A stretch of 64,000 bases of DNA, taken from assembly GCF_030681155.1 (NCBI RefSeq), contig NZ_JAUXXE010000019.1:1-64000 (forward strand), in the 5' to 3' direction. The DNA comes from Phenylobacterium sp. GTDB lineage: Bacteria; Pseudomonadota; Alphaproteobacteria; Caulobacterales; Caulobacteraceae. Below the pieces are notes generated by a model. It saw only the letters and a list, made by a program, of their open reading frames with translations. It had not been told where the DNA came from and did not search any database. This document shows, one piece after another, positions 1 through 64,000 of the stretch. A program made the position numbers and the translations under genes. How positions within the stretch are numbered: position 1 is the stretch's first letter; the number at the start of each line of letters is the position of its first letter.

Positions 1-2
1 CC

Positions 3-725
3 AGCGAAGCCTATGGCCAGACCCTGGCCGGCGCTTCGAAGTCCCTCGCGGATATGGACGAGCCGGCGGACTTGAGGACCATGGTCGACAACCTCAGCGT
101 TGCGACCAAGCGGGTCCAACGCGAGAACAAGTCGCTCGAACAGCGGCTTTCGGAGTCCACCTCCGAGGTAGCGAAACTACGCGAGCACCTAGAGCAGGTT
201 CGGCGCGACGCCACGACTGACGGCCTGACCAACCTGGCCAACCGCAAGGCGTTCGACGAGGAATTGGCGCGAGCCTGCGCTGACGCCGAGGCCGACGGTT
301 TGAGTTTGACCCTGGCGGTCATCGACATCGACCACTTCAAGAACTTCAACGACACCTGGGGGCACCAGACCGGCGACCAGGTGATCCGCTATGTCGCCAG
401 CGTCATTGGCCGCGTCGGCGCCCCGCCGCGCTTCGCCGCGCGCTACGGCGGTGAGGAGTTCGCGCTGATTTTCCCGCGCGAAAGCGCCGAGATCGCGGCC
501 GTGGTGCTCGAGGAAATCCGCGAGGAAGTCTCCTCGCGCATGCTCAAGCGTCGCTCCACCAATGACGATCTGGGAGCCATCACCGTCTCAGCGGGCCTGG
601 CTGAGATGCGTCGTGGGGAAAGCGCTCACAGCTTGATGGAACGCTCTGACAGCGCGCTCTATGTCTCCAAGCGTTCGGGCCGCAATCGCGTGACCAGCGC
701 CGAGACGGTGCAGACCGCCGCCTGA
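3..725 (+). CDS. GGDEF-domain diguanylate cyclase (5' end outside window)
   Basis: This is the C-terminal part of a diguanylate cyclase, which makes the second messenger c-di-GMP from two GTP. The reading frame is open to the left edge (SEAYGQTLAG precedes the track's first Met at 54), so the gene starts outside the window. A short coiled-coil-like stretch (RENKSLEQRL...) leads into a GGDEF domain that begins near DGLTNLANRKAF, with metal-binding VIDIDHFKNFND and the active-site loop RYGGEEF. The usual RxxD product-inhibition site, 9 to 6 residues before the loop, reads ARAxx-like (A at -9, R at -6), so feedback inhibition through an I-site is unlikely. The sensory N-terminus cannot be seen. 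The family call is firm; the partner and input are unknown. Confidence 0.9.
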   Translation, partial: SEAYGQTLAGASKSLADMDEPADLRTMVDNLSVATKRVQRENKSLEQRLSESTSEVAKLREHLEQVRRDATTDGLTNLANRKAFDEELARACADAEADGLSLTLAVIDIDHFKNFNDTWGHQTGDQVIRYVASVIGRVGAPPRFAARYGGEEFALIFPRESAEIAAVVLEEIREEVSSRMLKRRSTNDDLGAITVSAGLAEMRRGESAHSLMERSDSALYVSKRSGRNRVTSAETVQTAA

Positions 726-800
726 CCCCGCTTTTGTCCTAGCCTGACGCCGGGGTATCCTCGTTTAGATCGTCCAAAGAGACGCACGAGGGAGCGAGCC

Positions 801-1601
801 ATGGCCTATTCCAAGATCAAGACGTCGGTGAACGACGGCATCGCCGTGGTGACCCTGAACGACACCGCCACACTGAACGCAGCTGGCCTCGACCTGATGG
901 CCGAGTTGCAGGACGCCTTCGAGGCCCTCAAGGGCGACGAGACGGTGCGGTGCGTGGTGCTGACCGGTGAAGGGCGCGGTTTCTGCTCAGGCGCGAACCT
1001 CTCCGGCCGCGGCGGACCGGGCGCCGAGGCGCCAGATCCCGAAGGCCCCGATGCTGGAGCTGCCCTGGAAACCATCTACAACCCCTTCGTCACCTCGCTC
1101 CGGGAATATCCGATCCCGATCGTCACGGCGGTCAATGGCGTAGCCGCGGGCGTCGGTTGCTCGCTGGCCCTGATGGGGGACATCATCGTCGCCGCCGAGA
1201 GCGCCTACTTCCTGCAAGCCTTCCGCCGGATCGGCCTGGTGCCGGATGGCGGCTCGACCTATTTGCTGCCCCGGCTGATCGGCAAGGCGCGCGCCATGGA
1301 GATGGCTCTGCTGGGCGACAAGATCCCGGCCAAGACGGCCCTCGAATGGGGCCTGGTCAACCGCTGCGTTCCCGACGACCAGTTGATGGCCACAGCAATG
1401 GAATTGGCCAAGGCGCTGGCCACCGGCCCCAAAGCGCTGGGCGCCATCCGCAAGCTGGTCTGGCAAAGCCTGGACGAGGAGTGGGCCGAGCAGCTTCACG
1501 CCGAGCGGGTCGCCCAGAAGCACGCCGGCCGCACGGAAGACAGCCGCGAAGGCATTCTCGCCTTCCTCCAGAAGCGCCCAGCGGCGTTTACGGGCCGCTA
1601 G
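801..1601 (+). CDS. Enoyl-CoA hydratase/isomerase (crotonase family, PaaG-like)
   Basis: A 266-aa crotonase-family enzyme acting on acyl-CoA thioesters in the cytoplasm. The oxyanion-hole segments are GRGFCSGANLSGRGG and NGVAAGVGCSLALMGD, and a carboxylate sits in the later LVPDGGSTYLLPRLIG stretch. A single Asp there, rather than the two Glu of classical hydratases, together with the KARAMEMALLGDKI region, most resembles PaaG-type (epoxyphenylacetyl-CoA) isomerases. No other phenylacetate genes are nearby, so the substrate is open. The ATG at 801 follows a GAGGGAGC ribosome-binding site. The stop overlaps the stop of the convergent LtrA-like gene by four bases (CTAG). Confidence 0.88.
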   Translation: MAYSKIKTSVNDGIAVVTLNDTATLNAAGLDLMAELQDAFEALKGDETVRCVVLTGEGRGFCSGANLSGRGGPGAEAPDPEGPDAGAALETIYNPFVTSLREYPIPIVTAVNGVAAGVGCSLALMGDIIVAAESAYFLQAFRRIGLVPDGGSTYLLPRLIGKARAMEMALLGDKIPAKTALEWGLVNRCVPDDQLMATAMELAKALATGPKALGAIRKLVWQSLDEEWAEQLHAERVAQKHAGRTEDSREGILAFLQKRPAAFTGR

Positions 1602-2782
1602 GCGCCGGCGCGGGCCCGCTCGCGCCGCACCCATATCGTCTCGGCGGCCGCCACCACGACCAGCACTGCCGAGATAAGGCCGCTCAAGACCACGGGCGTC
1701 ATTCTCATCGCGAGAGCCGCCAGGACCGCGAGGGCCAAAAGGCCCCCGAGATGTGCGCGCGGCAAGCGTCCCGTCGTGGCGCTTCGAAACAGCAGATCGC
1801 CCAGCAGGTAGAGCCCAGGCCCCACCAACAGGACAGCGGCGGTGCTGAGGTGCATATGACCGTGCGGATGGGCCAGGGTCAGCTCGTCCCCGACCGCGGT
1901 GACCACCACCCCGGCGATCAAGGGCAAGTGAATGTAGGTGTAGGCCAGCCGCGCCACCCGCCCGGGATCGCTTGAGGAGACAAACTGCGTGCTGGCGCGC
2001 TCGGCGGCGGCGTCGAAGTAGATCCACCACATCGCCACGCTGCCGACGAGGGCGGCCAGGAATGCGCCGATCACTCCAGCGCTGGGCTCCAGATTGGCCG
2101 CCGTCGCCCCCGTGACCAGGATCGACTCGCCCAGGGCGATGATGACGAACAGCGCGCACCGTTCGGCCATGTGCGCGCCCTCGACGTCCCAGTCGGCTGT
2201 CGTCGAACGGCCCAGGCCCGGCGTCCAGAAGCCCAGCGACGGCGCGGCGAAATCGATCAACATGGCGCACGCCCAAAGGGCCAGCCGTGCGCCCTCGTCC
2301 GCGAAGCCGCCGGCGATCCACAGCACGCCGGACCCGGCCAGCCAGGTCGTGATCCGCTTGAAATTCCGATAGTTGCCCTCGTTGTGGCCGCGCAGGGCCC
2401 ACATCACGAACAGCGAGCGCCCGACCTGCATGAAGACGTAGGCGCCGGCGAAGGCCAGGCCGCGGTCCTCGAACGCCCGAGGCAGCGAGGTCGAGAGCAT
2501 CAGGCCCCCAAGCATGAGGACCAAGAGCATCAACCGGACGGGCGTGCGGTCCGGCTCCAGCCAATTGGTGATCCAGCAAGTGTAGATCCATACCCACCAA
2601 ACCGCGAGGAACAGCAGGGCGGTTTGGATGGCGCCAAGCGGCGTTAGATGTTCAAGCAGCGAATGTGAGAGCTGGGTGATCGCGAAGACGAAGACGAGAT
2701 CGAAAAACAGCTCGATATAGGTGACACGATTATGCTCGTGCCCCGTGCGTTTCCGCTGCAGGTCCGCCCGCGCCCCGATCAT
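1598..2782 (-). CDS. Low-temperature-requirement A (LtrA) family membrane protein
   Basis: A 394-aa polytopic inner-membrane protein of the LtrA family. The family signature is at the N-terminus (VTYIELFFDLVFVFAITQLSH), followed by about ten to twelve hydrophobic segments, a conserved WALRGHNEGNYRNF loop and an E/H-containing helix (GAHMAERCALFVIIALGESIL). LtrA was named from a Listeria cold-growth mutant; the biochemical role is not established. Start ATG at 2782. The gene stands alone on the minus strand: sufA lies downstream of no shared promoter and ends at 2875, 93 bases upstream. The family assignment is good and the function is unknown. Confidence 0.88.
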   Translation of the reverse strand: MIGARADLQRKRTGHEHNRVTYIELFFDLVFVFAITQLSHSLLEHLTPLGAIQTALLFLAVWWVWIYTCWITNWLEPDRTPVRLMLLVLMLGGLMLSTSLPRAFEDRGLAFAGAYVFMQVGRSLFVMWALRGHNEGNYRNFKRITTWLAGSGVLWIAGGFADEGARLALWACAMLIDFAAPSLGFWTPGLGRSTTADWDVEGAHMAERCALFVIIALGESILVTGATAANLEPSAGVIGAFLAALVGSVAMWWIYFDAAAERASTQFVSSSDPGRVARLAYTYIHLPLIAGVVVTAVGDELTLAHPHGHMHLSTAAVLLVGPGLYLLGDLLFRSATTGRLPRAHLGGLLALAVLAALAMRMTPVVLSGLISAVLVVVAAAETIWVRRERARAGA

Positions 2783-2874
2783 GCCCAGCCTCCGCTATCG
2801 CGTGACGCCAAGTCTAGGGAAGCGCGGCGCGCGCGCCAGCGGCGCGTTACAAACGTTGAGGCGACCGCAGCCGG

Positions 2875-3276
2875 CTAGGCGTCGTGGGCCTTGGCCGGCT
2901 CGATGGTGACGCTTTCACCGCAGCCGCAGGCGTCAGTCTCGTTCGGGTTCTGGAAGGTGAACTTCGACGACAGCTTGGTGGTCACATAATCGATTTCGGT
3001 GCCGATCAGGAACAGCACCGCCTTGGGCTCGATAAGGATGGTCACGCCCTTGTCCTCGACCACCTCGTCCAGGAGACCAGTGGTCTCAGCATATTCCAGA
3101 ATGTACTCCTGACCGGCGCAGCCGCTGTTCTTCACGCCCACCCGCAGGCCCGCATAGGGCTTCTCGGCCTTCTCCATGATCTCGCGAACACGGGCGGCCG
3201 CAGCGTCGGTCAGGGTGACGACTTTCGGCCGGGGGCGGCGGACGCGGGGCGCGGGCGTGAGGTTAAGGTCGGTCAT
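2875..3276 (-). CDS. sufA: SufA/IscA-type iron-sulfur assembly protein
   Basis: A 133-aa A-type carrier of the HesB/IscA/SufA family that binds or transfers Fe-S clusters. After an about 20-residue basic N-terminus the core runs VTLTDAAAARVREIMEK...; the three family cysteines are visible as NSGCAGQEY and, near the C-terminus, DACGCGESV. It is the last gene of the suf operon, 18 bases after sufT. The protein is slightly longer than E. coli SufA because of the basic extension. The context makes SufA a better name than IscA or ErpA, although sequence alone cannot separate these paralogues. Confidence 0.9.
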   Translation of the reverse strand: MTDLNLTPAPRVRRPRPKVVTLTDAAAARVREIMEKAEKPYAGLRVGVKNSGCAGQEYILEYAETTGLLDEVVEDKGVTILIEPKAVLFLIGTEIDYVTTKLSSKFTFQNPNETDACGCGESVTIEPAKAHDA

Positions 3277-3294
3277 GCTCAGCCTTATATGGTG

Positions 3295-3663
3295 TCAGAA
3301 CATGTTGAGTTGAAGCTTCGCCTCGTCGGACATCCGAGATGGATCCCACGGCGGGTCGAAGACCAGATCAACTTTCACTTCGCCGATCCCCGGAATTTCC
3401 TTCACCGCGTCCTGCACCCAGCCCGGCATCTCGCCGGCCACAGGGCAACCCGGGGCGGTCAGGGTCATATCGATGGCGACGTTCTTCTCGTCCGAAACAT
3501 CGACCTTGTAGATGAGGCCAAGCTCGTAGATGTCGACCGGGATTTCCGGGTCGAACACCGTCTTCAGCTTCTCGATCAGCTGATCCGTCAGAGCATCAAG
3601 CTCCGCCTGGCTCAGCGGAGTCGTGCTGGTCGGTTCGATGGCGGTCGCGTCATCCATAAGCAT
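3295..3663 (-). CDS. sufT: SufT / MIP18 (DUF59) family Fe-S assembly factor
   Basis: A 122-aa MIP18/DUF59-fold protein, the SufT factor that helps Fe-S cluster maturation. Typical motifs are VFDPEIPVDIYELGLIY, MTLTAPGCPVAGEMPGWV (with the conserved Cys) and VFDPPWDPSRMSDEAKLQL. The ORF track starts at a TTG (3669) that overlaps the sufS stop; I prefer the ATG at 3663 (MLMDDATAIE), with another ATG at 3657 possible. None has a good ribosome-binding site, so translation is probably coupled to sufS. It lies between sufS and sufA, which is usual in alphaproteobacteria. Confidence 0.9.
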   Translation of the reverse strand: MLMDDATAIEPTSTTPLSQAELDALTDQLIEKLKTVFDPEIPVDIYELGLIYKVDVSDEKNVAIDMTLTAPGCPVAGEMPGWVQDAVKEIPGIGEVKVDLVFDPPWDPSRMSDEAKLQLNMF

Positions 3664-3665
3664 GC

Positions 3666-4880
3666 TCAAGCAAAAAAGGCCCGGGTGCGGTTCAGGGCGT
3701 CGACGAAGAAGTCGGCCTCCCCTTCCGTATTATATAGGGCGAAGGAAGCCCGAGCGGAGGATGTAACGCCGAAACGTCGCATCAGGGGCTCGGCACAATG
3801 GGTTCCGGCGCGAACCTCGACGCCGTAGCGGTCCAGGATCTGGGCCACGTCGTGAGCATGCGCTCCGTCGATGGTGAAGGACAAGATCGCGCCCTTGCCC
3901 GGCGCATCGCCCAGCACCCGCAGCCAGTTGGCGCCGCTCAGGCCCTCCCGGACCCGGGCGTAGATCTTCGCTTCGTGCGCAGCAATTGCCTCGCGGTCGA
4001 GGCCGTTCAGCCATTCAATGGCCGCGCCCAGCCCAATCGCCTCGATGATCGGCGGAGTGCCGGCTTCGAACCGGTGCGGCGGGTCGGCATAGGTGATCTT
4101 CTCGAGGCTGACCTCGCCGATCATCTCACCGCCGCCTTGATACGGCGGGAGGGCGGCGAGTTCGGCGGCCTTACCGTAGAGAACGCCGATACCCGTGGGG
4201 CCATAGAGCTTGTGGCCCGAGAAGACGTAGAAATCGACGTCCAGCGCCTTCACGTCCACCGGCATGTGGACAATGCCCTGGCACCCGTCCAGCAGCACCT
4301 TGGCCCCGGCGGCATGCGCCTGGGCGATGATCTCCGCGACCGGATTGATGGTGCCGAGCACATTGGACATGTGCGTCACCGCGACGACCTTGGTCCGCGC
4401 CGTCAGCAGCCCCGGCAAGGCCTCCATATCCAGGCGGCCGTCATCGAGTACGGGGATGAACTTCAGGACCACGCCGAGGCGCTCGCGCAGGAAGTGCCAC
4501 GGCACGATATTGGCGTGGTGCTCCATCTCGCTGAGCACGATCTCGTCGCCGGCCTTCAGACTGGCGCCGATCCCGGCCGCGACCAGGTTGATCGCCTCGG
4601 TTCCGCCCTTGGTGAAGACGATCTCGCCAAGCTCAGCGTTGATGAAGGTCGCGACCGACTTGCGGGCGGCCTCGTAGGCGTCGGTGGTCTCGTTAGCCAG
4701 GGTATGCAGGCCGCGGTGCACGTTGGCGTAGGAATGCTCCATGACCCTGGTCATGGCCTCGATCACCGCGCGCGGCTTCTGGGCCGATGCGCCGCTATCC
4801 AGATAGACCAGCGGCTTGCCATTGATCTGACGGCTGAGGATCGGAAAGTCGGCGCGGACCGCTTCGACGTCAAAGGCCAT
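3666..4880 (-). CDS. sufS: SufS cysteine desulfurase (type II)
   Basis: A 404-aa PLP-dependent cysteine desulfurase that mobilises sulfur from L-cysteine for the SufBCD scaffold. The PLP lysine is in DFYVFSGHKLYGPTGIG, and the type II active-site cysteine is in EVRAGTHCAEPLM, the same place as the RxGHHCA motif of E. coli SufS (here Thr replaces the first His). The start is the ATG at 4880 (MAFDVEAVRADFPIL), two bases after the sufD stop; the track's earlier start (4910) would add ten residues read from inside sufD. No sufE or sufU sulfur acceptor is present in this operon. Confidence 0.95.
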   Translation of the reverse strand: MAFDVEAVRADFPILSRQINGKPLVYLDSGASAQKPRAVIEAMTRVMEHSYANVHRGLHTLANETTDAYEAARKSVATFINAELGEIVFTKGGTEAINLVAAGIGASLKAGDEIVLSEMEHHANIVPWHFLRERLGVVLKFIPVLDDGRLDMEALPGLLTARTKVVAVTHMSNVLGTINPVAEIIAQAHAAGAKVLLDGCQGIVHMPVDVKALDVDFYVFSGHKLYGPTGIGVLYGKAAELAALPPYQGGGEMIGEVSLEKITYADPPHRFEAGTPPIIEAIGLGAAIEWLNGLDREAIAAHEAKIYARVREGLSGANWLRVLGDAPGKGAILSFTIDGAHAHDVAQILDRYGVEVRAGTHCAEPLMRRFGVTSSARASFALYNTEGEADFFVDALNRTRAFFA

Positions 4881-4882
4881 GG

Positions 4883-5911
4883 TCAAAGCCCCAAGCCCTT
4901 GGCGGCCCAAGCCTTGGCCACCTCGCGTGCGCCGTCATGTTCGATCCGGTCGATGACCTCGCCGACAAACGCCTCGGTCAGCAGGCCTCTAGCGACGTCC
5001 TCGGGCATGCCGCGTTGCTGGGCGTAGAACAGCGCGTCCTCGTCGAAGGCGCCGATGGTGTTGCCGTGGGCGCATTGAACATCGTCGGCGAAGATCAGCA
5101 GTTCAGGCTTGGCGTCGATCTCGGCCTTGTCCGACAGGATCAGCGCATGGTGGCCCATCCGCGCGTCGGTGCGGTCGGCGCCCTCGGCCACGACGATCCG
5201 GCCCTGGAACACGCCGCGCGACTGGTCGCGCACCACGCCCTTGGTCAGCTGGCTGGTCGTCCCATCGACACCCTGGTGCTCGACCACGGTGGTCAGGTCC
5301 GCGTGACGCTTGTCGGCCAGCAGATAGGCCGCGTCTAGGCGAACGCTGGCGCCCGCGCCCGGATGAGCAACGCGAGTTTCGATACGTTGACGCCGCGCGC
5401 CGTCGGTCAGCACCGTCTGCGCCAGCTGAGCGCCCGCGCCGAGCGTCACATCAGCCGTCGAAACGCTGACCGCATTGACGCCGTCAGCGGCCAGAATGAT
5501 CCGCTCCAGGCGGCCGTTGGCGCCCACTGAGATCTTGAGATCCAGGTTGGCGACATAGTCGGCGTCATCGCCCTCGTAGCTTTCCAGCAGGATCAGGTTG
5601 GCGCCTTCCGCCAACTCGATCTGCGCGGTGGCGGAGTGCGATCCGCCGCCCAGCGCCGCAAAGTGAAGCGCCACGACATAGGGCGCCGCTGAAGCGCTGC
5701 GGATCACCACCGGATCGCTGGCGTTGACGACATGGATCGGCAGATTGGCGAGGCCTGCGAACGGCCCGACCGGCGCCTCGCCCACGAAGGGCTGCGACGG
5801 CGGCGGAAGAACGCGCAGCAGGCCGCGCAGGTCGGTCCACTTCCAGTCTTCGTCACGCTTGCTCGGCAGCAGGGTGACGTCGCTGGCCTTAAGGGCGGCG
5901 GCTAGGCTCAA
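4883..5911 (-). CDS. sufD: SufD Fe-S scaffold subunit
   Basis: A 342-aa SufD subunit of the SufBC2D scaffold. The N-terminus has the diagnostic RDEDWKWTDLRGLL (like the E. coli R.E.WKYT segment), and the C-terminal beta-helix ends with VQCAHGNTIGAFDEDALFYAQQRGMPEDVARGLLTEAFVGEV, containing the conserved C..HG..IG. The only sensible start is TTG at 5911, which overlaps the sufC stop as TTGA; no ATG occurs in the first part of the reading frame. This implies strict translational coupling to sufC, its partner in the complex. Confidence 0.93.
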   Translation of the reverse strand: MSLAAALKASDVTLLPSKRDEDWKWTDLRGLLRVLPPPSQPFVGEAPVGPFAGLANLPIHVVNASDPVVIRSASAAPYVVALHFAALGGGSHSATAQIELAEGANLILLESYEGDDADYVANLDLKISVGANGRLERIILAADGVNAVSVSTADVTLGAGAQLAQTVLTDGARRQRIETRVAHPGAGASVRLDAAYLLADKRHADLTTVVEHQGVDGTTSQLTKGVVRDQSRGVFQGRIVVAEGADRTDARMGHHALILSDKAEIDAKPELLIFADDVQCAHGNTIGAFDEDALFYAQQRGMPEDVARGLLTEAFVGEVIDRIEHDGAREVAKAWAAKGLGL

Positions 5912-6654
5912 GCTGCCCTCGCGTACTTGTCGTACCCTTCGCGTTCCAATTCGTGCGCCAGTTCAGGGCCGCCGCTCTCGGCGATACGGCCGCCGGCCAA
6001 CACATGGACGCGGTCGGGTTTGATGTAGTCGAGCAGCCGCTGATAGTGGGTGATCACCAGCATCGCCCGGTCCGGGCTGCGCATCGCGTTCACGCCGTCG
6101 GCGACAATCTTCAGGGCGTCGATATCGAGGCCGGAATCTGTCTCGTCCAGGATCAGGAAGCGCGGCGAAAGCATCGCCATTTGAAAGATTTCCATCCGCT
6201 TCTTCTCACCGCCCGAGAAGCCGACGTTCAGCGCTCGCTTGAGCATTTCGAAATCGATCTTCAGTGAGGCGGCTGTCGTGCGGGCGAGCTTCAGGAACTC
6301 CGGCGCGGTGATCTCGGCCTCGCTCCGCGCCTTGCGCTGGGCGTTCATCGCGGTGCGGATGAAGGTCAGGGCCGGAACGCCTGGGATCTCCAGCGGATAT
6401 TGAAACGACAGGAAGACGCCGCGCGCGGCGCGTTCGCTCGGGTCGAGCGACAGCAGGTCTTCCCCGTCCAGCGTCGCGGTTCCCTCGGTCACTTCGTAGC
6501 CCTGGCGACCGGTCAGCACATAGGACAGCGTCGACTTGCCGGCCCCGTTCGGCCCCATGATCGCATGGACCTCCCCGGCCGGGACGTCGAGCGTCAGGCC
6601 CTTCAGGATCGGCTTGCCATCGATCTCAGCGTGCAGGTTGGAAATCGAAAGCAT
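5908..6654 (-). CDS. sufC: SufC Fe-S assembly ATPase
   Basis: A 248-aa ABC-type ATPase of the SufBCD complex, cytoplasmic and without membrane segments. Walker A is GPNGAGKST, the Q-loop region is SFQYPLEIPGVPALTF, the signature is FSGGEKKRMEI and Walker B is RFLILDETDSGLD, followed by the H-loop in VITHYQRLL. The start ATG overlaps the stop of the upstream unknown gene (ATGA). Length and motifs match the family fully. Confidence 0.96.
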   Translation of the reverse strand: MLSISNLHAEIDGKPILKGLTLDVPAGEVHAIMGPNGAGKSTLSYVLTGRQGYEVTEGTATLDGEDLLSLDPSERAARGVFLSFQYPLEIPGVPALTFIRTAMNAQRKARSEAEITAPEFLKLARTTAASLKIDFEMLKRALNVGFSGGEKKRMEIFQMAMLSPRFLILDETDSGLDIDALKIVADGVNAMRSPDRAMLVITHYQRLLDYIKPDRVHVLAGGRIAESGGPELAHELEREGYDKYARAA

Positions 6655-7054
6655 CAGTTCGTCTCGTCGGCCAGATATTGCGCCATCACGTCGAGGGCTT
6701 CCTCGACCGTGTTCACCAACTTCGCCTTGCGCGGCGCGGCGGTGGGGGTGCTTGCGGTGCGTTTGTCGCCGGCCCGGACGTTGATGGTCCCGGCCTCGAA
6801 ATAGGCGTCGATCAGATAGTCATCGTGATGCAGGCTGACCGTGTAGCGGCGGATCTCCAGGGCTAGGCCCTTGTCCCGCAGGAAGGCCTCGTCCTCGCTG
6901 AGCGTGCTGTAAAGCTGCTCGGCGCGCGCCAGGTCTTCTTCCTGCTGCCGACGTTCGGCCTCCTCGCGGGCATGGCGGGCGGCGTCGCGGCGGGCATGCT
7001 CGGCTTCGAAGGCGCGGCGGAGGGACATCGTGCGGCTCTCAGGTGTTGCGAGGG

Positions 7055-7058
<4 letters not shown>
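6654..7058 (-). CDS. Uncharacterised charged protein between sufB and sufC
   Basis: I do not recognise a family for this 134-aa protein. It starts with a strongly charged, probably helical or coiled-coil region ([37 protein letters not shown], about residues 13-50). A small alpha/beta-looking part follows ([29 protein letters not shown]), then a basic linker and a final helix ([18 protein letters not shown]). It has no cysteine, signal peptide or membrane segment. The ATG at 7058 overlaps the sufB stop (ATGA), and the stop overlaps the sufC start (ATGA), so it is translated between two subunits of one complex. A second in-frame ATG at 7028 is possible. A role as an accessory to SufBCD is inference from position only. 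Confidence 0.8.
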
Positions 7059-8524
<1,466 letters not shown>

Positions 8525-8536
8525 TACTCTAACTCC

Positions 8537-9670
8537 TCACGCCGCCGGCGCGCGGTGACGCGCGGCGTGACGGGAATGAACTTGTTCCCAGGCGGCGGCG
8601 AAGGCCGCCCAATCCTGCTCAGTGGTGGCCCAGCCGCCTGAAACGCGGATCGCGCAGCTGGCTAGGTCATCCAGGCCCATGGCGACGAGCACGTGGCTCG
8701 CCTTCACCTTGCCCGACGAACAGGCCGAGCCGGCGCTGACCATGATCCCGGCCAGATCCAGAGCCATCACCTGCAACTCCGCACCATAACCGGCGGCGGC
8801 GATGCATAGGGTGTTGGGCAGGCGCACGACGCTCTCGCCGATCACGACCGCCCCCTGCGCCTTGAGGCGCTGGGCGGCGGCGTCGCGCCAGCCGGCCTGA
8901 ATTTCCTTGTCGCGCAACGAGGCCATGGCCGCGGCGCCAAAGCCGGCGATCCCGGCGACATTCTCGGTTCCGGCCCGGCGCCCGCGCTCCTGCCCGCCGC
9001 CATGTTGGCGACGCACCATGGTGGCGCGGGGGCCAAAGGTCAGCGCCCCGACGCCCTGCGGCCCGCCCAGCTTGTGAGCCGAAACGACCAGGGTGTCCGC
9101 GCCTAAGGCGCGGCTGTCGGTGATGATCTTGCCCGCCGCCTGAATGGCGTCAACGTGCAGCCAGCCGTCAGCGGCGCGAACGATTTCAGAGGCTTCACGC
9201 ACCGGCTGAATGACGCCGGTCTCGTTGTTGGCAAGCATCAGGGCCAGGAAGGGCCGGCCGTCGGCGGCGTCCCAGTTCGCGAGCCGCGCGCTCAGCCATT
9301 CGAGATCGGCGACGCCATCGGCGGTCACCGGCAGATATTCCACCGCCGCACCGCTCGCCTTGGCGCTTTCCAGCACACTGTCGTGCTCAACGGCGCTGAC
9401 GATCAGGCGTTTGGAGCCGGTGGCGACAGCGCTCTCGATTGCCAGGGCGTTGGCTTCAGTGCCGCCTGACGTGAAGATCACGGTCGAGGCCGGGCCGCCG
9501 ACCAGGGCGGCGACCTCATTGCGGGCATGTTCGACGATCGCGCGGGCCGAACGCCCGGCCGCGTGCACCGACGACGGATTTCCGCCTACCGCGAAGGCGC
9601 GCGTCATCGCGTCGATCGCCTCGGGGCGGATCGGCGCGGTCGCGTTGTAGTCGAGATAGATGCTGCTCAT
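8537..9670 (-). CDS. IscS/NifS-type cysteine desulfurase (type I)
   Basis: A 377-aa PLP-dependent cysteine desulfurase of the IscS/NifS group. It opens with IYLDYNATAPIRPEAIDAM, has the PLP lysine in LVVSAHKLGGPQGVGAL, a GTENVAGIAGFG segment and the type I catalytic cysteine in SAGSACSSGKVKASHVL. It lies between iscR and sufB, while a type II enzyme (SufS) is encoded later in the same operon, so the operon has two sulfur donors. The ATG at 9670 overlaps the iscR stop by four bases. No iscU is nearby, so feeding SufB or a housekeeping sulfur-transfer role are both possible. Confidence 0.92.
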   Translation of the reverse strand: MSSIYLDYNATAPIRPEAIDAMTRAFAVGGNPSSVHAAGRSARAIVEHARNEVAALVGGPASTVIFTSGGTEANALAIESAVATGSKRLIVSAVEHDSVLESAKASGAAVEYLPVTADGVADLEWLSARLANWDAADGRPFLALMLANNETGVIQPVREASEIVRAADGWLHVDAIQAAGKIITDSRALGADTLVVSAHKLGGPQGVGALTFGPRATMVRRQHGGGQERGRRAGTENVAGIAGFGAAAMASLRDKEIQAGWRDAAAQRLKAQGAVVIGESVVRLPNTLCIAAAGYGAELQVMALDLAGIMVSAGSACSSGKVKASHVLVAMGLDDLASCAIRVSGGWATTEQDWAAFAAAWEQVHSRHAARHRAPAA

Positions 9671-10113
9671 GCGGCCCTCGACTCCCGGTCGGACAAGCGT
9701 CCGCTGACCAGGTCCTCGAGCGACACCGAGGCGAGATAGGTTTCGAGCTGCCGACCCATCTCTTCCCAGAGGTCATGGGTCATGCAGCGCTCGCCCTTGA
9801 GCATGCAGCCCTTGCTCTTGCCGCACCGGGTGGCGCGCAGGGGCTCATCCACGGCCATGACGATGTCGGCGATATTGGTGTGCTCGGCCTCGCGGGCCAG
9901 CCGGTAACCGCCACCTGGGCCACGCAGGCTTTTGACCAGGCCGCGACGGCGCAGGCGGGCGAAAAGCTGTTCGAGGTAGGAGAGCGAAATCTGTTGGCGG
10001 GCGGCGATTTCAGCCAGGGTCACGGCGCGATCGCCCTCGGCCAGCGCGGCCTGACGGCGCGCAAGATCGGCCATGGCCATCACCGCATATCGTCCCTTGG
10101 TCGAAAGGCGCAT
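9667..10113 (-). CDS. iscR: IscR, Rrf2-family Fe-S-sensing regulator
   Basis: A 148-aa Rrf2-family winged-helix regulator. The helix-turn-helix lies in VTLAEIAARQQISLSYLEQLFARLRRRGLV. The cluster-binding cysteines are in RCGKSKGCMLKGERCMTHDLW, spaced C-x5-C-x6-C and followed by the conserved His (MTH), so it should hold a [2Fe-2S] cluster as IscR does. It is the first gene of the suf operon and probably represses it when Fe-S supply is adequate. A good promoter with an IscR-like half-site lies upstream (see the regulatory entry). Confidence 0.94.
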   Translation of the reverse strand: MRLSTKGRYAVMAMADLARRQAALAEGDRAVTLAEIAARQQISLSYLEQLFARLRRRGLVKSLRGPGGGYRLAREAEHTNIADIVMAVDEPLRATRCGKSKGCMLKGERCMTHDLWEEMGRQLETYLASVSLEDLVSGRLSDRESRAA

Positions 10114-10219
10114 GTCGCTCCGTATAACCTCAGTGCTTTTTTTCGAGCTTTTGGCACAGCCCGTATGTTACAGGCCCCGGCTTGCACGGGGCTTGTCGCC
10201 GGAACTGGCCGACGGTCGC

Positions 10220-10252
10220 GATCTAGGAAGACCAAGCGCGTTAGTCAAGTAT
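10220..10252 (-). promoter_or_regulatory. Predicted iscR/suf promoter with overlapping IscR type 1 half-site
   Basis: On the minus strand, TTGACT (10248-10243) is followed by CCTAGATC (10227-10220). This fits the Caulobacter housekeeping promoter pattern TTGaCgS-N(10-14)-GCTANAWC as I recall it, with seven of eight bases in the -10. The -35 is embedded in ATACTTGACTAA (10252-10241), which matches the left half of the E. coli type 1 IscR site; the right half is absent. The predicted transcript would have a leader of about 100 bases before the iscR ATG. Confidence 0.55.
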
Positions 10253-10281
10253 TAGACGCTACGCCTGCTGAGAGGAATAGC

Positions 10282-10932
10282 ATGCCAGAAGTGGTTCTGA
10301 CCGGTGCGGCCGGGCGGATTGAAGGCCGTTACACCCCGGGCAAGAGCGAGACGGCGCCCATCGCGCTGATCCTGCATCCGCACCCGAAGGCCGGCGGGCA
10401 GATGAACCACCCGGTGGCGGTGCAACTCTTCCACCTGTTCATGAAGCGTGGCTTCTCGACCCTGCGGTTCAACTTCCGCGGCGTCGGCCGCAGCCAGGGC
10501 GAGTTCGATTCCGGCATCGGCGAACTGGCCGACGCTGCCACAGCGCTCGATTGGCTGCAGACCAACAACCCCGCCGCCTCGCAATGCTGGGTCGCCGGCT
10601 ATTCATTCGGCGCCTGGATCGGCATGCAGCTTCTGATGCGCCGCCCTGAGACGGACGGTTTCATCTCGGTCTCGCCGCCGACCAATATGTACGACTTCAG
10701 CTTCCTGGCGCCTTGCCCGGCCTCTGGCCTGATCCTGCACGGCGGCGCCGACACCGTGGTTCCGCCCGTCGAGGTCGAGCGCGTCGTTTCCAAGCTGCGG
10801 ACCCAGAAGGGCATCGTCATCGACCACGAGGTCGTCGACGGCGCCACTCACTTCTGGGCTGAGCACCTGCCGGAAGTCGAACGCCGCGTCGGCAGCTATC
10901 TCGACAAGCGGATCGAAGCCGACCCGATCTGA
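10282..10932 (+). CDS. Alpha/beta hydrolase
   Basis: A 216-aa alpha/beta-hydrolase-fold protein of the short esterase-like group common in alphaproteobacteria. It has ILHPHPKAGGQMNHPVA near the N-terminus, FRGVGRSQGEFD, a nucleophile-elbow-like VAGYSFGAWIGMQL (GYSFG, Ser nucleophile), GLILHGGADTVVPP with the acid residue and DGATHFWAEHLPEVE with the His. The catalytic triad therefore appears complete. The ATG at 10282 follows AGAGGA; the track's start at 9775 runs antisense through iscR and is rejected. The natural substrate is unknown. It diverges from the suf operon and a strong terminator follows. Confidence 0.85.
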   Translation: MPEVVLTGAAGRIEGRYTPGKSETAPIALILHPHPKAGGQMNHPVAVQLFHLFMKRGFSTLRFNFRGVGRSQGEFDSGIGELADAATALDWLQTNNPAASQCWVAGYSFGAWIGMQLLMRRPETDGFISVSPPTNMYDFSFLAPCPASGLILHGGADTVVPPVEVERVVSKLRTQKGIVIDHEVVDGATHFWAEHLPEVERRVGSYLDKRIEADPI

Positions 10933-10967
10933 TCTAGGAGCGACACCGCTCCTTCCCCACGGGGATC

Positions 10968-11003
10968 AAAGCCGAGGCCGGCCACCGCCAGCCTCGGCTT
11001 TTT
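10968..11003 (+). terminator. Rho-independent terminator after the alpha/beta hydrolase
   Basis: AAGCCGAGGC (around 10969-10978) pairs with GCCTCGGCTT (10991-11000) across a 12-base loop and is followed by TTTTT. This is the clearest intrinsic terminator in the window. It ends the plus-strand hydrolase transcript; the stem also lies just past the end of the convergent M20 peptidase gene. Confidence 0.85.
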
Positions 11004-11007
11004 GCCG

Positions 11008-12321
11008 TCAGCCTCCCGACTTCAGGAAATCTAGCGCCATCAGCGCCTGGGCCCGCACGCCGGTCTCCATCGCGCGCTCGTCGACGTCGAAGAACGGCGA
11101 GTGATTGGCGCCCTTCGGGTTGCCGACGCCCAGGTGATAGAAGAAGCCCGGCACTTCCTTCTGGAAGTAGGAGAAGTCCTCCGCCCCCATGATGAAGTCG
11201 ATGTCGTCCTTGACCTGGCCTTGGGCGGCGCGAGCCAGGGTCGGCTTCATCTGGGCGGTCAGGTCGCGATTGTTGTCGGTGACCGGGTTCGGCGTGCCCC
11301 AGTTGAACTTCGCCGTGGCGCCATAGCGCTCGGAAATCGAAGTCACTGCCTTTTCGGCGCGGGCGATGACGTCGGTGCGCATGCCCGGATCGAAGGTCCG
11401 CAGCGTGCCGGTCATGGTCAGGTCTTCGGGGATGATGTTGTAGCGCAGCCCGCCATGCAGGGTGGCCACGGTCAGCACGGTGGGGGTCTTGGAGACATTC
11501 ACCTGGCGGGCGGCGATCTGGTTGAAGGCGGTGACGATGTCGGCGGTCAGCGAGGACATGTCGATCCCGACCCAAGGGGTCGAACCGTGCGCCTGGCGGC
11601 CCTTGAGCTGGATTTCGTAGCGGTCCGAAGCGGCCATCATCGGGCCCGGACGCCAGACCAGGGCGCCGACAGGGCCAGGGAACGCGTGCAGACCGAAGAT
11701 CGCATCGACCTTGGGATTCTTCAGCACGCCTTCCTTGACCATCAGCGGGGCGCCGCCCTCCTCGCCCATCGGCGCGCCTTCCTCGGCGGGCTGGAAGATG
11801 AAGACGACCGTGCCCTCGATCTGGTCCTTCATGCCGGCGAGGATTTCCGCCGTGCCCATCAGGATGGCGACGTGGCTGTCGTGGCCGCAGGCGTGCATCA
11901 CCGGCACGGTCTGGCCGTTGTATTGCGCCGTAACCTTCGAGGCGAACGGCAGGCCGGTCTGTTCGGCGACCGGCAGAGCGTCCATGTCGGCGCGCAGGGC
12001 CACGACCTTGCCGGGCTTGCCGCCCTTCAGGATACCGACGACCCCGGTCTTGCCGACTCCGGTGCGCACTTCCATGCCCAGGCTGCGCAGATGGTCGGCG
12101 ACCACCTTGGCGGTGCGAACCTCGCTGTTGCTGAGTTCGGGATGCTCATGCAGATCGCGGCGCCAGGCGATGACCTTGGGCTGCAGCGCCTTGGCCTTGG
12201 CGAAAACCGCGGCGTCATAGGGCTTGGCGGCCGGAACCTGGGCCTGCGCGTCCTGCGCCTGGGCCGAACCGACCATCACCATCGCCGCGGCCACACCCGC
12301 GAACCAAACCGCCTTGGACAT
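11008..12321 (-). CDS. Secreted M20-family amidohydrolase (IAA-amino-acid hydrolase-like)
   Basis: A 437-aa M20D metallopeptidase/amidohydrolase. A signal peptide is clear (MSKAVWFAGVAAAMVMVGSAQAQ), so it is periplasmic or secreted. Motifs are WRRDLHEHPELSN, ALRADMDALPVAEQTGLPFAS, VMHACGHDSHVAILMGTAEIL, FQPAEEGAPMGEEGGAPLM, FGLHAFPGPVGAL and GAEDFSYFQKEVPGFFYHLGVG, which provide the metal-binding Cys, His and Glu residues expected for the family. Likely substrates are N-acyl amino acids, peptides or related amides; sequence alone does not say which. It is 14 bases downstream of anmK and could be co-transcribed with it. Confidence 0.9.
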   Translation of the reverse strand: MSKAVWFAGVAAAMVMVGSAQAQDAQAQVPAAKPYDAAVFAKAKALQPKVIAWRRDLHEHPELSNSEVRTAKVVADHLRSLGMEVRTGVGKTGVVGILKGGKPGKVVALRADMDALPVAEQTGLPFASKVTAQYNGQTVPVMHACGHDSHVAILMGTAEILAGMKDQIEGTVVFIFQPAEEGAPMGEEGGAPLMVKEGVLKNPKVDAIFGLHAFPGPVGALVWRPGPMMAASDRYEIQLKGRQAHGSTPWVGIDMSSLTADIVTAFNQIAARQVNVSKTPTVLTVATLHGGLRYNIIPEDLTMTGTLRTFDPGMRTDVIARAEKAVTSISERYGATAKFNWGTPNPVTDNNRDLTAQMKPTLARAAQGQVKDDIDFIMGAEDFSYFQKEVPGFFYHLGVGNPKGANHSPFFDVDERAMETGVRAQALMALDFLKSGG

Positions 12322-12335
12322 ACTTGCTCCTGATC

Positions 12336-13448
12336 TTAAGTCGCCGGCCGGGCGATACGCCCGCCGGTCATCGGCGCCGGGACGCCCGTGGTCTTGGGAA
12401 ACGAAATCGGCAGGCCTCGAGCCGTGCGCGCCGCCAGATAGGCGAAGGCCTCGGCCTCGATGGCGTCGCCGCGCCAGCCGTGGTCCTCGGCGGTCTTCAC
12501 CGGAACGCTCAGCCGCTCGGCGAAGGCCTTCATGATCTCTGGATTGTGCCGGCCGCCGCCGCAGACCACCAATTCGCTCGGCGCCCCGCCCATCATGTCG
12601 AAGCCCAGTTTCAGGGCCTCGGCGGTGAAGGCCACCAGGGTCGCGGCGGCGTCCTCAAGCTTAAGGTGCTCCAGCGAATCCAGCGAGAAGTCGTAGCGGT
12701 CCAGCGACTTGGGCGGCGGCGCCTGGAAGTAGGGATGGCCGAGCAGGCCGCGCAGGACGCCTTCGTCCACCTGTCCGACGCTGGCGTAGTGACCACCGGC
12801 GTCATAGCGGCCGGCTCCCCGATCCTGGATCAGCAGGTCGATCATCCCGTTGCCGGGGCCGGTGTCGAAGGCGGCGATCTCGTCCCCGCCCGCCCAGAAG
12901 GTGACGTTCGCCACACCGCCGACATTCAGGACCGCCAGCGGCGCCTCCAGGCCCGAAGCCCTGGCCCGGGCCAGATGGTAGATTGGGGCGAGCGGCGCGC
13001 CCTCCCCGCCCGCCGCCACGTCGGCCGTCCGGAAGTCATAAGCGACCGGGACGCCTGTGGCGTTCGCCAGCCACTGGGCGTCGCCCAATTGCACCGTGCG
13101 CCCGACGCGGCCCTCCTGCGGTCGCTCGTGCAGCACCGTCTGGCCGTGCATGCCGATAAGGTCGATCTGCGCCCAGCTCAGTCCGTGCTCGGCCAGGAAA
13201 CCTTCGGCGGCCTCGAAATGCTCCCGCGCGACGGCCAGCGCGGCTTCGTTGAAGATGGCCGGCTCCGGCGTCCCGCGCGTCCACTGCAGCGCCTCACGGG
13301 TGGCGGCGAGGGCGATGTCGCGAACAGCCTCCGTCAGCTTCCGGTCTCCAGCGGGGCCAAAAGCCGAAATCGTTTCGCCGTCCGTCTCCAAGATCGCCAT
13401 GTCGCAGGCGTCGAGAGAGGTGCCGGTCATGAACCCGAGAACTCGCAT
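12336..13448 (-). CDS. anmK: Anhydro-N-acetylmuramic acid kinase
   Basis: A 370-aa AnmK, which hydrolyses and phosphorylates 1,6-anhydro-MurNAc to MurNAc-6-phosphate in cell-wall recycling. It starts with RVLGFMTGTSLDACDMAIL (the GxMSGTSxDGxD signature with substitutions) and has IGMHGQTVLHERP, VAYDFRTADVAAGGEGAPLAPIYH, LNVGGVANVTFW, AFDTGPGNGMID and a C-terminal LVVCGGGRHNPEIM. Start ATG at 13448. It heads a possible two-gene unit with the M20 hydrolase and diverges from tyrS. Confidence 0.93.
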   Translation of the reverse strand: MRVLGFMTGTSLDACDMAILETDGETISAFGPAGDRKLTEAVRDIALAATREALQWTRGTPEPAIFNEAALAVAREHFEAAEGFLAEHGLSWAQIDLIGMHGQTVLHERPQEGRVGRTVQLGDAQWLANATGVPVAYDFRTADVAAGGEGAPLAPIYHLARARASGLEAPLAVLNVGGVANVTFWAGGDEIAAFDTGPGNGMIDLLIQDRGAGRYDAGGHYASVGQVDEGVLRGLLGHPYFQAPPPKSLDRYDFSLDSLEHLKLEDAAATLVAFTAEALKLGFDMMGGAPSELVVCGGGRHNPEIMKAFAERLSVPVKTAEDHGWRGDAIEAEAFAYLAARTARGLPISFPKTTGVPAPMTGGRIARPAT

Positions 13449-13526
13449 GGAGCTTGACTGCCACGACGTGCGCGCCGTAGCTAGTCGCCATGATCACCCG
13501 CGTCACCATCGCCGGCCGCTATTACC

Positions 13527-13544
13527 GCCTGCCCTAGAGCAGGC
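13527..13544. repeat. Inverted repeat between anmK and tyrS
   Basis: CGCCTGC and GCAGGCG flank CCTAGA in the 260-base divergent region. There is no T-run, so it is not a classical terminator. It overlaps the end of a 15-codon reading frame described in the findings. It could be an operator, an RNA hairpin or chance in GC-rich DNA. Confidence 0.35.
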
Positions 13545-13597
13545 GCGGACGATCCCTTGCGCCACCCCTTACAGGTCGGTGCCGCATCTCACGCAAA

Positions 13598-13626
13598 TTG
13601 ACGGTTTCCGGCCTCTCGCCGATCAG
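13598..13626 (+). promoter_or_regulatory. Possible tyrS promoter
   Basis: TTGACGG at 13598 matches the Caulobacter -35 element exactly, but the -10 region 14 bases on (CCGATCAG) is a weak match to GCTANAWC. If used, transcription would begin near 13633, so the track's tyrS start (13638) would be almost leaderless and the ATG at 13710 would become the better start. I see no better promoter in the region. Confidence 0.3.
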
Positions 13627-13709
13627 GAGCCTGTCAGATGTCCCTCGAAAATCCCGATAGCGGCGTGTTACAGCGCCCTGCAGAATCCCAGCCTTCAGAA
13701 GACCGCCCC

Positions 13710-14969
13710 ATGTCCGCCGATCAGCCGTTCAAGTCCCAGTTCCTGAAGACCATGCAGGAGCGCGGTTACATTCACCAGATCACCCACCCGGTGGAACTGG
13801 ATGAAGCCGCCAGCAAGGGGCCTATCACGGCCTACATCGGCTTCGACGCCACCGCCTCAAGCCTGCACGTCGGGCACATGATCCAGATCATGATGCTGCG
13901 TCGGCTGCAGCAGGCGGGCCACAAGCCGATCGTGCTGATGGGCGGCGGGACCACCAAGGTTGGCGACCCCACCTTCAAGGACACCCAGCGCCCGCTGCTC
14001 ACCGACGAGCAGATCAAGGCCAATATCGACAGCATGAAGGTCAGCTTTGCGCGCTTCCTGACGTTCGGCGACGGCCCCACCGATGCGGTGATGGTCGACA
14101 ACGCCGACTGGCTGGACAAACTCGGCTACGTCCAGTTCCTGCGCGACTACGGCGTGCACTTCACCATCAACCGGATGCTGACCTTCGACAGCGTCAAGCT
14201 GCGGCTCGAGCGTGAGCAGCCGATGACGTTCCTCGAATTCAACTACATGCTGATGCAGGCCACGGACTTCCTGGAGTTGGAGCGTACTCACGGCTGCGTC
14301 CTGCAGATGGGCGGCTCGGACCAGTGGGGGAACATCATCAACGGCGTGGAGCTGATCCGCCGCGTCGATCAGAAGCCGTCGTTCGGCCTCACCACGCCCC
14401 TGCTCTCGACGGCCTCTGGCCAGAAGATGGGCAAGACCGTGGGCGGCGCCGTCTGGCTGAACGCCGACATGCGCAGCCCCTACGACTACTGGCAGTTCTG
14501 GCGGAACACCGAGGACGCCGATGTCGGACGCTTCATGAAGCTATTCACCGACCTGTCGATGGAGGACATCGCCCGGTACGAAGCCATGCAGGGCGCCGAC
14601 ATCAACGAGGCCAAGAAAGTGCTGGCCAACGAGGCCACGCGGATGCTGCACGGCGAGGAAGCGGCGCACGCCGCCGCCGAAGCCGCACGCGTCGCTTTTG
14701 AAGTCGGCAGCGTCTCCGGCGACATGCCGACCTTCGAGATCGCCGCCGCCGACCTGGAGGCGGGCGTCGTCCTGGCCGCCCTGGCGACCGACGCCGGCTT
14801 GGCCGCTTCGCGCGGCGAGGCCCGGCGCCTGGCGCAAGGCGGCGGCCTTCGAGTCAACGATGCGGCTGAAGCTGACGCCAATCGCACGATCACATCGGCC
14901 GATCTGGTCGACGGCGTCGTGAAGCTCGCGGCCGGCAAAAAGAAAATCGTTTTGGTGAAGCCGGTCTAG
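13710..14969 (+). CDS. tyrS: Tyrosyl-tRNA synthetase
   Basis: A 419-aa class Ic aminoacyl-tRNA synthetase charging tRNA-Tyr. The Rossmann domain has [22 protein letters not shown] (HVGH, the HIGH motif), [35 protein letters not shown] and [12 protein letters not shown] (KMSKS-type loop). A C-terminal S4 RNA-binding domain follows ([25 protein letters not shown]). The ORF track starts 24 codons earlier (13638, after a good AGGAG), but that extension is low complexity and unlike the family, so I chose [11 protein letters not shown] at 13710. The start is uncertain; the product is not. Confidence 0.93.
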
Positions 14970-14982
14970 AACCACGAACTGC

Positions 14983-15014
14983 TCGTCATGGCCGGGTCTG
15001 CTCGGTCATGACGA
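14983..15014. repeat. Intergenic palindrome between tyrS and bcp
   Basis: TCGTCATG (14983-14990) and CATGACGA (15007-15014) form an 8-bp stem, with an inner CCG/CGG pairing. The layout resembles the CGTCATGGCCGGG...CCGGCCATGACG palindromes that I recall being scattered between genes in many alphaproteobacteria. There is no T-run. It may act as a weak terminator or mRNA-stabilising hairpin after tyrS. Confidence 0.5.
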
Positions 15015-15043
15015 ACAGGGTTGGGGACCCCACGGAGAGCAAG

Positions 15044-15514
15044 ATGTCCGAACTAGCTCCTGGCGCGCCCGCGCCAGACTTCGAACTCGCCGGCGCTGAC
15101 GGCGCGGTGACGCTCGCCGACTTCAAGGGCAAGGCGCTGGTCGTCTACTTCTACCCGAAGGACGACACGGCCGGATGCACCAAGGAGGCCCAGGAATTCA
15201 CCGCCCTGGCCGCCGATTTCGCAAAAGCCGGCGTCGCCCTGCTCGGCGTTTCCAAGGACAGTGTCGCCAGTCACGCGAAGTTTACAGCCAAGTACGACCT
15301 TGCGGTCCCGCTGGCTTCGGACCCCGAAGGCGCGATGATCGAGCGCTACGGCGCCTGGGTCGAGAAGAACATGTACGGCAGCAAGTACATGGGAATCGAA
15401 CGCTCCACCTACCTGATCGACGCCGAGGGCAAGCTGGCGCGGATCTGGCGCAAAGTGAAAGTGCCTGGCCACGCGGCCGAGGTGCTGAAAGCCGCCCAAG
15501 CCTTACAAGCTTAA
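15044..15514 (+). CDS. bcp: Peroxiredoxin, BCP/PrxQ family
   Basis: A 156-aa thiol peroxidase of the BCP/PrxQ group that reduces hydroperoxides in the cytoplasm. The thioredoxin fold is seen in APDFELAGADGAVTLADFKGKALVVYFYPKDDTAGCTKEAQEF, which carries the peroxidatic Cys (AGCTKE). The residue five positions on, where many BCPs have the resolving Cys, is Gln, so this is a 1-Cys type. The ATG at 15044 follows GGAGAGC; the track start (15008) lies before the ribosome-binding site. Confidence 0.92.
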   Translation: MSELAPGAPAPDFELAGADGAVTLADFKGKALVVYFYPKDDTAGCTKEAQEFTALAADFAKAGVALLGVSKDSVASHAKFTAKYDLAVPLASDPEGAMIERYGAWVEKNMYGSKYMGIERSTYLIDAEGKLARIWRKVKVPGHAAEVLKAAQALQA

Positions 15515-15802
15515 GCGTTGGAGGCTGCGGCGGGTCGTCGCAGAAGCGGCGAATACGACGTCGTGACGGAACCCTCCGGTACGCGCTCCTGTTGTAGATT
15601 TGTCGCGACATGTTGCGATCTGTGATTGGCGCGAGGCCCAAGCGACGCCGTATCTAGCGGTTACGCTCAGGTCTCGTTAACCAAACATCTGGATACTTGA
15701 AGCGCACCCGCTCGCACACGTTGCAGGGTGATTGGCCTTGCGCGTTATCCAAAACTCATTGCATATCCGCGGCACCCTGGTTCCGTAATCGATACGGTGA
15801 GC
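15515..15802. other. Intergenic region upstream of lmdC, no gene found
   Basis: This 288-base stretch separates bcp from lmdC. It has a weak CTGCG/CGCAG hairpin just after bcp that could end that transcript, a GTTAACC motif (15676) resembling a CtrA half-site, and a GGAAC-N17-TGTT one mismatch from an EcfG-type promoter (15568). No candidate is convincing and I find no RNA gene. Confidence 0.5.
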
Positions 15803-16960
15803 ATGACACGCTTCGCGCGCCTCCGCCGATCGCTCGAAGAGCTATTCCCTGAGAGGCATCTCTACGTCCGTTCCGGCGGAGAAATGCGCTCGTTCGTCCT
15901 AACGTCCGGCCGTCAGATGATGATCGCCGGCGGTGTCGCCGCTGGCGCGCTCTGGATGGGGGTCAGCACCGCGGCGATGATGGTCAACGCCATGGCCCTG
16001 TCGGGGCACGACCAAGAGTTGGCCCGTATGCAGGCCAAGTCCGAGCGCCTGGTGGCCGACCGCGAGGCGCGCCTCAACAGCGCCGTGGCCCAACTTAACG
16101 CCAATGAAGGCGGCGTGGACGCCCTGGCCGTCACCGTCGAGCGCCGCCATGCAGCGCTCGCGATGCTGCTGACCGAGATCAAGGGCCAGCCCGGCGCGAC
16201 CGCCGCCCTGACCCCGGCCATCGAGAAGGCGACCAACGCGCCGGCCAATTCGAGCCCGCTGCGCCGCATCGAGATGGTGCGCGCCGGCCAGGAACGCCTG
16301 ATCGACGCCGCCGACGATTTCGCCAAGACGCGCGCCGACCGGCTGCGCCTGGCCTTCCGGCTCGCCGGCCTGACGCCATCGTCCTACATGCCGAAGTCCG
16401 GCTCGCTGGGCGGCCCGCTGATCGAAGCCAAGGACCCGCGCGCCCTGGCCGCCGTGCTGGACGTCGATGAGGGCTTCGCCGAGCGCATCCAGCACGCCGC
16501 GACCAACCTTTCCGAGGCTGGCTCGCTCGCCGACGCAGCGACCAAGCTGCCCTTCGCCCGGCCGACCACGCTCACCCCGCAAACCAGCAGCTTCGGCGTG
16601 CGCTTCGATCCCTTCACACGGCGCCCGGCCTTCCACTCCGGGCTCGATTTCGCCGGGGCTTCCAACACTCCGATCTATTCGACCGCGCCCGGCGTGGTGT
16701 CGTTCACCGGCGTCCGCTCGGGCTATGGCAACACCATCGAGGTCGATCACGGACGCGGCTTCAAGACGCGCTACGCCCACCTGAACGGCATCGCCGTGCA
16801 GCCGGGCCAGCGCATCGCGGTGGGCCAGCGCATCGGCGCGATGGGTTCGACAGGGCGGTCCACGGGGCCGCACCTGCACTACGAGGTCTGGGTGAACGGT
16901 CGAGCCCAGAACCCCAATCGGTTCATAAAGGCTGGCGATTATGTTCTCCAAAACGGCTAA
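15803..16960 (+). CDS. lmdC: M23 (LytM-type) peptidoglycan endopeptidase, LmdC-like
   Basis: A 385-aa membrane-anchored M23 peptidase that should cleave peptidoglycan cross-links in the periplasm. A short cytoplasmic N-terminus (RFARLRRSLEELFPERHLY) precedes a transmembrane helix (MMIAGGVAAGALWMGVSTAAMM), a periplasmic coiled coil (about residues 60-230) and the catalytic domain with FHSGLDFAG (zinc His and Asp) and GPHLHYEVWVNG (HxH). These zinc ligands are intact, so it is likely active. It overlaps the bactofilin gene by 20 bases, the arrangement described for lmdC-bacA in stalked alphaproteobacteria, where the bactofilin positions the enzyme. I chose the ATG at 15803; the track start is a GTG 75 bases upstream. 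Confidence 0.88.
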   Translation: MTRFARLRRSLEELFPERHLYVRSGGEMRSFVLTSGRQMMIAGGVAAGALWMGVSTAAMMVNAMALSGHDQELARMQAKSERLVADREARLNSAVAQLNANEGGVDALAVTVERRHAALAMLLTEIKGQPGATAALTPAIEKATNAPANSSPLRRIEMVRAGQERLIDAADDFAKTRADRLRLAFRLAGLTPSSYMPKSGSLGGPLIEAKDPRALAAVLDVDEGFAERIQHAATNLSEAGSLADAATKLPFARPTTLTPQTSSFGVRFDPFTRRPAFHSGLDFAGASNTPIYSTAPGVVSFTGVRSGYGNTIEVDHGRGFKTRYAHLNGIAVQPGQRIAVGQRIGAMGSTGRSTGPHLHYEVWVNGRAQNPNRFIKAGDYVLQNG

Positions 16961-17390
16961 GCCCGAAAAGGCTTCCGTGAAGTCCGATGCGTCCCTGTCG
17001 GCACAGTCCAGCGACCCTGCGCGCAAGACGCCCCGTCCCGCTTCCCTGATCAGCGAAGACATCACCATCGAAGGCGGCGTCGCTGGCGAGGGTGACCTTC
17101 ACGTCGATGGCGTGATCCGTGGCGACGTCCGCATCGGACACCTGACGATCGGCGAGACCGGCCACATCGAAGGCGCTATCCACGCCGACACCGTCGATGT
17201 GCGGGGGCGCATCATTGGAACGCTGACCGCCAAGCAGGTCCGCCTCTATGGCACCGCCTATGTCGATGGCGACATCACCCATGAAGCGCTGTCGGTCGAG
17301 ACCGGGGCATTCTTCCAGGGACGGAGCCTGAAGTTCCAACGCCCAGCCCCGGTCGCCCTGGCCGCGCCGGACGAAGCCAAGAGCGCCTAG
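16941..17390 (+). CDS. bacA: Bactofilin
   Basis: A 149-aa bactofilin, a polymer-forming cytoskeletal protein that self-assembles without nucleotide. The beta-helical core (about residues 33-130) is built from short repeats: ITIEGGVAGEGDLHVDGVIRGDVRIGHLTIGETGHIEGAIHADTV and so on. It is flanked by a flexible N-terminus (FSKTAKPEKASVKSDASL, of a membrane-targeting type) and a short Pro/Ala tail. Its start lies inside the end of lmdC, so the two are co-translated. In Caulobacter relatives BacA localises wall enzymes for stalk or cell-shape growth, and that role is inferred here. Confidence 0.94.
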   Translation: MFSKTAKPEKASVKSDASLSAQSSDPARKTPRPASLISEDITIEGGVAGEGDLHVDGVIRGDVRIGHLTIGETGHIEGAIHADTVDVRGRIIGTLTAKQVRLYGTAYVDGDITHEALSVETGAFFQGRSLKFQRPAPVALAAPDEAKSA

Positions 17391-18097
17391 GCCGCTGCGT
17401 TCTCGTAGGCGCCGTTCTTCAGCATCGGCGCGCAGTGGCTGACATTCAGTTCGAGCGCGATCTCGACGTCCATGGCGTGCTCACGCCCGATCAACTCAAG
17501 GCCTGAACGGCACCCACGCAGGGTATGCGCCAGGTGAGGCTGGGCGCTGAGGAACGCGTCGCGCGCCACCTCGGCCTCGGGCTCTCCATTGAGCTTCAGG
17601 GCCGCGATGATCGCCCCTGCCCCCAGCAAATCCTCGATCGCCGGCCGCAGGCTGTCGTCGGGCCAGCGCTCGCCGGCCGGGATGACCGCGATGTCCGCGC
17701 CCTCCGCCAAGGCCAGAGCCTTGAAGGCGACCGCCTCGGCGTTGCGAAGGCAGCCAGCCAGGACAGCGGCCCGGCCGCAGGCCAGCGACAGGCGTGAACC
17801 ATTCGGTGAGGGCAGCAGCAGGCGCTCGCCGGGGTTCAGCTTCATCAGGCTGGCCGGCGAAAGGCTGAGTTGCCCGCCGGCCTTGCGGCTGGCCGCTAAC
17901 CGCACCCCCAGCCGCGTGGCCTCGGCGCGCGCGGCTTCATCGTCGCCATAGGGGAACGGGTGGATGCGGGCATGTCGATGCACCGCCACATCGACAGCAG
18001 TCGAGAACGACAAGACATCGACGATCACCATCACGGCGACCCGCTCGCGCAGGGCTTGCACCCCGCTCAGCCCCCACTCGCAATGGACCCGTTGCAT
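17387..18097 (-). CDS. 2-phosphosulfolactate phosphatase (ComB) family protein
   Basis: A 236-aa protein of the ComB family, whose archetype removes phosphate from 2-phosphosulfolactate in coenzyme M synthesis. Typical segments are VMVIVDVLSFSTAVDVAV, LSLSPASLMKLNPGERLLLPSPNGSRLS, VLAGCLRNAEAVA and IAVIPAGERWPDDSLRPAIEDLLGAGAII. Bacteria of this kind are not expected to make coenzyme M and no other com gene is present, so the real substrate is unknown. The stop overlaps the bacA stop (CTAG) in a convergent arrangement. prfB lies 66 bases upstream. Confidence 0.85.
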   Translation of the reverse strand: MQRVHCEWGLSGVQALRERVAVMVIVDVLSFSTAVDVAVHRHARIHPFPYGDDEAARAEATRLGVRLAASRKAGGQLSLSPASLMKLNPGERLLLPSPNGSRLSLACGRAAVLAGCLRNAEAVAFKALALAEGADIAVIPAGERWPDDSLRPAIEDLLGAGAIIAALKLNGEPEAEVARDAFLSAQPHLAHTLRGCRSGLELIGREHAMDVEIALELNVSHCAPMLKNGAYENAAA

Positions 18098-18163
18098 GTC
18101 GCACCCTGTTTTCTGTCAGCCTTGCCGATCAGAACGCGCAGGCGGGGCCAAAAGCAACTTCGC

Positions 18164-19283
18164 CTAGGCGCCGGCCTCGCGGGTGACGCCAACCCTCTGG
18201 GCCAGCGAAGCGCCCATGAAGGCGTCCAGATCGCCGTCCAGCACACCTTGGGTGTCGGAGGTCTCCACGTCGGTCCGCAGGTCCTTCACCATCTGATACG
18301 GCTGCAGGACATAGGAGCGGATCTGGTGACCCCAGCCGATGTCGGTCTTCTGGTCTTCCAGGGCCTGGGCCTCGGCCTCGCGCTTCTGCAGTTCCAACTC
18401 GTAGAGCCGCGCGCGAAGCATTTTCCAAGCTTCCTCGCGGTTCTGGTGCTGCGAGCGACCCGACTGGCAGGCCACGGCCACGCCGGTCGGAATGTGCGTC
18501 AGGCGCACGGCGGAGTCGGTCTTGTTGATGTGCTGACCACCCGCGCCGGACGCGCGGTAGGTGTCGGTGCGAACATCGGACGGGTTGATCTCGATCTCGA
18601 TAGTGTCGTCGACCACCGGATAGACCCATACCGACGCAAAGCTCGTGTGCCGCTTGGCTGCCGAGTCATAAGGCGAAATCCGGACCAGGCGGTGAACACC
18701 GGCCTCGGTCTTCAGCCAGCCATAGGCGTTGGGGCCCTTGACCTGCAGGGTGACCGACTTGATCCCGGCCTGTTCGCCCGGGGTCTCTTCCAGGAAATCG
18801 ACGGTCATGCCGTGGGCGTTGGCCCAGCGGCTGTACATGCGCAGCAGCATGCCTGCCCAGTCGTTGGACTCGGTGCCGCCGGCGCCGGAATTGATTTCAA
18901 CGAAAGCGTCGTTGCCGTCCGCCTCGCCCGAGAGCAGAGCTTCGAGCTCGGCGCGCGCCGCCCGTTCCTTCAGACCCTTGAGCTGGGCGCGAGCCTCATC
19001 GAGTGAGGATTCGTCGCCGTCCTCGTCGGCCATCTCGGCATAGCCGACAGCGTCGGCCAGATCGCGCTCAAGCGACTGCACGGCCTCGATCTGGGCCGCC
19101 AGCTTGCTGCGTTCGCGGCTGATTGCCTGGGCGGCCGCCGCGTCATTCCACAGGGTAGGATCCTCGACGCGGGCGTTCAGCTCATCGAGCTTTCTTAGGG
19201 AAGGTTCCCAGTCAAAGTCGCCTCCTGAGCAGTTCAATCGACTGCTCGATGTCGGCCTTGGAGGCCTCGACATCCGCTCTCAT
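18164..19283 (-). CDS. prfB: Peptide chain release factor 2, programmed +1 frameshift
   Basis: RF2, which terminates translation at UGA and UAA. The track's N-terminus ([11 protein letters not shown]...) is in the wrong frame. The real start is the ATG at 19283, after GGAG, giving [23 protein letters not shown], then an in-frame TGA. At that point AGGAGG, a three-base spacer and CTTTGAC form the textbook RF2 frameshift site; after a +1 shift the frame continues [22 protein letters not shown]. The full protein is 372 aa. It has the catalytic GGQ ([16 protein letters not shown]) and an anticodon-like SPY ([15 protein letters not shown]) where E. coli has SPF. RF2 level is autoregulated through this site. 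Confidence 0.95.
19211..19226 (-). promoter_or_regulatory. prfB recoding (+1 frameshift) signal
   Basis: Minus strand: internal Shine-Dalgarno AGGAGG (19226-19221), three bases, slippery codon CTT (19217-19215), then TGAC. The skipped base is the T at 19214, and decoding resumes with GAC. The three-base distance between the internal Shine-Dalgarno and CTT is the same as in E. coli. When RF2 is scarce, ribosomes pause at TGA and shift, making more RF2. Confidence 0.95.
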
Positions 19284-19378
19284 GGGAATCTCCGAACCAG
19301 ACGTGTTCTGGGGTCGCGGCAGATAACGCGCGGGGGACCGGAAAACAATGGCCTCCCCGCAGATCGGTGATCCCGACC

Positions 19379-21760
19379 CTAGAACAGGCCGCTCATATCG
19401 TCCTGCTTCTTCGGCGGCGCGGCGGGCGCGCTGGGCGTCGAGAGCTTCCCGTCAGGCCAGGCCTGATTGTAGGGCACGGGTCCCTCCGACGGCACGCCGC
19501 CGAGAACCGGCGCCGCCACACGCGGCTCTGTGCCCGGTCGGAAGGCTTCGCGGATGCCGCGGACATTGGCGAACTTGGCGTTCTTGGGCGCCTTGAACTC
19601 CTCCTTCGGCAGATCCTTGGTCGCCGCGGCCATGAACTCGATGAAGATCGGCACGGCCGCCGTGGTCCCGGTTTCGCCGTTTCCGAGGCTGCGGTTGTCG
19701 TCGAAGCCGACGAACACCCCGGCCACGATCTGCGGCGTGAAGCCAACGAACCAGGCGCTGCGGTACTCGTTCGTGGTGCCGGTCTTGCCGCCCACCGGAC
19801 GATTCAGCACGAGGGCCGAGGTCGCCGTACCGCGCTGGACGACGCCCTGCAGCATCGAGGTCACCTGATAGGCGGTGATGGGATCCATGACCTGCTCGCC
19901 GCCCGGCGGGATGCGCGGGCTTTCGTCGCCGTTGAAGCCGGCGTCGCAGCGCGGACAGTCGCGCTTGTCGGCTCGGAAGACCGTCTCGCCGTTCCGATCC
20001 TGGACCAGCTCGATCAGGTGCGGTTCGACCCGGCGGCCGCCGTTGACGAAGGTGGCGTAGGCGGCGGTCAGCTTGAAGGGCGTGGTTTCCCCTGCCCCCA
20101 GCGCCATGGCCAGGACCTTGTCCATCTTCTTGACCACGCCCATTCGCACCGCCAGGTCGCTGATCTTCGTCATCCCGACCGATTGCGCCAGGCGCACGGT
20201 CATGGCGTTGCGCGACAGCTCCAGGCCGCGCCGAAGGGTCAGGGCGCCGTAGTAGCGACGGTTGTAGTTCTCCGGCGTCCAGGTCTCGCCAGCGCGTGCG
20301 CCCTTCAGGGTGATGGCCGAGTCCATCACGATGCTGGCCGGGGTGTAGCCGTTCTCAAGCGCGGTGGCGTAGACGATCGGCTTGAAGGCCGAACCGGGCT
20401 GACGCATCGCCTGGGTGGCGCGGTTGAAACTCGACAGCGAGAAGGAATAGCCCCCGACCATCGCCAGCACCCGGCCCGAATGCGGCTCCATCGCCACCAG
20501 GGCGCCGTTGACGATCGGCACCTGGCGCAGACGGAATCCGCCGCCCTGGGCCGGCTCCACGAAGATCAGGTCGCCAGACTTCAGTCCCTTGCCCGCACGG
20601 GCCCAGGCCACGTCCTGGCTGACGATCGAACCGGTCGCGCCGCCATCGGCGACCTTGATACGGACATTGCCGCCCGAGGCCTCGGTCACCAGGGCCGCAC
20701 GCCAGTCACGGCGTTCGGAGGGCGGAGTCTTCTTCTTGGCGACAGCTTCCCAGCCGTCGGCGGTTTCGACCCGCGCCCAGGCGCCCCGCCATCCATGACG
20801 GCGGTCGTACTGCTCCAGACCATTCATCAGCGCCACCCGAGCGGCGGTCTGCAGCTCCGGATCCAGGGTGGTGCGCATATAGTAGCCGCCCTCGTTGAGG
20901 CGTTGGCCCAGCGTGGCCAGGCCGCGACGGCGCACTTCCTCGACGAAGAAGTCGGCGTCCCGGTACTTGGCGCGCGACGGCGCCTTCTGCACCTTGAGGT
21001 CCTCAAGCTTGGCGGCTTCGGCCTCGGCTCGGGTGACCCAGCCCAGGTCGGCCATCTGGTCGAGGATCCAGTTACGCCGCGCCATCGCCTGCTGCTTGCG
21101 CCGCATCGGATGGTAGTTGTCCGGTCCCTTGGGCAAGGCCGCCAGATAGGCCGACTCAGCCAGGGTCAGGTCGGTGATCGACTTGCCGAAATAGTTGTAG
21201 GCCGCCGCCCCCACGCCATAGGAGCGATAGCCGAGCCAGATCTCGTTCAAATAGAGTTCGAGAATCTGTTCCTTGTTGAGCGTTTGCTCCAGCCGCCCGG
21301 CCAGGATGGCTTCCTTGAGCTTGCGCCCGACGGTCGCGTCGCTGGTCAGCAGCACATTCTTGGCGACCTGCTGGGTGATGGTCGAACCGCCCTCGAGGCG
21401 ACGGCCGTTCACCGCGTTCAGGACGTTCTTGGCCATGGCCCGCGTCAGGCCCATGGCGTCGACGCCGCCGTGGCTGAAGAAGTTGCGATCTTCAGCCGCC
21501 AGGAAGGCCTGGGCCAACTGTGGGGGAATGTTGTCGTAGGGAACGTAGATTCGGCGTTCGCGAGAGAACTCGCCGATCAGAACGCCGTCCCAGGCATAGG
21601 CCCGCGTCGCCGTCGGCGGCCGATAGTCCACCAGATCGCCCGCATCGGGCATGTCATGGAACAGCCAGGCCGCGTAGATCGCGGTGGCGAAGCCGGCCAA
21701 CGCGATAGCGCTCAGCACCGCCACGCCGGCGATCGCGATCCATCTACCCGGGGGATTCAA
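19379..21760 (-). CDS. mrcA: Penicillin-binding protein 1A (class A PBP)
   Basis: A 793-aa bifunctional peptidoglycan synthase. An N-terminal membrane anchor (IAIAGVAVLSAIALAGFATAIYAAW) is followed by a GT51 glycosyltransferase domain (EDRNFFSHGGVDAMGL, GRRLEGGSTITQQVAKN, LNEIWLGYRSYGVGAAAYNYF). An inserted OB-like region and the transpeptidase domain come next, with SxxK (GSAFKPIVYATALENG), SRN (ELSRNAMTV) and KTGTTNEYRSAW. The C-terminus is low-complexity and Pro-rich. The start is a TTG at 21760 with a strong upstream GGAGGT; no ATG is available in frame. It lies 86 bases downstream of amiC and is probably in one operon with it. Confidence 0.95.
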   Translation of the reverse strand: MNPPGRWIAIAGVAVLSAIALAGFATAIYAAWLFHDMPDAGDLVDYRPPTATRAYAWDGVLIGEFSRERRIYVPYDNIPPQLAQAFLAAEDRNFFSHGGVDAMGLTRAMAKNVLNAVNGRRLEGGSTITQQVAKNVLLTSDATVGRKLKEAILAGRLEQTLNKEQILELYLNEIWLGYRSYGVGAAAYNYFGKSITDLTLAESAYLAALPKGPDNYHPMRRKQQAMARRNWILDQMADLGWVTRAEAEAAKLEDLKVQKAPSRAKYRDADFFVEEVRRRGLATLGQRLNEGGYYMRTTLDPELQTAARVALMNGLEQYDRRHGWRGAWARVETADGWEAVAKKKTPPSERRDWRAALVTEASGGNVRIKVADGGATGSIVSQDVAWARAGKGLKSGDLIFVEPAQGGGFRLRQVPIVNGALVAMEPHSGRVLAMVGGYSFSLSSFNRATQAMRQPGSAFKPIVYATALENGYTPASIVMDSAITLKGARAGETWTPENYNRRYYGALTLRRGLELSRNAMTVRLAQSVGMTKISDLAVRMGVVKKMDKVLAMALGAGETTPFKLTAAYATFVNGGRRVEPHLIELVQDRNGETVFRADKRDCPRCDAGFNGDESPRIPPGGEQVMDPITAYQVTSMLQGVVQRGTATSALVLNRPVGGKTGTTNEYRSAWFVGFTPQIVAGVFVGFDDNRSLGNGETGTTAAVPIFIEFMAAATKDLPKEEFKAPKNAKFANVRGIREAFRPGTEPRVAAPVLGGVPSEGPVPYNQAWPDGKLSTPSAPAAPPKKQDDMSGLF

Positions 21761-21846
21761 AACTGACCGACCTCCGCGGGGGTGAACCCCAACCGAGCCC
21801 TCGGTCTAACGTGCATCGGGCCGGGCGCCAACGGCCCTGCGACAGC

Positions 21847-23040
21847 TTACCGCGAAGCCAGCTTGGTCTGCTGGCCGAAGTAGTCGTCGATGGCGTCGCC
21901 GACGCTGCTCATCAACCGGTTGCGGCGGCCTGGATCGCGCAGGACGGCTTCGTCCTCGGCGTTGGTGATGAAGCCCATCTCCAGCAGGACCGCCGGCACG
22001 TCCGGCGCGAGCAGCACGGCCAGTCCAGCTTCACGGTGGCTACGGCGCAGCAACGGCTGGTGGTCGCTGACCCGGGCCAGCAGCACCTCGGCGAAGCTCG
22101 CCGAGCGATTGCGGGTCATGCGCTGGGTCAGGTCCAGCAGGATGGTCGACACGCCATTGTCGCCATGGCTGCCGGCCTGCATGAACCAGTCGTCCTTACT
22201 GACGAACTTGGCCGAACGGCCGGTGGCGCGGTCGGCCAGGGTATAGACGCTGGCGCCCCGCAGGCTGGGGTCGGAGCCCGAATCTGCGTGCAGAGATATA
22301 AAGAGATCGGCGTCGGCGCGGCGCGCGATCTGCACCCGCACGCCATGATCGACATAGACGTCGGTGTCGCGCGTCATCACGACTTTGTAGCGGCCGCTGC
22401 GTTCGAGTTGGGACTTCAGCGCCCTCGCCGCAGCCAGGGTCACATCCTTCTCATTGCCCTCAGCGCCGCGCGCGCCCGGATCCTTGCCGCCGTGACCGGC
22501 GTCGATCACGATCACCTTCTTCAGGGGCAAGGCGGCCTTGGTCGGTCGCACTGGCGCGGACAGGAATCGCGCCGTGTTCGACTGGGCGACCTGGGTGGTC
22601 GTGGCCGGCGACTTGGCGGCGAGGTCGATGACATAGCGATAGTTGCTCACGCCGTCGGCCGGCGGCAGCAGGAAGCGGCGCTTGATGGTGGCGTCCGAGG
22701 CGAGATCCAGGCGCAGGCGTGCGCCTCCGGGGCCGTCATCGACGACCCAGGCCTTCACCAGACCAAGACCGCCGCCTTGCAAGCCGCCTTCAACCGAGAC
22801 GCCCGGAAGGTTCACGACCACCCGGCGGTCATCGGCGCCGTCGGAGGCGACCTTGCCCGAGGCCGAACGGCTCAGATCAATAACGATGCGGGTTTCGGTG
22901 CGGTCTCCGCCGAGGCGGACCTTCAGAATGTCGGCGCCCGAGCCAGCAGCTTGAGCACCGGCGACAACAGCCAGGCAGCCGATCGCAGCGCCGACAAAGG
23001 CCAGCACGCTTTTTCTGCCCAACTTGAAGATGCCGCCCAT
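21847..23040 (-). CDS. amiC: N-acetylmuramoyl-L-alanine amidase (AmiC type)
   Basis: A 397-aa periplasmic amidase that splits septal peptidoglycan. A signal peptide (SVLAFVGAAIGCLAVVAGAQA) leads into an AMIN domain (about residues 30-150) and then an Amidase_3 domain starting at VIVIDAGHGGKDPGARGAEGNEKDVTL. The zinc ligands are the His of AGHGG, the Glu of NEKDV and the His of ISLHADSG, and the catalytic Glu lies in LLEMGFITNAEDE. I chose the ATG at 23040; the track's TTG (23067) adds nine residues. The linkage to mrcA couples wall hydrolysis with synthesis. Confidence 0.93.
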   Translation of the reverse strand: MGGIFKLGRKSVLAFVGAAIGCLAVVAGAQAAGSGADILKVRLGGDRTETRIVIDLSRSASGKVASDGADDRRVVVNLPGVSVEGGLQGGGLGLVKAWVVDDGPGGARLRLDLASDATIKRRFLLPPADGVSNYRYVIDLAAKSPATTTQVAQSNTARFLSAPVRPTKAALPLKKVIVIDAGHGGKDPGARGAEGNEKDVTLAAARALKSQLERSGRYKVVMTRDTDVYVDHGVRVQIARRADADLFISLHADSGSDPSLRGASVYTLADRATGRSAKFVSKDDWFMQAGSHGDNGVSTILLDLTQRMTRNRSASFAEVLLARVSDHQPLLRRSHREAGLAVLLAPDVPAVLLEMGFITNAEDEAVLRDPGRRNRLMSSVGDAIDDYFGQQTKLASR

Positions 23041-23081
23041 TCCCGCGCAGCCCCGCACTAAACTCAACTGTTCCTAATCCC

Positions 23082-23107
23082 CATATAGCCTCAGGCGACA
23101 TGGACAA
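23082..23107 (-). promoter_or_regulatory. Predicted amiC-mrcA promoter
   Basis: Minus strand TTGTCCA (23107-23101), 11 bases, then GCTATATG (23089-23082), which matches GCTANAWC in seven of eight positions. Transcription would start near 23070, about 30 bases before the chosen amiC ATG. The -35 is only a partial match. Confidence 0.42.
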
Positions 23108-23296
23108 ACGGTTAACCCTGTCCTCACACTTTTCATCTTGGCACGGCCGCTTTCCTTTTTCCGTCCAGTGTTGCAATGTCCGCCCGCGCTGGAGTGCGCG
23201 CGCTTTGCGTTGCAAAGCCGCCTTCCGCGCGACAACCAGCTCGCGTTGGCCATTCGCCCTACGGCGACCAACGCATCCTCCGATCCGCGCTTAATG

Positions 23297-23325
23297 TTGA
23301 GCGCGCCTGGGAACACACTAATGGG
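23297..23325 (+). promoter_or_regulatory. Possible rne promoter
   Basis: TTGAGCG is followed about 13 bases later by ACTAATGG. The -35 is a good fit and the -10 a poor one to the Caulobacter housekeeping consensus. If real, the rne leader would be about 130 bases and would contain the stem-loop at 23355-23391. Confidence 0.28.
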
Positions 23326-23354
23326 CAGCGCCGCTCGAGCCCTCTTCCGGCCTA

Positions 23355-23391
23355 CCGCTCGTCTTGTCGGCTTCGACAACGCGATGAGCGG
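23355..23391 (+). promoter_or_regulatory. Stem-loop in the rne leader
   Basis: CCGCTCGTC (23355-23363) pairs with GATGAGCGG (23383-23391, one G-U), and the inner TTGTCG pairs exactly with CGACAA around a GCTT tetraloop. A three-base CGC bulge sits on the 3' side. That is a 15-bp bulged helix ending 74 bases before the rne ATG. A role as the RNase E autoregulatory element is inference by analogy with E. coli. Confidence 0.6.
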
Positions 23392-23465
23392 TGGCGTGCG
23401 CGCCCTCCTGACAAACCGGCGGCGCCCGAGCCGAGAGTTCGCGGCGCGCCACGGAGACGTATTTA

Positions 23466-26141
23466 ATGTCCAAGAAGATGCTCATCGACGCCGCACACGC
23501 AGAAGAGACGCGTGTCGTGGTGATCGACGGATCCCGAGTTGAAGAGTTCGATTTCGAGAGCCAGAACCGCAAGCAGCTAAGAGGCAATATCTATCTCGCC
23601 AAGGTGACGCGCGTTGAGCCGTCGCTGCAGGCCGCCTTCATCGAATACGGCGGGAACCGTCACGGCTTCCTCGCCTTCAACGAAATCCACCCGGACTACT
23701 ACCAGATCCCAGTCGCCGACCGCGAAGCGCTGATGCGCGACGACGCGGATGACGAGGACGATCATCACGAAGCGCGCTCGCGCTCGTCCGATGACGAGGA
23801 TGAAGACGCCGACGACGCCGACGAAGACGACGTCATGGAAGAAGAAGTCGCCCGGCGCCGCCGGCGGCTGATGCGCAAGTACAAGATCCAGGAAGTGATC
23901 CGCCGTCGGCAGATCATGCTGGTTCAGGTCGTCAAGGAAGAGCGTGGCAACAAGGGCGCGGCCCTGACCACCTATCTCTCCCTGGCCGGCCGCTATGGCG
24001 TCCTGATGCCCAACACCGCCCGTGGCGGCGGGATCAGCCGCAAGATCACGACGGTCACCGACCGCAAGCGCCTGAAAGGCGTGGTTCAGAGCCTGGACGT
24101 GCCGGAAGGCATGGGCCTGATCGTCCGCACGGCCGGCGCCAAACGCACCAAGGCCGAGATCAAGCGCGACTACGAATATCTGCTGCGCCTGTGGGAAAAC
24201 ATCCGCGAAACCACACTGCATTCCGTGGCCCCTGCCCTCATCTATGAGGAAGAGGACCTGGTGAAGCGCACCATCCGCGACCTCTACGACAAGGACATCG
24301 ACGAGGTCTGGGTCGAGGGCGAAGCCGGCTTCAAGGAAGCCCGCGACTTCATGCGCATGTTGATGCCGTCGCAGGCCAAGAAGGTACAGCCGTACCGCGA
24401 AGCGACGCCGCTGTTCGTCAAGCACCGCATCGAGGACCACCTCAGCCAGATCTACTCACCGGTCGTGCCGCTGCGCTCCGGCGGCTATCTGGTCATCAAC
24501 CAGACCGAGGCCCTGGTCGCCGTCGACGTGAACTCCGGCCGCGCCACGCGCGAGCGGAACATCGAGGCCACCGCCCTCAAGACCAACATGGAGGCGGCGG
24601 AAGAAGCCGCTCGCCAACTGCGCCTGCGCGACCTGGCCGGCCTGGTCGTCATCGACTTCATCGACATGGACGAGGCGAAGAACAACCGCGCCGTCGAGAA
24701 GAAGCTGAAGGACTCGCTGAAGGACGACCGCGCCCGCATCCAGATGGGCAAGATCAGCTCGTTCGGCCTGATGGAAATCAGCCGCCAGCGTCGTCGTTCC
24801 GGCGTGCTGGAAGGCACCACCCACGTCTGCGAACATTGCGCCGGCACCGGCCGCGTCCGCTCGGTCGAGTCCAGCGCCCTGGCCGCGCTGCGCGCCGTCG
24901 AGATCGAAGCCCTGAAGGGCGGCGGTGAGGCGACCCTCAAGGTGCCGCGCGCCGTGGGTCTCTACATCCTGAACGAAAAGCGCGGCCATCTGGCCCGTGT
25001 CCATGAGAAGCTCGGCCTGTTCATCACCATCGTGATCGACGACGCCCTGGCTCATGCCGATCATGAGATCGAGCGCACTTCCAGCGAGACCCGGCCCGAA
25101 CACGCGCTGATAGCCCATAGCGCCCCGATCCACGCCTACGCGCCCGTTGATGACGACTTCGACGACGAGGCCTACGAAGACGAGGAAGAGGAAGAACTCG
25201 AGGACGAAGAAGAAGAGGCGATCGAGCGCGAAGCCACCGACGACGACGGGGCCGAGCAACGCCTGCAGGACAGCGAAGACGACGGAGAAGATCGCGGCGC
25301 ACGCCGTGGCCGCCGCCGCCGCCGTCGCGGTCGTCGCGACGGAGAGCCGCGCGAAGCGGCCGCCGTCGCGCCCGGCGTTCCAGGCGAAGAGCAGGCCCGC
25401 ACCGACGACACCGAGGACGATGGCCAAGGCGGCCGACGTCGTCGGCGTGGTCGCCGCGGTGGTCGCCGCATGCGCGACGACGGCCGCCCGGCCGACATCT
25501 TCTCCTGGACCCGTCCGTGGGTTCCCTATGGCGAGGATCCCTTCGTCTGGCACGACCCGGCCGAGGATTTCCCCGCGGCCCGCGCTCCGGCCCCGATCGC
25601 CGCCAATGACGAGGCGCCCGTCGCCGAAGTCGAGGCTGCTTCGCCGGTCCTGAGCGTCCAACCCGAGTACGACGGCGACGTCTGGGTGGAACTGCCCGCG
25701 GTCGAGGAAAAGCCGAAGAAGGCTCGTTCACGCCGTGGTCGCGGTCGCGGCAAGGGCGAGAGCGAAGAGACTTCGGTCGAGGCCGTCGCTGAAACCGTGG
25801 CCGAAGTTGTGGTCGAGGTTGAAACCCAACCGGAACCGGAAGCTGAGCCCGCGCCGGAACCGGTCGCGGTGGTAGAGGCGCCGCCGGCCAAGAAGCCGCG
25901 TGCTCGTCGCACCAAGGCTTCCATCGCCGCTGAGGCGGCCGCGGCCGAAGCAGCCGCGGCGGCTCCTGCCGAGGTGATCGCCGAGCCGGTGATCGAACCG
26001 GTTGTCGAAGTCGCGCCTGAGCCTGCGCCGGAACCGGAGCCCGCTCCGGCCCCCGCGCCGGTCGTGCGTGAACCCGACCCGGCCGAGATCAGCTCCAAGC
26101 CGGCCCCAGCGGCCCGCAAGGGCTGGTGGCGTCGCGGCTAG
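23466..26141 (+). CDS. rne: Ribonuclease E
   Basis: An 891-aa RNase E, the endonuclease and scaffold of the RNA degradosome. The S1 domain (KVTRVEPSLQAAFIEYG...) is interrupted by a very acidic insert (DDADDEDDHHEARSRSSDDEDEDADD). The 5'-sensor/catalytic part follows, with GRYGVLMPN, LVAVDVNSGRAT, VVIDFIDMDEAKN and the zinc-link CEHCAGTGR (about residues 450-465). After about residue 560 the protein becomes a disordered tail with alternating acidic and Arg-rich blocks (EDEEEEELEDEEEE, RRGRRRRRRGRRDG), then Pro/Ala/Glu repeats. It ends in RKGWWRRG; a terminal GWW motif recruits PNPase in Caulobacter. The charge pattern fits proteins that form BR-body condensates. Confidence 0.96.
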   Translation: MSKKMLIDAAHAEETRVVVIDGSRVEEFDFESQNRKQLRGNIYLAKVTRVEPSLQAAFIEYGGNRHGFLAFNEIHPDYYQIPVADREALMRDDADDEDDHHEARSRSSDDEDEDADDADEDDVMEEEVARRRRRLMRKYKIQEVIRRRQIMLVQVVKEERGNKGAALTTYLSLAGRYGVLMPNTARGGGISRKITTVTDRKRLKGVVQSLDVPEGMGLIVRTAGAKRTKAEIKRDYEYLLRLWENIRETTLHSVAPALIYEEEDLVKRTIRDLYDKDIDEVWVEGEAGFKEARDFMRMLMPSQAKKVQPYREATPLFVKHRIEDHLSQIYSPVVPLRSGGYLVINQTEALVAVDVNSGRATRERNIEATALKTNMEAAEEAARQLRLRDLAGLVVIDFIDMDEAKNNRAVEKKLKDSLKDDRARIQMGKISSFGLMEISRQRRRSGVLEGTTHVCEHCAGTGRVRSVESSALAALRAVEIEALKGGGEATLKVPRAVGLYILNEKRGHLARVHEKLGLFITIVIDDALAHADHEIERTSSETRPEHALIAHSAPIHAYAPVDDDFDDEAYEDEEEEELEDEEEEAIEREATDDDGAEQRLQDSEDDGEDRGARRGRRRRRRGRRDGEPREAAAVAPGVPGEEQARTDDTEDDGQGGRRRRRGRRGGRRMRDDGRPADIFSWTRPWVPYGEDPFVWHDPAEDFPAARAPAPIAANDEAPVAEVEAASPVLSVQPEYDGDVWVELPAVEEKPKKARSRRGRGRGKGESEETSVEAVAETVAEVVVEVETQPEPEAEPAPEPVAVVEAPPAKKPRARRTKASIAAEAAAAEAAAAAPAEVIAEPVIEPVVEVAPEPAPEPEPAPAPAPVVREPDPAEISSKPAPAARKGWWRRG

Positions 26142-26159
26142 ACCACGCATTGGAGAAAC

Positions 26160-26190
26160 GGAAACCGGCCGCGCTCGCGCGCCGGTTTCC
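26160..26190 (+). terminator. Hairpin after rne
   Basis: GGAAACCGGC (26160-26169) pairs with GCCGGTTTCC (26181-26190) with further CG pairing inside, 18 bases after the rne stop. It has no T-run, so it may be an imperfect terminator or a 3'-end stabiliser. Confidence 0.55.
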
Positions 26191-26256
26191 ACTCCGCGTG
26201 AAGCGCGCTAGGTTCTCATGATGGGGCTTGGCAGGGGGCGCTTGGAGTTATCTGGG

Positions 26257-27660
26257 ATGGTTTCCCCTGCTCGCTCGTTCTCTCGCATCGCGATGGCCGC
26301 CGTTGCAGCGCTAAGCCTTGCGCTGCCTCCGGTTCCGGCCCGCGCCGAGGACGGCGTCGCCCTGATCCGCGATACCGAGATCGAGGAAATCCTGCGCAAG
26401 GATTCCGAGCCGATCTTCAAGGCCGCCGGCATTGATTCGACTTCGATCGAAATCCTGCTGATCGGCGGCAAGGACATGCAGGCCTTCGCCGGCCCCGGGG
26501 TCATGGGCGTCTATACCGGCCTGATCCTGGAATCTGAAAATCCCAACCAGCTCCAAGGCGTCATCGCCCACGAAGTCGGCCACTTGGCCGCCGGGCACTC
26601 CGCCCGCTCGGGCGAGATGACGGCGGCGGGCATGACGCCCTTCCTGCTGACCATGGGCCTGGGCGTGCTGGCCGCGCTCGCCGGTTCGGGCGAAGGCGCC
26701 GCGGGCCTGATCGGCAGCGCCAGCTATTTCGGCACCCTGGGCGCCATGGGCTATAGCCGCGAACAGGAAAGCCGGGCCGACCAAGCTGGCGCGGCGATGC
26801 TTGAGCGCGCCGGACTGTCGGGCAAGGGGCTCGTCGAGTTCTTCGACAACTTCCGCTACCAGGAAGTCTTCCAGGAAGCTCGGCGCTTCGCCTACTTCCG
26901 GTCTCACCCGCTCTCATCGTCGCGGATCGAAACCCTGCGGCACCGGGTCGAAGAAAACGCCCACTACAACACCCCCGACACGCCCGAGGCGCTGGCCGAG
27001 CACAGCATCATGAAGGCCAAGCTGGACGGGTTCCTGAACCCCACCGTGGCCATCACCAAATATACGGAGAAGGACACGTCCTATCCGGCCCGCTATGCGC
27101 GGGCGATCGCCTACTATCAGATGAAGCAGCCCGATCAGGCGCTGAAGCTGATCGACGCCCTGCTGGCCGAGCAGCCGGACAATCCGTACCTTTGGGAGCT
27201 GAAGGGCCAGGTGCTCTTTGAGTTCGGCCGCGCCAAGGAGGCTGAAATGCCGCAGCGCAAGTCGGTCGAGCTGAAACCCGACGCGCCGTTGCTGCGCATC
27301 AACCTTGGCCAGACGCTCATCGCGCTGGACGACGACAAGAAGGTCGAGGAAGGCGTGGGCGAACTGCGCAAGGCGCTGACGCAGGAACACGACAACGCGG
27401 CCGCCTGGCGCATCCTGGCCCAAGCCTATGACAAGCAGGGCAAGGAGGGCTTGGCCCGCCTGGCCACCGGCGAGTACTTCTTCGCGGTCGGCGATCCGCA
27501 GCAGGCGCGGGTCTTCGCCATGCGCGCACGGGAGAAACTCGACAAGGACACGCCGGAATGGCGCCGCGCGACGGACATCGTATTGACGTCAAAACCCAGC
27601 AAGGACGATCTCAAGGATCTTGCCTCTGAAGGCTCGATCACGCGACGTTCGTCACGCTGA
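26257..27660 (+). CDS. Periplasmic M48 metalloprotease with TPR repeats (BepA-like)
   Basis: A 467-aa exported zinc protease resembling BepA/YfgC, which checks outer-membrane protein assembly in other Gram-negatives. A signal peptide (IAMAAVAALSLALPPVPARA) is followed by the M48 domain with HEVGHLAAGHSA (HExxH), a hydrophobic plug region and the third zinc ligand in YSREQESRADQAG. The C-terminal half is helical TPR-type (RYARAIAYYQMKQPDQALKLIDALL, NPYLWELKGQVLFEFGRAKEAE). I chose the ATG at 26257, preceded by GGAG; the track start at 26218 adds 13 residues before the signal peptide. It is followed by an ScsC-like thiol protein, so both may act in envelope protein quality control. Confidence 0.9.
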   Translation: MVSPARSFSRIAMAAVAALSLALPPVPARAEDGVALIRDTEIEEILRKDSEPIFKAAGIDSTSIEILLIGGKDMQAFAGPGVMGVYTGLILESENPNQLQGVIAHEVGHLAAGHSARSGEMTAAGMTPFLLTMGLGVLAALAGSGEGAAGLIGSASYFGTLGAMGYSREQESRADQAGAAMLERAGLSGKGLVEFFDNFRYQEVFQEARRFAYFRSHPLSSSRIETLRHRVEENAHYNTPDTPEALAEHSIMKAKLDGFLNPTVAITKYTEKDTSYPARYARAIAYYQMKQPDQALKLIDALLAEQPDNPYLWELKGQVLFEFGRAKEAEMPQRKSVELKPDAPLLRINLGQTLIALDDDKKVEEGVGELRKALTQEHDNAAAWRILAQAYDKQGKEGLARLATGEYFFAVGDPQQARVFAMRAREKLDKDTPEWRRATDIVLTSKPSKDDLKDLASEGSITRRSSR

Positions 27661-27698
27661 CGCTTCGCAAACCCCCGCTTCTCACCTATTTGGCCTAC

Positions 27699-28448
27699 AT
27701 GACCATGACCACTCGCGCGGCTCTCGCGCTTTGCGCCGCCCTCGCCCTGCCGCTCGCCGCCTGCGCGAAGAAGCCTGACGATGACTTCGGCCAGAAGGTG
27801 CGAACCTATCTGCTCGAGCATCCCGAGGTGATCGAGGAAGCCGTCCAAAAGCTTCAGGAAAACAAGCAGGCCGCCGCCGCTGAAGCCGCCAAGGCCTCGC
27901 TTGGCAAGTACCGCGCCCAGCTTGAGCGCGATCCGCGCGACTTCGTCGCCAACCCCGACGGGAAGATCACCGTGGTCGAGTTCTTCGACTACCGCTGCGG
28001 CTACTGCAAGGTCAGCGCGCCTGAGGTTCTAAAGCTGATCGCAGAGAACCCCGACGTCCGATTCGTCTTCAAGGAATTCCCGATCTTCGGCGGCGAGTCC
28101 AACCTGGCCGCCCAGGTCGCCCTCTCCGAACCGGCCAAGCCCAAGACCCTGAAGCTGTTCGAAGCCTTCATGGCCGAGAAGGCCCTGGACGCCGCGTCGA
28201 TCGACCGCCACCTGCGCGCCGCCGGCGTGGATCCAGCCGCCGCCAAGGCGGCCGGCGCCTCTCCCGCGGTTCAGAAGCACATCGCCGACACCCGCGAACT
28301 GGCCCAGGCGCTGGCGATCGAAGGTACGCCGGCCTTTATCATCGGCGACACCATGATCCCCGGCGCTGATATCGCAGCGCTGCGGGCGGCGATCGAAGAA
28401 GCCAAGACCGGCAAGCTGAAGACCGTTCCGAACGTAAAGCCGTCCTAA
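27699..28448 (+). CDS. DsbA/ScsC-family thiol-disulfide lipoprotein
   Basis: A 249-aa periplasmic thioredoxin-fold protein. The N-terminus is a signal peptide ending in a lipobox (LPLAAC), so it is probably a lipoprotein. Then comes a helical segment typical of ScsC-like proteins (VRTYLLEHPEVIEEAVQKLQENK), which mediates oligomerisation in some homologues, and a DsbA-type domain with FFDYRCGYCKVSAPEV (CGYC active site) and the cis-Pro loop IEGTPAFIIGD. It may reduce or isomerise disulfides. The track starts at a TTG (27690); I use the ATG at 27699, with 27705 also possible. It follows the BepA-like gene by 38 bases and may be co-transcribed. Confidence 0.88.
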   Translation: MTMTTRAALALCAALALPLAACAKKPDDDFGQKVRTYLLEHPEVIEEAVQKLQENKQAAAAEAAKASLGKYRAQLERDPRDFVANPDGKITVVEFFDYRCGYCKVSAPEVLKLIAENPDVRFVFKEFPIFGGESNLAAQVALSEPAKPKTLKLFEAFMAEKALDAASIDRHLRAAGVDPAAAKAAGASPAVQKHIADTRELAQALAIEGTPAFIIGDTMIPGADIAALRAAIEEAKTGKLKTVPNVKPS

Positions 28449-28570
28449 CGCCCTCTCAGGCGCATTCGGCTCCAAAACTCAGGCTTCCCGCCGTCTGACG
28501 ACACCGCTAGGCTCTCCCCAGGGAACTTAGGGAACAGTCCGTCCAGCAACGGGGGAGCCTGAGTAAGAAA

Positions 28571-30064
28571 ATGCACGAACGTGTATTGGTGATCGGGGCC
28601 GGGATCGCTGGATTGTGCACGGCGCTGGCCCTGGCGCCGACTGGACGCGACATCGTTATTCTCGAACGCGACCCGCCCCCGCCGACCGGCGGACCGGACG
28701 AAGCCTTCCAAGACTGGAGCCGGCGAGGCGTCGGCCATCTGCGCCACAGCCATGCCTTTCTGGCGCGGCTACGCACCATCATCAAGACCGAGCACCCCGA
28801 ACTGCACGCCGACCTGTTGCGGGCGGGATGCCGCGAGCTCGGCTTCGACCGGATGCTCACCGACCTCCATCGCGCCGACTACCGCCCTCGGCCGGAAGAC
28901 CGCGACTTCGTCGTGCTGACCAGCCGTCGCACCACCCTGGAACTGGTGATCCGGCGCTATGTCGAACACCACCCCAATGTGCGGATCGCCTCGGAGACCT
29001 TCGTCCGCAAGCTGCTGACCCAACTAACACCGGAGGGTCTGCGGGTGGTCGGCGTTTCGGTGACCGATGCGGCGGGCGCGCGAGACGTCATCAGCGACAT
29101 CGTGATCGACGCCGGCGGCCGCACCTCATCGGGAATCGAGCAACTCGTGGAAGAAGGCGCTGCCATCACCGAGGAGAGCGAGAGCACCGGCATCATCTAC
29201 TTCACGCGCCATTTCCGGCTGCTGCCGGGGGTGGAGGAACCTCGCTCAAAGGCTCCGGGCACTGGCGATCTGGGCTTCCTGAAGTTCGGTCTGTTCCCAG
29301 GCGACAACGGCTGCTTCTCAATCACCATCTGCGTGCCCGAGGTCGAGCTCGAACTGCGCAAGGCCATGGTGAACCCCGAGGTCTTCCAAGCCATCTGCGC
29401 TCGCATCCCCGGCCTTGTCCCGTGGATAGACCCAGCGATCTCTGAAGGCGTCGGCCGCGTCTACGGCATGGGCGAGCTCAACAGCCGCTGGCGAGACATC
29501 AGCGGCGATGGAACGCCGGCGGTGCTGGGTTACTTCGCCGTCGGCGACAGCTTGGTGCGAACCAATCCGCTCTATGGGCGCGGCTGCTCGTTCGCGGCGG
29601 TCAGCGCCTACCTGCTGCGTGACGTCCTTGTCTCGACCGAGGACGCCGGCACCCGGGTCACGGAGTATCAGGAACGGGTGACCGCCGAGTTGCGCCCCTA
29701 CTACCTCAACATGCGCGACCAGGATCGCTCCGCCATCCGCCGCGCCAAGCAGAACCTTACGCCAGGCTATCGCCCCAGCATCAAGAGCCGGGTTCTAAAG
29801 AGCTTCCTGGAGGACGGGGTGAACATCGCCGTCCGCTCGGACGCCAACCTGCTGCGCGAAGCCCTACGCGGCTTCCACATGCTGGAGCATCCGTCCGCCT
29901 GGCTGAAGCGGCCGGACAACATCGCCAAGATCATGCGCTACTGGGCAACCCGCCGCGCGTTGAAGGCCGACGCCTATCCGCCCAAACCAGGGCCGGGCCG
30001 TGTCGAGCTGATGCGAGGCGTCGGCCTCTCGCCGGAGGCCGACATGATCAAGGCTGCGGCCTAG
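28571..30064 (+). CDS. FAD-dependent oxidoreductase (monooxygenase-like)
   Basis: A 497-aa flavoprotein of the geranylgeranyl-reductase/aromatic-hydroxylase superfamily. The N-terminal dinucleotide fold is RVLVIGAGIAGLCTALALA with an acidic strand end (IVILERD), and a second FAD motif is GYFAVGDSLVRTNPLYGRGCSFAAVSA. The middle region (about residues 50-300) lacks motifs I can link to a substrate. An Arg pair in VLTSRRTTLELVIRRY fits the family. It stands alone on the plus strand; the stop overlaps the SDR stop (CTAG). The substrate is unknown. Confidence 0.82.
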   Translation: MHERVLVIGAGIAGLCTALALAPTGRDIVILERDPPPPTGGPDEAFQDWSRRGVGHLRHSHAFLARLRTIIKTEHPELHADLLRAGCRELGFDRMLTDLHRADYRPRPEDRDFVVLTSRRTTLELVIRRYVEHHPNVRIASETFVRKLLTQLTPEGLRVVGVSVTDAAGARDVISDIVIDAGGRTSSGIEQLVEEGAAITEESESTGIIYFTRHFRLLPGVEEPRSKAPGTGDLGFLKFGLFPGDNGCFSITICVPEVELELRKAMVNPEVFQAICARIPGLVPWIDPAISEGVGRVYGMGELNSRWRDISGDGTPAVLGYFAVGDSLVRTNPLYGRGCSFAAVSAYLLRDVLVSTEDAGTRVTEYQERVTAELRPYYLNMRDQDRSAIRRAKQNLTPGYRPSIKSRVLKSFLEDGVNIAVRSDANLLREALRGFHMLEHPSAWLKRPDNIAKIMRYWATRRALKADAYPPKPGPGRVELMRGVGLSPEADMIKAAA

Positions 30065-30858
30065 CCGTCGGCGTTGTTGAACAATCCGCCTTGGGCCATC
30101 TGATCTCGGGTGGCCTCGGGCGCCAGGGTCGCGGCCTTGTCCAGCTCGACCAATTCCGGCGGGACGTACCAGTGCAGGGTGTCGGCGTGGTAGGCCTCCC
30201 ACACCACCTTGGCGACCTCGACCGGCGGAATGGCCCGGAACATTCCATCCTTGGGCGCGCCGGCGGCGACGCCCGGCGGCAGGATCGGCGTATCGATCAC
30301 GCCGGGCAGCACATCGGCGACTCGCACCCCATAGGCCTTGAACTCCACCGACAGGGCCTCTGAAAACCCCTTCACGGCGTGCTTGGTCGCGGAATAGACC
30401 GCGATATTGGCCATGCCGAAGGTCGCCGATGAAGATGAGGTCGTGAAGCACAGCGAGTTTGGCGTGGCCTTCAGCAGGCCGATCGCCTCGTGAATGCCGA
30501 TCAGCACGCCCATCAGGTTGACCTGAACGACCGCGATCACATCCTCGAAGGGCTGCTCGGCGAACGGCCCTCCCCGGCCGATCCCGGCATTGTTGAACAG
30601 CAGGTCCAGCTTACCATCCGTCGCGATGGAGAAATCCGCCAGCGCCGCGCGGTAGTCCTCGCGGTCGGTGACATCCAACGGGCGGACCAGGCAATTGCCC
30701 GCGCCGAGTTCGGCCTCCAAGGAAGCCAGCCCGGCGGCGTTGACGTCATAGCCGCCTACGAACCAGCCCTTGCCGGCGAACAGTCTGGCGGTCTCCAGGC
30801 CCATGCCGGAGGCCGCTCCAGTGATGAAAATCGACTTCCGCCCGTTCGCCTGGCCCAT
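30061..30858 (-). CDS. Short-chain dehydrogenase/reductase
   Basis: A 265-aa classical SDR that should use NAD(P)H. The cofactor motif is ITGAASGMGLETARLFAGKG, with LLFNNAGIGRG (NNAG), the catalytic Ser in LCFTTSSSSA and YSATKHAVKGFSEAL (YxxxK). The conserved Asp in YDVNAAG suggests an NAD preference. I chose the ATG at 30858, after an AAGGGAAG ribosome-binding site; the track start (30915) would overlap the upstream gene. It is the last gene of thiS-thiG-isomerase-SDR. The substrate is unknown. Confidence 0.9.
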   Translation of the reverse strand: MGQANGRKSIFITGAASGMGLETARLFAGKGWFVGGYDVNAAGLASLEAELGAGNCLVRPLDVTDREDYRAALADFSIATDGKLDLLFNNAGIGRGGPFAEQPFEDVIAVVQVNLMGVLIGIHEAIGLLKATPNSLCFTTSSSSATFGMANIAVYSATKHAVKGFSEALSVEFKAYGVRVADVLPGVIDTPILPPGVAAGAPKDGMFRAIPPVEVAKVVWEAYHADTLHWYVPPELVELDKAATLAPEATRDQMAQGGLFNNADG

Positions 30859-30875
30859 CGCGCTTCCCTTTTTCG

Positions 30876-31529
30876 TCAGGCGCGCGGTGTCATCCCGCGC
30901 TGCTTCAGCCGCCACACCAGCACATCGAAGCGGTCTTGTCCGAAGAAGGGTTCGTTCTCGAACACCATGGTCGGCACGCCCCAGTGGCCGGCCTCGCGGT
31001 GAGCCTCCTGGCTGGCCTCAATCTCGGCGGCGATCTCCGCGGCTTGAGCCTGCGCCGCACTCGCGAGCAGATCCATATCCAGGCCGGCGCGGGTGATGGC
31101 CTGTCGAACCTGATCGCCCTCGTTCCAGGGCTGCTCGCCACCGCGCCAGATCAGCCGGCTGACCTCGTCATAGAAGGCCAGCCCCTGCGGCGTTCGCCCC
31201 GCCATCACGCCTAGCGGCATCAGCAGGTCCAGATGCGGTTGATCCTTGGCGCCGTTCAGGGTGGCGAAATCGACCACCACCGGATCAGGCTTGGGCCAAG
31301 CCAGCGGCAGCTCCAGGAATTCGGCCAGACGCCGGATGTCGCGCATCAGATAGGGGATGAACAGCGGGTCCTGCTTGGTGAAGAACCCCTCCGAACGCAC
31401 CGCCAGCGGATAGACCGGCCGAATCCGAACATCGACGTCGTAGGTTTCCGCCAATTCCCGCAAACGCGGGGTCACCAGATAGGAATAGGGACTGCGGAAG
31501 GACCAGAAGACGTCGACGCTCAGGGTCAT
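30876..31529 (-). CDS. 2-hydroxychromene-2-carboxylate isomerase-like (DsbA-fold) protein
   Basis: A 217-aa kappa-class-GST/DsbA-fold protein of the HCCA isomerase family, which acts with glutathione in aromatic catabolism in other bacteria. The active-site segment is DVFWSFRSPYSYLVTPRL, with Ser in place of a DsbA cysteine, and the C-terminal cis-Pro loop is HWGVPTMVFENEPFFGQDRFD. The ATG at 31529 overlaps the thiG stop (ATGA); the track's 31532 is a TTG. No aromatic-degradation genes are near, so the substrate is open. The SDR follows after 17 bases, suggesting a two-step conversion. Confidence 0.85.
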   Translation of the reverse strand: MTLSVDVFWSFRSPYSYLVTPRLRELAETYDVDVRIRPVYPLAVRSEGFFTKQDPLFIPYLMRDIRRLAEFLELPLAWPKPDPVVVDFATLNGAKDQPHLDLLMPLGVMAGRTPQGLAFYDEVSRLIWRGGEQPWNEGDQVRQAITRAGLDMDLLASAAQAQAAEIAAEIEASQEAHREAGHWGVPTMVFENEPFFGQDRFDVLVWRLKQRGMTPRA

Positions 31530-32317
31530 CAAATCAAGCCAGCTAGCGGTGAGGATGGCTCAGCATACATACGTTTTGGCATGCGTCCTGCCAAAAACGA
31601 TTCCCGGCCGGCGATCACCGCGTGCTTCATCGCATTGGCCATGCGAATCGGCGACGTGGCGCCGGCGATGGCCGTGTTCATCAGCACCGCGTCACAGCCC
31701 GTCTCCATGGCCAAGACGGCGTCAGACGCCGTGCCGACCCCAGCGTCGACCAGCACCGGCACCTTGGACTGCTCGATGATCAGACCCAGGTTCAGGAAGT
31801 TCTGGATGCCCCTGCCCGACCCGATCGGGGCTGCAGCCGGCATGATCGCGCAGGCGCCGGCGTCTTCCAGCTTCTGAGCGTAGACCGGATCGTCGCTGCA
31901 ATAGACCATCACCTGGAAGCCGTCGGCGACCAGCAGCTTCAGCGCCCGCAGGGTCTCTTCCATATCCGGCAGCAGGTGCTTGGTGTTGGACAGCACCTCC
32001 AGCTTCACAAGATCCCAGCCACCGGCCTCCCGCGCCAGGCGCAGGGTCCGGATCGCATCCTCACCGGTGAAGCAGCCGGCGGTGTTGGGCAGGAAAGTGA
32101 ACCGCTCGGGGCTCACATAGTCGACCAGCATCGGCTGGTTCGGATCGCTGAGGTTCACCCGGCGCACCGCGACCGTGACGAGCTCGGCCCCCGCCGCCTC
32201 GGCGGCCGCGGCGTTCTCCGCATAGTCCTTGTAATTGCCGGTGCCGACGATCAGGCGCGAGGTGAAGGTGCGGCCAGCTACCGTCCACGTGTCTCCTGGT
32301 TGGATAGACCCGTCCAT
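31529..32317 (-). CDS. thiG: Thiazole synthase ThiG
   Basis: A 262-aa TIM-barrel enzyme that makes the thiazole phosphate half of thiamine from ThiS-thiocarboxylate, deoxyxylulose phosphate and dehydroglycine. Motifs include [45 protein letters not shown] (the imine-forming Lys), [15 protein letters not shown] and [33 protein letters not shown]. The ATG at 32317 has a perfect GGAGG eight bases upstream and overlaps the thiS stop; the track's start at 32326 is a GTG. ThiG acts directly on ThiS, the gene before it. Confidence 0.95.
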
Positions 32318-32318
32318 G

Positions 32319-32519
32319 TCAGCCACCTCCGATAAAATGCACGATCTCGATGCGGTCGCCGTCGGCGATCGCTGTCTGCAGATAGGCCGAACGCGGCACG
32401 ATCTCCAGATTGCGTTCCACCGCGACCTTGCGCGCGTCCAGGCCCAGTTCGGCCACCAAAGCGGCCACGTTCGACAGGGCTCCGAAGGCCCTTTCCTCGC
32501 CGTTGATGGTCAGCGTCAT
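32319..32519 (-). CDS. thiS: Sulfur carrier protein ThiS
   Basis: A 66-aa ubiquitin-like sulfur carrier for thiamine thiazole synthesis. It runs [37 protein letters not shown]... and ends with the diagnostic VHFIGGG; the C-terminal Gly is adenylated and thiocarboxylated. The ORF track only shows it as the tail of a longer frame (32319-32759) whose first 80 residues overlap aroQ on the other strand; the ATG at 32519 is the start. No thiF, thiO or thiC is in the window, and no TPP riboswitch is visible upstream. Confidence 0.93.
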
Positions 32520-32606
32520 GACGCCCTCGTGAAGCTTGAAGTTGCCGAATGCTTGTGACCCCCGCCGCCGACCGTTACAAGACGGCGGAATCGACGGCGG
32601 AGCCGA

Positions 32607-33044
32607 ATGTCGAAACCGATCTATGTGCTTAGCGGGCCCAACCTCAACCTCTTGGGGGTCCGGGAGCCGGAGATTTACGGGAAGGAAACGCTGGAGGACG
32701 TCCGCACACGTTGCGAGCGTCGCGCCGGCGCCCTTGGTCATGCCGTGATCTTCCGCCAATCAAACCACGAGGGCCAGTTGATCGACTGGGTGCAGGAGGC
32801 TCGCACAGAGGCCTGCGCCCTGGTGATCAACCCGGCGGGCTATGGACACACGTCCGTCGCCCTGCTGGACGCTCTCAAGACGCTCGATATCCCGATCGTC
32901 GAGTGTCACCTGTCAAACCCGGCGGCGCGTGAGACGTTCCGTCGTGAAACCTTTGTCTCCCTGGCCGCCACCGGAGTTGTCTCCGGTTTCGGCGGGGCAA
33001 GCTATGAATTGGCCGTCGAGGCCGCCGCGGGCCTGGCCCGCTGA
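32607..33044 (+). CDS. aroQ: 3-dehydroquinate dehydratase, type II
   Basis: A 145-aa type II dehydroquinase of the shikimate pathway, normally a cytoplasmic dodecamer. It has the lid and active-site region [18 protein letters not shown] (catalytic Tyr, with Arg just before), [33 protein letters not shown] (general-acid His) and [16 protein letters not shown]. Start ATG at 32607. It lies 27 bases before accB and is probably co-transcribed with accBC, an arrangement common in bacteria. Confidence 0.95.
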
Positions 33045-33071
33045 GCCTCAACCCAAGTTAAGGAATAGAAT

Positions 33072-33554
33072 ATGGCTAGCAGTCCCAAGGCTCCTGCCGA
33101 TCCGATCGACGCCCGCATGGTGCGCAAACTGGCCGACATCCTGACAGACACCGGCCTGTCGGAAATCGAAGTCGAGTGCGATGGACTGAAGATCCGGGTG
33201 GCCAAGACGCTGACCTCGGCCCCGATCCAGTACGCCGCAGCTCCCGCCCCGGTCGCCGCAGTGGCGGCGCCTGCCGCCGCTGCTCCGACTGGTGAAGCCG
33301 CCGCGCCGGAACGTCGCAAGGGCGACGTCGTCAACTCCCCGATGGTCGGCACCGTCTATCTGCAGCCGCAACCTGACGCCCCGGCCTTCGTCAAGGTGGG
33401 CGACATGGTCAGCGCCGGTCAGACGCTGATGATCGTCGAAGCCATGAAGACCATGAACCCGATCCCCGCGCCAAAGGCCGGCAAGGTCGTGGAGATCATC
33501 GTCGAGGACGCCCAGCCCGTCGAGTTCGGCGAGCCTCTGGTTGTCATCGAGTAG
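33072..33554 (+). CDS. accB: Biotin carboxyl carrier protein of acetyl-CoA carboxylase
   Basis: A 160-aa BCCP, which carries biotin in the first step of fatty-acid synthesis. The N-terminal helical part ([31 protein letters not shown]) is joined by an Ala/Pro linker to the biotinyl domain, with [25 protein letters not shown], the exposed thumb and the biotinylation site [12 protein letters not shown]. The Lys is in EAMKTM. It ends five bases before accC. Confidence 0.95.
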
Positions 33555-33559
33555 GATCG

Positions 33560-34909
33560 ATGTTCGATAAAATCCTCATCGCCAATCGCGGCGAGATCGC
33601 CCTGCGGATCCATCGGGCCTGCAAGGAAATGGGTATCTCGACGGTGGCGGTCCACTCCGAGCGCGACGCGGGCGCCATGTGGGTTCGCCTGGCCGACGAA
33701 AGCGTCTGCATCGGACCAGCGTCGGCGGCCAAGAGCTACCTGAACATTCCCTCGATCATCGCCGCGGCGGAGATCACCGGCGCCCAGGCCATTCACCCAG
33801 GCTACGGGTTCCTGTCGGAAAACGCCCGGTTCGCCGAGATCGTGACCGCCCACGGCCTGACTTTCATCGGTCCGACCTCGGACCACATCAAGATGATGGG
33901 CGACAAGATCACCTCCAAGCAGGCGGTGAAGGAAGCCGGCATCCCTGTGGTTCCCGGCTCCGACGGCGCCGTCACGACCGAGGAAGAGGCTTTCGCCGCC
34001 GCCAAGGAGATCGGCTTCCCCGTGCTGATCAAGGCCGCCGCCGGCGGCGGTGGTCGCGGCATGAAGGTCGCTCAGACCCAGGAAGACCTCTACGAGGCGG
34101 TTTCCACCGCTCGCGCCGAGGCGCGTGCGGCGTTCGGCGACGACGCGGTCTATATGGAGCGCTACCTCCAGACCCCGCGCCATATCGAGATCCAGGTGAT
34201 CGCCGACAAGTTCGGCAATGTCTGCCACCTCGGGGAACGCGACTGCTCGCTGCAGCGCCGCCACCAGAAGGTTCTGGAAGAAGCCCCCTCGCCCGTTATC
34301 GACGCCGCGGCCCGCGCCAAGATCGGCAAGGTCGTGGTCGATGCGGTCAAGGCCATCGGCTATCTCGGCGTCGGCACCATCGAGTTCCTGTACGAGAACG
34401 GCGAGTTCTTCTTCATCGAGATGAACACCCGCCTGCAGGTGGAACACCCGGTCACCGAAGCCATCACCGGCATCGACCTGGTCCGCGAACAGATTCGCAT
34501 CGCCGCGGGCCTGCCGCTGTCGTTCCGCCAAGAGGACGTGGTCTTCGAAGGCCACGCCATCGAGTGCCGGATCAACGCCGAGAATCCGAAGACCTTCGCC
34601 CCGTCGCCGGGACTGGTCACCGACTTCCATGCCCCCGGCGGCCTGGGCGTGCGCCTCGATAGCGCGCTCTATGCCGGTTATTCGGTCCCGCCCGACTACG
34701 ACAGTCTGGTTGGCAAGCTCATCGTCCATGGCCGCGACCGCGAGGAGTGCATCGCACGCCTCAACCGCTGCCTGAACGAGATGGTGGTCGGCGGCATCGA
34801 AACCTCGATCCCGTTGTTCCAAGAACTGCTGCAACAGCCCGACATCCTGGCAGGCTACTACAACATCCACTGGCTGGAACGGTGGATGAAGGCGCAGGCA
34901 GAGGCCTAG
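33560..34909 (+). CDS. accC: Biotin carboxylase subunit of acetyl-CoA carboxylase
   Basis: A 449-aa ATP-grasp enzyme that carboxylates biotin on AccB. It starts [25 protein letters not shown] and has [12 protein letters not shown], the ATP-binding Gly-rich loop [53 protein letters not shown] and the carboxylase tail. Length and motifs are those of an ordinary AccC. It is followed after 20 bases by aat. Confidence 0.96.
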
Positions 34910-34929
34910 AGGATCGCCGTCAAGGCCGC

Positions 34930-35577
34930 ATGGACACCTTCGGCCCCCGCGATCTGCTGGAGTGCTACGCGCGCGGCGTCTTCCCGATGGCCGACGCGCG
35001 GGAAGACGAAAGCGTCTTCCTGATAGACCCGGAAAAACGAGGCGTGATCCCGCTGAACGGGTTTCACGTCTCCCGGCGCCTTGCCCGCACGGTTCGCGGC
35101 GATCCGTTTGAAATCCGGATCGACAGCGCCTTCCCGCAGGTCGTGCTGGAGTGCGCCGCTTCAAAGCCCGGGCGGACCGAGACCTGGATCAATGGCGTGA
35201 TCGAGCACCTCTACGCCCAACTGTTCGAGATCGGCCATGCGCACAGCGTCGAGTGCTGGCGAGAGGGCCAGTTGGTCGGCGGCCTCTATGGGGTGTCGCT
35301 AGGCGGCGCCTTCTTTGGCGAGAGCATGTTCTCGCGCGAAACCGACGCCTCGAAGATCGCCCTGGTCCATCTGGTGGCGCGGCTTGTCGCCGACGGCTTC
35401 AAGCTGCTGGACGCCCAGTTCATCACCGATCATCTGACGCAGTTCGGTACTGAGGAAATTCCCCGCGCCGAATATCATCGGCGACTGGCCAGGGCCCTGC
35501 CCGTGGCCGCCGATTTTCAGCGGGCGGCGACCGGGACCGGCGCGGCGGCCCTGCAGGTGATCAGCCAGGCGTCATAG
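34930..35577 (+). CDS. aat: Leucyl/phenylalanyl-tRNA-protein transferase
   Basis: A 215-aa N-end-rule transferase that adds Leu or Phe to proteins with N-terminal Arg or Lys, marking them for ClpAP. The family core is seen in [16 protein letters not shown], the [24 protein letters not shown] and [32 protein letters not shown] segments and [18 protein letters not shown] use the ATG at 34930; the track frame begins inside accC (34747). The last 61 bases overlap the convergent DUF2155 gene. Confidence 0.95.
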
Positions 35578-36182
35578 ACCGGGTGTTGCAGCGGATGCAG
35601 GCCGGGCGACGACGCGTACATCCACCCTCGGAAGGTCTGGCGCGGCGGCGGCGTCGGCTTGCCGGGCGCTGAGCGCGGCTGTGACTCCACGGTCATGTAG
35701 GCCATCGAGTCTTCGACGGCCTCGTCGCCGGCCGAGCGCTCGCAGGCCTTCACGGTGAAAACGAGGTTCTTGTAACGAACGGGCCTGCCCACCGCGGCTT
35801 CAAAGCGGATCGATTCGGCCGCGATCTTGTCCAGCGCATGGATCACCGCGACGTCGTAACGGGCGCGCTTGATCGCCGCTTCGGTGGGCTTGGCCGCAAC
35901 GGTCGCCTTGGGGGGCGGCGCCGGGGTCACGTCTTCATCGTCGATGGGCGGGGGCGTGGCGATCGGCGGCGGGGCGATGACCTGCACCGGCGGCGCCTCC
36001 TCAGGCGGAGCGGCGACGGGCGGCGGGGCTGCAGGCTGAGCCGGGACGGGCGTGGGCGTGGGCGGGGCGCCGGCTGGCGGCGCAGCCGTCGGTGACGGGC
36101 CGCTCGTCGGTGGGGCTGGCTGAGCCGTGGCTGAGGTCGCGCTCAGCGCCAGCAGAACGGCGATGGTGCGAACCCGCGCCAT
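35517..36182 (-). CDS. DUF2155 exported protein
   Basis: A 221-aa exported protein with a C-terminal DUF2155 domain. A signal peptide ([15 protein letters not shown]) precedes about 85 residues of Pro/Ala-rich linker and the conserved part [30 protein letters not shown]...[30 protein letters not shown], which has the two Cys of the family. The function is unknown; homologues are common in alphaproteobacteria beside aat and the NDUFA12 gene, as here. It lies two bases after NDUFA12 and overlaps the end of aat on the other strand. Confidence 0.88.
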
Positions 36183-36184
36183 GA

Positions 36185-36580
36185 CTATTCGGGCCGCCAG
36201 GCCTCGTAGTCGCCAGTAGCCTTCTGGCGCTCACCGCTGCGAGCGATGGAGCCCTGCGGACGCCAGGCGTGGACGGTGCCGGTCAGGTTCGGAATATGGT
36301 CGCGTTCCCAGGACTGGCGCTTCAACGGTTCGACCGTCGGCGGCTCCTCGAAGGTGTGGTGCAGCCAGCCGTGCCAGTCAGGCGAGACCTTCGAGGCCTC
36401 GGCATAACCGTTGTAGACCACGTAGCGACGCTTGCGGCCGTCGTACGAGTCCTTGGTGTCCTTGGCTTCGTAATAGCTGTTTCCCAGCTCGTCCTTGCCG
36501 ATGAATACGCCACGGCGACCCAGGGTGAAGCGGATGCCGATGGTCGCGCCGTTCCACCAGGTGAAGATATTCTTGAGCAC
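36185..36580 (-). CDS. NDUFA12 family subunit of NADH dehydrogenase (complex I)
   Basis: A 131-aa homologue of mitochondrial NDUFA12 (B17.2), an accessory subunit at the junction of the complex I arms. The family is recognised by IFTWWNGATIGIRFTLGRRGVFIGKDELGNSYYEAK, RRYVVYNGYAEASKVSPDWHGWLHHTFEEPP and the C-terminal GTVHAWRPQGS. It is typical of alphaproteobacteria, the mitochondrial relatives. The nuo genes are not in this window. Confidence 0.93.
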   Translation of the reverse strand: MLKNIFTWWNGATIGIRFTLGRRGVFIGKDELGNSYYEAKDTKDSYDGRKRRYVVYNGYAEASKVSPDWHGWLHHTFEEPPTVEPLKRQSWERDHIPNLTGTVHAWRPQGSIARSGERQKATGDYEAWRPE

Positions 36581-36659
36581 GTTTGGGAGTTCCGAACAGA
36601 GCAGAGAGCGCGCGGACTATAGGTGTCTGGCCCGCGAGCGTCCAGCGGCGCGAGCAACG

Positions 36660-36746
36660 CAATATGTTGGGGATAGCACGCCCCGCGACCGCAACATGTA
36701 TTGCCCGGCCGCGCGGCTCTGCCTAGACTCAGGCTCTGGGAGAGCC
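36660..36746 (+). promoter_or_regulatory. Structured upstream region of the NrdJ-like gene
   Basis: Two features lie here. First, CAATATGTTG (36660-36669) and CAACATGTATTG (36692-36703) form an interrupted inverted repeat with GGGG/CCCC between them. Second, GGCTCT-GGG-AGAGCC (36732-36746) is a perfect six-base-pair hairpin that contains the Shine-Dalgarno (GGGAGAG) five bases before the ATG. A weak promoter (TTGCCCG, 36701; CCTAGACT, 36722) sits between them; if used, the transcript would begin inside the hairpin. I see no cobalamin riboswitch box. Confidence 0.4.
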
Positions 36747-36750
36747 ATTC

Positions 36751-39249
36751 ATGCGTATTGAGGCGGCTAGGATCGAACAGCGGACGCTCGAGCGGGCCGC
36801 CAGTGTGGCCGAAGTGCTGGCTCCCGCGTCATGGACCGACGCCCGGGTGGAAGCCTGGCTCGACTGGTTGGACGAGGACGCCGATCTTCCCGCAGCGGTG
36901 TTCCGCTACGCCGAAGATCTCGTCCTTCGCGGCGACGCGGCGGGCCTGTTCGACACCGCACGGGCGCGCGCCGGCTTCCGCCGCGATCTCGCCGCCGCCA
37001 TGCTGGCCGGACAACTGGCGCTGAGCGGCCCACGCGGCGGTTCGAGCGCTCCTGTGATTCAAGCCGGCGAGCCCGAGTTCGAAGGCGCGCTGACCACCTT
37101 GCGCGCCCAACATCGCGGTCGCGCCATGGCCAGAGCCGCCGTCCGCGAAATGGGCGCCCGGCTGCAGGCGGTGATGGACAGCGTCCTGCGCTGCGAAGGC
37201 GACGCAGCCGCCTGCGCCGATCCTCGCGCCAACGCCAATCTGGCCCGCAGCGCCGAAGCCGCACGCAACGCCGGCGCGACCGACGCCATGATCCTCGAGG
37301 CCATCGGCCTGGCCCGCTCGGGCGAGGCCGAATGGCTCGCCGCCACGCCGTTCCTAAACGACATCGATCGTCTGGAGCTGGTCTGCGTCACCGCTCGCAC
37401 GGCGGAGTCGTCGGTCGCCAGCGCCGCCTGGGAAACCGGCGCGGTTGCATCCGCCTTTTCGCCGGAAGCCGGGCGCGGCGTCGCCGCGGCCTGGGGCGGG
37501 GTCCGCGGGGCGATCAATGTGCTCGCCTTCGGCGCCGGCAAGGACTTCAACGCCAGCGCCTTTGACTCCGCCGTCGCCCTGCTGGCGACCGCGCTCGCCG
37601 TGGCTGGCGATCAGCGCCCCGCCGCACTCGGCCTTGCCGGCGTCGCCGACTGGCTGGTGGCCCAGGGCCTATCCTACGCCTCGGAAGCCGGCCTTGAGGC
37701 CGCCCGAGACCTATACCGGCGCGCCGCTTCGGCGACTGTCGCCTCCGGCGCCAAGCTGAATGGCGGCGTGGCCGTGTTCGATGATCCGGAAATAGCCTTG
37801 CGGCTCGGCGGGCCCAGCCCATCGGCGGCGCCGTGGCTCGGGCCGATCACCGTGGCCCAGACCGAAGACGGCCCGCTGACCCGCGTGCTGTCCGAAGCCG
37901 CCCTCCAGGGGCTAAGCGCCGTCGGCGCGGACCTCGCTCAGGCGCGCGGCCACCTGCTCGGCCGCCTCGACCTTTCGGAGGCCCCAGGCGTAGACCACCC
38001 CGCACTCAACGCGCGCGGTTTCACCGACCACGAGATCGCCCAGGCTGAAGCCGCCCTGCCCTTCGCCGCCAATCTGCGCGAGGCCTTCGCCGGGATCGAC
38101 GCCGGCTTCCTTTGCGACGTCTTGGGCGCCACAGACGCCGATCTCGCCAATCCAGCCTTCGATGTCCTGAAACAAGCCGGCTTCTCCGAGAGTGAGATCG
38201 CCCAGGCTGAGGACTATGCGCTGGGGTCCGGCGCCCTCTCCGAGGCTGACTTCCTCACGCCCGCCCAACAGGCCGTGTTCCAGACCGCTGATGATCTGGG
38301 CCCAGAGCCCTATTTCGCCCTGCTGACTGCGATCGCCCACGCCTTGGCGGTCCCGGCCATGGCCGAGGTGGAACTGGAGTGGGACACCACGCCGTCCGAC
38401 GCGCGCGACCTGATGGCGCTGGCTGCTCATGCCGGCGTCCCGGCGATCCGCCTGCGCCGCGCGGCCGCGCCCGCCAACCTCGTGCTAGATCTTCCCAAGG
38501 TCGCCGAACCCGCCACCCGCACGCTGCGAGAGCCGCCGCCCGAGGCAGAGGAACGGCCGAGCCAGGAACGGATCATCGAGCGCCTCGTCGAACGCGAACG
38601 CACACGCCGCAAACTGCCCGATCGGCGCAAGGGCTACATCCAGAAGGCCGCCGTGGGAGGCCACAAGGTCTACCTCCACACAGGCGAGTACGACGACGGC
38701 GAACTCGGCGAGATCTTCATCGACATGCACAAGGAAGGCGCCGCCTTCCGCTCTTTGATGAACAATTTCGCGATCGGCATCTCCATCGGCCTCCAGTATG
38801 GCGTGCCCTTGGAGGAGTTCGTCGACGCCTTCGTGTTCACGCGCTTCGAACCGGCCGGGCCGGTGACCGGCAACGACTCCGTGCGCTCGGCCACCTCGAT
38901 CCTCGACTACCTGTTCCGCGAGCTCGGCGTCTCCTACCTGGGCCGCCAGGATCTGGCCAACGCTGACCCCGGCGAGCTGAACGCCGACGGCCTGGGCCAC
39001 GGCAAGTTCGACGAAGCCGATGAGCCGCAACCGGCTTCTCACTTCATCTCCCGCGGCTTCGCCCGGGGGGCGGCGCCTGACAATCTGGTCTTCCTGCCGA
39101 GCGCTTCGCGCGGGCCCGGCGCCGGGACAGTGGAGGCCGACGTCTGCGCGGCCTGCGGCGATGTCGCGGTTGTCCGCAAGGGCGCCAGCCTGATCTGCGA
39201 GACCTGCGGCACGCGCGCGGGTCAGCACGGCGGCGACATGACCGGCTGA
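36751..39249 (+). CDS. Class II ribonucleotide reductase (NrdJ)-like protein, apparently without active site
   Basis: An 832-aa protein with the C-terminal half of a B12-dependent ribonucleotide reductase. The TSCPD region is clear: [86 protein letters not shown]...[20 protein letters not shown], then a Cys-rich tail (CAACG..CETCG). Upstream, [22 protein letters not shown] and [24 protein letters not shown] align in order with NrdJ landmarks as I recall them. I find no N-x-C-x-E motif, and the shuttle cysteines of the final TTGCS-type tail are missing (ends [11 protein letters not shown]). It is also much shorter than typical NrdJ (about 1,200 aa). It may be a degenerate paralogue with a structural or regulatory role. 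The ATG at 36751 has a GGGAGAG site. Confidence 0.8.
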
Positions 39250-39497
39250 TTTCGCCGCCGGTCGGGGCCCGTGTGCACTGGGGGAATTTTTGCTCCCATC
39301 AGATCTCGCACGACGAATTTTGTCGCCCAGCCGACAAATCGCGCATGGCGCGTGTCGCCAATACTACTGCGCCGCGCATAGCTCCCGGTTGTCGCCCGTT
39401 GACCGAGCAGACTTGCCGCGTGCGAGTACAGCTAAGCTGCTGACAATTACCGCGAATTAAGTAGCGCTTGCGCGGCGCCGGGGGCACATCTCCGAGC
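39250..39497. other. Intergenic region before the pentapeptide-repeat gene
   Basis: This 248-base stretch, more AT-rich than its surroundings in places, contains no gene I can support. It holds the candidate promoter at 39413-39438. No terminator with a T-run follows the NrdJ-like gene. Confidence 0.5.
39413..39438 (+). promoter_or_regulatory. Possible promoter of the pentapeptide-repeat gene
   Basis: TTGCCGC, 11 bases, then GCTAAGCT. The -35 is one mismatch from the Caulobacter consensus, and the -10 keeps the GCTA core only. Transcription would begin about 50 bases before the ATG at 39498. Confidence 0.33.
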
Positions 39498-40397
39498 ATG
39501 GACCCTACGCCCCGAGCCATGACACCGCGCTTGCGCCGCTTCGCCTTGACCCTAACCGCCCTGCTCGGCGCCGCCTCGGCGCTCGCCCCCGCCGCCGCGA
39601 ACGCGAGCATGGGCGACAAGGACGTGGCGCGGATGGTGTCGTTCGGCGGCGCGTGCGCCAAGTGCGAACTCTCCGGCCGCAAGCTCAACGGCGCCCAGTT
39701 CGTGGGCGCGAACTTCGCCGGCGCGGCCCTGGTCGGCTCTGATCTGCGCGACGCCCGCTTCATGGGCGCCAATTTTTCTGGCGCAGATCTCTCGCGAGCC
39801 GATCTGTCCGACGCTCAGATGGTGGGGTCGAACTTCGGCCGCGCCATCCTGACCGACGCGCGCCTTCGGTCCGTCGAGGCCAATGGGGTCAATTTCGGCT
39901 CGGCCAACCTTGCCCGCGTCGACATGCGCGACGCTCAGGCGGCCGGCTCGAACTTCTCGCGCGCCACCCTGACCGACGCGCGGCTTCAAGCTGCCGACAT
40001 GGTGGCCGCCAATTTCAGCAAGACCAATGCGCGCGGCGCCAACTTCCGCGACTCGGTGCTGACCAGCGCGACCTTCACCGCCGGTGCGTTTGAAAACGCC
40101 TCGTTCCGCGACGCCGACCTAAGCGCGGCGAACCTGACTGGCGCGACGTTCGCCGGGTCCGACTTCCGCGGCGCCAGCCTGCAATCGGCCAATATCACCG
40201 GCGTGGATCTGTCGCGGGTACGGGGGCTGGACCAGGACCAATTGGACGAAGCCTGCGCCGACACCGCAACCAGGGTCCCGTCGGGCCTCATCGCCAAGAG
40301 CTGCCGTGGCGGGGGGCGTGTCCGTTACGCCGCGCCAGCGCCGCCGAAAGCCCCCGCCCCGCCGGCTGCGCCACGCTATCTCGTCGCCGTAGACTAG
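39498..40397 (+). CDS. Exported pentapeptide-repeat protein
   Basis: A 299-aa protein with a signal peptide (RRFALTLTALLGAASALAPAAANA) and a long run of A(N/D)(L/F)xx pentapeptide repeats from about residue 55 to 245 (NGAQFVGANFAGAALVGSDLRDARFMGANFSGADLSRADLSDAQ...), which fold into a right-handed square beta-helix. A Cys pair (GGACAKCELSG) lies before the repeats, and two more Cys (EACADT, KSCRGG) lie near the Pro-rich tail, perhaps forming disulfides. The role is unknown; export makes a Qnr-like gyrase-protection role unlikely. The track's earlier start (39468) is a TTG; the ATG at 39519 is another option. Confidence 0.87.
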   Translation: MDPTPRAMTPRLRRFALTLTALLGAASALAPAAANASMGDKDVARMVSFGGACAKCELSGRKLNGAQFVGANFAGAALVGSDLRDARFMGANFSGADLSRADLSDAQMVGSNFGRAILTDARLRSVEANGVNFGSANLARVDMRDAQAAGSNFSRATLTDARLQAADMVAANFSKTNARGANFRDSVLTSATFTAGAFENASFRDADLSAANLTGATFAGSDFRGASLQSANITGVDLSRVRGLDQDQLDEACADTATRVPSGLIAKSCRGGGRVRYAAPAPPKAPAPPAAPRYLVAVD

Positions 40398-40402
40398 GCG
40401 CA

Positions 40403-40425
40403 GGCGGCCCCGGAGAGGAGCCGCC
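40403..40425. terminator. Possible bidirectional terminator hairpin
   Basis: GGCGGC (40403-40408) pairs with GCCGCC (40420-40425) between the convergent ends of the pentapeptide-repeat gene and aspS. There is no T-run, so the evidence is only position and stem strength. Confidence 0.4.
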
Positions 40426-40447
40426 CAGCCGTAATAGCTGCTCGCCC

Positions 40448-42226
40448 CTAGACCTTGATCGGGGGAGCGACGCGGATGTGCAGTTCCTTGAGCTGCTTTT
40501 CCAGCACCTCTGACGGCGCGTTCATCAACAGGTCCTGACCCTGCTGGTTCAGCGGGAAGGCGATGACTTCGCGGATCGCCGTCTGGCCGGCCAGCAGCAT
40601 GACGATGCGGTCGATGCCGGGGGCCAGACCACCGTGCGGCGGCGCGCCATGGCGGAAGGCGTTCAGCATGCCGCCGAACTCTTCCTCGACGACTTCGGGG
40701 CCGTAGCCGGCGATCTCGAAAGCCTTCAGCATCAGGTCCGGGCGGTGGTTCCGGATCGCGCCGGAGCACAGCTCATAGCCATTGCAGACGATGTCGTACT
40801 GGTAGGCCAGGATGTCCAAGGGATCCTTGGTCTCCAGCGCTTCCAATTCGCCCTGCGGCATCGAGAATGGGTTGTGCGAGAAGTCGACGTGGTTCGACTC
40901 CTCGTTCATCTCGTACATCGGGAAGTCAACGATCCAGACGAACTCGAAGCGGGTCTCGTCGATCAGGTTCAGGTCCGTGCCGACCTTGGTCCGAGCCGAA
41001 CCGGCGAACTTGTAGAAGACCTTCGGATCGCCGGCGACGAAGAAGGCCGCGTCCCCGCGTCCCAGGCCCAGCTGGCCCATGACCGCGTCCGTGCCCTCAG
41101 CCCCCAGGTTCTTGGCGATCGGGCCGCCCCAGGCGCCCTGGTCTTCGCTCCAGAAGATATAGCCGAGGCCAGGCTGGCCCTCGCCCTGCGCCCAGCTGTT
41201 CATGCGGTCGCAGAACGCGCGGCTGCCGCCCTTCGGCGCCGGGATCGCCCAGACGGCGTTCTTGCTGTCTTCCAGAATGCGGGCGAACAGGCCAAAGCCG
41301 CCGCCGCGGAAGCGCTCGGACACGTCCTGCATGACCAGCGGGTTGCGCAGGTCGGGCTTGTCGCTGCCGTACTTGGAGATCGACTCCCGATACGGAATAC
41401 GCGGGAACGGGTACGGGGTGACGGTCTTGCCTTCACCGAACTCTTCAAAGACGCCGTGCATCACCGGCTCGATCGCCGCGAACACGTCTTCCTGGGTGAC
41501 GAAGCTCATCTCGACGTCGAGCTGGTAGAATTCGAGGCTGCGGTCAGCGCGCAGGTCCTCATCGCGGAAGCAGGGCGCGATCTGGAAGTAGCGGTCGAAA
41601 CCGGCGACCATCAGCAGTTGCTTGAACTGCTGGGGCGCCTGCGGCAGCGCATAGAATTTCGACGGGTGCAGACGCGAAGGCACCAGGAAGTCCCGCGCGC
41701 CTTCCGGCGAGGAGGCCGTCAGGATCGGCGTCTGATATTCCAGGAAGTCCTGGGCGATCATCCGGTTGCGGATCGAGTGGATGACCTTCGAACGCAGCAC
41801 GATGTTCTTGTGCAGGGTCTCGCGGCGCAGGTCGAGATAGCGGTGCTTTAGCCGCAGCTCTTCTGGGTATTCCGGCTCGCCGAAGACCGGCAGCGGCAGC
41901 TCGGCGGCTTCCGAAAGCACTTCGACCGTCCGCACGCGCACCTCGACCTCGCCGGTCGGCAGGTTGGCGTTCACGGTCTCCGGCGAACGGGCCACGACGT
42001 CGCCGTCGATACGGATCACGCTCTCGGCGCGCAGGCGCTCGACCGTCGCAAAACCGGGGGTCTCGGGGCTGATCACCAGCTGGGTCAGGCCGTAGTGGTC
42101 GCGCAGGTCGATGAAGACCAGACCGCCATGGTCACGCTTACGGTGGATCCAGCCCGAAAGGCGGACGGTCTTACCCGTGTCGGCGGCGCGAAGAGCGCCC
42201 GCGGTATGGCTGCGGTAGGCGTGCAT
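40448..42226 (-). CDS. aspS: Aspartyl-tRNA synthetase (probably non-discriminating)
   Basis: A 592-aa class IIb synthetase. The N-terminal OB-fold anticodon-binding domain ([26 protein letters not shown]) is followed by class II motif 1, motif 2 ([21 protein letters not shown]) and motif 3 ([17 protein letters not shown]), with the bacterial GAD insert between. The His in KRDHGG is the residue that marks AspRS enzymes which also charge tRNA-Asn, the discriminating form having Leu there. I start at [14 protein letters not shown] (42226); the track adds 42 residues of unlikely sequence. No gatCAB genes are in the window. Confidence 0.95.
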
Positions 42227-42356
42227 TTTGGAGTCGCAAACGGCTGAAAATGAGGCGCGGAAGACCGCATGTGGGGGCCGGAAAGTCAAGGCAAGGCTGG
42301 CCGACCCGCAACGATGCCGCCAGGCGATGCGCCGCCGCGCATCGCCCCTCACCTAA

Positions 42357-42374
42357 CCTCTCGCGAAGGAGAGG
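42357..42374 (-). repeat. Short hairpin downstream of the serine hydrolase gene
   Basis: CCTCTC-GCGAAG-GAGAGG forms a six-base-pair stem about 20 bases after the serine hydrolase stop. Similar CCTCTCC..GGAGAGG hairpins recur between genes in many alphaproteobacteria. It may be a weak terminator; no T-run follows. Confidence 0.4.
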
Positions 42375-42395
42375 AACTCTGTGTGACTGCTGCGC

Positions 42396-43730
42396 CTACT
42401 TCGCCGGGTTGGTCAGGGCTTGGTAGACCAAGGTCCGACTGAGGGCGCCCAGATCACCACCGCCGGTCCCGCCATAGCGCTGGATCATGCCGACGAAGAC
42501 CACGTCGTTGGTCGGGTCGGCCCAGAACCAGGTGCCGGCCGCGCCGCCCCAGCTCATCGTGCCCTTCCCCTCCAGGGTTCCAGCCTTGCGCGGATCATTG
42601 ACCACCATGAAGTCGAGACCAAAGCCGACATGTTGATTGAAGCTGTTGCTCACCGAGCCGTTCGAAGATACCAGCGCCGCTTCGGGAATGACGTTGGTCC
42701 CCATCAGTTCGACGGTGGCGGGCGCCAGGATACGCACGCCGCCCAACTCGCCTCCGTTGACGATCATCTGGGCGAACCGGGCGTAGTCGCTCGTGGTCGA
42801 GACTAGGCCGCCGCCGCCCGATTCCATGCCGGGCTTGCTGACGAAGCTCGGCACAGGAGAGCCGAACAGCGTCTTGGCCTCCTCGATCTTCCCGGTCTCC
42901 TGGTTGCCGATATAGACCGCCGCCAACCGCGGAGCCTTCGCCTGGCCGGTGCTGAAGGCTGTGTCCGTCATTTTCAGCGGCTTGAAGATGCGGCTCTCGA
43001 AGAACTCCCCCAGAGTCTGGCCCGACAACTTCTCGACGATATGGCCCTGGAGATCGACGGCGACCGAATAGCTCCATTGCTCTCCCGGCTGATAGATCAG
43101 CGGAATGGCGGCGACCTTGGTGGTCATTTCCTGAAGGCTGCTCGAGCCCAGTACCCGCTGTTCGCGGAACATCTGGTCGACCGGATGCTTGTCGCTCAGC
43201 CCATAGCCGAAACCGGCCGTGTGGCTCATCAGCTCGCGCATGGTCGGCGGGCGACGGACAGCCTCAAGGATCGGCTGGCCCTTGGCGTCGACACCCTTCC
43301 AGACCTTCAGATCCTTGAACTCCGGAATATACTTGGTGACCGGATCATCGAGCTTCCACCTGCCCTCTTCGAACAGGATCATCATGGCCACGCCGGTGAT
43401 CGGCTTGGTCATTGAATAGATGCGGAAGATCTCGTCCTTCGGCATCGGCTGGCCGGTTTCCAGGCTGGCCTTGCCGTAGGTATTGAAGGCCACGACCTTG
43501 CCGTGCCGCGCCAGCAGCGTGGTCATCCCCGCCACCCGGCCATCGGCCACCGCCTTCGCCATCGCGGCGTCGAGGCGTTTCAGACGCTGGCTGTCGAAGC
43601 CGACCGCCTCAGGGCTGGCGGCGGGCGCCAGCGCCGCAGCCTTGGCCTGGGCATGAGCGGCTGGCGCCGTGGCCAGACCGATCGACACCGCCGCCAAGGC
43701 GCTCGCAAGCAGATGCATCCTGCGCGTCAT
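42396..43730 (-). CDS. Exported serine hydrolase, beta-lactamase class C / EstB family
   Basis: A 444-aa exported serine hydrolase with a penicillin-binding-protein fold. After the signal peptide (LLASALAAVSIGLATAPAAHA) come FRIYSMTKPITGVAMMILFEEG (SxxK, nucleophile Ser and Lys), WSYSVAVDLQGHIVEKLSG (YxN-type, here YSV) and, near the C-terminus, MSWGGAAGTWFWADP, the W-G-G-A/T-G motif of EstB-type esterases in place of KTG. Esterase, peptidase or amidase activity is more likely than beta-lactamase activity. I chose the ATG at 43730 after GGGGGAAG; the track's 57-residue extension is rejected. It is 70 bases downstream of parC. Confidence 0.9.
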   Translation of the reverse strand: MTRRMHLLASALAAVSIGLATAPAAHAQAKAAALAPAASPEAVGFDSQRLKRLDAAMAKAVADGRVAGMTTLLARHGKVVAFNTYGKASLETGQPMPKDEIFRIYSMTKPITGVAMMILFEEGRWKLDDPVTKYIPEFKDLKVWKGVDAKGQPILEAVRRPPTMRELMSHTAGFGYGLSDKHPVDQMFREQRVLGSSSLQEMTTKVAAIPLIYQPGEQWSYSVAVDLQGHIVEKLSGQTLGEFFESRIFKPLKMTDTAFSTGQAKAPRLAAVYIGNQETGKIEEAKTLFGSPVPSFVSKPGMESGGGGLVSTTSDYARFAQMIVNGGELGGVRILAPATVELMGTNVIPEAALVSSNGSVSNSFNQHVGFGLDFMVVNDPRKAGTLEGKGTMSWGGAAGTWFWADPTNDVVFVGMIQRYGGTGGGDLGALSRTLVYQALTNPAK

Positions 43731-43800
43731 ACGCTTCCCCCCATTTGTTGTTGAGGTGGAGCTTAGCGGCGCCTTAGGCGCCCGCAAGACGCGATGACGG

Positions 43801-46050
43801 CTACTTAGGCTTGAAACGCTTGCTGGTCGGGAAACCCTTGGGCGCCAGCTTGCCGGCGGCGGCGCGCTTGGCCAACCAGTCTCGCCATTCGCCCCAGACA
43901 CGGGTGCGGCCAGCCGAATCGATCCAGGTCGCCCCGTCCAGAGCGTTGAAGACGATCGCGTCGCGAAGGCCGCCCTCGCGGTAGCTCTGCAGCTTCACAC
44001 CCTTGCCGCGCGGCATTTCCGGCAGTTCGGCCAGCGGGAAGATCAGCACCTTGCCGTTGTCGCCGATCACGCCCAGGTGGTCGCCGGCGACCGGCATGGC
44101 GAAGGCCGCGCCCTTGGTCCCAGCGTTCAGCACCTGCTTGCCCGCGCGGCGGAAGCTGATCGCCTCCTCCTCCGGCAGGATAAAGCCGTAGCCCTCCTTG
44201 GACGCGATTACGCGCTTGGTGCCCGGCTTGTGCGGGAACATGTCGATGATGTCGGTCTTGTCGTCGAGGTCGAGCATCAGACGCAGCGGTTCGCCATGAC
44301 CGCGCGCGCCGGGAAGCTTGTCGCAGCCGATGGTGAAGAACCGGCCATCCGAAGCGAAGATCAGCAGCTTGTCAGTGGTCTCGGCCGGCACGATCAGGCC
44401 GAGCTTGTCGCCTTCCTTGAACTTCAGTTCCGACGGGTCTTCGACCTTGCCCTTGGCGGCGCGGATCCAGCCGCGCTCGGACAGGATGACGGTGATCGGC
44501 TCGCGCACGATCATCGCCTCGATGGCGGCTTCGGCGTCCACCACCGGGGCGGTGTCGAAGATCGAGCGGCGCTTGCCCAGCTTGGTGTCGGGGCCCAGGA
44601 TCGCGCGCACGTCCTTCAGGCCCACGCCGACCAGCTTCCACTGGGCGGGCTCCGAGGCCAGCATCTTCAGCAGCCCGGCGCGTTCCTCGGCCAATTCGGC
44701 GTGCTCGCGGCGAAGCTCCATCTCCTCCAGCTTGGCCAGTTGGCGCAGCCGGGTGTTGAGGATGGCGTCGGCCTGGATGTCGGAAAGCTCGAAAGCCTCG
44801 ATCAACTTGGCCTTGGGCTCGTCCTCGTAGCGGACGATGCGGATCACCTCGTCCAGATTGAGGAAGGCGATGACCAAGCCGTCCAAGATGTGCAGACGGG
44901 CTTCGATCTTATCCAGTCGGAAGCGGGCCCGGCGGACCAGCACTTCACGGCGGTGATCAAGGAAGGCGCGCAGCGCCTGCCGCAGCCCCATGACGCCGGG
45001 CGAACCGCGGGCGTCCAGCACGTTCATATTGACCGGGAAACGCGTCTCCAGCGCCGAGAGCTTGAACAGGCTCTCCATCAGCACTTCGGGCTCGACGTTG
45101 CGGTTCTTCGGTTCGATGACCAGGCGCACGTCCTCGGCGCTCTCATCACGAACATCGCCCAGCAGCGGGGCTTTCTTGGTCTCGATCAGGTCGGCCAGCT
45201 GCTCGACCAGATCAGCCTTCTTCACCTGATAGGGGATCTCGGTGACGACGATCTGGTAGGTACCGCGACCGGTCTCTTCCTTTTCCCATAGCGCCCGCAC
45301 CCGGATGCCCCCGCGCCCAGTGGCGTAGGTTTCCAGCATGCTTTCGCGCGGCTCGACGATCACGCCGCCGGTCGGGAAGTCTGGCCCCTGGACGTGCTGC
45401 ATCAACCGCGCGGTGTCGGCGTTCGGGTCTTCCAGCAGCACCAGGCAGGCGTCGATCAGTTCAGCGGCGTTGTGCGGCGGGATCGAGGTCGCCATGCCCA
45501 CGGCGATGCCGCTGGAGCCGTTGGCCAGCAGGTTGGGGAAGCCGGCCGGCAGCACCACCGGCTCTTCATCTTCACCGTCATAGGTCGGGCGGAAGTCGAC
45601 CGCGTTCTCATCGATCCCGTCGAGCAGCAACTGCGCGGCGACGGTGAGCTTGCACTCGGTGTACCGCATGGCCGCGGCGTTATCGCCGTCGATATTGCCG
45701 AAGTTCCCCTGGCCATCGACCAGCGGATAGCGCTGAGCGAAATCCTGGGCCAGGCGGACCAACGCCTCATAGACCGCCACGTCCCCGTGCGGGTGATACT
45801 TACCGATCACGTCGCCGACCACGCGGGCGCACTTCTTGGCCGTGGTGTTCGGGTCCAGCCGAAGCTGGCGCATGGCGTACATCAACCGGCGGTGGACGGG
45901 TTTCATCCCGTCGCGGACGTCAGGCAGAGCGCGGCCGGTGATGGTGGAGAGCGCATAGGCGAGGTAGCGCCGAGACAGGGCCTCGGTCAGCGGTTCGTCG
46001 ATAATGCGGTCGCCGTCGCCGTCACCCGGCGGAGGGATGTGCTTGGTCAT
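43801..46050 (-). CDS. parC: DNA topoisomerase IV subunit A
   Basis: A 749-aa type IIA topoisomerase subunit that decatenates daughter chromosomes. It has the winged-helix breakage-reunion domain (LPDVRDGMKPVHRRLMYAM, KKCARVVGDVIGKYHPHGDVAVYEALVRLAQ) with the catalytic Tyr in NAAAMRYTECKLT, the coiled-coil gate (about residues 370-470) and a C-terminal beta-pinwheel of degenerate repeats. The C-terminal domain has no clear GyrA box, supporting ParC over GyrA. Start ATG at 46050, divergent from the PerM-like gene across 193 bases. Confidence 0.94.
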   Translation of the reverse strand: MTKHIPPPGDGDGDRIIDEPLTEALSRRYLAYALSTITGRALPDVRDGMKPVHRRLMYAMRQLRLDPNTTAKKCARVVGDVIGKYHPHGDVAVYEALVRLAQDFAQRYPLVDGQGNFGNIDGDNAAAMRYTECKLTVAAQLLLDGIDENAVDFRPTYDGEDEEPVVLPAGFPNLLANGSSGIAVGMATSIPPHNAAELIDACLVLLEDPNADTARLMQHVQGPDFPTGGVIVEPRESMLETYATGRGGIRVRALWEKEETGRGTYQIVVTEIPYQVKKADLVEQLADLIETKKAPLLGDVRDESAEDVRLVIEPKNRNVEPEVLMESLFKLSALETRFPVNMNVLDARGSPGVMGLRQALRAFLDHRREVLVRRARFRLDKIEARLHILDGLVIAFLNLDEVIRIVRYEDEPKAKLIEAFELSDIQADAILNTRLRQLAKLEEMELRREHAELAEERAGLLKMLASEPAQWKLVGVGLKDVRAILGPDTKLGKRRSIFDTAPVVDAEAAIEAMIVREPITVILSERGWIRAAKGKVEDPSELKFKEGDKLGLIVPAETTDKLLIFASDGRFFTIGCDKLPGARGHGEPLRLMLDLDDKTDIIDMFPHKPGTKRVIASKEGYGFILPEEEAISFRRAGKQVLNAGTKGAAFAMPVAGDHLGVIGDNGKVLIFPLAELPEMPRGKGVKLQSYREGGLRDAIVFNALDGATWIDSAGRTRVWGEWRDWLAKRAAAGKLAPKGFPTSKRFKPK

Positions 46051-46243
46051 GTCGAATCAAACTCGGAGTTCAGTCCACTTCTAGCGGGCGCCGCAGCGGA
46101 AGTCGCCGCGACGCATGGACTCTCATCGCACAGGACGCAACCGCGCTGAGCGATGGCGGCCAACTATGCCTCGCCCTGGGCAGACACCCTAGCTTCCTGG
46201 GCGAAGTAAAGCGCCCTAAGCTGCGCCCAGAGGGGACAAGCAG

Positions 46244-47365
46244 ATGGACCCGCCGGCGCCCAATCCCGTCGATCCGCCTTCGCGCGCGAAGATGGTCGAC
46301 ACTGTCATTCAGATCGGGCTGCTGGGCCTGCTGATCTACGCCTGCGCGCGGATCGTGCTGCCCTTCGCCGGCATACTCGCCTGGTCGATGGTGTTGGCGG
46401 TGATGCTGCACCCCCTGCATGTGCGACTGGCCTCCCGGGTCGGAAATCGCGGGTCGGCGGTATTGATCGGCGTTGTCGGAGTCGTGGTGACCCTGATCCC
46501 GGTCGCCCTCGTCGCCGCCTCTCTCGCCTCGTCAGTCCACTGGCTGATCTCCGGACTGGAGAACCACAGCCTGACCATGCCGGCCCCGCCGCCTCGGCTC
46601 GCCGACCTGCCGCTGGTCGGTGAAAAGCTGTCAGAGACCTGGGTGCTGATCCTCACGGACGTCCCCAGCGCGGTTCAGAAATATGCTGGAAAGCTGAGCG
46701 GCCCGGCCACGTGGCTGGCCTCGTTCGCTGCGCGGCTGGCGGTGGACGAGCTATCGTTCGTGCTTTCCTTCGCGATCGCCGCCGTGCTTCTCGCCTATGG
46801 CAGAGGCGCGGCCGCCTTCGCCGAGCACCTGCTGGAGTTCATGACCGGCAATGGAGGCCGCGGGCCCCGGCTCACCGCTCTCACCGCCGCGACCGTGCGC
46901 GGGGTCGCCATCGGGGTCGTCGGCGTGGCCGCGATCCAGGCTATCCTGCTCGGCGTCGGCTTCTTCGCGATCGGCCTCCCGGGCGCGGGTCTGCTGATGG
47001 TGATCGCCCTGTTCTTTGGAATCGTGCAGGTGCCGGCTGCGCTGCTGATCTTGCCGGTGGTCGTCTACGTCTTCGTCACCAAGGATACGGTCCCCGCCGT
47101 CATCTTCACGGCCTGGACCCTGATCGCCGGCTTCAGCGACAGCGCCCTCAAGCCCCTGATGCTCGGACGCGGGCTGGAGGTTCCAATGCCGGTCATCCTG
47201 GTCGGGGTGATCGGGGGGCTGCTGGCCGACGGCATGCTCGGCCTGTTCGTCGGGCCCGTGGTGTTGGCGGTGGGCTATGTGCTGTTCATGGAATGGGTGC
47301 AGTTGCACCCGCCCCCGAACGACGCGAGCCAAGGCGAGGATCCGCCCGCCCAGATCACGTCCTAG
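46244..47365 (+). CDS. AI-2E family transporter (PerM/YdgG-like permease)
   Basis: A 373-aa inner-membrane protein with about seven or eight transmembrane segments, arranged as TM pairs at the N-terminus (VIQIGLLGLLIYACARIVLPFAGILAWSMVLAVML), a soluble middle region and a C-terminal cluster with VGFFAIGLPGAGLLMVIALFFGIVQVPAALLILPVVVYVF and the GLEVPMPVILVGVIGGLLADGMLGLFVGPVVLAV stretch of the family. Members move diverse small molecules or Na+/H+; the substrate here is unknown. The ATG at 46244 has an AGAGGGG site. The stop overlaps the recO stop (CTAG). Confidence 0.9.
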   Translation: MDPPAPNPVDPPSRAKMVDTVIQIGLLGLLIYACARIVLPFAGILAWSMVLAVMLHPLHVRLASRVGNRGSAVLIGVVGVVVTLIPVALVAASLASSVHWLISGLENHSLTMPAPPPRLADLPLVGEKLSETWVLILTDVPSAVQKYAGKLSGPATWLASFAARLAVDELSFVLSFAIAAVLLAYGRGAAAFAEHLLEFMTGNGGRGPRLTALTAATVRGVAIGVVGVAAIQAILLGVGFFAIGLPGAGLLMVIALFFGIVQVPAALLILPVVVYVFVTKDTVPAVIFTAWTLIAGFSDSALKPLMLGRGLEVPMPVILVGVIGGLLADGMLGLFVGPVVLAVGYVLFMEWVQLHPPPNDASQGEDPPAQITS

Positions 47366-48093
47366 AGGCGCTGGGCGTCGGTCAACCGGTCCACCAGCCA
47401 GACCCGCGCCGGCGGCAGCGGGCGGTTCAACGGGCCAAACACGAACAGCTCCAGGAAGTGCGCTGTCAGATCGAGACCGGCGCGCACATCGCCCGGCGAT
47501 AGCCCGCCCTGCGAAGACAGCATGAACGGCGGCAAGGCCAGGAGCCTGTCCTTATAAGGCTCGCCGGCTGTCCGGCTGACGGCCCGGCCGGTCCGTGGGC
47601 TGACATAGACCAGGTCGTCGAGGGAGCCAGTGGCGGCGCACTTCGAGAGATCGAGACCAAAGCCCAGGTCCTGCAACAGCCCGGCCTCGAACCGCACGAA
47701 CACCGCCGGCCAGATGTCGGGCATCAGCAGGGCCGAGCTCAGCGCCTCGAACGCCAGGAACGCGCCCGGATGCGGCTCTCGCTCCGGCAGGGCGGCGGCG
47801 GCGACCGCCGCGGCCGCCGATAGGCCGGCCAAGGCCATAGGGTCGTCAAACAAGGCCGCGGGTCCCTCCCCCACCGGCTCGAGCTGCGCTGACCCAAGCT
47901 GATCGGAAACCCTGGCCCGATAGTGAACGATGGTCCGCGCGCCAGCCTGCAGAAGGGGCTTCATGCGCCGCGACGCCCCGCCGGCCACGTGAGCGGCCCA
48001 CTTGCCGTGGTGGGCGGTCAGCAGTTCGACGATGGCGCCGGTCTCCCCATGAACCCGGGCCGACAGCACATAGGCGTCGTCCTCAAATTCCAC
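47362..48093 (-). CDS. recO: DNA repair protein RecO
   Basis: A 243-aa recombination mediator that helps load RecA in the RecFOR pathway. The N-terminal OB-fold (FEDDAYVLSARVHGETGAIVELLTAHHGKWAAHVAGGASRRMKPLLQAG) is followed by the helical RecO_C domain with FVRFEAGLLQDLGFGLDLSKCAATGS. The usual zinc-binding Cys cluster is reduced to a single visible Cys, as in many alphaproteobacteria. Start is a GTG at 48093. It is downstream of the nat gene, in an era-nat-recO arrangement. Confidence 0.92.
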   Translation of the reverse strand: MEFEDDAYVLSARVHGETGAIVELLTAHHGKWAAHVAGGASRRMKPLLQAGARTIVHYRARVSDQLGSAQLEPVGEGPAALFDDPMALAGLSAAAAVAAAALPEREPHPGAFLAFEALSSALLMPDIWPAVFVRFEAGLLQDLGFGLDLSKCAATGSLDDLVYVSPRTGRAVSRTAGEPYKDRLLALPPFMLSSQGGLSPGDVRAGLDLTAHFLELFVFGPLNRPLPPARVWLVDRLTDAQRL

Positions 48094-48108
48094 GAGCGGA
48101 ACGCCCCA

Positions 48109-48918
48109 TCATCCGCCCGCCGCGACGGCGCGTTCGAACAGCGGCGTCCAGTCGGGCTGAACCGAAAGGCCGAAGGTCTCGGCGAGAACCCCGCCAATCT
48201 CATCGGCGGCGAGCAGCCGCCGCTCGACCGTTCCATCAGTCTTGCGGATGGTCAGGCGGTTGTGGAGCAGATTGTAGCGGGCCTGCGGCGTGGTCCGCGA
48301 GACCATCAGATTGTGCCGGAAGTGCGAGCTCGGATGGGTCGCGGTAAACCAGTTGGGCAGGTCATAGTCGACGTCCAGCTGGACCTCGCGGGACAGTTGA
48401 TAGACCGGCGTCCAGACCTCGCCGATGAGCGCCTGGAGCGCGATGTCTTCGCCCTCGGGAACCATGCGGAACGTCTCATGCGGGGTCGGCTGCGGCTCGA
48501 TGATCCCGAATTTCAGCGGTGCGGTCAGGACCAGCCCGCCGAAGCCGACATCGGCGTACCAGGGCTCGTCGTCGATGGTGACCCACAACCCCATGTGGGT
48601 GCGGGCACGCGGCGACGCTTCCGCCGGCGCCCCCCATTGGACGCGGGCGATCAGGCCCTCGACCTCGAAGCCCAGCGCCAGCAGGACACGCTTGAAGAGG
48701 CCGTTCTGCTCGTAACAGTAGCCGCCCCTTTCCGCCGTGATCAGCTTGGCGTCGACCGCGGCCGGGTCCAGGTCAATCCCCCGATCCAGCAGGACGTCGA
48801 TCGCCTCGAAGGGGATCGCGGCCGGATGCAGCAGATGCAGCGCACGCAGGGTTTCAAGCGTGGGCGTGCGCGGCCCGTCATAGCCGATGCGGGCGAAATA
48901 GGCGTCGAGGTCGATCAT
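48109..48918 (-). CDS. nat: Arylamine N-acetyltransferase
   Basis: A 269-aa NAT, which transfers acetyl groups from acetyl-CoA to arylamines or hydrazines. The catalytic Cys is in RGGYCYEQNGLFKRVL, the His in RTHMGLWVTI and the Asp in WYADVGFGGLV, so the Cys-His-Asp triad is complete. The N-terminus (IDLDAYFARIGYDGPRTPTLETLRALHLLH) is standard. It sits between era and recO, which are usually adjacent in alphaproteobacteria, and so looks like an insertion into a conserved block. Its physiological substrate is unknown. Confidence 0.93.
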   Translation of the reverse strand: MIDLDAYFARIGYDGPRTPTLETLRALHLLHPAAIPFEAIDVLLDRGIDLDPAAVDAKLITAERGGYCYEQNGLFKRVLLALGFEVEGLIARVQWGAPAEASPRARTHMGLWVTIDDEPWYADVGFGGLVLTAPLKFGIIEPQPTPHETFRMVPEGEDIALQALIGEVWTPVYQLSREVQLDVDYDLPNWFTATHPSSHFRHNLMVSRTTPQARYNLLHNRLTIRKTDGTVERRLLAADEIGGVLAETFGLSVQPDWTPLFERAVAAGG

Positions 48919-48935
48919 ATCGCCTACCTATGGGC

Positions 48936-49871
48936 TCAGACGTCGAAGTCCAGGCCCACGTCGCCGTAGAACTCGCGCTTGTCGGCCCAGCGTTCGTCGA
49001 CCTTCACGTGCAGGAACAGGTGCACGGGGCGCTCAAGCAGTTCGGTCAGTTCTTCGCGGGACTTCTGGCCGATCCACTTCAGGGTCTGGCCGTTCTTGCC
49101 CAGGATGATCGGGCGCTGGCTCTCGCGCTCGACGTAGATCGACTGTTCGATCCGCACCGAGCCGTCCTTGCGCTCCTCGAAGGCGGTGGTTTCGACGGCC
49201 GCCGCATAGGGCAGCTCCTCGTGAACCCGCAGGAACAGCTTCTCGCGCGTGATCTCGGCGGCCAGCAGGCGCACCGGCAGGTCGGCGGTCTGTTCCTCCG
49301 GATAGAGCCAGGGGCTCTCCGGCATCAGTTGGGCCAGCCTAGCCTTCAAGTCATCCACGCCCTGGCCGTCAGCGGCCGAGATCATGAACACCTCGGAATA
49401 GACCCCGGTCTCGAACAGGCGCTGGGCCAGGGCGAGCAACGTGTCGCGGCGCATGCCGTCGATCTTGTTGAGCGCGAGGATGGCCTTCTTGCCGGACCGC
49501 TGCAGACCTTCAACGATCGAGGCGACGTCAATGGCCGAACGCTTGTCGGCCGATTTCGCGCCCGGTTCAGCGGACGCCAGCTCGGCGACGGAATCGACCA
49601 GGTGAACGATGGTGTCGGCTTCTTCGGCCCCGCCCCAGGCGGAGCGGACCATGGCGCGGTCCAGGCGCCGGCGCGGCGCGAAGATACCGGGAGTGTCGAC
49701 GAGAATGATCTGGGTCTCACCGGCCATGGCCACGCCACGTACGGGGAAACGGGTGGTCTGGACCTTCTGAGTCACGATGGAGACCTTGGCCCCCACCAGA
49801 CGGTTGGTCAGAGTCGACTTCCCCGCATTCGGGGCTCCGATGATCGCGGCGAAGCCGGCGCGGGTGGTCAT
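48936..49871 (-). CDS. era: GTPase Era
   Basis: A 311-aa essential GTPase that binds 16S rRNA and checks 30S ribosome maturation. G1 is GAPNAGKSTLTNRLVG, G2 follows at QTTRFPV, G3 is DTPGIFAPRRRL and G4 is LNKID; the C-terminal KH domain contains ESQRPIILGKNGQTLKWIGQKSREEL with the GKNG loop. Start ATG overlaps the rnc stop (ATGA), fitting the known functional link in rRNA processing. Confidence 0.96.
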   Translation of the reverse strand: MTTRAGFAAIIGAPNAGKSTLTNRLVGAKVSIVTQKVQTTRFPVRGVAMAGETQIILVDTPGIFAPRRRLDRAMVRSAWGGAEEADTIVHLVDSVAELASAEPGAKSADKRSAIDVASIVEGLQRSGKKAILALNKIDGMRRDTLLALAQRLFETGVYSEVFMISAADGQGVDDLKARLAQLMPESPWLYPEEQTADLPVRLLAAEITREKLFLRVHEELPYAAAVETTAFEERKDGSVRIEQSIYVERESQRPIILGKNGQTLKWIGQKSREELTELLERPVHLFLHVKVDERWADKREFYGDVGLDFDV

Positions 49872-50566
49872 AGAGGTCCTTCTCGTTTCAACAACATTTT
49901 CAGGGCCGCGGCTTTTTCGGCCTCTTGGCGGGACGGCCCCGGGGCAAGCTCGGGCTCGTAATCGCCGACAGTCACCGAGACGGTGAACGAGGGCGCGTGA
50001 TCGGGGCCTTCACGGCCCACGACCTTGTAGGCTGGAAGAGCCATACCACGTCCCTGGGCCCATTCCTGCAACTGGGTCTTCGGATCCTTGATCCGCGGTT
50101 CGTCCAGGCGGGCGAATTCCTCGGTCCAGAACTCCAGGAAGAAGGCCCGGGCGGCCTCCAGCCCATCGTCGATATAGAGCGCGCCGATCAGCGCCTCGCA
50201 GGCGTCGCCCAGAACGGTGTCCTTGTCGCGAGCCCCGATCTTGGTGGCGCTGGCCGCCATCCGCAGGGCGTTGGGCAGGCCGATCCGCCGCGCGACCCGG
50301 GCGCAGGCGTGATAGTTCACGAGCCCAGCCATGAGCCGGCTCATTTCGCCTTCGCGCGCATCTGGATTGAGCGCCATCAGGCGTTCGGCCGCGAGCAGGT
50401 TGAGCACCCGGTCGCCCAGGAACTCCAGCCGCTCGTAGTGGCGCACCTTCAACGCCCCGTCTCCCACGCTGGCGTGGGTCAGGGTGCGTTCCAGAAGCTC
50501 GCGGTCCTGAAAAGTGTGGCCGATCCGGCCCTCAAGCTCGGCGACCGCTGCTTCGCGCTTGTTCAT
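49868..50566 (-). CDS. rnc: Ribonuclease III
   Basis: A 232-aa double-strand-specific endoribonuclease for rRNA and mRNA processing. The catalytic signature is HYERLEFLGDRVLNLLAAERL, with a second acidic site (DACEALIGALYIDDGLEAA). A C-terminal dsRBD follows (DPKTQLQEWAQGRGMALPAYKVVGREGPDHAPSFTVSVTVG...RQEAEKAAALKML). The ATG at 50566 overlaps the lepB stop (ATGA). The order lepB-rnc-era is the usual one. Confidence 0.96.
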   Translation of the reverse strand: MNKREAAVAELEGRIGHTFQDRELLERTLTHASVGDGALKVRHYERLEFLGDRVLNLLAAERLMALNPDAREGEMSRLMAGLVNYHACARVARRIGLPNALRMAASATKIGARDKDTVLGDACEALIGALYIDDGLEAARAFFLEFWTEEFARLDEPRIKDPKTQLQEWAQGRGMALPAYKVVGREGPDHAPSFTVSVTVGDYEPELAPGPSRQEAEKAAALKMLLKREGPL

Positions 50567-51342
50567 TGAAGGACGGTGAAGAAACGCTCAGGCCGGGCGT
50601 TGAGCACCCAGGTCCAGGGCTTGAAGAGCGATGCGCCGGGATTCCAGGACAGCAGAATGATCTGCGCCTTGCCGACCAGATTCTCGGCGGGCACGAAGCC
50701 GACGCCCATCTCGGAAGGCACTCTACTGTCGAGCGAGTTGTCGCGGTTGTCGCCCATAAAGAAGTAGTGGCCTTCAGGGACGACGAAGGTCTGGGTGTTG
50801 TCCACCTCGCCATCCGGACCGAAGTCATAGGTCACGAACTGGCGACCATTTGGGAAGGTTTCCTTGTAGCGCTGGACGTTACGCGTGAAGCCGTAGCCGG
50901 AATCGATCATCACCGGCGGCAACGCCTCGCGCGGAACTTCCTTGTCGTTGATCCACAAGCGGCCTTCACGCATCTGCACCCGGTCGCCGGGCAGGCCGAT
51001 CAGGCGCTTGATGTAGTCGGTGCGGCCGTCGCGCGGCAGCTTGAAGACGATCACGTCGCCGCGGTTAGGGACGCGCTCCATGAGCCGGCCATCGAAGATC
51101 GGCGGGCTGAACGGGATCGAGTGGCGCGAGTAGCCGTAGGAATATTTGGAGACGATGATGTAGTCGCCCTCGAGCAGCGTCGGCTCCATCGAGGCCGACG
51201 GGATCGTGAAGGGCTGGAAGAACAGCACGCGCAGGAACAGCGCGATAAGCAGGGCGTAGGCGACCGTTTTCACGATCTCCACGAACTCGTTCATGGCGCC
51301 GGATTTGTCCGGAGCATCCGAGGTCTTTGCGCTGTCGGTCAT
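50563..51342 (-). CDS. lepB: Signal peptidase I
   Basis: A 259-aa membrane-bound leader peptidase. One N-terminal transmembrane helix (IVKTVAYALLIALFLRVLFFQPF) precedes the catalytic Ser (IPSASMEPTLLEGDYIIVSKYSYGYS) and Lys (RDGRTDYIKRLIGLPGDRVQMREGRLWIN), and the C-terminal box GHYFFMGDNRDNSLDSR is intact. Two adjacent ATGs occur (51345 and 51342); AGGA is best spaced for the second. The track's start at 51378 adds an implausible leader. Confidence 0.95.
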   Translation of the reverse strand: MTDSAKTSDAPDKSGAMNEFVEIVKTVAYALLIALFLRVLFFQPFTIPSASMEPTLLEGDYIIVSKYSYGYSRHSIPFSPPIFDGRLMERVPNRGDVIVFKLPRDGRTDYIKRLIGLPGDRVQMREGRLWINDKEVPREALPPVMIDSGYGFTRNVQRYKETFPNGRQFVTYDFGPDGEVDNTQTFVVPEGHYFFMGDNRDNSLDSRVPSEMGVGFVPAENLVGKAQIILLSWNPGASLFKPWTWVLNARPERFFTVLQ

Positions 51343-51538
51343 CATGGGTCCTGCGATTTGTCCGAAACTGACGGACATTTTGCCTAGCTAGACGCTGCAT
51401 ACGCTGGGAGCAAGCGCGCCGCCCGTGAACTCTGTGTCACGCGCCGTAAAGGCGCAGGTGACGCCCGGCGCCAAGAAGAAGGCGATCCGACCCTCGGCGC
51501 GATTGCAGCGGAGCTTACAGGGTCTATGAGGTAGCGCC

Positions 51539-52432
51539 ATGACTCGATCCACCCTCCCCTGGCTGCATGTCCTCCTCGCGATCGCCGTCGTGGCGGTGTG
51601 GGGCACGAACTTCGTGGTCATCCGGATCGGCCTGGACCATCTGCCGCCGCTCACCTTCGCGGCGCTGCGCTTTACCTTCGCCCTGCTGCCGGCCGTGTTC
51701 TTCCTGAAGAAGCCCGACGTGCCTTGGCGCAATCTAGCGGCCTATGGCGTGCTGATCGGTGCGGGGCAGTTTGGCCTTCTCTACATTGCGATGAGCGGCT
51801 TCATTTCGCCGGGCCTGGCTTCGCTGGTCGTGCAGACCCAGGTGTTCTTCACCATCGGCCTAGCCATGTGGCTGGCCAAGGAACGCATCCGCAGCTTCCA
51901 ACTAGTCGCCCTGGGGCTTGCGGCGGTGGGACTGGTGGTCATCGTCGCCCACACCGACGCCTCGGTGACGCCGCTCGGCCTCGCCCTTGTGCTGATCGCC
52001 GCGGCGAGCTGGGCCGGCGGCAACGCCTTCTCCAAGGCCGCCGGCAAGGTCAACATGCTGGCCTATGTGGTTTGGGCCAGCCTGTTCTCGGTTCCGCCGC
52101 TGCTCATCCTGGCCCTCGTCTTTGAGGGACCGCAGGCGATCATCCAGGGCGTGCGCGCCGCCGACACCGCGACCTGGGCCGCAGTCCTGTGGCAGTCGGT
52201 CGGCAACACCCTCTTCGGCTACGCCGCCTGGGGCTGGCTGCTGTCACGCCACCCGGCCGCGGTGATCACGCCCATGGCGATGCTGGTGCCGGTGTTCGGG
52301 ATGGGCGCTTCGGCGATCTGGCTCGGCGAGAGCCTGCCGCCCTGGAAGCTGCTGGCCGCGGGTCTGGTGATGAGCGGCCTGGCCATCAACATCTTCTGGC
52401 CGACCCTCGAACGGCGCTTGGCCCGGGCCTAG
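51539..52432 (+). CDS. EamA-family (DMT) exporter
   Basis: A 297-aa inner-membrane transporter with ten predicted helices in two EamA repeats. The first begins LHVLLAIAVVAVWGTNFVVIRIGLDHLPPLTFAALRFTFALLPAVFFL, and the second includes ALVLIAAASWAGGNAFSKAAGKVNMLAYVVWASLFSVPPLLILALVFEG. The sequence most resembles the O-acetylserine/cysteine exporter group (EamA/YdeD), but the substrate is not certain. The ATG at 51539 has a GAGGT site. It lies on the plus strand between lepB and acpS, interrupting a normally contiguous minus-strand block. Confidence 0.9.
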   Translation: MTRSTLPWLHVLLAIAVVAVWGTNFVVIRIGLDHLPPLTFAALRFTFALLPAVFFLKKPDVPWRNLAAYGVLIGAGQFGLLYIAMSGFISPGLASLVVQTQVFFTIGLAMWLAKERIRSFQLVALGLAAVGLVVIVAHTDASVTPLGLALVLIAAASWAGGNAFSKAAGKVNMLAYVVWASLFSVPPLLILALVFEGPQAIIQGVRAADTATWAAVLWQSVGNTLFGYAAWGWLLSRHPAAVITPMAMLVPVFGMGASAIWLGESLPPWKLLAAGLVMSGLAINIFWPTLERRLARA

Positions 52433-52442
52433 CCAAAGGGGC

Positions 52443-52841
52443 CTATTCCGGCAACGCCTCGATGATCACGAACGCCTGGGCGTAGGGGTGGTCGTCGGTC
52501 AGCGACAGGTGGATCACCGCCTTGTGGCCCGGGGGCGTCATGGCTTCCAACCGCTTCAGCGCCCCACCGGTCAGCGCCATGGTGGGCTGGCCCGAGCGCA
52601 TGTTGACGACGCCCATGTCGCGCCAGAACACTCCGGCCCGCATGCCGGTGCCGAGCGCCTTGGCGCAAGCTTCCTTGGCCGCGAAGCGCTTGGCGTAGCT
52701 TGAGGCGCGGTCCGGCTTGCGTTCCGACCGGGTGCGTTCGATCTCGGTGAAGATGCGATTGGTGAAGCGCTCGCCGAAACGCGTCAGCGTGTCGGCGACA
52801 CGGCGGATATCGGAGAGATCCGAGCCGATCCCGACGATCAA
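52443..52841 (-). CDS. acpS: Holo-[acyl-carrier-protein] synthase
   Basis: A 132-aa phosphopantetheinyl transferase that activates ACP for fatty-acid synthesis. The magnesium-binding motif is [14 protein letters not shown], and the second motif is [15 protein letters not shown]. The start is a TTG at 52841 that overlaps the pdxJ stop as TTGA, and no ATG follows nearby, so it is translated after pdxJ. This is the same start type as sufD. Confidence 0.94.
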
Positions 52842-53596
52842 GCCGCTCTCCCGATCCGGGCCTGATCCATCAGGCTGCGCATGCGTTGGATGGCGGGCGT
52901 CAGGCCGACGAAGATCGCCTCGCCGATCAGGAAGTGACCGATGTTGAGCTCGGCCAGTTCGGGAATCTCGGCGACCGCCTTGACCGTCTCATAGTCGATC
53001 CCGTGGCCGGCGTGGACTTCAAGGCCCAGGCGCGCGGCTTCGGCGGCGGTGGTCTTCAGATTGGCGAGCAGCCGCCCGGCGTCGGACGAGCCTTCGCGTA
53101 CCGCGTCGCAATAGGCGCCGGTATGCAGCTCAACCACCTGGGCGCCCATCGCCTGCGACGCGGCGGCCTGGGCCGGATCGGCGTCGATGAAGCAGGAGAC
53201 CCGAACGCCCGCGTCCACCAGCTTGCGAACCACTGGCGCGATGTGATTGTGACCACCGGCGACGTCGAGGCCGCCCTCGGTCGTGCGTTCCTCGCGCCGC
53301 TCGGGCACCAGGCAGGCGGCGTGCGGCAGGTGGGCCAGGGCGATCGCCTCCATCTCGGCCGTAACCGCCATCTCGAAATTCAGCGGCCGGCCGCGCTTGC
53401 GGGTGATCACCGCCAGCGCCTCTATATCGGCGTCGGATATATGCCGGCGATCTTCGCGCAAGTGAGCGGTGATGCCGTCGGCGCCGGCCGCGATAGCCAG
53501 TTCGGCCGCCCGGACGGGATCGGGATAGGTGCTCCCACGCGCGTTCCGGATGGTCGCCACGTGGTCGATATTCACCCCTAAGCGCAGTCGGCTCAT
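52838..53596 (-). CDS. pdxJ: Pyridoxine 5'-phosphate synthase
   Basis: A 252-aa TIM-barrel enzyme that condenses aminoacetone phosphate and deoxyxylulose phosphate into pyridoxine phosphate. Motifs are [90 protein letters not shown] and [17 protein letters not shown]. All are standard. It is the middle gene of pyrE-pdxJ-acpS. Confidence 0.95.
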
Positions 53597-53660
53597 CTGG
53601 TTACTCCACTATCGCCGCGATGGCGGACTGATCTGGAAATAGGCGCGCGCGGCCTGGAAA

Positions 53661-54245
53661 TCACCCGTGCAAGCGACGGCTGCCGGGGTCCTCGATCGGG
53701 ATGGCCGCCAGTTCCGGCGGCAGCTGATCGGCGGGATAGGCCGGCACGTCCAGGCGGGCCAAGGCCACGAACGGCGCACCCGGATCGGCCCGGCCGCCAG
53801 AGCGGTCAACGATGCAGGCCGCGACCACGACATTGCCGCCGGCCGCCTTGATCGCCTCGACGCATTCGCGCGACGACAGGCCGGTGGAGACGATGTCCTC
53901 GACCATGGCGATCCGCGCGCCGGGCGGGATCGAGAAGGCGCGGCGCAGCTTGAACGAGCCGCCTTCACGCTCGACGTACATCGACGGCACGCCCAGATGA
54001 CGGGCGGTCTCATAGCCCGGGATGATGCCGCCGACCGCCGGTGAAATGCAGAGATCGACCTCGCCCACCGCCTCGACAATCTTGGCCGCCAGCGCCTTGC
54101 AGAGCCGCTCGGTGCGCTCCGGATACTGGAAGACCAGATTCTTCTGCAGGAAGGTGCCGGAGTGCAGCCCGCTGGACAGCACGAAGTGTCCTTCGCGCAG
54201 AGCGCCCGAGGCGCGGAATTCTTCGAGGACGTCTTCGGTGTTCAT
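53661..54245 (-). CDS. pyrE: Orotate phosphoribosyltransferase
   Basis: A 194-aa enzyme making OMP from orotate and PRPP in pyrimidine synthesis. Visible parts are [77 protein letters not shown] (PRPP motif VEDIVSTG) and the Lys-containing lid. The ATG at 54245 has a perfect AGGAGG five bases upstream. It heads a minus-strand set with pdxJ and acpS. Confidence 0.95.
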
Positions 54246-54321
54246 TGGGGCCTCCTGACTTGCGGATTACCCAACGCCTGCCAAGCTGTCACCGACCAAT
54301 TCGTTTTGGGAGGACGAACCG

Positions 54322-55014
54322 GTGAAACTGTTTCAGACCTATGACTCGCCCTTCCCCACGCGCGTGCGCCTGCTGCTCTACGCCAAGGGGATAGAGGTTG
54401 AGGTGATCCGGCCGCCTGGCTTTGGGGCCACAGCCGAATCCAAGGCCGAGTACCTGAACGTCAATCCGATCGGCCGGGTCCCGGCCCTGGTGCTGGACGA
54501 CGGTCGGGTGCTGCCCGAATCCGAAGTGATTTGCGAATACCTTGAGGACGCGTATCCGACCCCGTCTCTGAGGCCGGACGATCCGTGGGAGCGGGCGCGG
54601 ATGCGGCTGCTGTCGCGGATCTGCGACTTCTATGTGGTGATGGCCATGGTCCCGCTGTTCAACTTCGCCGGCCGCTCGCGCCGCCATTGGGAGACCCAGG
54701 CCATCCACGACGCCTCCCGTAAGGTCGCCGAGGCCCTGGCCTATCTGGAGACCTTCATCGGGTCGGACGGCTACGCGGTAGGAAGCGCCCTCACCCAGGC
54801 CGACGGCGCCATCGTGCCGCAACTGGTCCTGGCCACCGAATGGATCCCGAACCTGTTTGGCACGCCTGATCCGCTGGAGAACCTGCCCAAGCTGGCCGCC
54901 TACTGGACTTCGATCCAGGCCGATCCCATCGCCGCGCGACTGATCGCCGAGACCCGCCAGGCCATCGCCGAGCAACAGGCCGCTGCACGCGAGCAGGCCA
55001 AGCAGATGGCCTGA
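54322..55014 (+). CDS. Glutathione S-transferase family protein
   Basis: A 230-aa GST. The N-terminal thioredoxin-like domain has KLFQTYDSPFPTRVRLLLYAKGI, in which the SPFP motif sits at the active site, and NPIGRVPALVLDDGRVLPESEVICEYLED, where the Glu-Ser pair contacts glutathione. The C-terminal domain is all-helical (about residues 85-215). The start is a GTG at 54322 with GGGAGGA upstream. Its stop overlaps the start of the GNAT gene by one base (TGATG), suggesting a two-gene unit. The substrate is unknown. Confidence 0.9.
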   Translation: MKLFQTYDSPFPTRVRLLLYAKGIEVEVIRPPGFGATAESKAEYLNVNPIGRVPALVLDDGRVLPESEVICEYLEDAYPTPSLRPDDPWERARMRLLSRICDFYVVMAMVPLFNFAGRSRRHWETQAIHDASRKVAEALAYLETFIGSDGYAVGSALTQADGAIVPQLVLATEWIPNLFGTPDPLENLPKLAAYWTSIQADPIAARLIAETRQAIAEQQAAAREQAKQMA

Positions 55015-55547
55015 TGATCGACCGCAGCATCCGCCTCACCACCGCGCGCCTTAGTCTCAGAGCGTTCGAATCGGACGACGCCTCCCGGCTGGTGGAAATC
55101 CAGTCGAACTGGAACGTCACGCGGATGCTGCGCCTCGCCCCATGGCCCCCGACGTTGGAGGCCATGGCCGAGTGGGTCGATGTCCACGGCCAGGAGTGGC
55201 GCGCCGGCGAGGCCTATCGCTTCGCCTGCACTCTGGAGGGCCAGGTCATCGGCTGCGCCGACATCGACGCCATCGGCTCAGGCGGCGCTGAACTCGGCTA
55301 TTTCTTCGACGAGGCCCATTGGGGCAAAGGCTATGCCCGCGAGGCGGCCGGGGCGGTCCGCGACTTCGCGTTTCAGACGCTAGGCCTCGATCACTTGGTC
55401 GCGGGCCATGCAGCGGAAAATCCGGCGTCCGGCAAGGTGCTTGAGGCCCTGGGTTTCCGCTACATCGGCGAGGTGGAGAAATTCTCCAAGCCGCACGGAC
55501 GCGACGTGCCCTACCGCCTTCTGCGCCTCGAAAGGGCGTGGCGCTAA
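55014..55547 (+). CDS. GNAT-family N-acetyltransferase
   Basis: A 177-aa GNAT acetyltransferase of the RimJ/RimL-like type. It starts IRLTTARLSLRAFESDDASRLVEIQSNW; the acetyl-CoA-binding loop is in YFFDEAHWGKGYAREAAGAVRDFAF, with LVAGHAAENPASGKVLEALGFRYIGE near the end. The Q/RxxGxG/A motif is present as HWGKGYA. It could acetylate ribosomal protein N-termini or small amines; the substrate is not determinable. Its end overlaps the convergent amidase gene by four bases. Confidence 0.9.
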   Translation: MIDRSIRLTTARLSLRAFESDDASRLVEIQSNWNVTRMLRLAPWPPTLEAMAEWVDVHGQEWRAGEAYRFACTLEGQVIGCADIDAIGSGGAELGYFFDEAHWGKGYAREAAGAVRDFAFQTLGLDHLVAGHAAENPASGKVLEALGFRYIGEVEKFSKPHGRDVPYRLLRLERAWR

Positions 55548-56812
55548 GCCTGGAAGCCCGACAGATCGGGCACCCGGCCATTCCAGCCAGACACCCGTTC
55601 GAAGGCCGCCGCCAGGGCGACCACCGAGGCTTCGTCCTGCGCGCCGCCCATGATCTGTAAGCCGGCCGGCATGCCGTCGCCCGTCAGTCCGCACGGCACG
55701 CTGGCGGCCGGCAAGTCGAGATAGTTGCCGGCGCGGGTGAGGCTGGAGAGCGGCGACACGGTCTCATCGACGCTCGCTATTGGCGGCGCCTCGATCGGCG
55801 CGGTCGGACAGATCAACGCCGAATAATCCGAGAGCCAGCCCTGGAACTCGGCTTGATCTTCAACCTGGCGACGGCCCGCCTCGTCCAGTTGGGCGTCAGT
55901 GATACCGCGGCCGACCTGGAAGCGGCTGACGATCCAAGGATCCATCCGGTCGGCATGGGCCTCGATCCAGGCGCCCCGCAGCCGCCAGCCCTCGGCGGCC
56001 ATCAGCACGCCATTGGGTTCGAAATAGGCCGAGAGCGGGCGCGGCGGCGTGGTCGTGACGACATCGACATCCGCCGCGCGCAGCCCCTCCAGCGCCAGCA
56101 GGTAGAGGCGGGCGATCTCCGGCTCAAGATCGGCGATGTCGCCGGAGGCCAAGGCGGCGACCCGCCAGCCGCGCACGTCACACTTCAGGGCGGCCTCGGC
56201 GTCGAACGTCCCGCGCCCGGCATCAGCCGCGTCTGGCCGGGAGATGATCTCCAGAACTCGGGCCGCGTCGGCGACGCTGCGCGCCAGGGTTCCGAGCGTG
56301 TCGAGACTCGGGGCCAGATCGTGGACGCCGCGCAACGAAACGAGGCCCCTCCCCGGCTTCAGCCCAACCACGCCGCAAGCCGCCGCGGGAATGCGGACAG
56401 ACCCGCCGGTGTCAGTGCCCAGGGCAACGTCGCAGAGCCCGGCCGCCACGGCGACCGCCGAGCCGCTGGACGACCCGCCTGGCGCGCGGTGCACCTCGGC
56501 GTCCCAAGGATTCCAGGGCCCCCCCACCGCGCGGTTCGTGCCCCAGCCGCCATAGGCCAGCTCAACGGTCTGGGTCTTGCCGACCGCGGCCCATCCAGCT
56601 TCCAGCAACCGCTCCACGCCAGCCGCATGGCGCGCCGGGGATGGATCGAGCGGCAAACGCCCGCCGCCGCCGGTCGGTACGCCGGCGAAGTCGATCATGT
56701 CCTTGATGGCGAAGGTCGGCCCGTCGCCGGCGGCCGGCTCGAAGACCTGGGTGAAGGCGTTCAGCTTCCCGCCGAAACGGTCGATGCGTTCCTTCGCCTG
56801 CGTCGGGGTCAC
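55544..56812 (-). CDS. Amidase (amidase-signature family)
   Basis: A 422-aa amidase-signature enzyme. The Ser-cisSer-Lys triad is in AIKDMIDFAGVPT (Lys), RAPGGSSSGSAVAVAAGL (cis-Ser) and LGTDTGGSVRIPAAACG (nucleophile Ser). The best start is a GTG at 56812 overlapping the upstream gene's stop as GTGA, with GGAG nine bases before; the resulting N-terminus (TPTQAKERIDRFGGKLNAFTQV) looks like other amidases. The track's 56872 start lies 64 bases inside the upstream gene. Together with the amidohydrolase before it, this suggests linked cleavage of N-acyl or amide compounds. Confidence 0.9.
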   Translation of the reverse strand: MTPTQAKERIDRFGGKLNAFTQVFEPAAGDGPTFAIKDMIDFAGVPTGGGGRLPLDPSPARHAAGVERLLEAGWAAVGKTQTVELAYGGWGTNRAVGGPWNPWDAEVHRAPGGSSSGSAVAVAAGLCDVALGTDTGGSVRIPAAACGVVGLKPGRGLVSLRGVHDLAPSLDTLGTLARSVADAARVLEIISRPDAADAGRGTFDAEAALKCDVRGWRVAALASGDIADLEPEIARLYLLALEGLRAADVDVVTTTPPRPLSAYFEPNGVLMAAEGWRLRGAWIEAHADRMDPWIVSRFQVGRGITDAQLDEAGRRQVEDQAEFQGWLSDYSALICPTAPIEAPPIASVDETVSPLSSLTRAGNYLDLPAASVPCGLTGDGMPAGLQIMGGAQDEASVVALAAAFERVSGWNGRVPDLSGFQA

Positions 56813-58542
56813 CAGGCCCAGCTCCAATCCTTGGCGGTGGGCTTGCAGCCGCCGCCCGCCCAGCCCTTCCAAGCCCGGCCGCGCACGGCTTGGCCGGCGG
56901 CGACGCCGGTGGGCTCTCCATCGGCCAGCACCAGCTTGCCGTTGACCAGCACATGGCTGACCCCGGTCGCGAACTGCTGGGGTCTCTCGTAGGTGCCGTG
57001 GTCGCCGATAGTCTTGGGGTCAAACACCACCACGTCGGCGTGATAACCGACCTTCAGCAGGCCGCGATCTGTCAAACCCAGGTTCTGGGCGGGAAAGGCC
57101 GACAGTCTGCGCACCGCATCGGCCAGGGTGGTCGTCTTTTCCTCACGCACATATTTTCCCAGCACCCGGGCGAAGTTGCCGTAGGCGCGCGGATGGGTGC
57201 TGGATTTCAGGAAGACCCCTTCAGGGGCCTGGGCCGAGGCGTCCGAGCCGAAACTCATCCACGGCAGCGCGGTCTGGCGGGCGACATTTTCCTCCGACAT
57301 CAGGAAGTAGACGACCTGCACGCGGCTGCCGTCCTCGATCACCAGGTCGATGGCCGCGTCCTCCGGCGACACCCCGCGGGCCTTGGCGACCTCGGCGAGC
57401 GTCTTGCCGGTCAGCCCCTTGAGCGCCGGGTTCTTGAAGCCGACCAGCAGCGTCCCCTCGGCCCCTGCGTGACGATAGAGGTTCTCGAAGGACGGCTTTT
57501 CCTGGCGCATCTCGGCGATGACCTTGGCGCGCGTGGCCGGATCCTTAATCTGGGCGATCCACTGCTCCACCCCGCCCGCCTGCACCCAGGGCGGCATGGC
57601 CGCGTCCAAGCCCGTCGAGCCGGCCGTATAGCTGTACATGTCGGCGGTGATCCGCTGGCCCTTGGCGCGTGCCGCCTCGATACGGGCGATGGCAGGGTCC
57701 AGCTTGTCCCAATTGGCCCGGCCGGCCTGCTTCAGGTGGTAGATCTCGGCCGGCGCGCCAGAAGCCCGGGAGATTTCGATCAGCTCGTCGATGGCTTCCA
57801 GCAGCCGGTCGGCTTCCGAGCGCATGTGACTGATATAGATGCCGCCGCAACGCCCCGCCTCGGTGGCCAAGGCGGTTAGCTCCGGCGTCTCGGCGTAGCT
57901 CGCTGGGGCGTAGATCAACGACGACCCGACCCCAAGCGCCCCGTCCTCCATGGCGTCGACCACTAGTTTTCGCATCGCCAGCAGTTGCTCAGGGCTGGGA
58001 TCGACGTCGCCCTCGCCCAGCACATGTTCACGAACCGTCGCCGCGCCAATGAACGAGGCGACATTCACGGCGATCCCACGCTTTTCCAGCCAGGTCAGAT
58101 ACTCATCCAGCGTCGTCCACTCGATCGGGTACTTTATGTCCCCCATCCGCTGGGTTTCCAGGCGCTTCATCTCGGGGCTCAGCGGCCCCATCGACGTCCC
58201 CTCGCCCATCACCTCAAGCGTCACGCCCTGCTTCAGGTCCGACAGCCCGCGACCATCGGCGATCAAGCTGTCGGTGGCCCAGGACAGCATGTTGATGAAG
58301 CCGGGCGAAACCGCCTTGCCGCCGGCGTCGATCGTCTTGCGGGCGCTCTCCGGAGCTTTCGGGCCCACATAGGCGATGCGGCCTTCGGCCACTGCGACGT
58401 CCCCCTTGAACGGCGCGCCGCCAGATCCGTCATAGATCTGGGCGTTGCGGATCAGGACATCATAGGCCGGAGGCGATGCGGCGATGCTGGCGGTGGACGC
58501 CAGCAGAGCGGCGGTCAGGGCGATGGCGACAGGTCTGTACAT
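56809..58542 (-). CDS. Exported amidohydrolase, D-aminoacylase-like, N-terminal metal motif missing
   Basis: A 577-aa exported protein of the N-acyl-D-amino-acid deacylase family. A signal peptide (VAIALTAALLASTASIAA) precedes the amidohydrolase fold: DVLIRNAQIYDGSG, GGKAVSPGFINMLSWATDS, LKQGVTLEVMGEGTSMGPL, GIYISHMRSEADRLLEAIDELIEI, AEIYHLKQAG and SFGSDASAQAPEG. The usual HTHxD after GFID is replaced by NMLSW and the Cys of the VVGNCG-type motif is absent, while the later His, His and Asp remain. It is therefore either a variant metal site or a non-deacylase. The ATG at 58542 is used; the track's GTG lies six bases upstream. It is translationally coupled to the amidase. Confidence 0.87.
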   Translation of the reverse strand: MYRPVAIALTAALLASTASIAASPPAYDVLIRNAQIYDGSGGAPFKGDVAVAEGRIAYVGPKAPESARKTIDAGGKAVSPGFINMLSWATDSLIADGRGLSDLKQGVTLEVMGEGTSMGPLSPEMKRLETQRMGDIKYPIEWTTLDEYLTWLEKRGIAVNVASFIGAATVREHVLGEGDVDPSPEQLLAMRKLVVDAMEDGALGVGSSLIYAPASYAETPELTALATEAGRCGGIYISHMRSEADRLLEAIDELIEISRASGAPAEIYHLKQAGRANWDKLDPAIARIEAARAKGQRITADMYSYTAGSTGLDAAMPPWVQAGGVEQWIAQIKDPATRAKVIAEMRQEKPSFENLYRHAGAEGTLLVGFKNPALKGLTGKTLAEVAKARGVSPEDAAIDLVIEDGSRVQVVYFLMSEENVARQTALPWMSFGSDASAQAPEGVFLKSSTHPRAYGNFARVLGKYVREEKTTTLADAVRRLSAFPAQNLGLTDRGLLKVGYHADVVVFDPKTIGDHGTYERPQQFATGVSHVLVNGKLVLADGEPTGVAAGQAVRGRAWKGWAGGGCKPTAKDWSWAW

Positions 58543-58600
58543 GACCACATGTGAAGCGAGATTCTATCTGCTGTCAGGCCAGAGATTTTTGGGAACGACA

Positions 58601-58626
58601 GGAACCGCGCCGATGGGCTTCTCGTT
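58601..58626 (+). promoter_or_regulatory. Distal EcfG/SigT-type promoter
   Basis: GGAAC (58601-58605) and CGTT (58623-58626) are separated by exactly 17 bases, the layout of general-stress sigma factor EcfG (SigT in Caulobacter). Transcription would start near 58633, about 240 bases before the CBS gene. Confidence 0.55.
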
Positions 58627-58793
58627 TACTCACTGATCGACGAGTGAAAATCGGAGATCACGCCCGATCAAGAGCCAGAAATGGAAAATGATCGGACAAG
58701 AAACCCGGCGGAGCCTCCCACAATCTTGGTGAGACCGTCGGGCTTCGCTGTGTCTGGCTCCCAGATTCCCCCAGTGAAATGTGAAGAAAAGTC

Positions 58794-58819
58794 GGAACGC
58801 GACCTTTCCTGCACTCGTT
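58794..58819 (+). promoter_or_regulatory. Proximal EcfG/SigT-type promoter of the CBS gene
   Basis: GGAAC (58794-58798) and CGTT (58816-58819) are again separated by 17 bases. Transcription would start near 58826, giving a leader of about 47 bases with AGGAG before the ATG at 58873. This is well placed to drive the CBS-domain gene under stress. Confidence 0.75.
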
Positions 58820-58872
58820 TCGACTGCATGCCGGCCATGTCGGCCGCCCATTTCCCAACAGGAGTCTTCGCC

Positions 58873-59310
58873 ATGAGAGTAAGCGATTGCATGCCGCGCG
58901 ACGTCAGGATGGCCAATCCGAACGAAACCCTGCGCGACGCGGCCCAGCTCATGGCGGAACTAGACGCCGGGGTGCTGCCGGTCAGCGACGGCGACCGGCT
59001 GGTGGGCATGATCACCGACCGCGACATCTGCATACGGGCGGTCGCTCAGGGCAAGGGGCCGGACACCAAGGTCAGCGACATCATGAGCCGCGAGGTCCGC
59101 TATTGCTTCGATGACGAGGAAAGCGACGCGGTGCTGCGCAATATGGGCGACATTCAGGTCCGCCGCCTGCCGGTGCTTAACCGCGAGAAGCGCCTGATCG
59201 GCATCGTCTCGCTCGCGGACCTAGCCTCGATCGGCCAAACGGCCCGCGCCGGCGAGGCCTTGGGCGGCATTGTGCGGCCCGGCGGAGAGCACTCGCAGTC
59301 CATTCACTGA
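58873..59310 (+). CDS. Tandem CBS-domain protein, probable stress-regulon member
   Basis: A 145-aa protein of two CBS domains (MRVSDCMPRDVRMANPNETLRDAAQLM...DRLVGMITDRDICIR and KVSDIMSREVRYCFDDEESDAVLRNMGDIQVRRLPVLNREKRLIGIVSLADLA). Such pairs bind adenosine nucleotides such as AMP or ATP, or ppGpp-like ligands, and control partner proteins. I use the ATG at 58873 with AGGAG upstream; the track's 58681 start is rejected. Two EcfG-type promoters upstream suggest expression in the general stress response. It converges on spoT. Confidence 0.92.
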   Translation: MRVSDCMPRDVRMANPNETLRDAAQLMAELDAGVLPVSDGDRLVGMITDRDICIRAVAQGKGPDTKVSDIMSREVRYCFDDEESDAVLRNMGDIQVRRLPVLNREKRLIGIVSLADLASIGQTARAGEALGGIVRPGGEHSQSIH

Positions 59311-59335
59311 GGCAAAACTGGGCACCAAGGTCACG

Positions 59336-59356
59336 GCGGGCGCCGAGCGCGCCCGC
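59336..59356. terminator. Hairpin between CBS gene and spoT
   Basis: GCGGGCGC (59336-59343) pairs with GCGCCCGC (59349-59356) around CGAGC in the convergent gap. The right arm reaches the first base of the spoT stop codon. With no T-run, it may be a bidirectional roadblock or a simple GC-rich stem. Confidence 0.45.
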
Positions 59357-61524
59357 TAACCCTTGGCGCGGTCGACCGTCTCGATGCTGGGATTGGCGCG
59401 CAGGGCCGCGGCGATATGGGTGAGGTGCTTGGCGTCCTTCACCTCGACATCGAAATCCACGTCGAAGAAATCCGACTGGCGGCGGTGCATGCGCAGATTG
59501 ACGATATTGCCGCCCGCCTCGCCGATCACCGTGCAGGCCTGACCCAGCACTCCAGGCGCGTTCTTGATGGTGGCGCTCAATTTCGACAGGGTGACCGTGT
59601 TGCGCTCAGCCTCGGGCGTCCACTGCAGGTCGCGCCAGAGTTCCTCGCGATCCTCGAAGTCGGCCAAGGTGGCGCAGTCGATGGTGTGGATGGTCAGGCC
59701 CGTGCCGTCGGGCTCAAGAATGCCAACGATGCGGTCACCGGGGACCGGCGTGCAGCACGTCCCGAAGTTCAGCGAGACGCCAGGGGTCAGCCCGCCGCCG
59801 CGCACATAGAGCCTGGCGCCCTTGCCGCCCTCGATCCGCCGCGTGGCGGTGGCCGCATCGCGGTCGGCTGCGTTGAGGCCGGGGAAAATGACATCGAGCA
59901 CCTGGGTCGGCGAGATCCGTCCGCGGCCAACCGCCTCGAAGAGATCGTCCTCCGTGGCGACCGCGAAGCGCTCCAGCGATGGCTTGAGCAAGACATCCTT
60001 GCGCGCCTTGCCGGCCCGCTCGAAAGTCTGATCGACCGTCGCGCGGCCAAGCCGAAGGAACTCTTCCTTCTCCGTCTGGCGGATATGGCGACGGATCGCC
60101 GAACGCGCCCGCCCCGTCACCGTCAGGGAGCGCCAATCGGGCGGCACGACAGGCTTGGTCCCACGGATGACCTCGACAACGTCGCCGTTCTGAAGAGCCG
60201 TCCGTAAGGGCTTGAGTTCGCCGTTGATTTTTACGCCGATGCAGGTGTCCCCGACATCGGTGTGAACCGCATATGCGAAGTCCAGCGGCATGCCGCCGCG
60301 CGGCAGGCTGACCAGCTTGCCCTTGGGCGTGAAGACGAACACCTGATCGAGATACATCTCGAGCTTGGCGTGCTCGACCAGTTCCTCGACATCCCCGCCG
60401 TGCTCCAGCACCTGGACCAGGTGGCGCAAATTGACCAGCGGGTCGCGGCCGCCCTCGGCGGCCTGGGCCTCGGCGTCGAAGCCGTAGGACTTGTCTTTGT
60501 AGCGCCAGTGGGCGGCGACCCCGTCCTCGGCGATCCGGTCCATGGTCTCAGTGCGGATCTGCATCTCGATCCGCATCCCGCGCGGACCGACCACGGTGGT
60601 GTGGATCGAGCGGTAGTTGTTCCGCTTGGGCGTGGAAATGTAGTCCTTGAACCGCTCCGGCACGCTGGGCCAGGCGCGATGGATGACGCCCAGGGCCTGG
60701 TAGCAATCAGCCTCGGTGTCGACGATCACCCGGAAAGCGAAGATGTCGGACAACTGGGAGAAGCCGATCGATTTGCGCTGCAGCTTGCGCCAGATCGAAT
60801 AGGGGTTCTTTTCACGGCCGAAGACACGGGCCGACAGGCCGGCCGCCTCGAGACGGCTGGCGATTTCACCCGACACCACGGCCACCGCCCCGCCCTGCTC
60901 GACGCGCAGGGCTTCCAATCGGCGACCAATCGCATCGCGCGCCACTGGGTTCAGGTGCTCGAAGGCGAGCTCCTCGAGCTCCGAACAGATCCGATGACAG
61001 CCGATCGACCGCGCCAGCGGGGCGTAGATGTCTAGGGTTTCGCGGGCGATCCGCTCCCGCTTGGCGGGGCTCTTGATGTAGTGGAGCGTCCGCATGTTGT
61101 GCAGACGGTCGGCCAGCTTGACCATCAGGACGCGCACGTCCTTGGAGATGGCCAGGATGAACTTGCGAAGGTTCTCGGCCTGCTTGGTGTGTTCGCTGTT
61201 GAGCTCGAGCTTGGTGAGCTTGGTCACGCCCTCAACCAGCTCGGTGATCTCGGCGCCGAACAGGCCGCGGATATCCTCCGGCGTAACCGGCGTATCCTCG
61301 ATCACGTCATGCAGCAAAGCCGTGACGATGGTGGCGGTGTCCAACCGATAGTCGGTCAGGATGCCCGCCACCTCGATGGGGTGCGCGAAATAGGGGTCGC
61401 CCGAAGCGCGCTTCTGACTGCCGTGCATACGCATGGCGTAGACATAGGCGCGGTTCAGGATCGCTTCGTCGGCGGTGGGGTCGTACGAGCGGACCTTTTC
61501 GATCAGCTCGTACTGACGAAGCAT
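59356..61524 (-). CDS. spoT: Bifunctional (p)ppGpp synthetase/hydrolase (RelA/SpoT)
   Basis: A 722-aa long RSH enzyme that makes and degrades (p)ppGpp. The HD hydrolase domain has HGSQKRASGDPYFAHPIEVAG and TALLHDVIEDT. The synthetase domain contains RFKDYISTPKRNNYRSIHTTV: RFKD, not the EFDD-type of RelA, marks a bifunctional enzyme, and the G-loop Tyr is present. Then come TGS (FVFTPKGKLVSLPRGGMPLDFAYAVHTDVG), a helical/zinc-finger region (NFGTCCTPVPGDRIVGIL) and a C-terminal ACT domain. It is 89 bases downstream of rpoZ. In Caulobacter relatives the single RSH responds to starvation. Confidence 0.96.
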   Translation of the reverse strand: MLRQYELIEKVRSYDPTADEAILNRAYVYAMRMHGSQKRASGDPYFAHPIEVAGILTDYRLDTATIVTALLHDVIEDTPVTPEDIRGLFGAEITELVEGVTKLTKLELNSEHTKQAENLRKFILAISKDVRVLMVKLADRLHNMRTLHYIKSPAKRERIARETLDIYAPLARSIGCHRICSELEELAFEHLNPVARDAIGRRLEALRVEQGGAVAVVSGEIASRLEAAGLSARVFGREKNPYSIWRKLQRKSIGFSQLSDIFAFRVIVDTEADCYQALGVIHRAWPSVPERFKDYISTPKRNNYRSIHTTVVGPRGMRIEMQIRTETMDRIAEDGVAAHWRYKDKSYGFDAEAQAAEGGRDPLVNLRHLVQVLEHGGDVEELVEHAKLEMYLDQVFVFTPKGKLVSLPRGGMPLDFAYAVHTDVGDTCIGVKINGELKPLRTALQNGDVVEVIRGTKPVVPPDWRSLTVTGRARSAIRRHIRQTEKEEFLRLGRATVDQTFERAGKARKDVLLKPSLERFAVATEDDLFEAVGRGRISPTQVLDVIFPGLNAADRDAATATRRIEGGKGARLYVRGGGLTPGVSLNFGTCCTPVPGDRIVGILEPDGTGLTIHTIDCATLADFEDREELWRDLQWTPEAERNTVTLSKLSATIKNAPGVLGQACTVIGEAGGNIVNLRMHRRQSDFFDVDFDVEVKDAKHLTHIAAALRANPSIETVDRAKG

Positions 61525-61613
61525 CTTCGGACGCTTGACGACCGGCGCGTCCGTTTTTTCGGCGGGGGGTTGGGTCGCCGCCGTTAAGGTGAGAGGTTCT
61601 GGGCCTTCTAGGC

Positions 61614-61973
61614 TCAGTACCGCTCCTCCTGGCCACCGTCGCGGTCGCTTTGCAGGGCGCGAACCAGTTCCAGCTCACTCATCTGCATGTGGGTCGGGTC
61701 GGCCAGCAGGGCGAGGGTTTCGGCCTCTTCCTCGGCTTCCGAGCGTTCGTCAACGCGTTGCAGGGTCCCGATCAGGTTCTCCCGCAGCTCGTCGGCGTCC
61801 ACCACGTCGTCGGCGATTTCACGCAGCGAGACGACGGGGTTCTTGTCGTTGTCGCGATCGACCAGGAGCGGAGCGCCGGCGGAAATGGCGCGGGCGCGAT
61901 GGGCCGCCAGCAGCACGAGGCTGAAGCGGTTGGGGACCTTCTCGACGCAATCTTCGACGGTGACGCGGGCCAT
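61614..61973 (-). CDS. rpoZ: RNA polymerase omega subunit
   Basis: A 119-aa omega subunit that helps RNA polymerase assembly and forms part of ppGpp binding site 1. The core is [58 protein letters not shown], including the N-terminal MARVT of E. coli omega. The C-terminal 45 residues are an acidic extension ([16 protein letters not shown]) longer than in E. coli. It precedes spoT, the classical arrangement. Confidence 0.95.
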
Positions 61974-62003
61974 GGAATCCTCAGAGGGGCGGTAGAACCG
62001 AAC

Positions 62004-62032
62004 AAAATAGAGGCTTTGCGCTCATTGTGCAA
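62004..62032 (-). promoter_or_regulatory. Predicted rpoZ-spoT promoter
   Basis: Minus strand TTGCAC (62032-62027), 17 bases, TATTTT (62009-62004). Both hexamers are four of six or better against sigma-70. Transcription would begin about 25 bases before the rpoZ ATG at 61973. Confidence 0.42.
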
Positions 62033-62057
62033 CGCCGCAACGCGGTGTTTTCGGCGT

Positions 62058-62696
62058 TCAGATGCCGCAGAGCCCGGCCTCATGCAGGATGTCGCGCGGG
62101 GTTTCGAACACTGCGCTGGGCCGTTGGGCGCGCAGGATCTCGGGCGTGGCGTAGCCCCAAGTGACCGCCCCGGTGGCCAGATGCGCCTTGCGGGCGGCCT
62201 CGATGTCCCGCACTTCGTCGCCGACGCAGAGCACGTCGGCTTCCTCCACGCCGGCCTTGCGGATCACCGCCCGGAACTTCGGCGCCTTGCCAAACACCGA
62301 CGCGCCACAGCCATAGTACGAAATCAGCCCGGCCAGTTCAGCGCCAAGCACCGCGCGCACCGTGGCCTCCGAGTTCGAACTGACGACCGCGATCTTCACC
62401 CCGCCGGACGACAAGCGGCGCAACATGACCTCGACATCCGGGAAGAGCTTCAGCTCCGGCGCGGCCTCGGCGGCCAACTGGCGGAAATGAGCGGCGATGA
62501 ACGGCATCTTCCACGCGGGCACGCCCAGGCGCCGGATAATCTCGCGGTTCGGCTGACCGCGCAGCTCGGCCATCTCGGCCACATCGATCTGCCGGAAGCC
62601 ATATCGCTTGGCCACGCCGTTGAGGACGCGCCCAAACCAGAGCGCGCTGTCGGCCAGCGTACCGTCGAAATCGAAGATCAGGAGGCGATAGCCCAC
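62058..62696 (-). CDS. HAD-family hydrolase (phosphoglycolate phosphatase-like)
   Basis: A 212-aa HAD-superfamily phosphatase. Motif I is IFDFDGTLADSALWF, motif II is VVSSNSEATV, the motif III Lys is in FGKAPKFRAV and motif IV is CVGDEVRDIEAARKAHL. The helical cap lies between motifs I and II, as in Gph and PGMB-like enzymes. The start is a GTG at 62696. The substrate is unknown; phosphoglycolate or a sugar phosphate is plausible. It is upstream of rpoZ on the same strand. Confidence 0.9.
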   Translation of the reverse strand: MGYRLLIFDFDGTLADSALWFGRVLNGVAKRYGFRQIDVAEMAELRGQPNREIIRRLGVPAWKMPFIAAHFRQLAAEAAPELKLFPDVEVMLRRLSSGGVKIAVVSSNSEATVRAVLGAELAGLISYYGCGASVFGKAPKFRAVIRKAGVEEADVLCVGDEVRDIEAARKAHLATGAVTWGYATPEILRAQRPSAVFETPRDILHEAGLCGI

Positions 62697-62767
62697 GGAG
62701 GGAAACCTGCACCGATGATGGGGCGCGGGGGCTATACCCGCCCGGGCATGCAGTCAACGCAGCTCGC

Positions 62768-63280
62768 CTAATTTGACGCACCCACCGGTGTGGCGTCGCG
62801 CCCGACGCTGGCGGTGGCCGCCAGCTCCTGCGCGGTGCGCCCCAGGACCGGATGGCGCCACCTAGGGGTGATCTCGGCCAAAGGCCCCATGACAAACAGC
62901 CGTTCATGGGCTCGCGGATGCGGCAGGGTCAGGGCCGGGTCGTCCGACACCACGCGGCCATAGGCGATCAGGTCAAGGTCGAGCGTCCGCGATGCGTTGC
63001 GCGCGCCCCTCGCCCGCCCGAACCGCGCCTCGATCGTGAACAATGTTTGGATTAGGTCTTGCGGCGAAAGCTGAGCCTCGACAAGCACAACGCCGTTGCG
63101 ATACTCCTGAGCATTCGGGTCGGGCCAGGCGGCGGAGCGCCACCAGGACGACCTCAAAAGAATGGGCAATCCCGCCTCCGCGAGACCAGCGAGCGCCGCC
63201 TCCAGAAGGGCTTCGGACGAACCAAAGTCGCCGGCCATATTGCCGCCAAGGGCGACGATGACCGCCTCGTCCGTATTCAT
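62768..63280 (-). CDS. folK: 2-amino-4-hydroxy-6-hydroxymethyldihydropteridine pyrophosphokinase
   Basis: A 170-aa HPPK of the folate pathway. It starts MNTDEAVIVALGGNMAGDF and has WPDPNAQEYRNGVVLV and the signature RGARNASRTLDLDLIAYGRVV followed by LPHPRAHERLFVMGPLAEI, whose Asp residues bind magnesium. The track frame runs on to 63709 antisense to the NYN gene; I take the ATG at 63280. Only 33 bases separate it from the divergent NYN start. Folate partners folB and folP are not in the window. Confidence 0.93.
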   Translation of the reverse strand: MNTDEAVIVALGGNMAGDFGSSEALLEAALAGLAEAGLPILLRSSWWRSAAWPDPNAQEYRNGVVLVEAQLSPQDLIQTLFTIEARFGRARGARNASRTLDLDLIAYGRVVSDDPALTLPHPRAHERLFVMGPLAEITPRWRHPVLGRTAQELAATASVGRDATPVGASN

Positions 63281-63313
63281 GCCCAACGCCCTATTTCCAG
63301 GATCTTCGCACCC

Positions 63314-63919
63314 ATGACCTTCTACCCCACCGACAGGCTCGCGCTCTTCATCGACGGGGCGAACCTGTATTCGGCCGCCAAGGGTCTGGGCTTCGATATA
63401 GACTATCGCAAGCTGCTGGAAGAGTTCCGCAAGCGTGGCGTGCTGGTGCGGGCCTATTACTACACCGCCCTCGTCGAGGATCAGGAATATTCGCCGATCC
63501 GTCCGCTGGTGGACTGGTTGGATTACAATGGCTTCCGGCTCGTGACCAAGCCCGCTCGCGAATACACCGACGCCCAGGGGCGCAAGCGCTGGCGCGGCGA
63601 CATGGATGTCGAGATCGCGGTCGACATGCTGGAGATGGCGGCGCACGCCGATCACCTGGTGCTGTTCTCCGGCGACGGCGACTTCCGGGTGCTGGTCGAG
63701 GCCGTGCAACGGCGCGGCGCCCGGGTGACCGTGGTCTCCACTGTCAAATCACAACCCCCGATGGCGTCGGATGATCTGCGCCGCCAAGCTGACAGCTTCG
63801 TGGACCTGGCCGACCTGGCCGACATCATTGGCCGGCCCTCGCGTCTGCCGCGCTTCATCCAGGAAAGCCGGGTCGCCCGCGACAGCGACGCCGATCACGA
63901 CGTCGACGCCGAGGCCTGA
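63314..63919 (+). CDS. NYN-domain (LabA/DUF88) protein
   Basis: A 201-aa NYN-domain protein of the PIN-like nuclease superfamily. The acidic residues expected for metal binding are in RLALFIDGANLYSAAKGLG, RWRGDMDVEIAVDMLEMA and HLVLFSGDGDFRVLVEAVQRRGARVTVVS, so an active RNase is possible. The start is the ATG at 63314 (MTFYPTDRL); the track adds 85 residues antisense to folK. The last base overlaps the start of the uracil-DNA glycosylase gene (TGATG). Its target is unknown. Confidence 0.9.
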   Translation: MTFYPTDRLALFIDGANLYSAAKGLGFDIDYRKLLEEFRKRGVLVRAYYYTALVEDQEYSPIRPLVDWLDYNGFRLVTKPAREYTDAQGRKRWRGDMDVEIAVDMLEMAAHADHLVLFSGDGDFRVLVEAVQRRGARVTVVSTVKSQPPMASDDLRRQADSFVDLADLADIIGRPSRLPRFIQESRVARDSDADHDVDAEA

Positions 63920-64000
63920 TGTCGGTCGAACTATGGGGCGCCGAACCGCCCCGCGACTGTCCTCTATGCCCCCGGCTCGTCGCCTACCGCCAGACGAACC
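63919..64000 (+). CDS. Uracil-DNA glycosylase, family 4/5-like (3' end outside window)
   Basis: A partial gene not in the ORF track. The 27 visible codons read MSVELWGAEPPRDCPLCPRLVAYRQTN. The CPLCPRLVAYR stretch is the conserved N-terminal start of Fe-S-containing uracil-DNA glycosylases of families 4 and 5, where the two Cys help bind the cluster. Its start overlaps the NYN stop by one base, so it is probably translated with it. The assignment is moderate because only the N-terminus is seen. Confidence 0.65.
   Translation, partial: MSVELWGAEPPRDCPLCPRLVAYRQTN

Follow-up and report, generated by a model that had tools for sequence, protein, structure and literature searches.

A candidate sigma-EcfG-dependent small RNA family and a neighboring CBS-domain gene in Caulobacteraceae

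Organization of the locus

We analyzed a 64-kb stretch of Phenylobacterium DNA (the window), in which a 324-base gap precedes the gene for a small protein composed of CBS domains. The closest solved structures to this protein are 9z6r and those of Mycobacterium tuberculosis Rv2626c (1xkf and 1y5h). Like the protein in the window, Rv2626c has two CBS domains alone (about 130-145 aa in both), but its host belongs to a different phylum. An in-frame extension of the CBS reading frame up to 58681 (209 aa) was rejected, as this region corresponds to the structured RNA described below and has frame-breaking indels in relatives. The gap contains two elements resembling promoters of sigma-EcfG (SigT, ECF15), hereafter the distal and proximal sites, and a predicted RNA gene lies between them (Table 1).

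The same genome encodes PhyR, NepR and EcfG, the core of the general stress response, at C4:151261-153078 (identified with Pfam as PhyR sigma-like, NepR and Sigma70_r2).

Table 1. Features of the locus (coordinates in the window)
Feature	Position	Strand	Basis or remark
Distal sigma-EcfG-type promoter of the predicted small RNA gene, GGAAC-N17-CGTT	58601-58626	+	Exact match
Predicted small non-coding RNA, about 120 nt	58635-58754	+	Fold, covariation, 28 homologues
RNA hairpin 1, TGATC...GATCA, A-rich loop	58634-58660	+	Compensatory changes
RNA hairpin 2, CCGATCA...TGATCGG with inner CCA/TGG	58664-58695	+	Changes on both sides of pairs
Terminator-like hairpin, GAARCCCGGCGG...CCGTCGGGCTTC, then GCTG	58700-58746	+	Nearly invariant in 21 copies
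Proximal sigma-EcfG-type promoter of the CBS gene, GGAAC-N17-CGTT	58794-58819	+	11/11 and 19/29 loci
Shine-Dalgarno sequence of the CBS gene, AGGAG	58860-58864	+	Sequence; leader similar in relatives
CBS-domain-only protein, 145 aa, two CBS domains	58873-59310	+	Pfam PF00571, over cut-off
spoT	59356-61524	-	Convergent with the CBS gene
rpoZ (omega subunit)	61614-61973	-	PF01192; followed by spoT

Promoter motifs and their conservation

A first-pass annotation of this DNA had described two perfect GGAAC-N17-CGTT elements on the plus strand, 193 bases apart and with the same spacing, and had assigned both to the CBS gene. We found exact matches at both sites, and these are the sole GGAAC-N15..19-CGTT matches in the window. 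The proximal CGTT precedes the CBS ATG by 53 nt (about 54 in the annotation), with AGGAG in the leader as described. Since about 2.4 chance matches to GGAAC-N15..19-CGTT are expected in a window of this size, a single match is uninformative. The occurrence of a pair in one gap is not due to chance, in agreement with the annotation: across 20,000 dinucleotide-shuffled versions of the gap, N16/N17 matches averaged 0.004, and two sites occurred in none of them (0/20,000).

A sigma-EcfG promoter is expected to have a GGAAC -35 element, a spacer of 16-17 nt and a CGTT or NGTT -10 element, and each site has all of these. The consensus in Caulobacter and Rhizobium etli is GGAAC-N16-CGTT, and that of Sphingomonas is GGAAC-N17-20-GTT. 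In the whole genome, we found 53 exact matches with N16 versus 11 with N17, which is thus the minority spacing. This raw count of 64 showed no excess over a reversed-pattern control (82 matches), and N17 was not enriched. Genome-wide enrichment was therefore dropped as support; the motif by itself is no proof, and the case rests on conservation. Many N16 matches lie upstream of genes of the kinds typical of stress regulons, and nine are grouped around the core general stress response locus on contig C4.

The annotation had proposed to examine promoter conservation upstream of orthologues, and the proximal motif proved to be conserved there. All 11 spoT-linked CBS genes have GGAAC-N16/17-[C/G]GTT 76-90 nt before the ATG. 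Among 29 CBS homologues from across the family (38-100% identity, paralogues possibly among them), 19 have GGAAC-N16/17-NGTT 45-90 nt before the ATG, versus 0.03 in shuffles. The proximal spacing is N16 in most relatives and N17 in the window. The motif is absent in the remaining 10 homologues, including all 7 of genus g14. In genus g3, which we take to be Brevundimonas, the CBS homologues L044, L047, L049, L051-L053 and L056 have a proximal GGAAC-N16-GGTT at -58 to -60, which suggests that GGTT may be an accepted -10 element in this genus.

These comparisons support control of the CBS gene by EcfG through the proximal site. Most of the promoter-bearing homologues (16/19) have no spoT within the approximately 1.5 kb examined on each side, so the adjacency of spoT appears to be incidental to this control. 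The proposed link between the CBS protein and the general stress response therefore stands with regard to the proximal promoter and not with regard to the distal site, which we do not read as a second CBS promoter.

A conserved RNA structure after the distal site

The 130 bases past the distal promoter fold more stably than their shuffles (z = -4.5), with values of -5.5 and -3.1 in relatives. In a 21-sequence alignment that had been fitted to the structure, double-sided changes occurred in 15 of 33 pairs (85 cells versus 27.6 in shuffles), and the covariation score was 0.309 versus 0.139 in shuffles, while slid controls collapsed; covariation was also evident in a 5-sequence MAFFT alignment. 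Hairpin 1 shows compensatory changes from A-U to G-C and from C-G to U-A in 8-10 of the 21 sequences, and in hairpin 2 both sides change in 6 of 7 outer and 3 of 3 inner pairs. Strong covariation was seen throughout the hairpins, apart from the nearly invariant terminator stem, whose consensus is GAARCCCGG...CCGGGCTTCGCTG.

Caulobacter SigT start sites are located about 34-35 nt past the first base of GGAAC; by analogy, the RNA probably begins near 58635. The terminator-like hairpin would place its 3' end at about 58754. As read from the sequence, the U tract following this hairpin is weak in the window copy (GCTGTGTC), so that transcription may continue into the CBS gene.

BLASTN and covariance searches, the latter run with strict filters, detected 28 copies of the RNA in 22 of 390 Caulobacteraceae genomes, a patchy distribution. 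The hosts belong to Phenylobacterium, Caulobacter (genus g22, taken to be Caulobacter from named records) and Brevundimonas-like genera; named hosts include Phenylobacterium haematophilum DSM 21793, Phenylobacterium sp. Root700 and Root1290, and Caulobacter sp. Root655 and AP07. A GGAAC-N15/16/17-NGT[T/C] motif accompanies all 28 copies, with GGAAC 22-24 nt before the modelled RNA. Because the covariance model starts with the final two nucleotides of the -10 element and GGAAC lies outside it, this match is independent of the model, and we regard it as the decisive test. The two weakest covariance hits, found later (L121 and L122), had no GGAAC promoter and were treated as background.

The genomic context of the RNA varies. 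Half of the copies (14/28) are not beside spoT, including a second copy in the host genome (contig C73, 3931-4052 or 3931-4076, minus strand; loci L070/L090) that has its own GGAAC-N17-CGTT. This paralogue has a divergent thiolase gene on one side and, on the other, a small lipoprotein gene with GGAAC-N16-AGTT. At three other loci (L076-L078), the promoter-RNA unit is flanked by an amidohydrolase gene and spoT, and a CBS gene is missing. Six relatives (L079-L084) carry a diverged tandem copy that precedes the main RNA by about 170 nt, each with its own GGAAC-N16/17-GGTT and most ending in a canonical U-tract terminator; the window genome has no such tandem copy. Downstream neighbors include the CBS gene, convergent spoT, a small lipoprotein gene and others.

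The RNA thus has the properties expected of a trans-encoded small RNA, i.e., a conserved structure, its own promoter and terminator (with a weak U tract in the window) and independence from its neighbors. On comparison among genomes, both promoters and the RNA structure are conserved, and the promoter-RNA unit moves without the CBS gene. Since the unit occurs without this gene and at unrelated loci, we regard the distal site as the promoter of a small RNA gene.

Interpretation and relation to known stress RNAs

The conservation described above supports the view that both sites behave as genuine EcfG promoters, and EcfG would be expected to use both. Most likely, they switch on two separate genes, the upstream one a small RNA and the downstream one the CBS-domain protein. 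If they instead served the CBS gene in series, as the annotation had assumed for the distal site, two stress mRNAs would be made, the longer with a structured leader. Both sites do face the CBS gene, and the weak U tract makes some read-through plausible, but we consider this arrangement unlikely: the unit lacks a CBS gene in three genomes and occurs at 14 loci that have no relation to spoT, conservation extends to the RNA and its terminator-like hairpin, the CBS gene is served by a conserved promoter of its own directly upstream, and the extra RNA-like copies in six relatives have GGAAC promoters of their own and mostly clear U-tract terminators. It is very improbable that the structured element acts in cis as a leader of the downstream gene, in the manner of a riboswitch or an attenuator. 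It is structured, with a terminator-like end and a gene after it in the window, but different genes follow the other copies, the CBS gene's own promoter comes after the element, and no alternative (antiterminator) pairing was apparent. The genome-wide counts and the rarity of N17 speak for the motifs being chance matches conserved through close relatedness only. This explanation is hardly credible given the shuffles of the gap, the presence of a promoter at one position in 28/28 RNA copies of three genera, paralogues included, and its retention by 19/29 CBS homologues that are as little as 38% identical.

The position of the RNA also hints, weakly, at a link to (p)ppGpp. In 14 loci of the Phenylobacterium type, the RNA and spoT converge, and in one checked case the spoT stop codon is only about 9 nt away. 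The RNA could be a stress-induced regulator tied to spoT, tuning spoT mRNA by read-through or base-pairing, but we consider this improbable. If true, it would provide an RNA route from the general stress response into (p)ppGpp control. As for the CBS gene, the annotation had pointed to its position right beside spoT, the gene of the (p)ppGpp enzyme. This link has little force, because spoT is a convergent neighbor, is not found near most of the promoter-bearing CBS homologues and does not adjoin half of the RNA copies.

We thus favor, with a probability of roughly 0.85, a model in which the distal promoter makes a trans-acting small RNA of about 120 nt, the proximal promoter makes the CBS mRNA, and EcfG induces both under stress. 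According to this model, PhyR would sequester NepR under stress, and the EcfG so freed would induce the small RNA and the CBS gene together. The RNA, probably a discrete transcript ending at the GAARCCCGG...CCGGGCTTCGCTG hairpin, would act by base-pairing with target mRNAs encoded elsewhere, and the CBS protein may bind an adenine nucleotide.

A sigma-T-dependent small RNA, GsrN (RF01529, CC3552), is known in Caulobacter crescentus (PMC5869019). It shares with the new RNA a size of about 100 nt, a sigma-T/EcfG promoter, a terminal hairpin and occurrence in Caulobacteraceae (PMC5869019), but differs in having a C-rich 5' loop, which is absent in the window RNA, and the new RNA does not match RF01529 in sequence or model. 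An Rfam scan of the gap gave no match above threshold; with the RF01529 model, neither the window region nor four other RNA copies matched, whereas a true GsrN scored 75 bits. This separate GsrN is in the host genome itself (CGCCCCCCCCGACTTGA; C4:149856-149913, minus strand, locus L120), near the PhyR/NepR/EcfG locus, and has a GGTT -10 element and the C-rich 5' loop. Identity of the new RNA with GsrN was thereby ruled out. A first GsrN candidate at C13:265192 was not conserved and was discarded.

Other alphaproteobacterial non-coding RNAs under the control of EcfG-type factors are ReC64 of R. etli, which adjoins the phyR locus (PMC3892343), and the RpoE2-dependent small RNAs of Sinorhizobium meliloti (PMC3892343, PMC6180224). 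Their hosts belong to another order, and they are set apart from the new RNA by description rather than by sequence. In a literature search whose reach excluded most subscription journals, we found no description of the RNA family, and GsrN was the sole EcfG-dependent small RNA found described in Caulobacteraceae.

On the best reading of these comparisons, the RNA represents a second sigma-EcfG-dependent small RNA family in Caulobacteraceae, located beside a CBS gene that would also be controlled by EcfG. This family would be structurally unrelated to GsrN and duplicated in several genomes, each copy having its own EcfG promoter. Such a family suggests that the RNA layer of the general stress response in Caulobacteraceae is broader than known, and the proximal promoter would tie a CBS-pair protein to this response across many genera.
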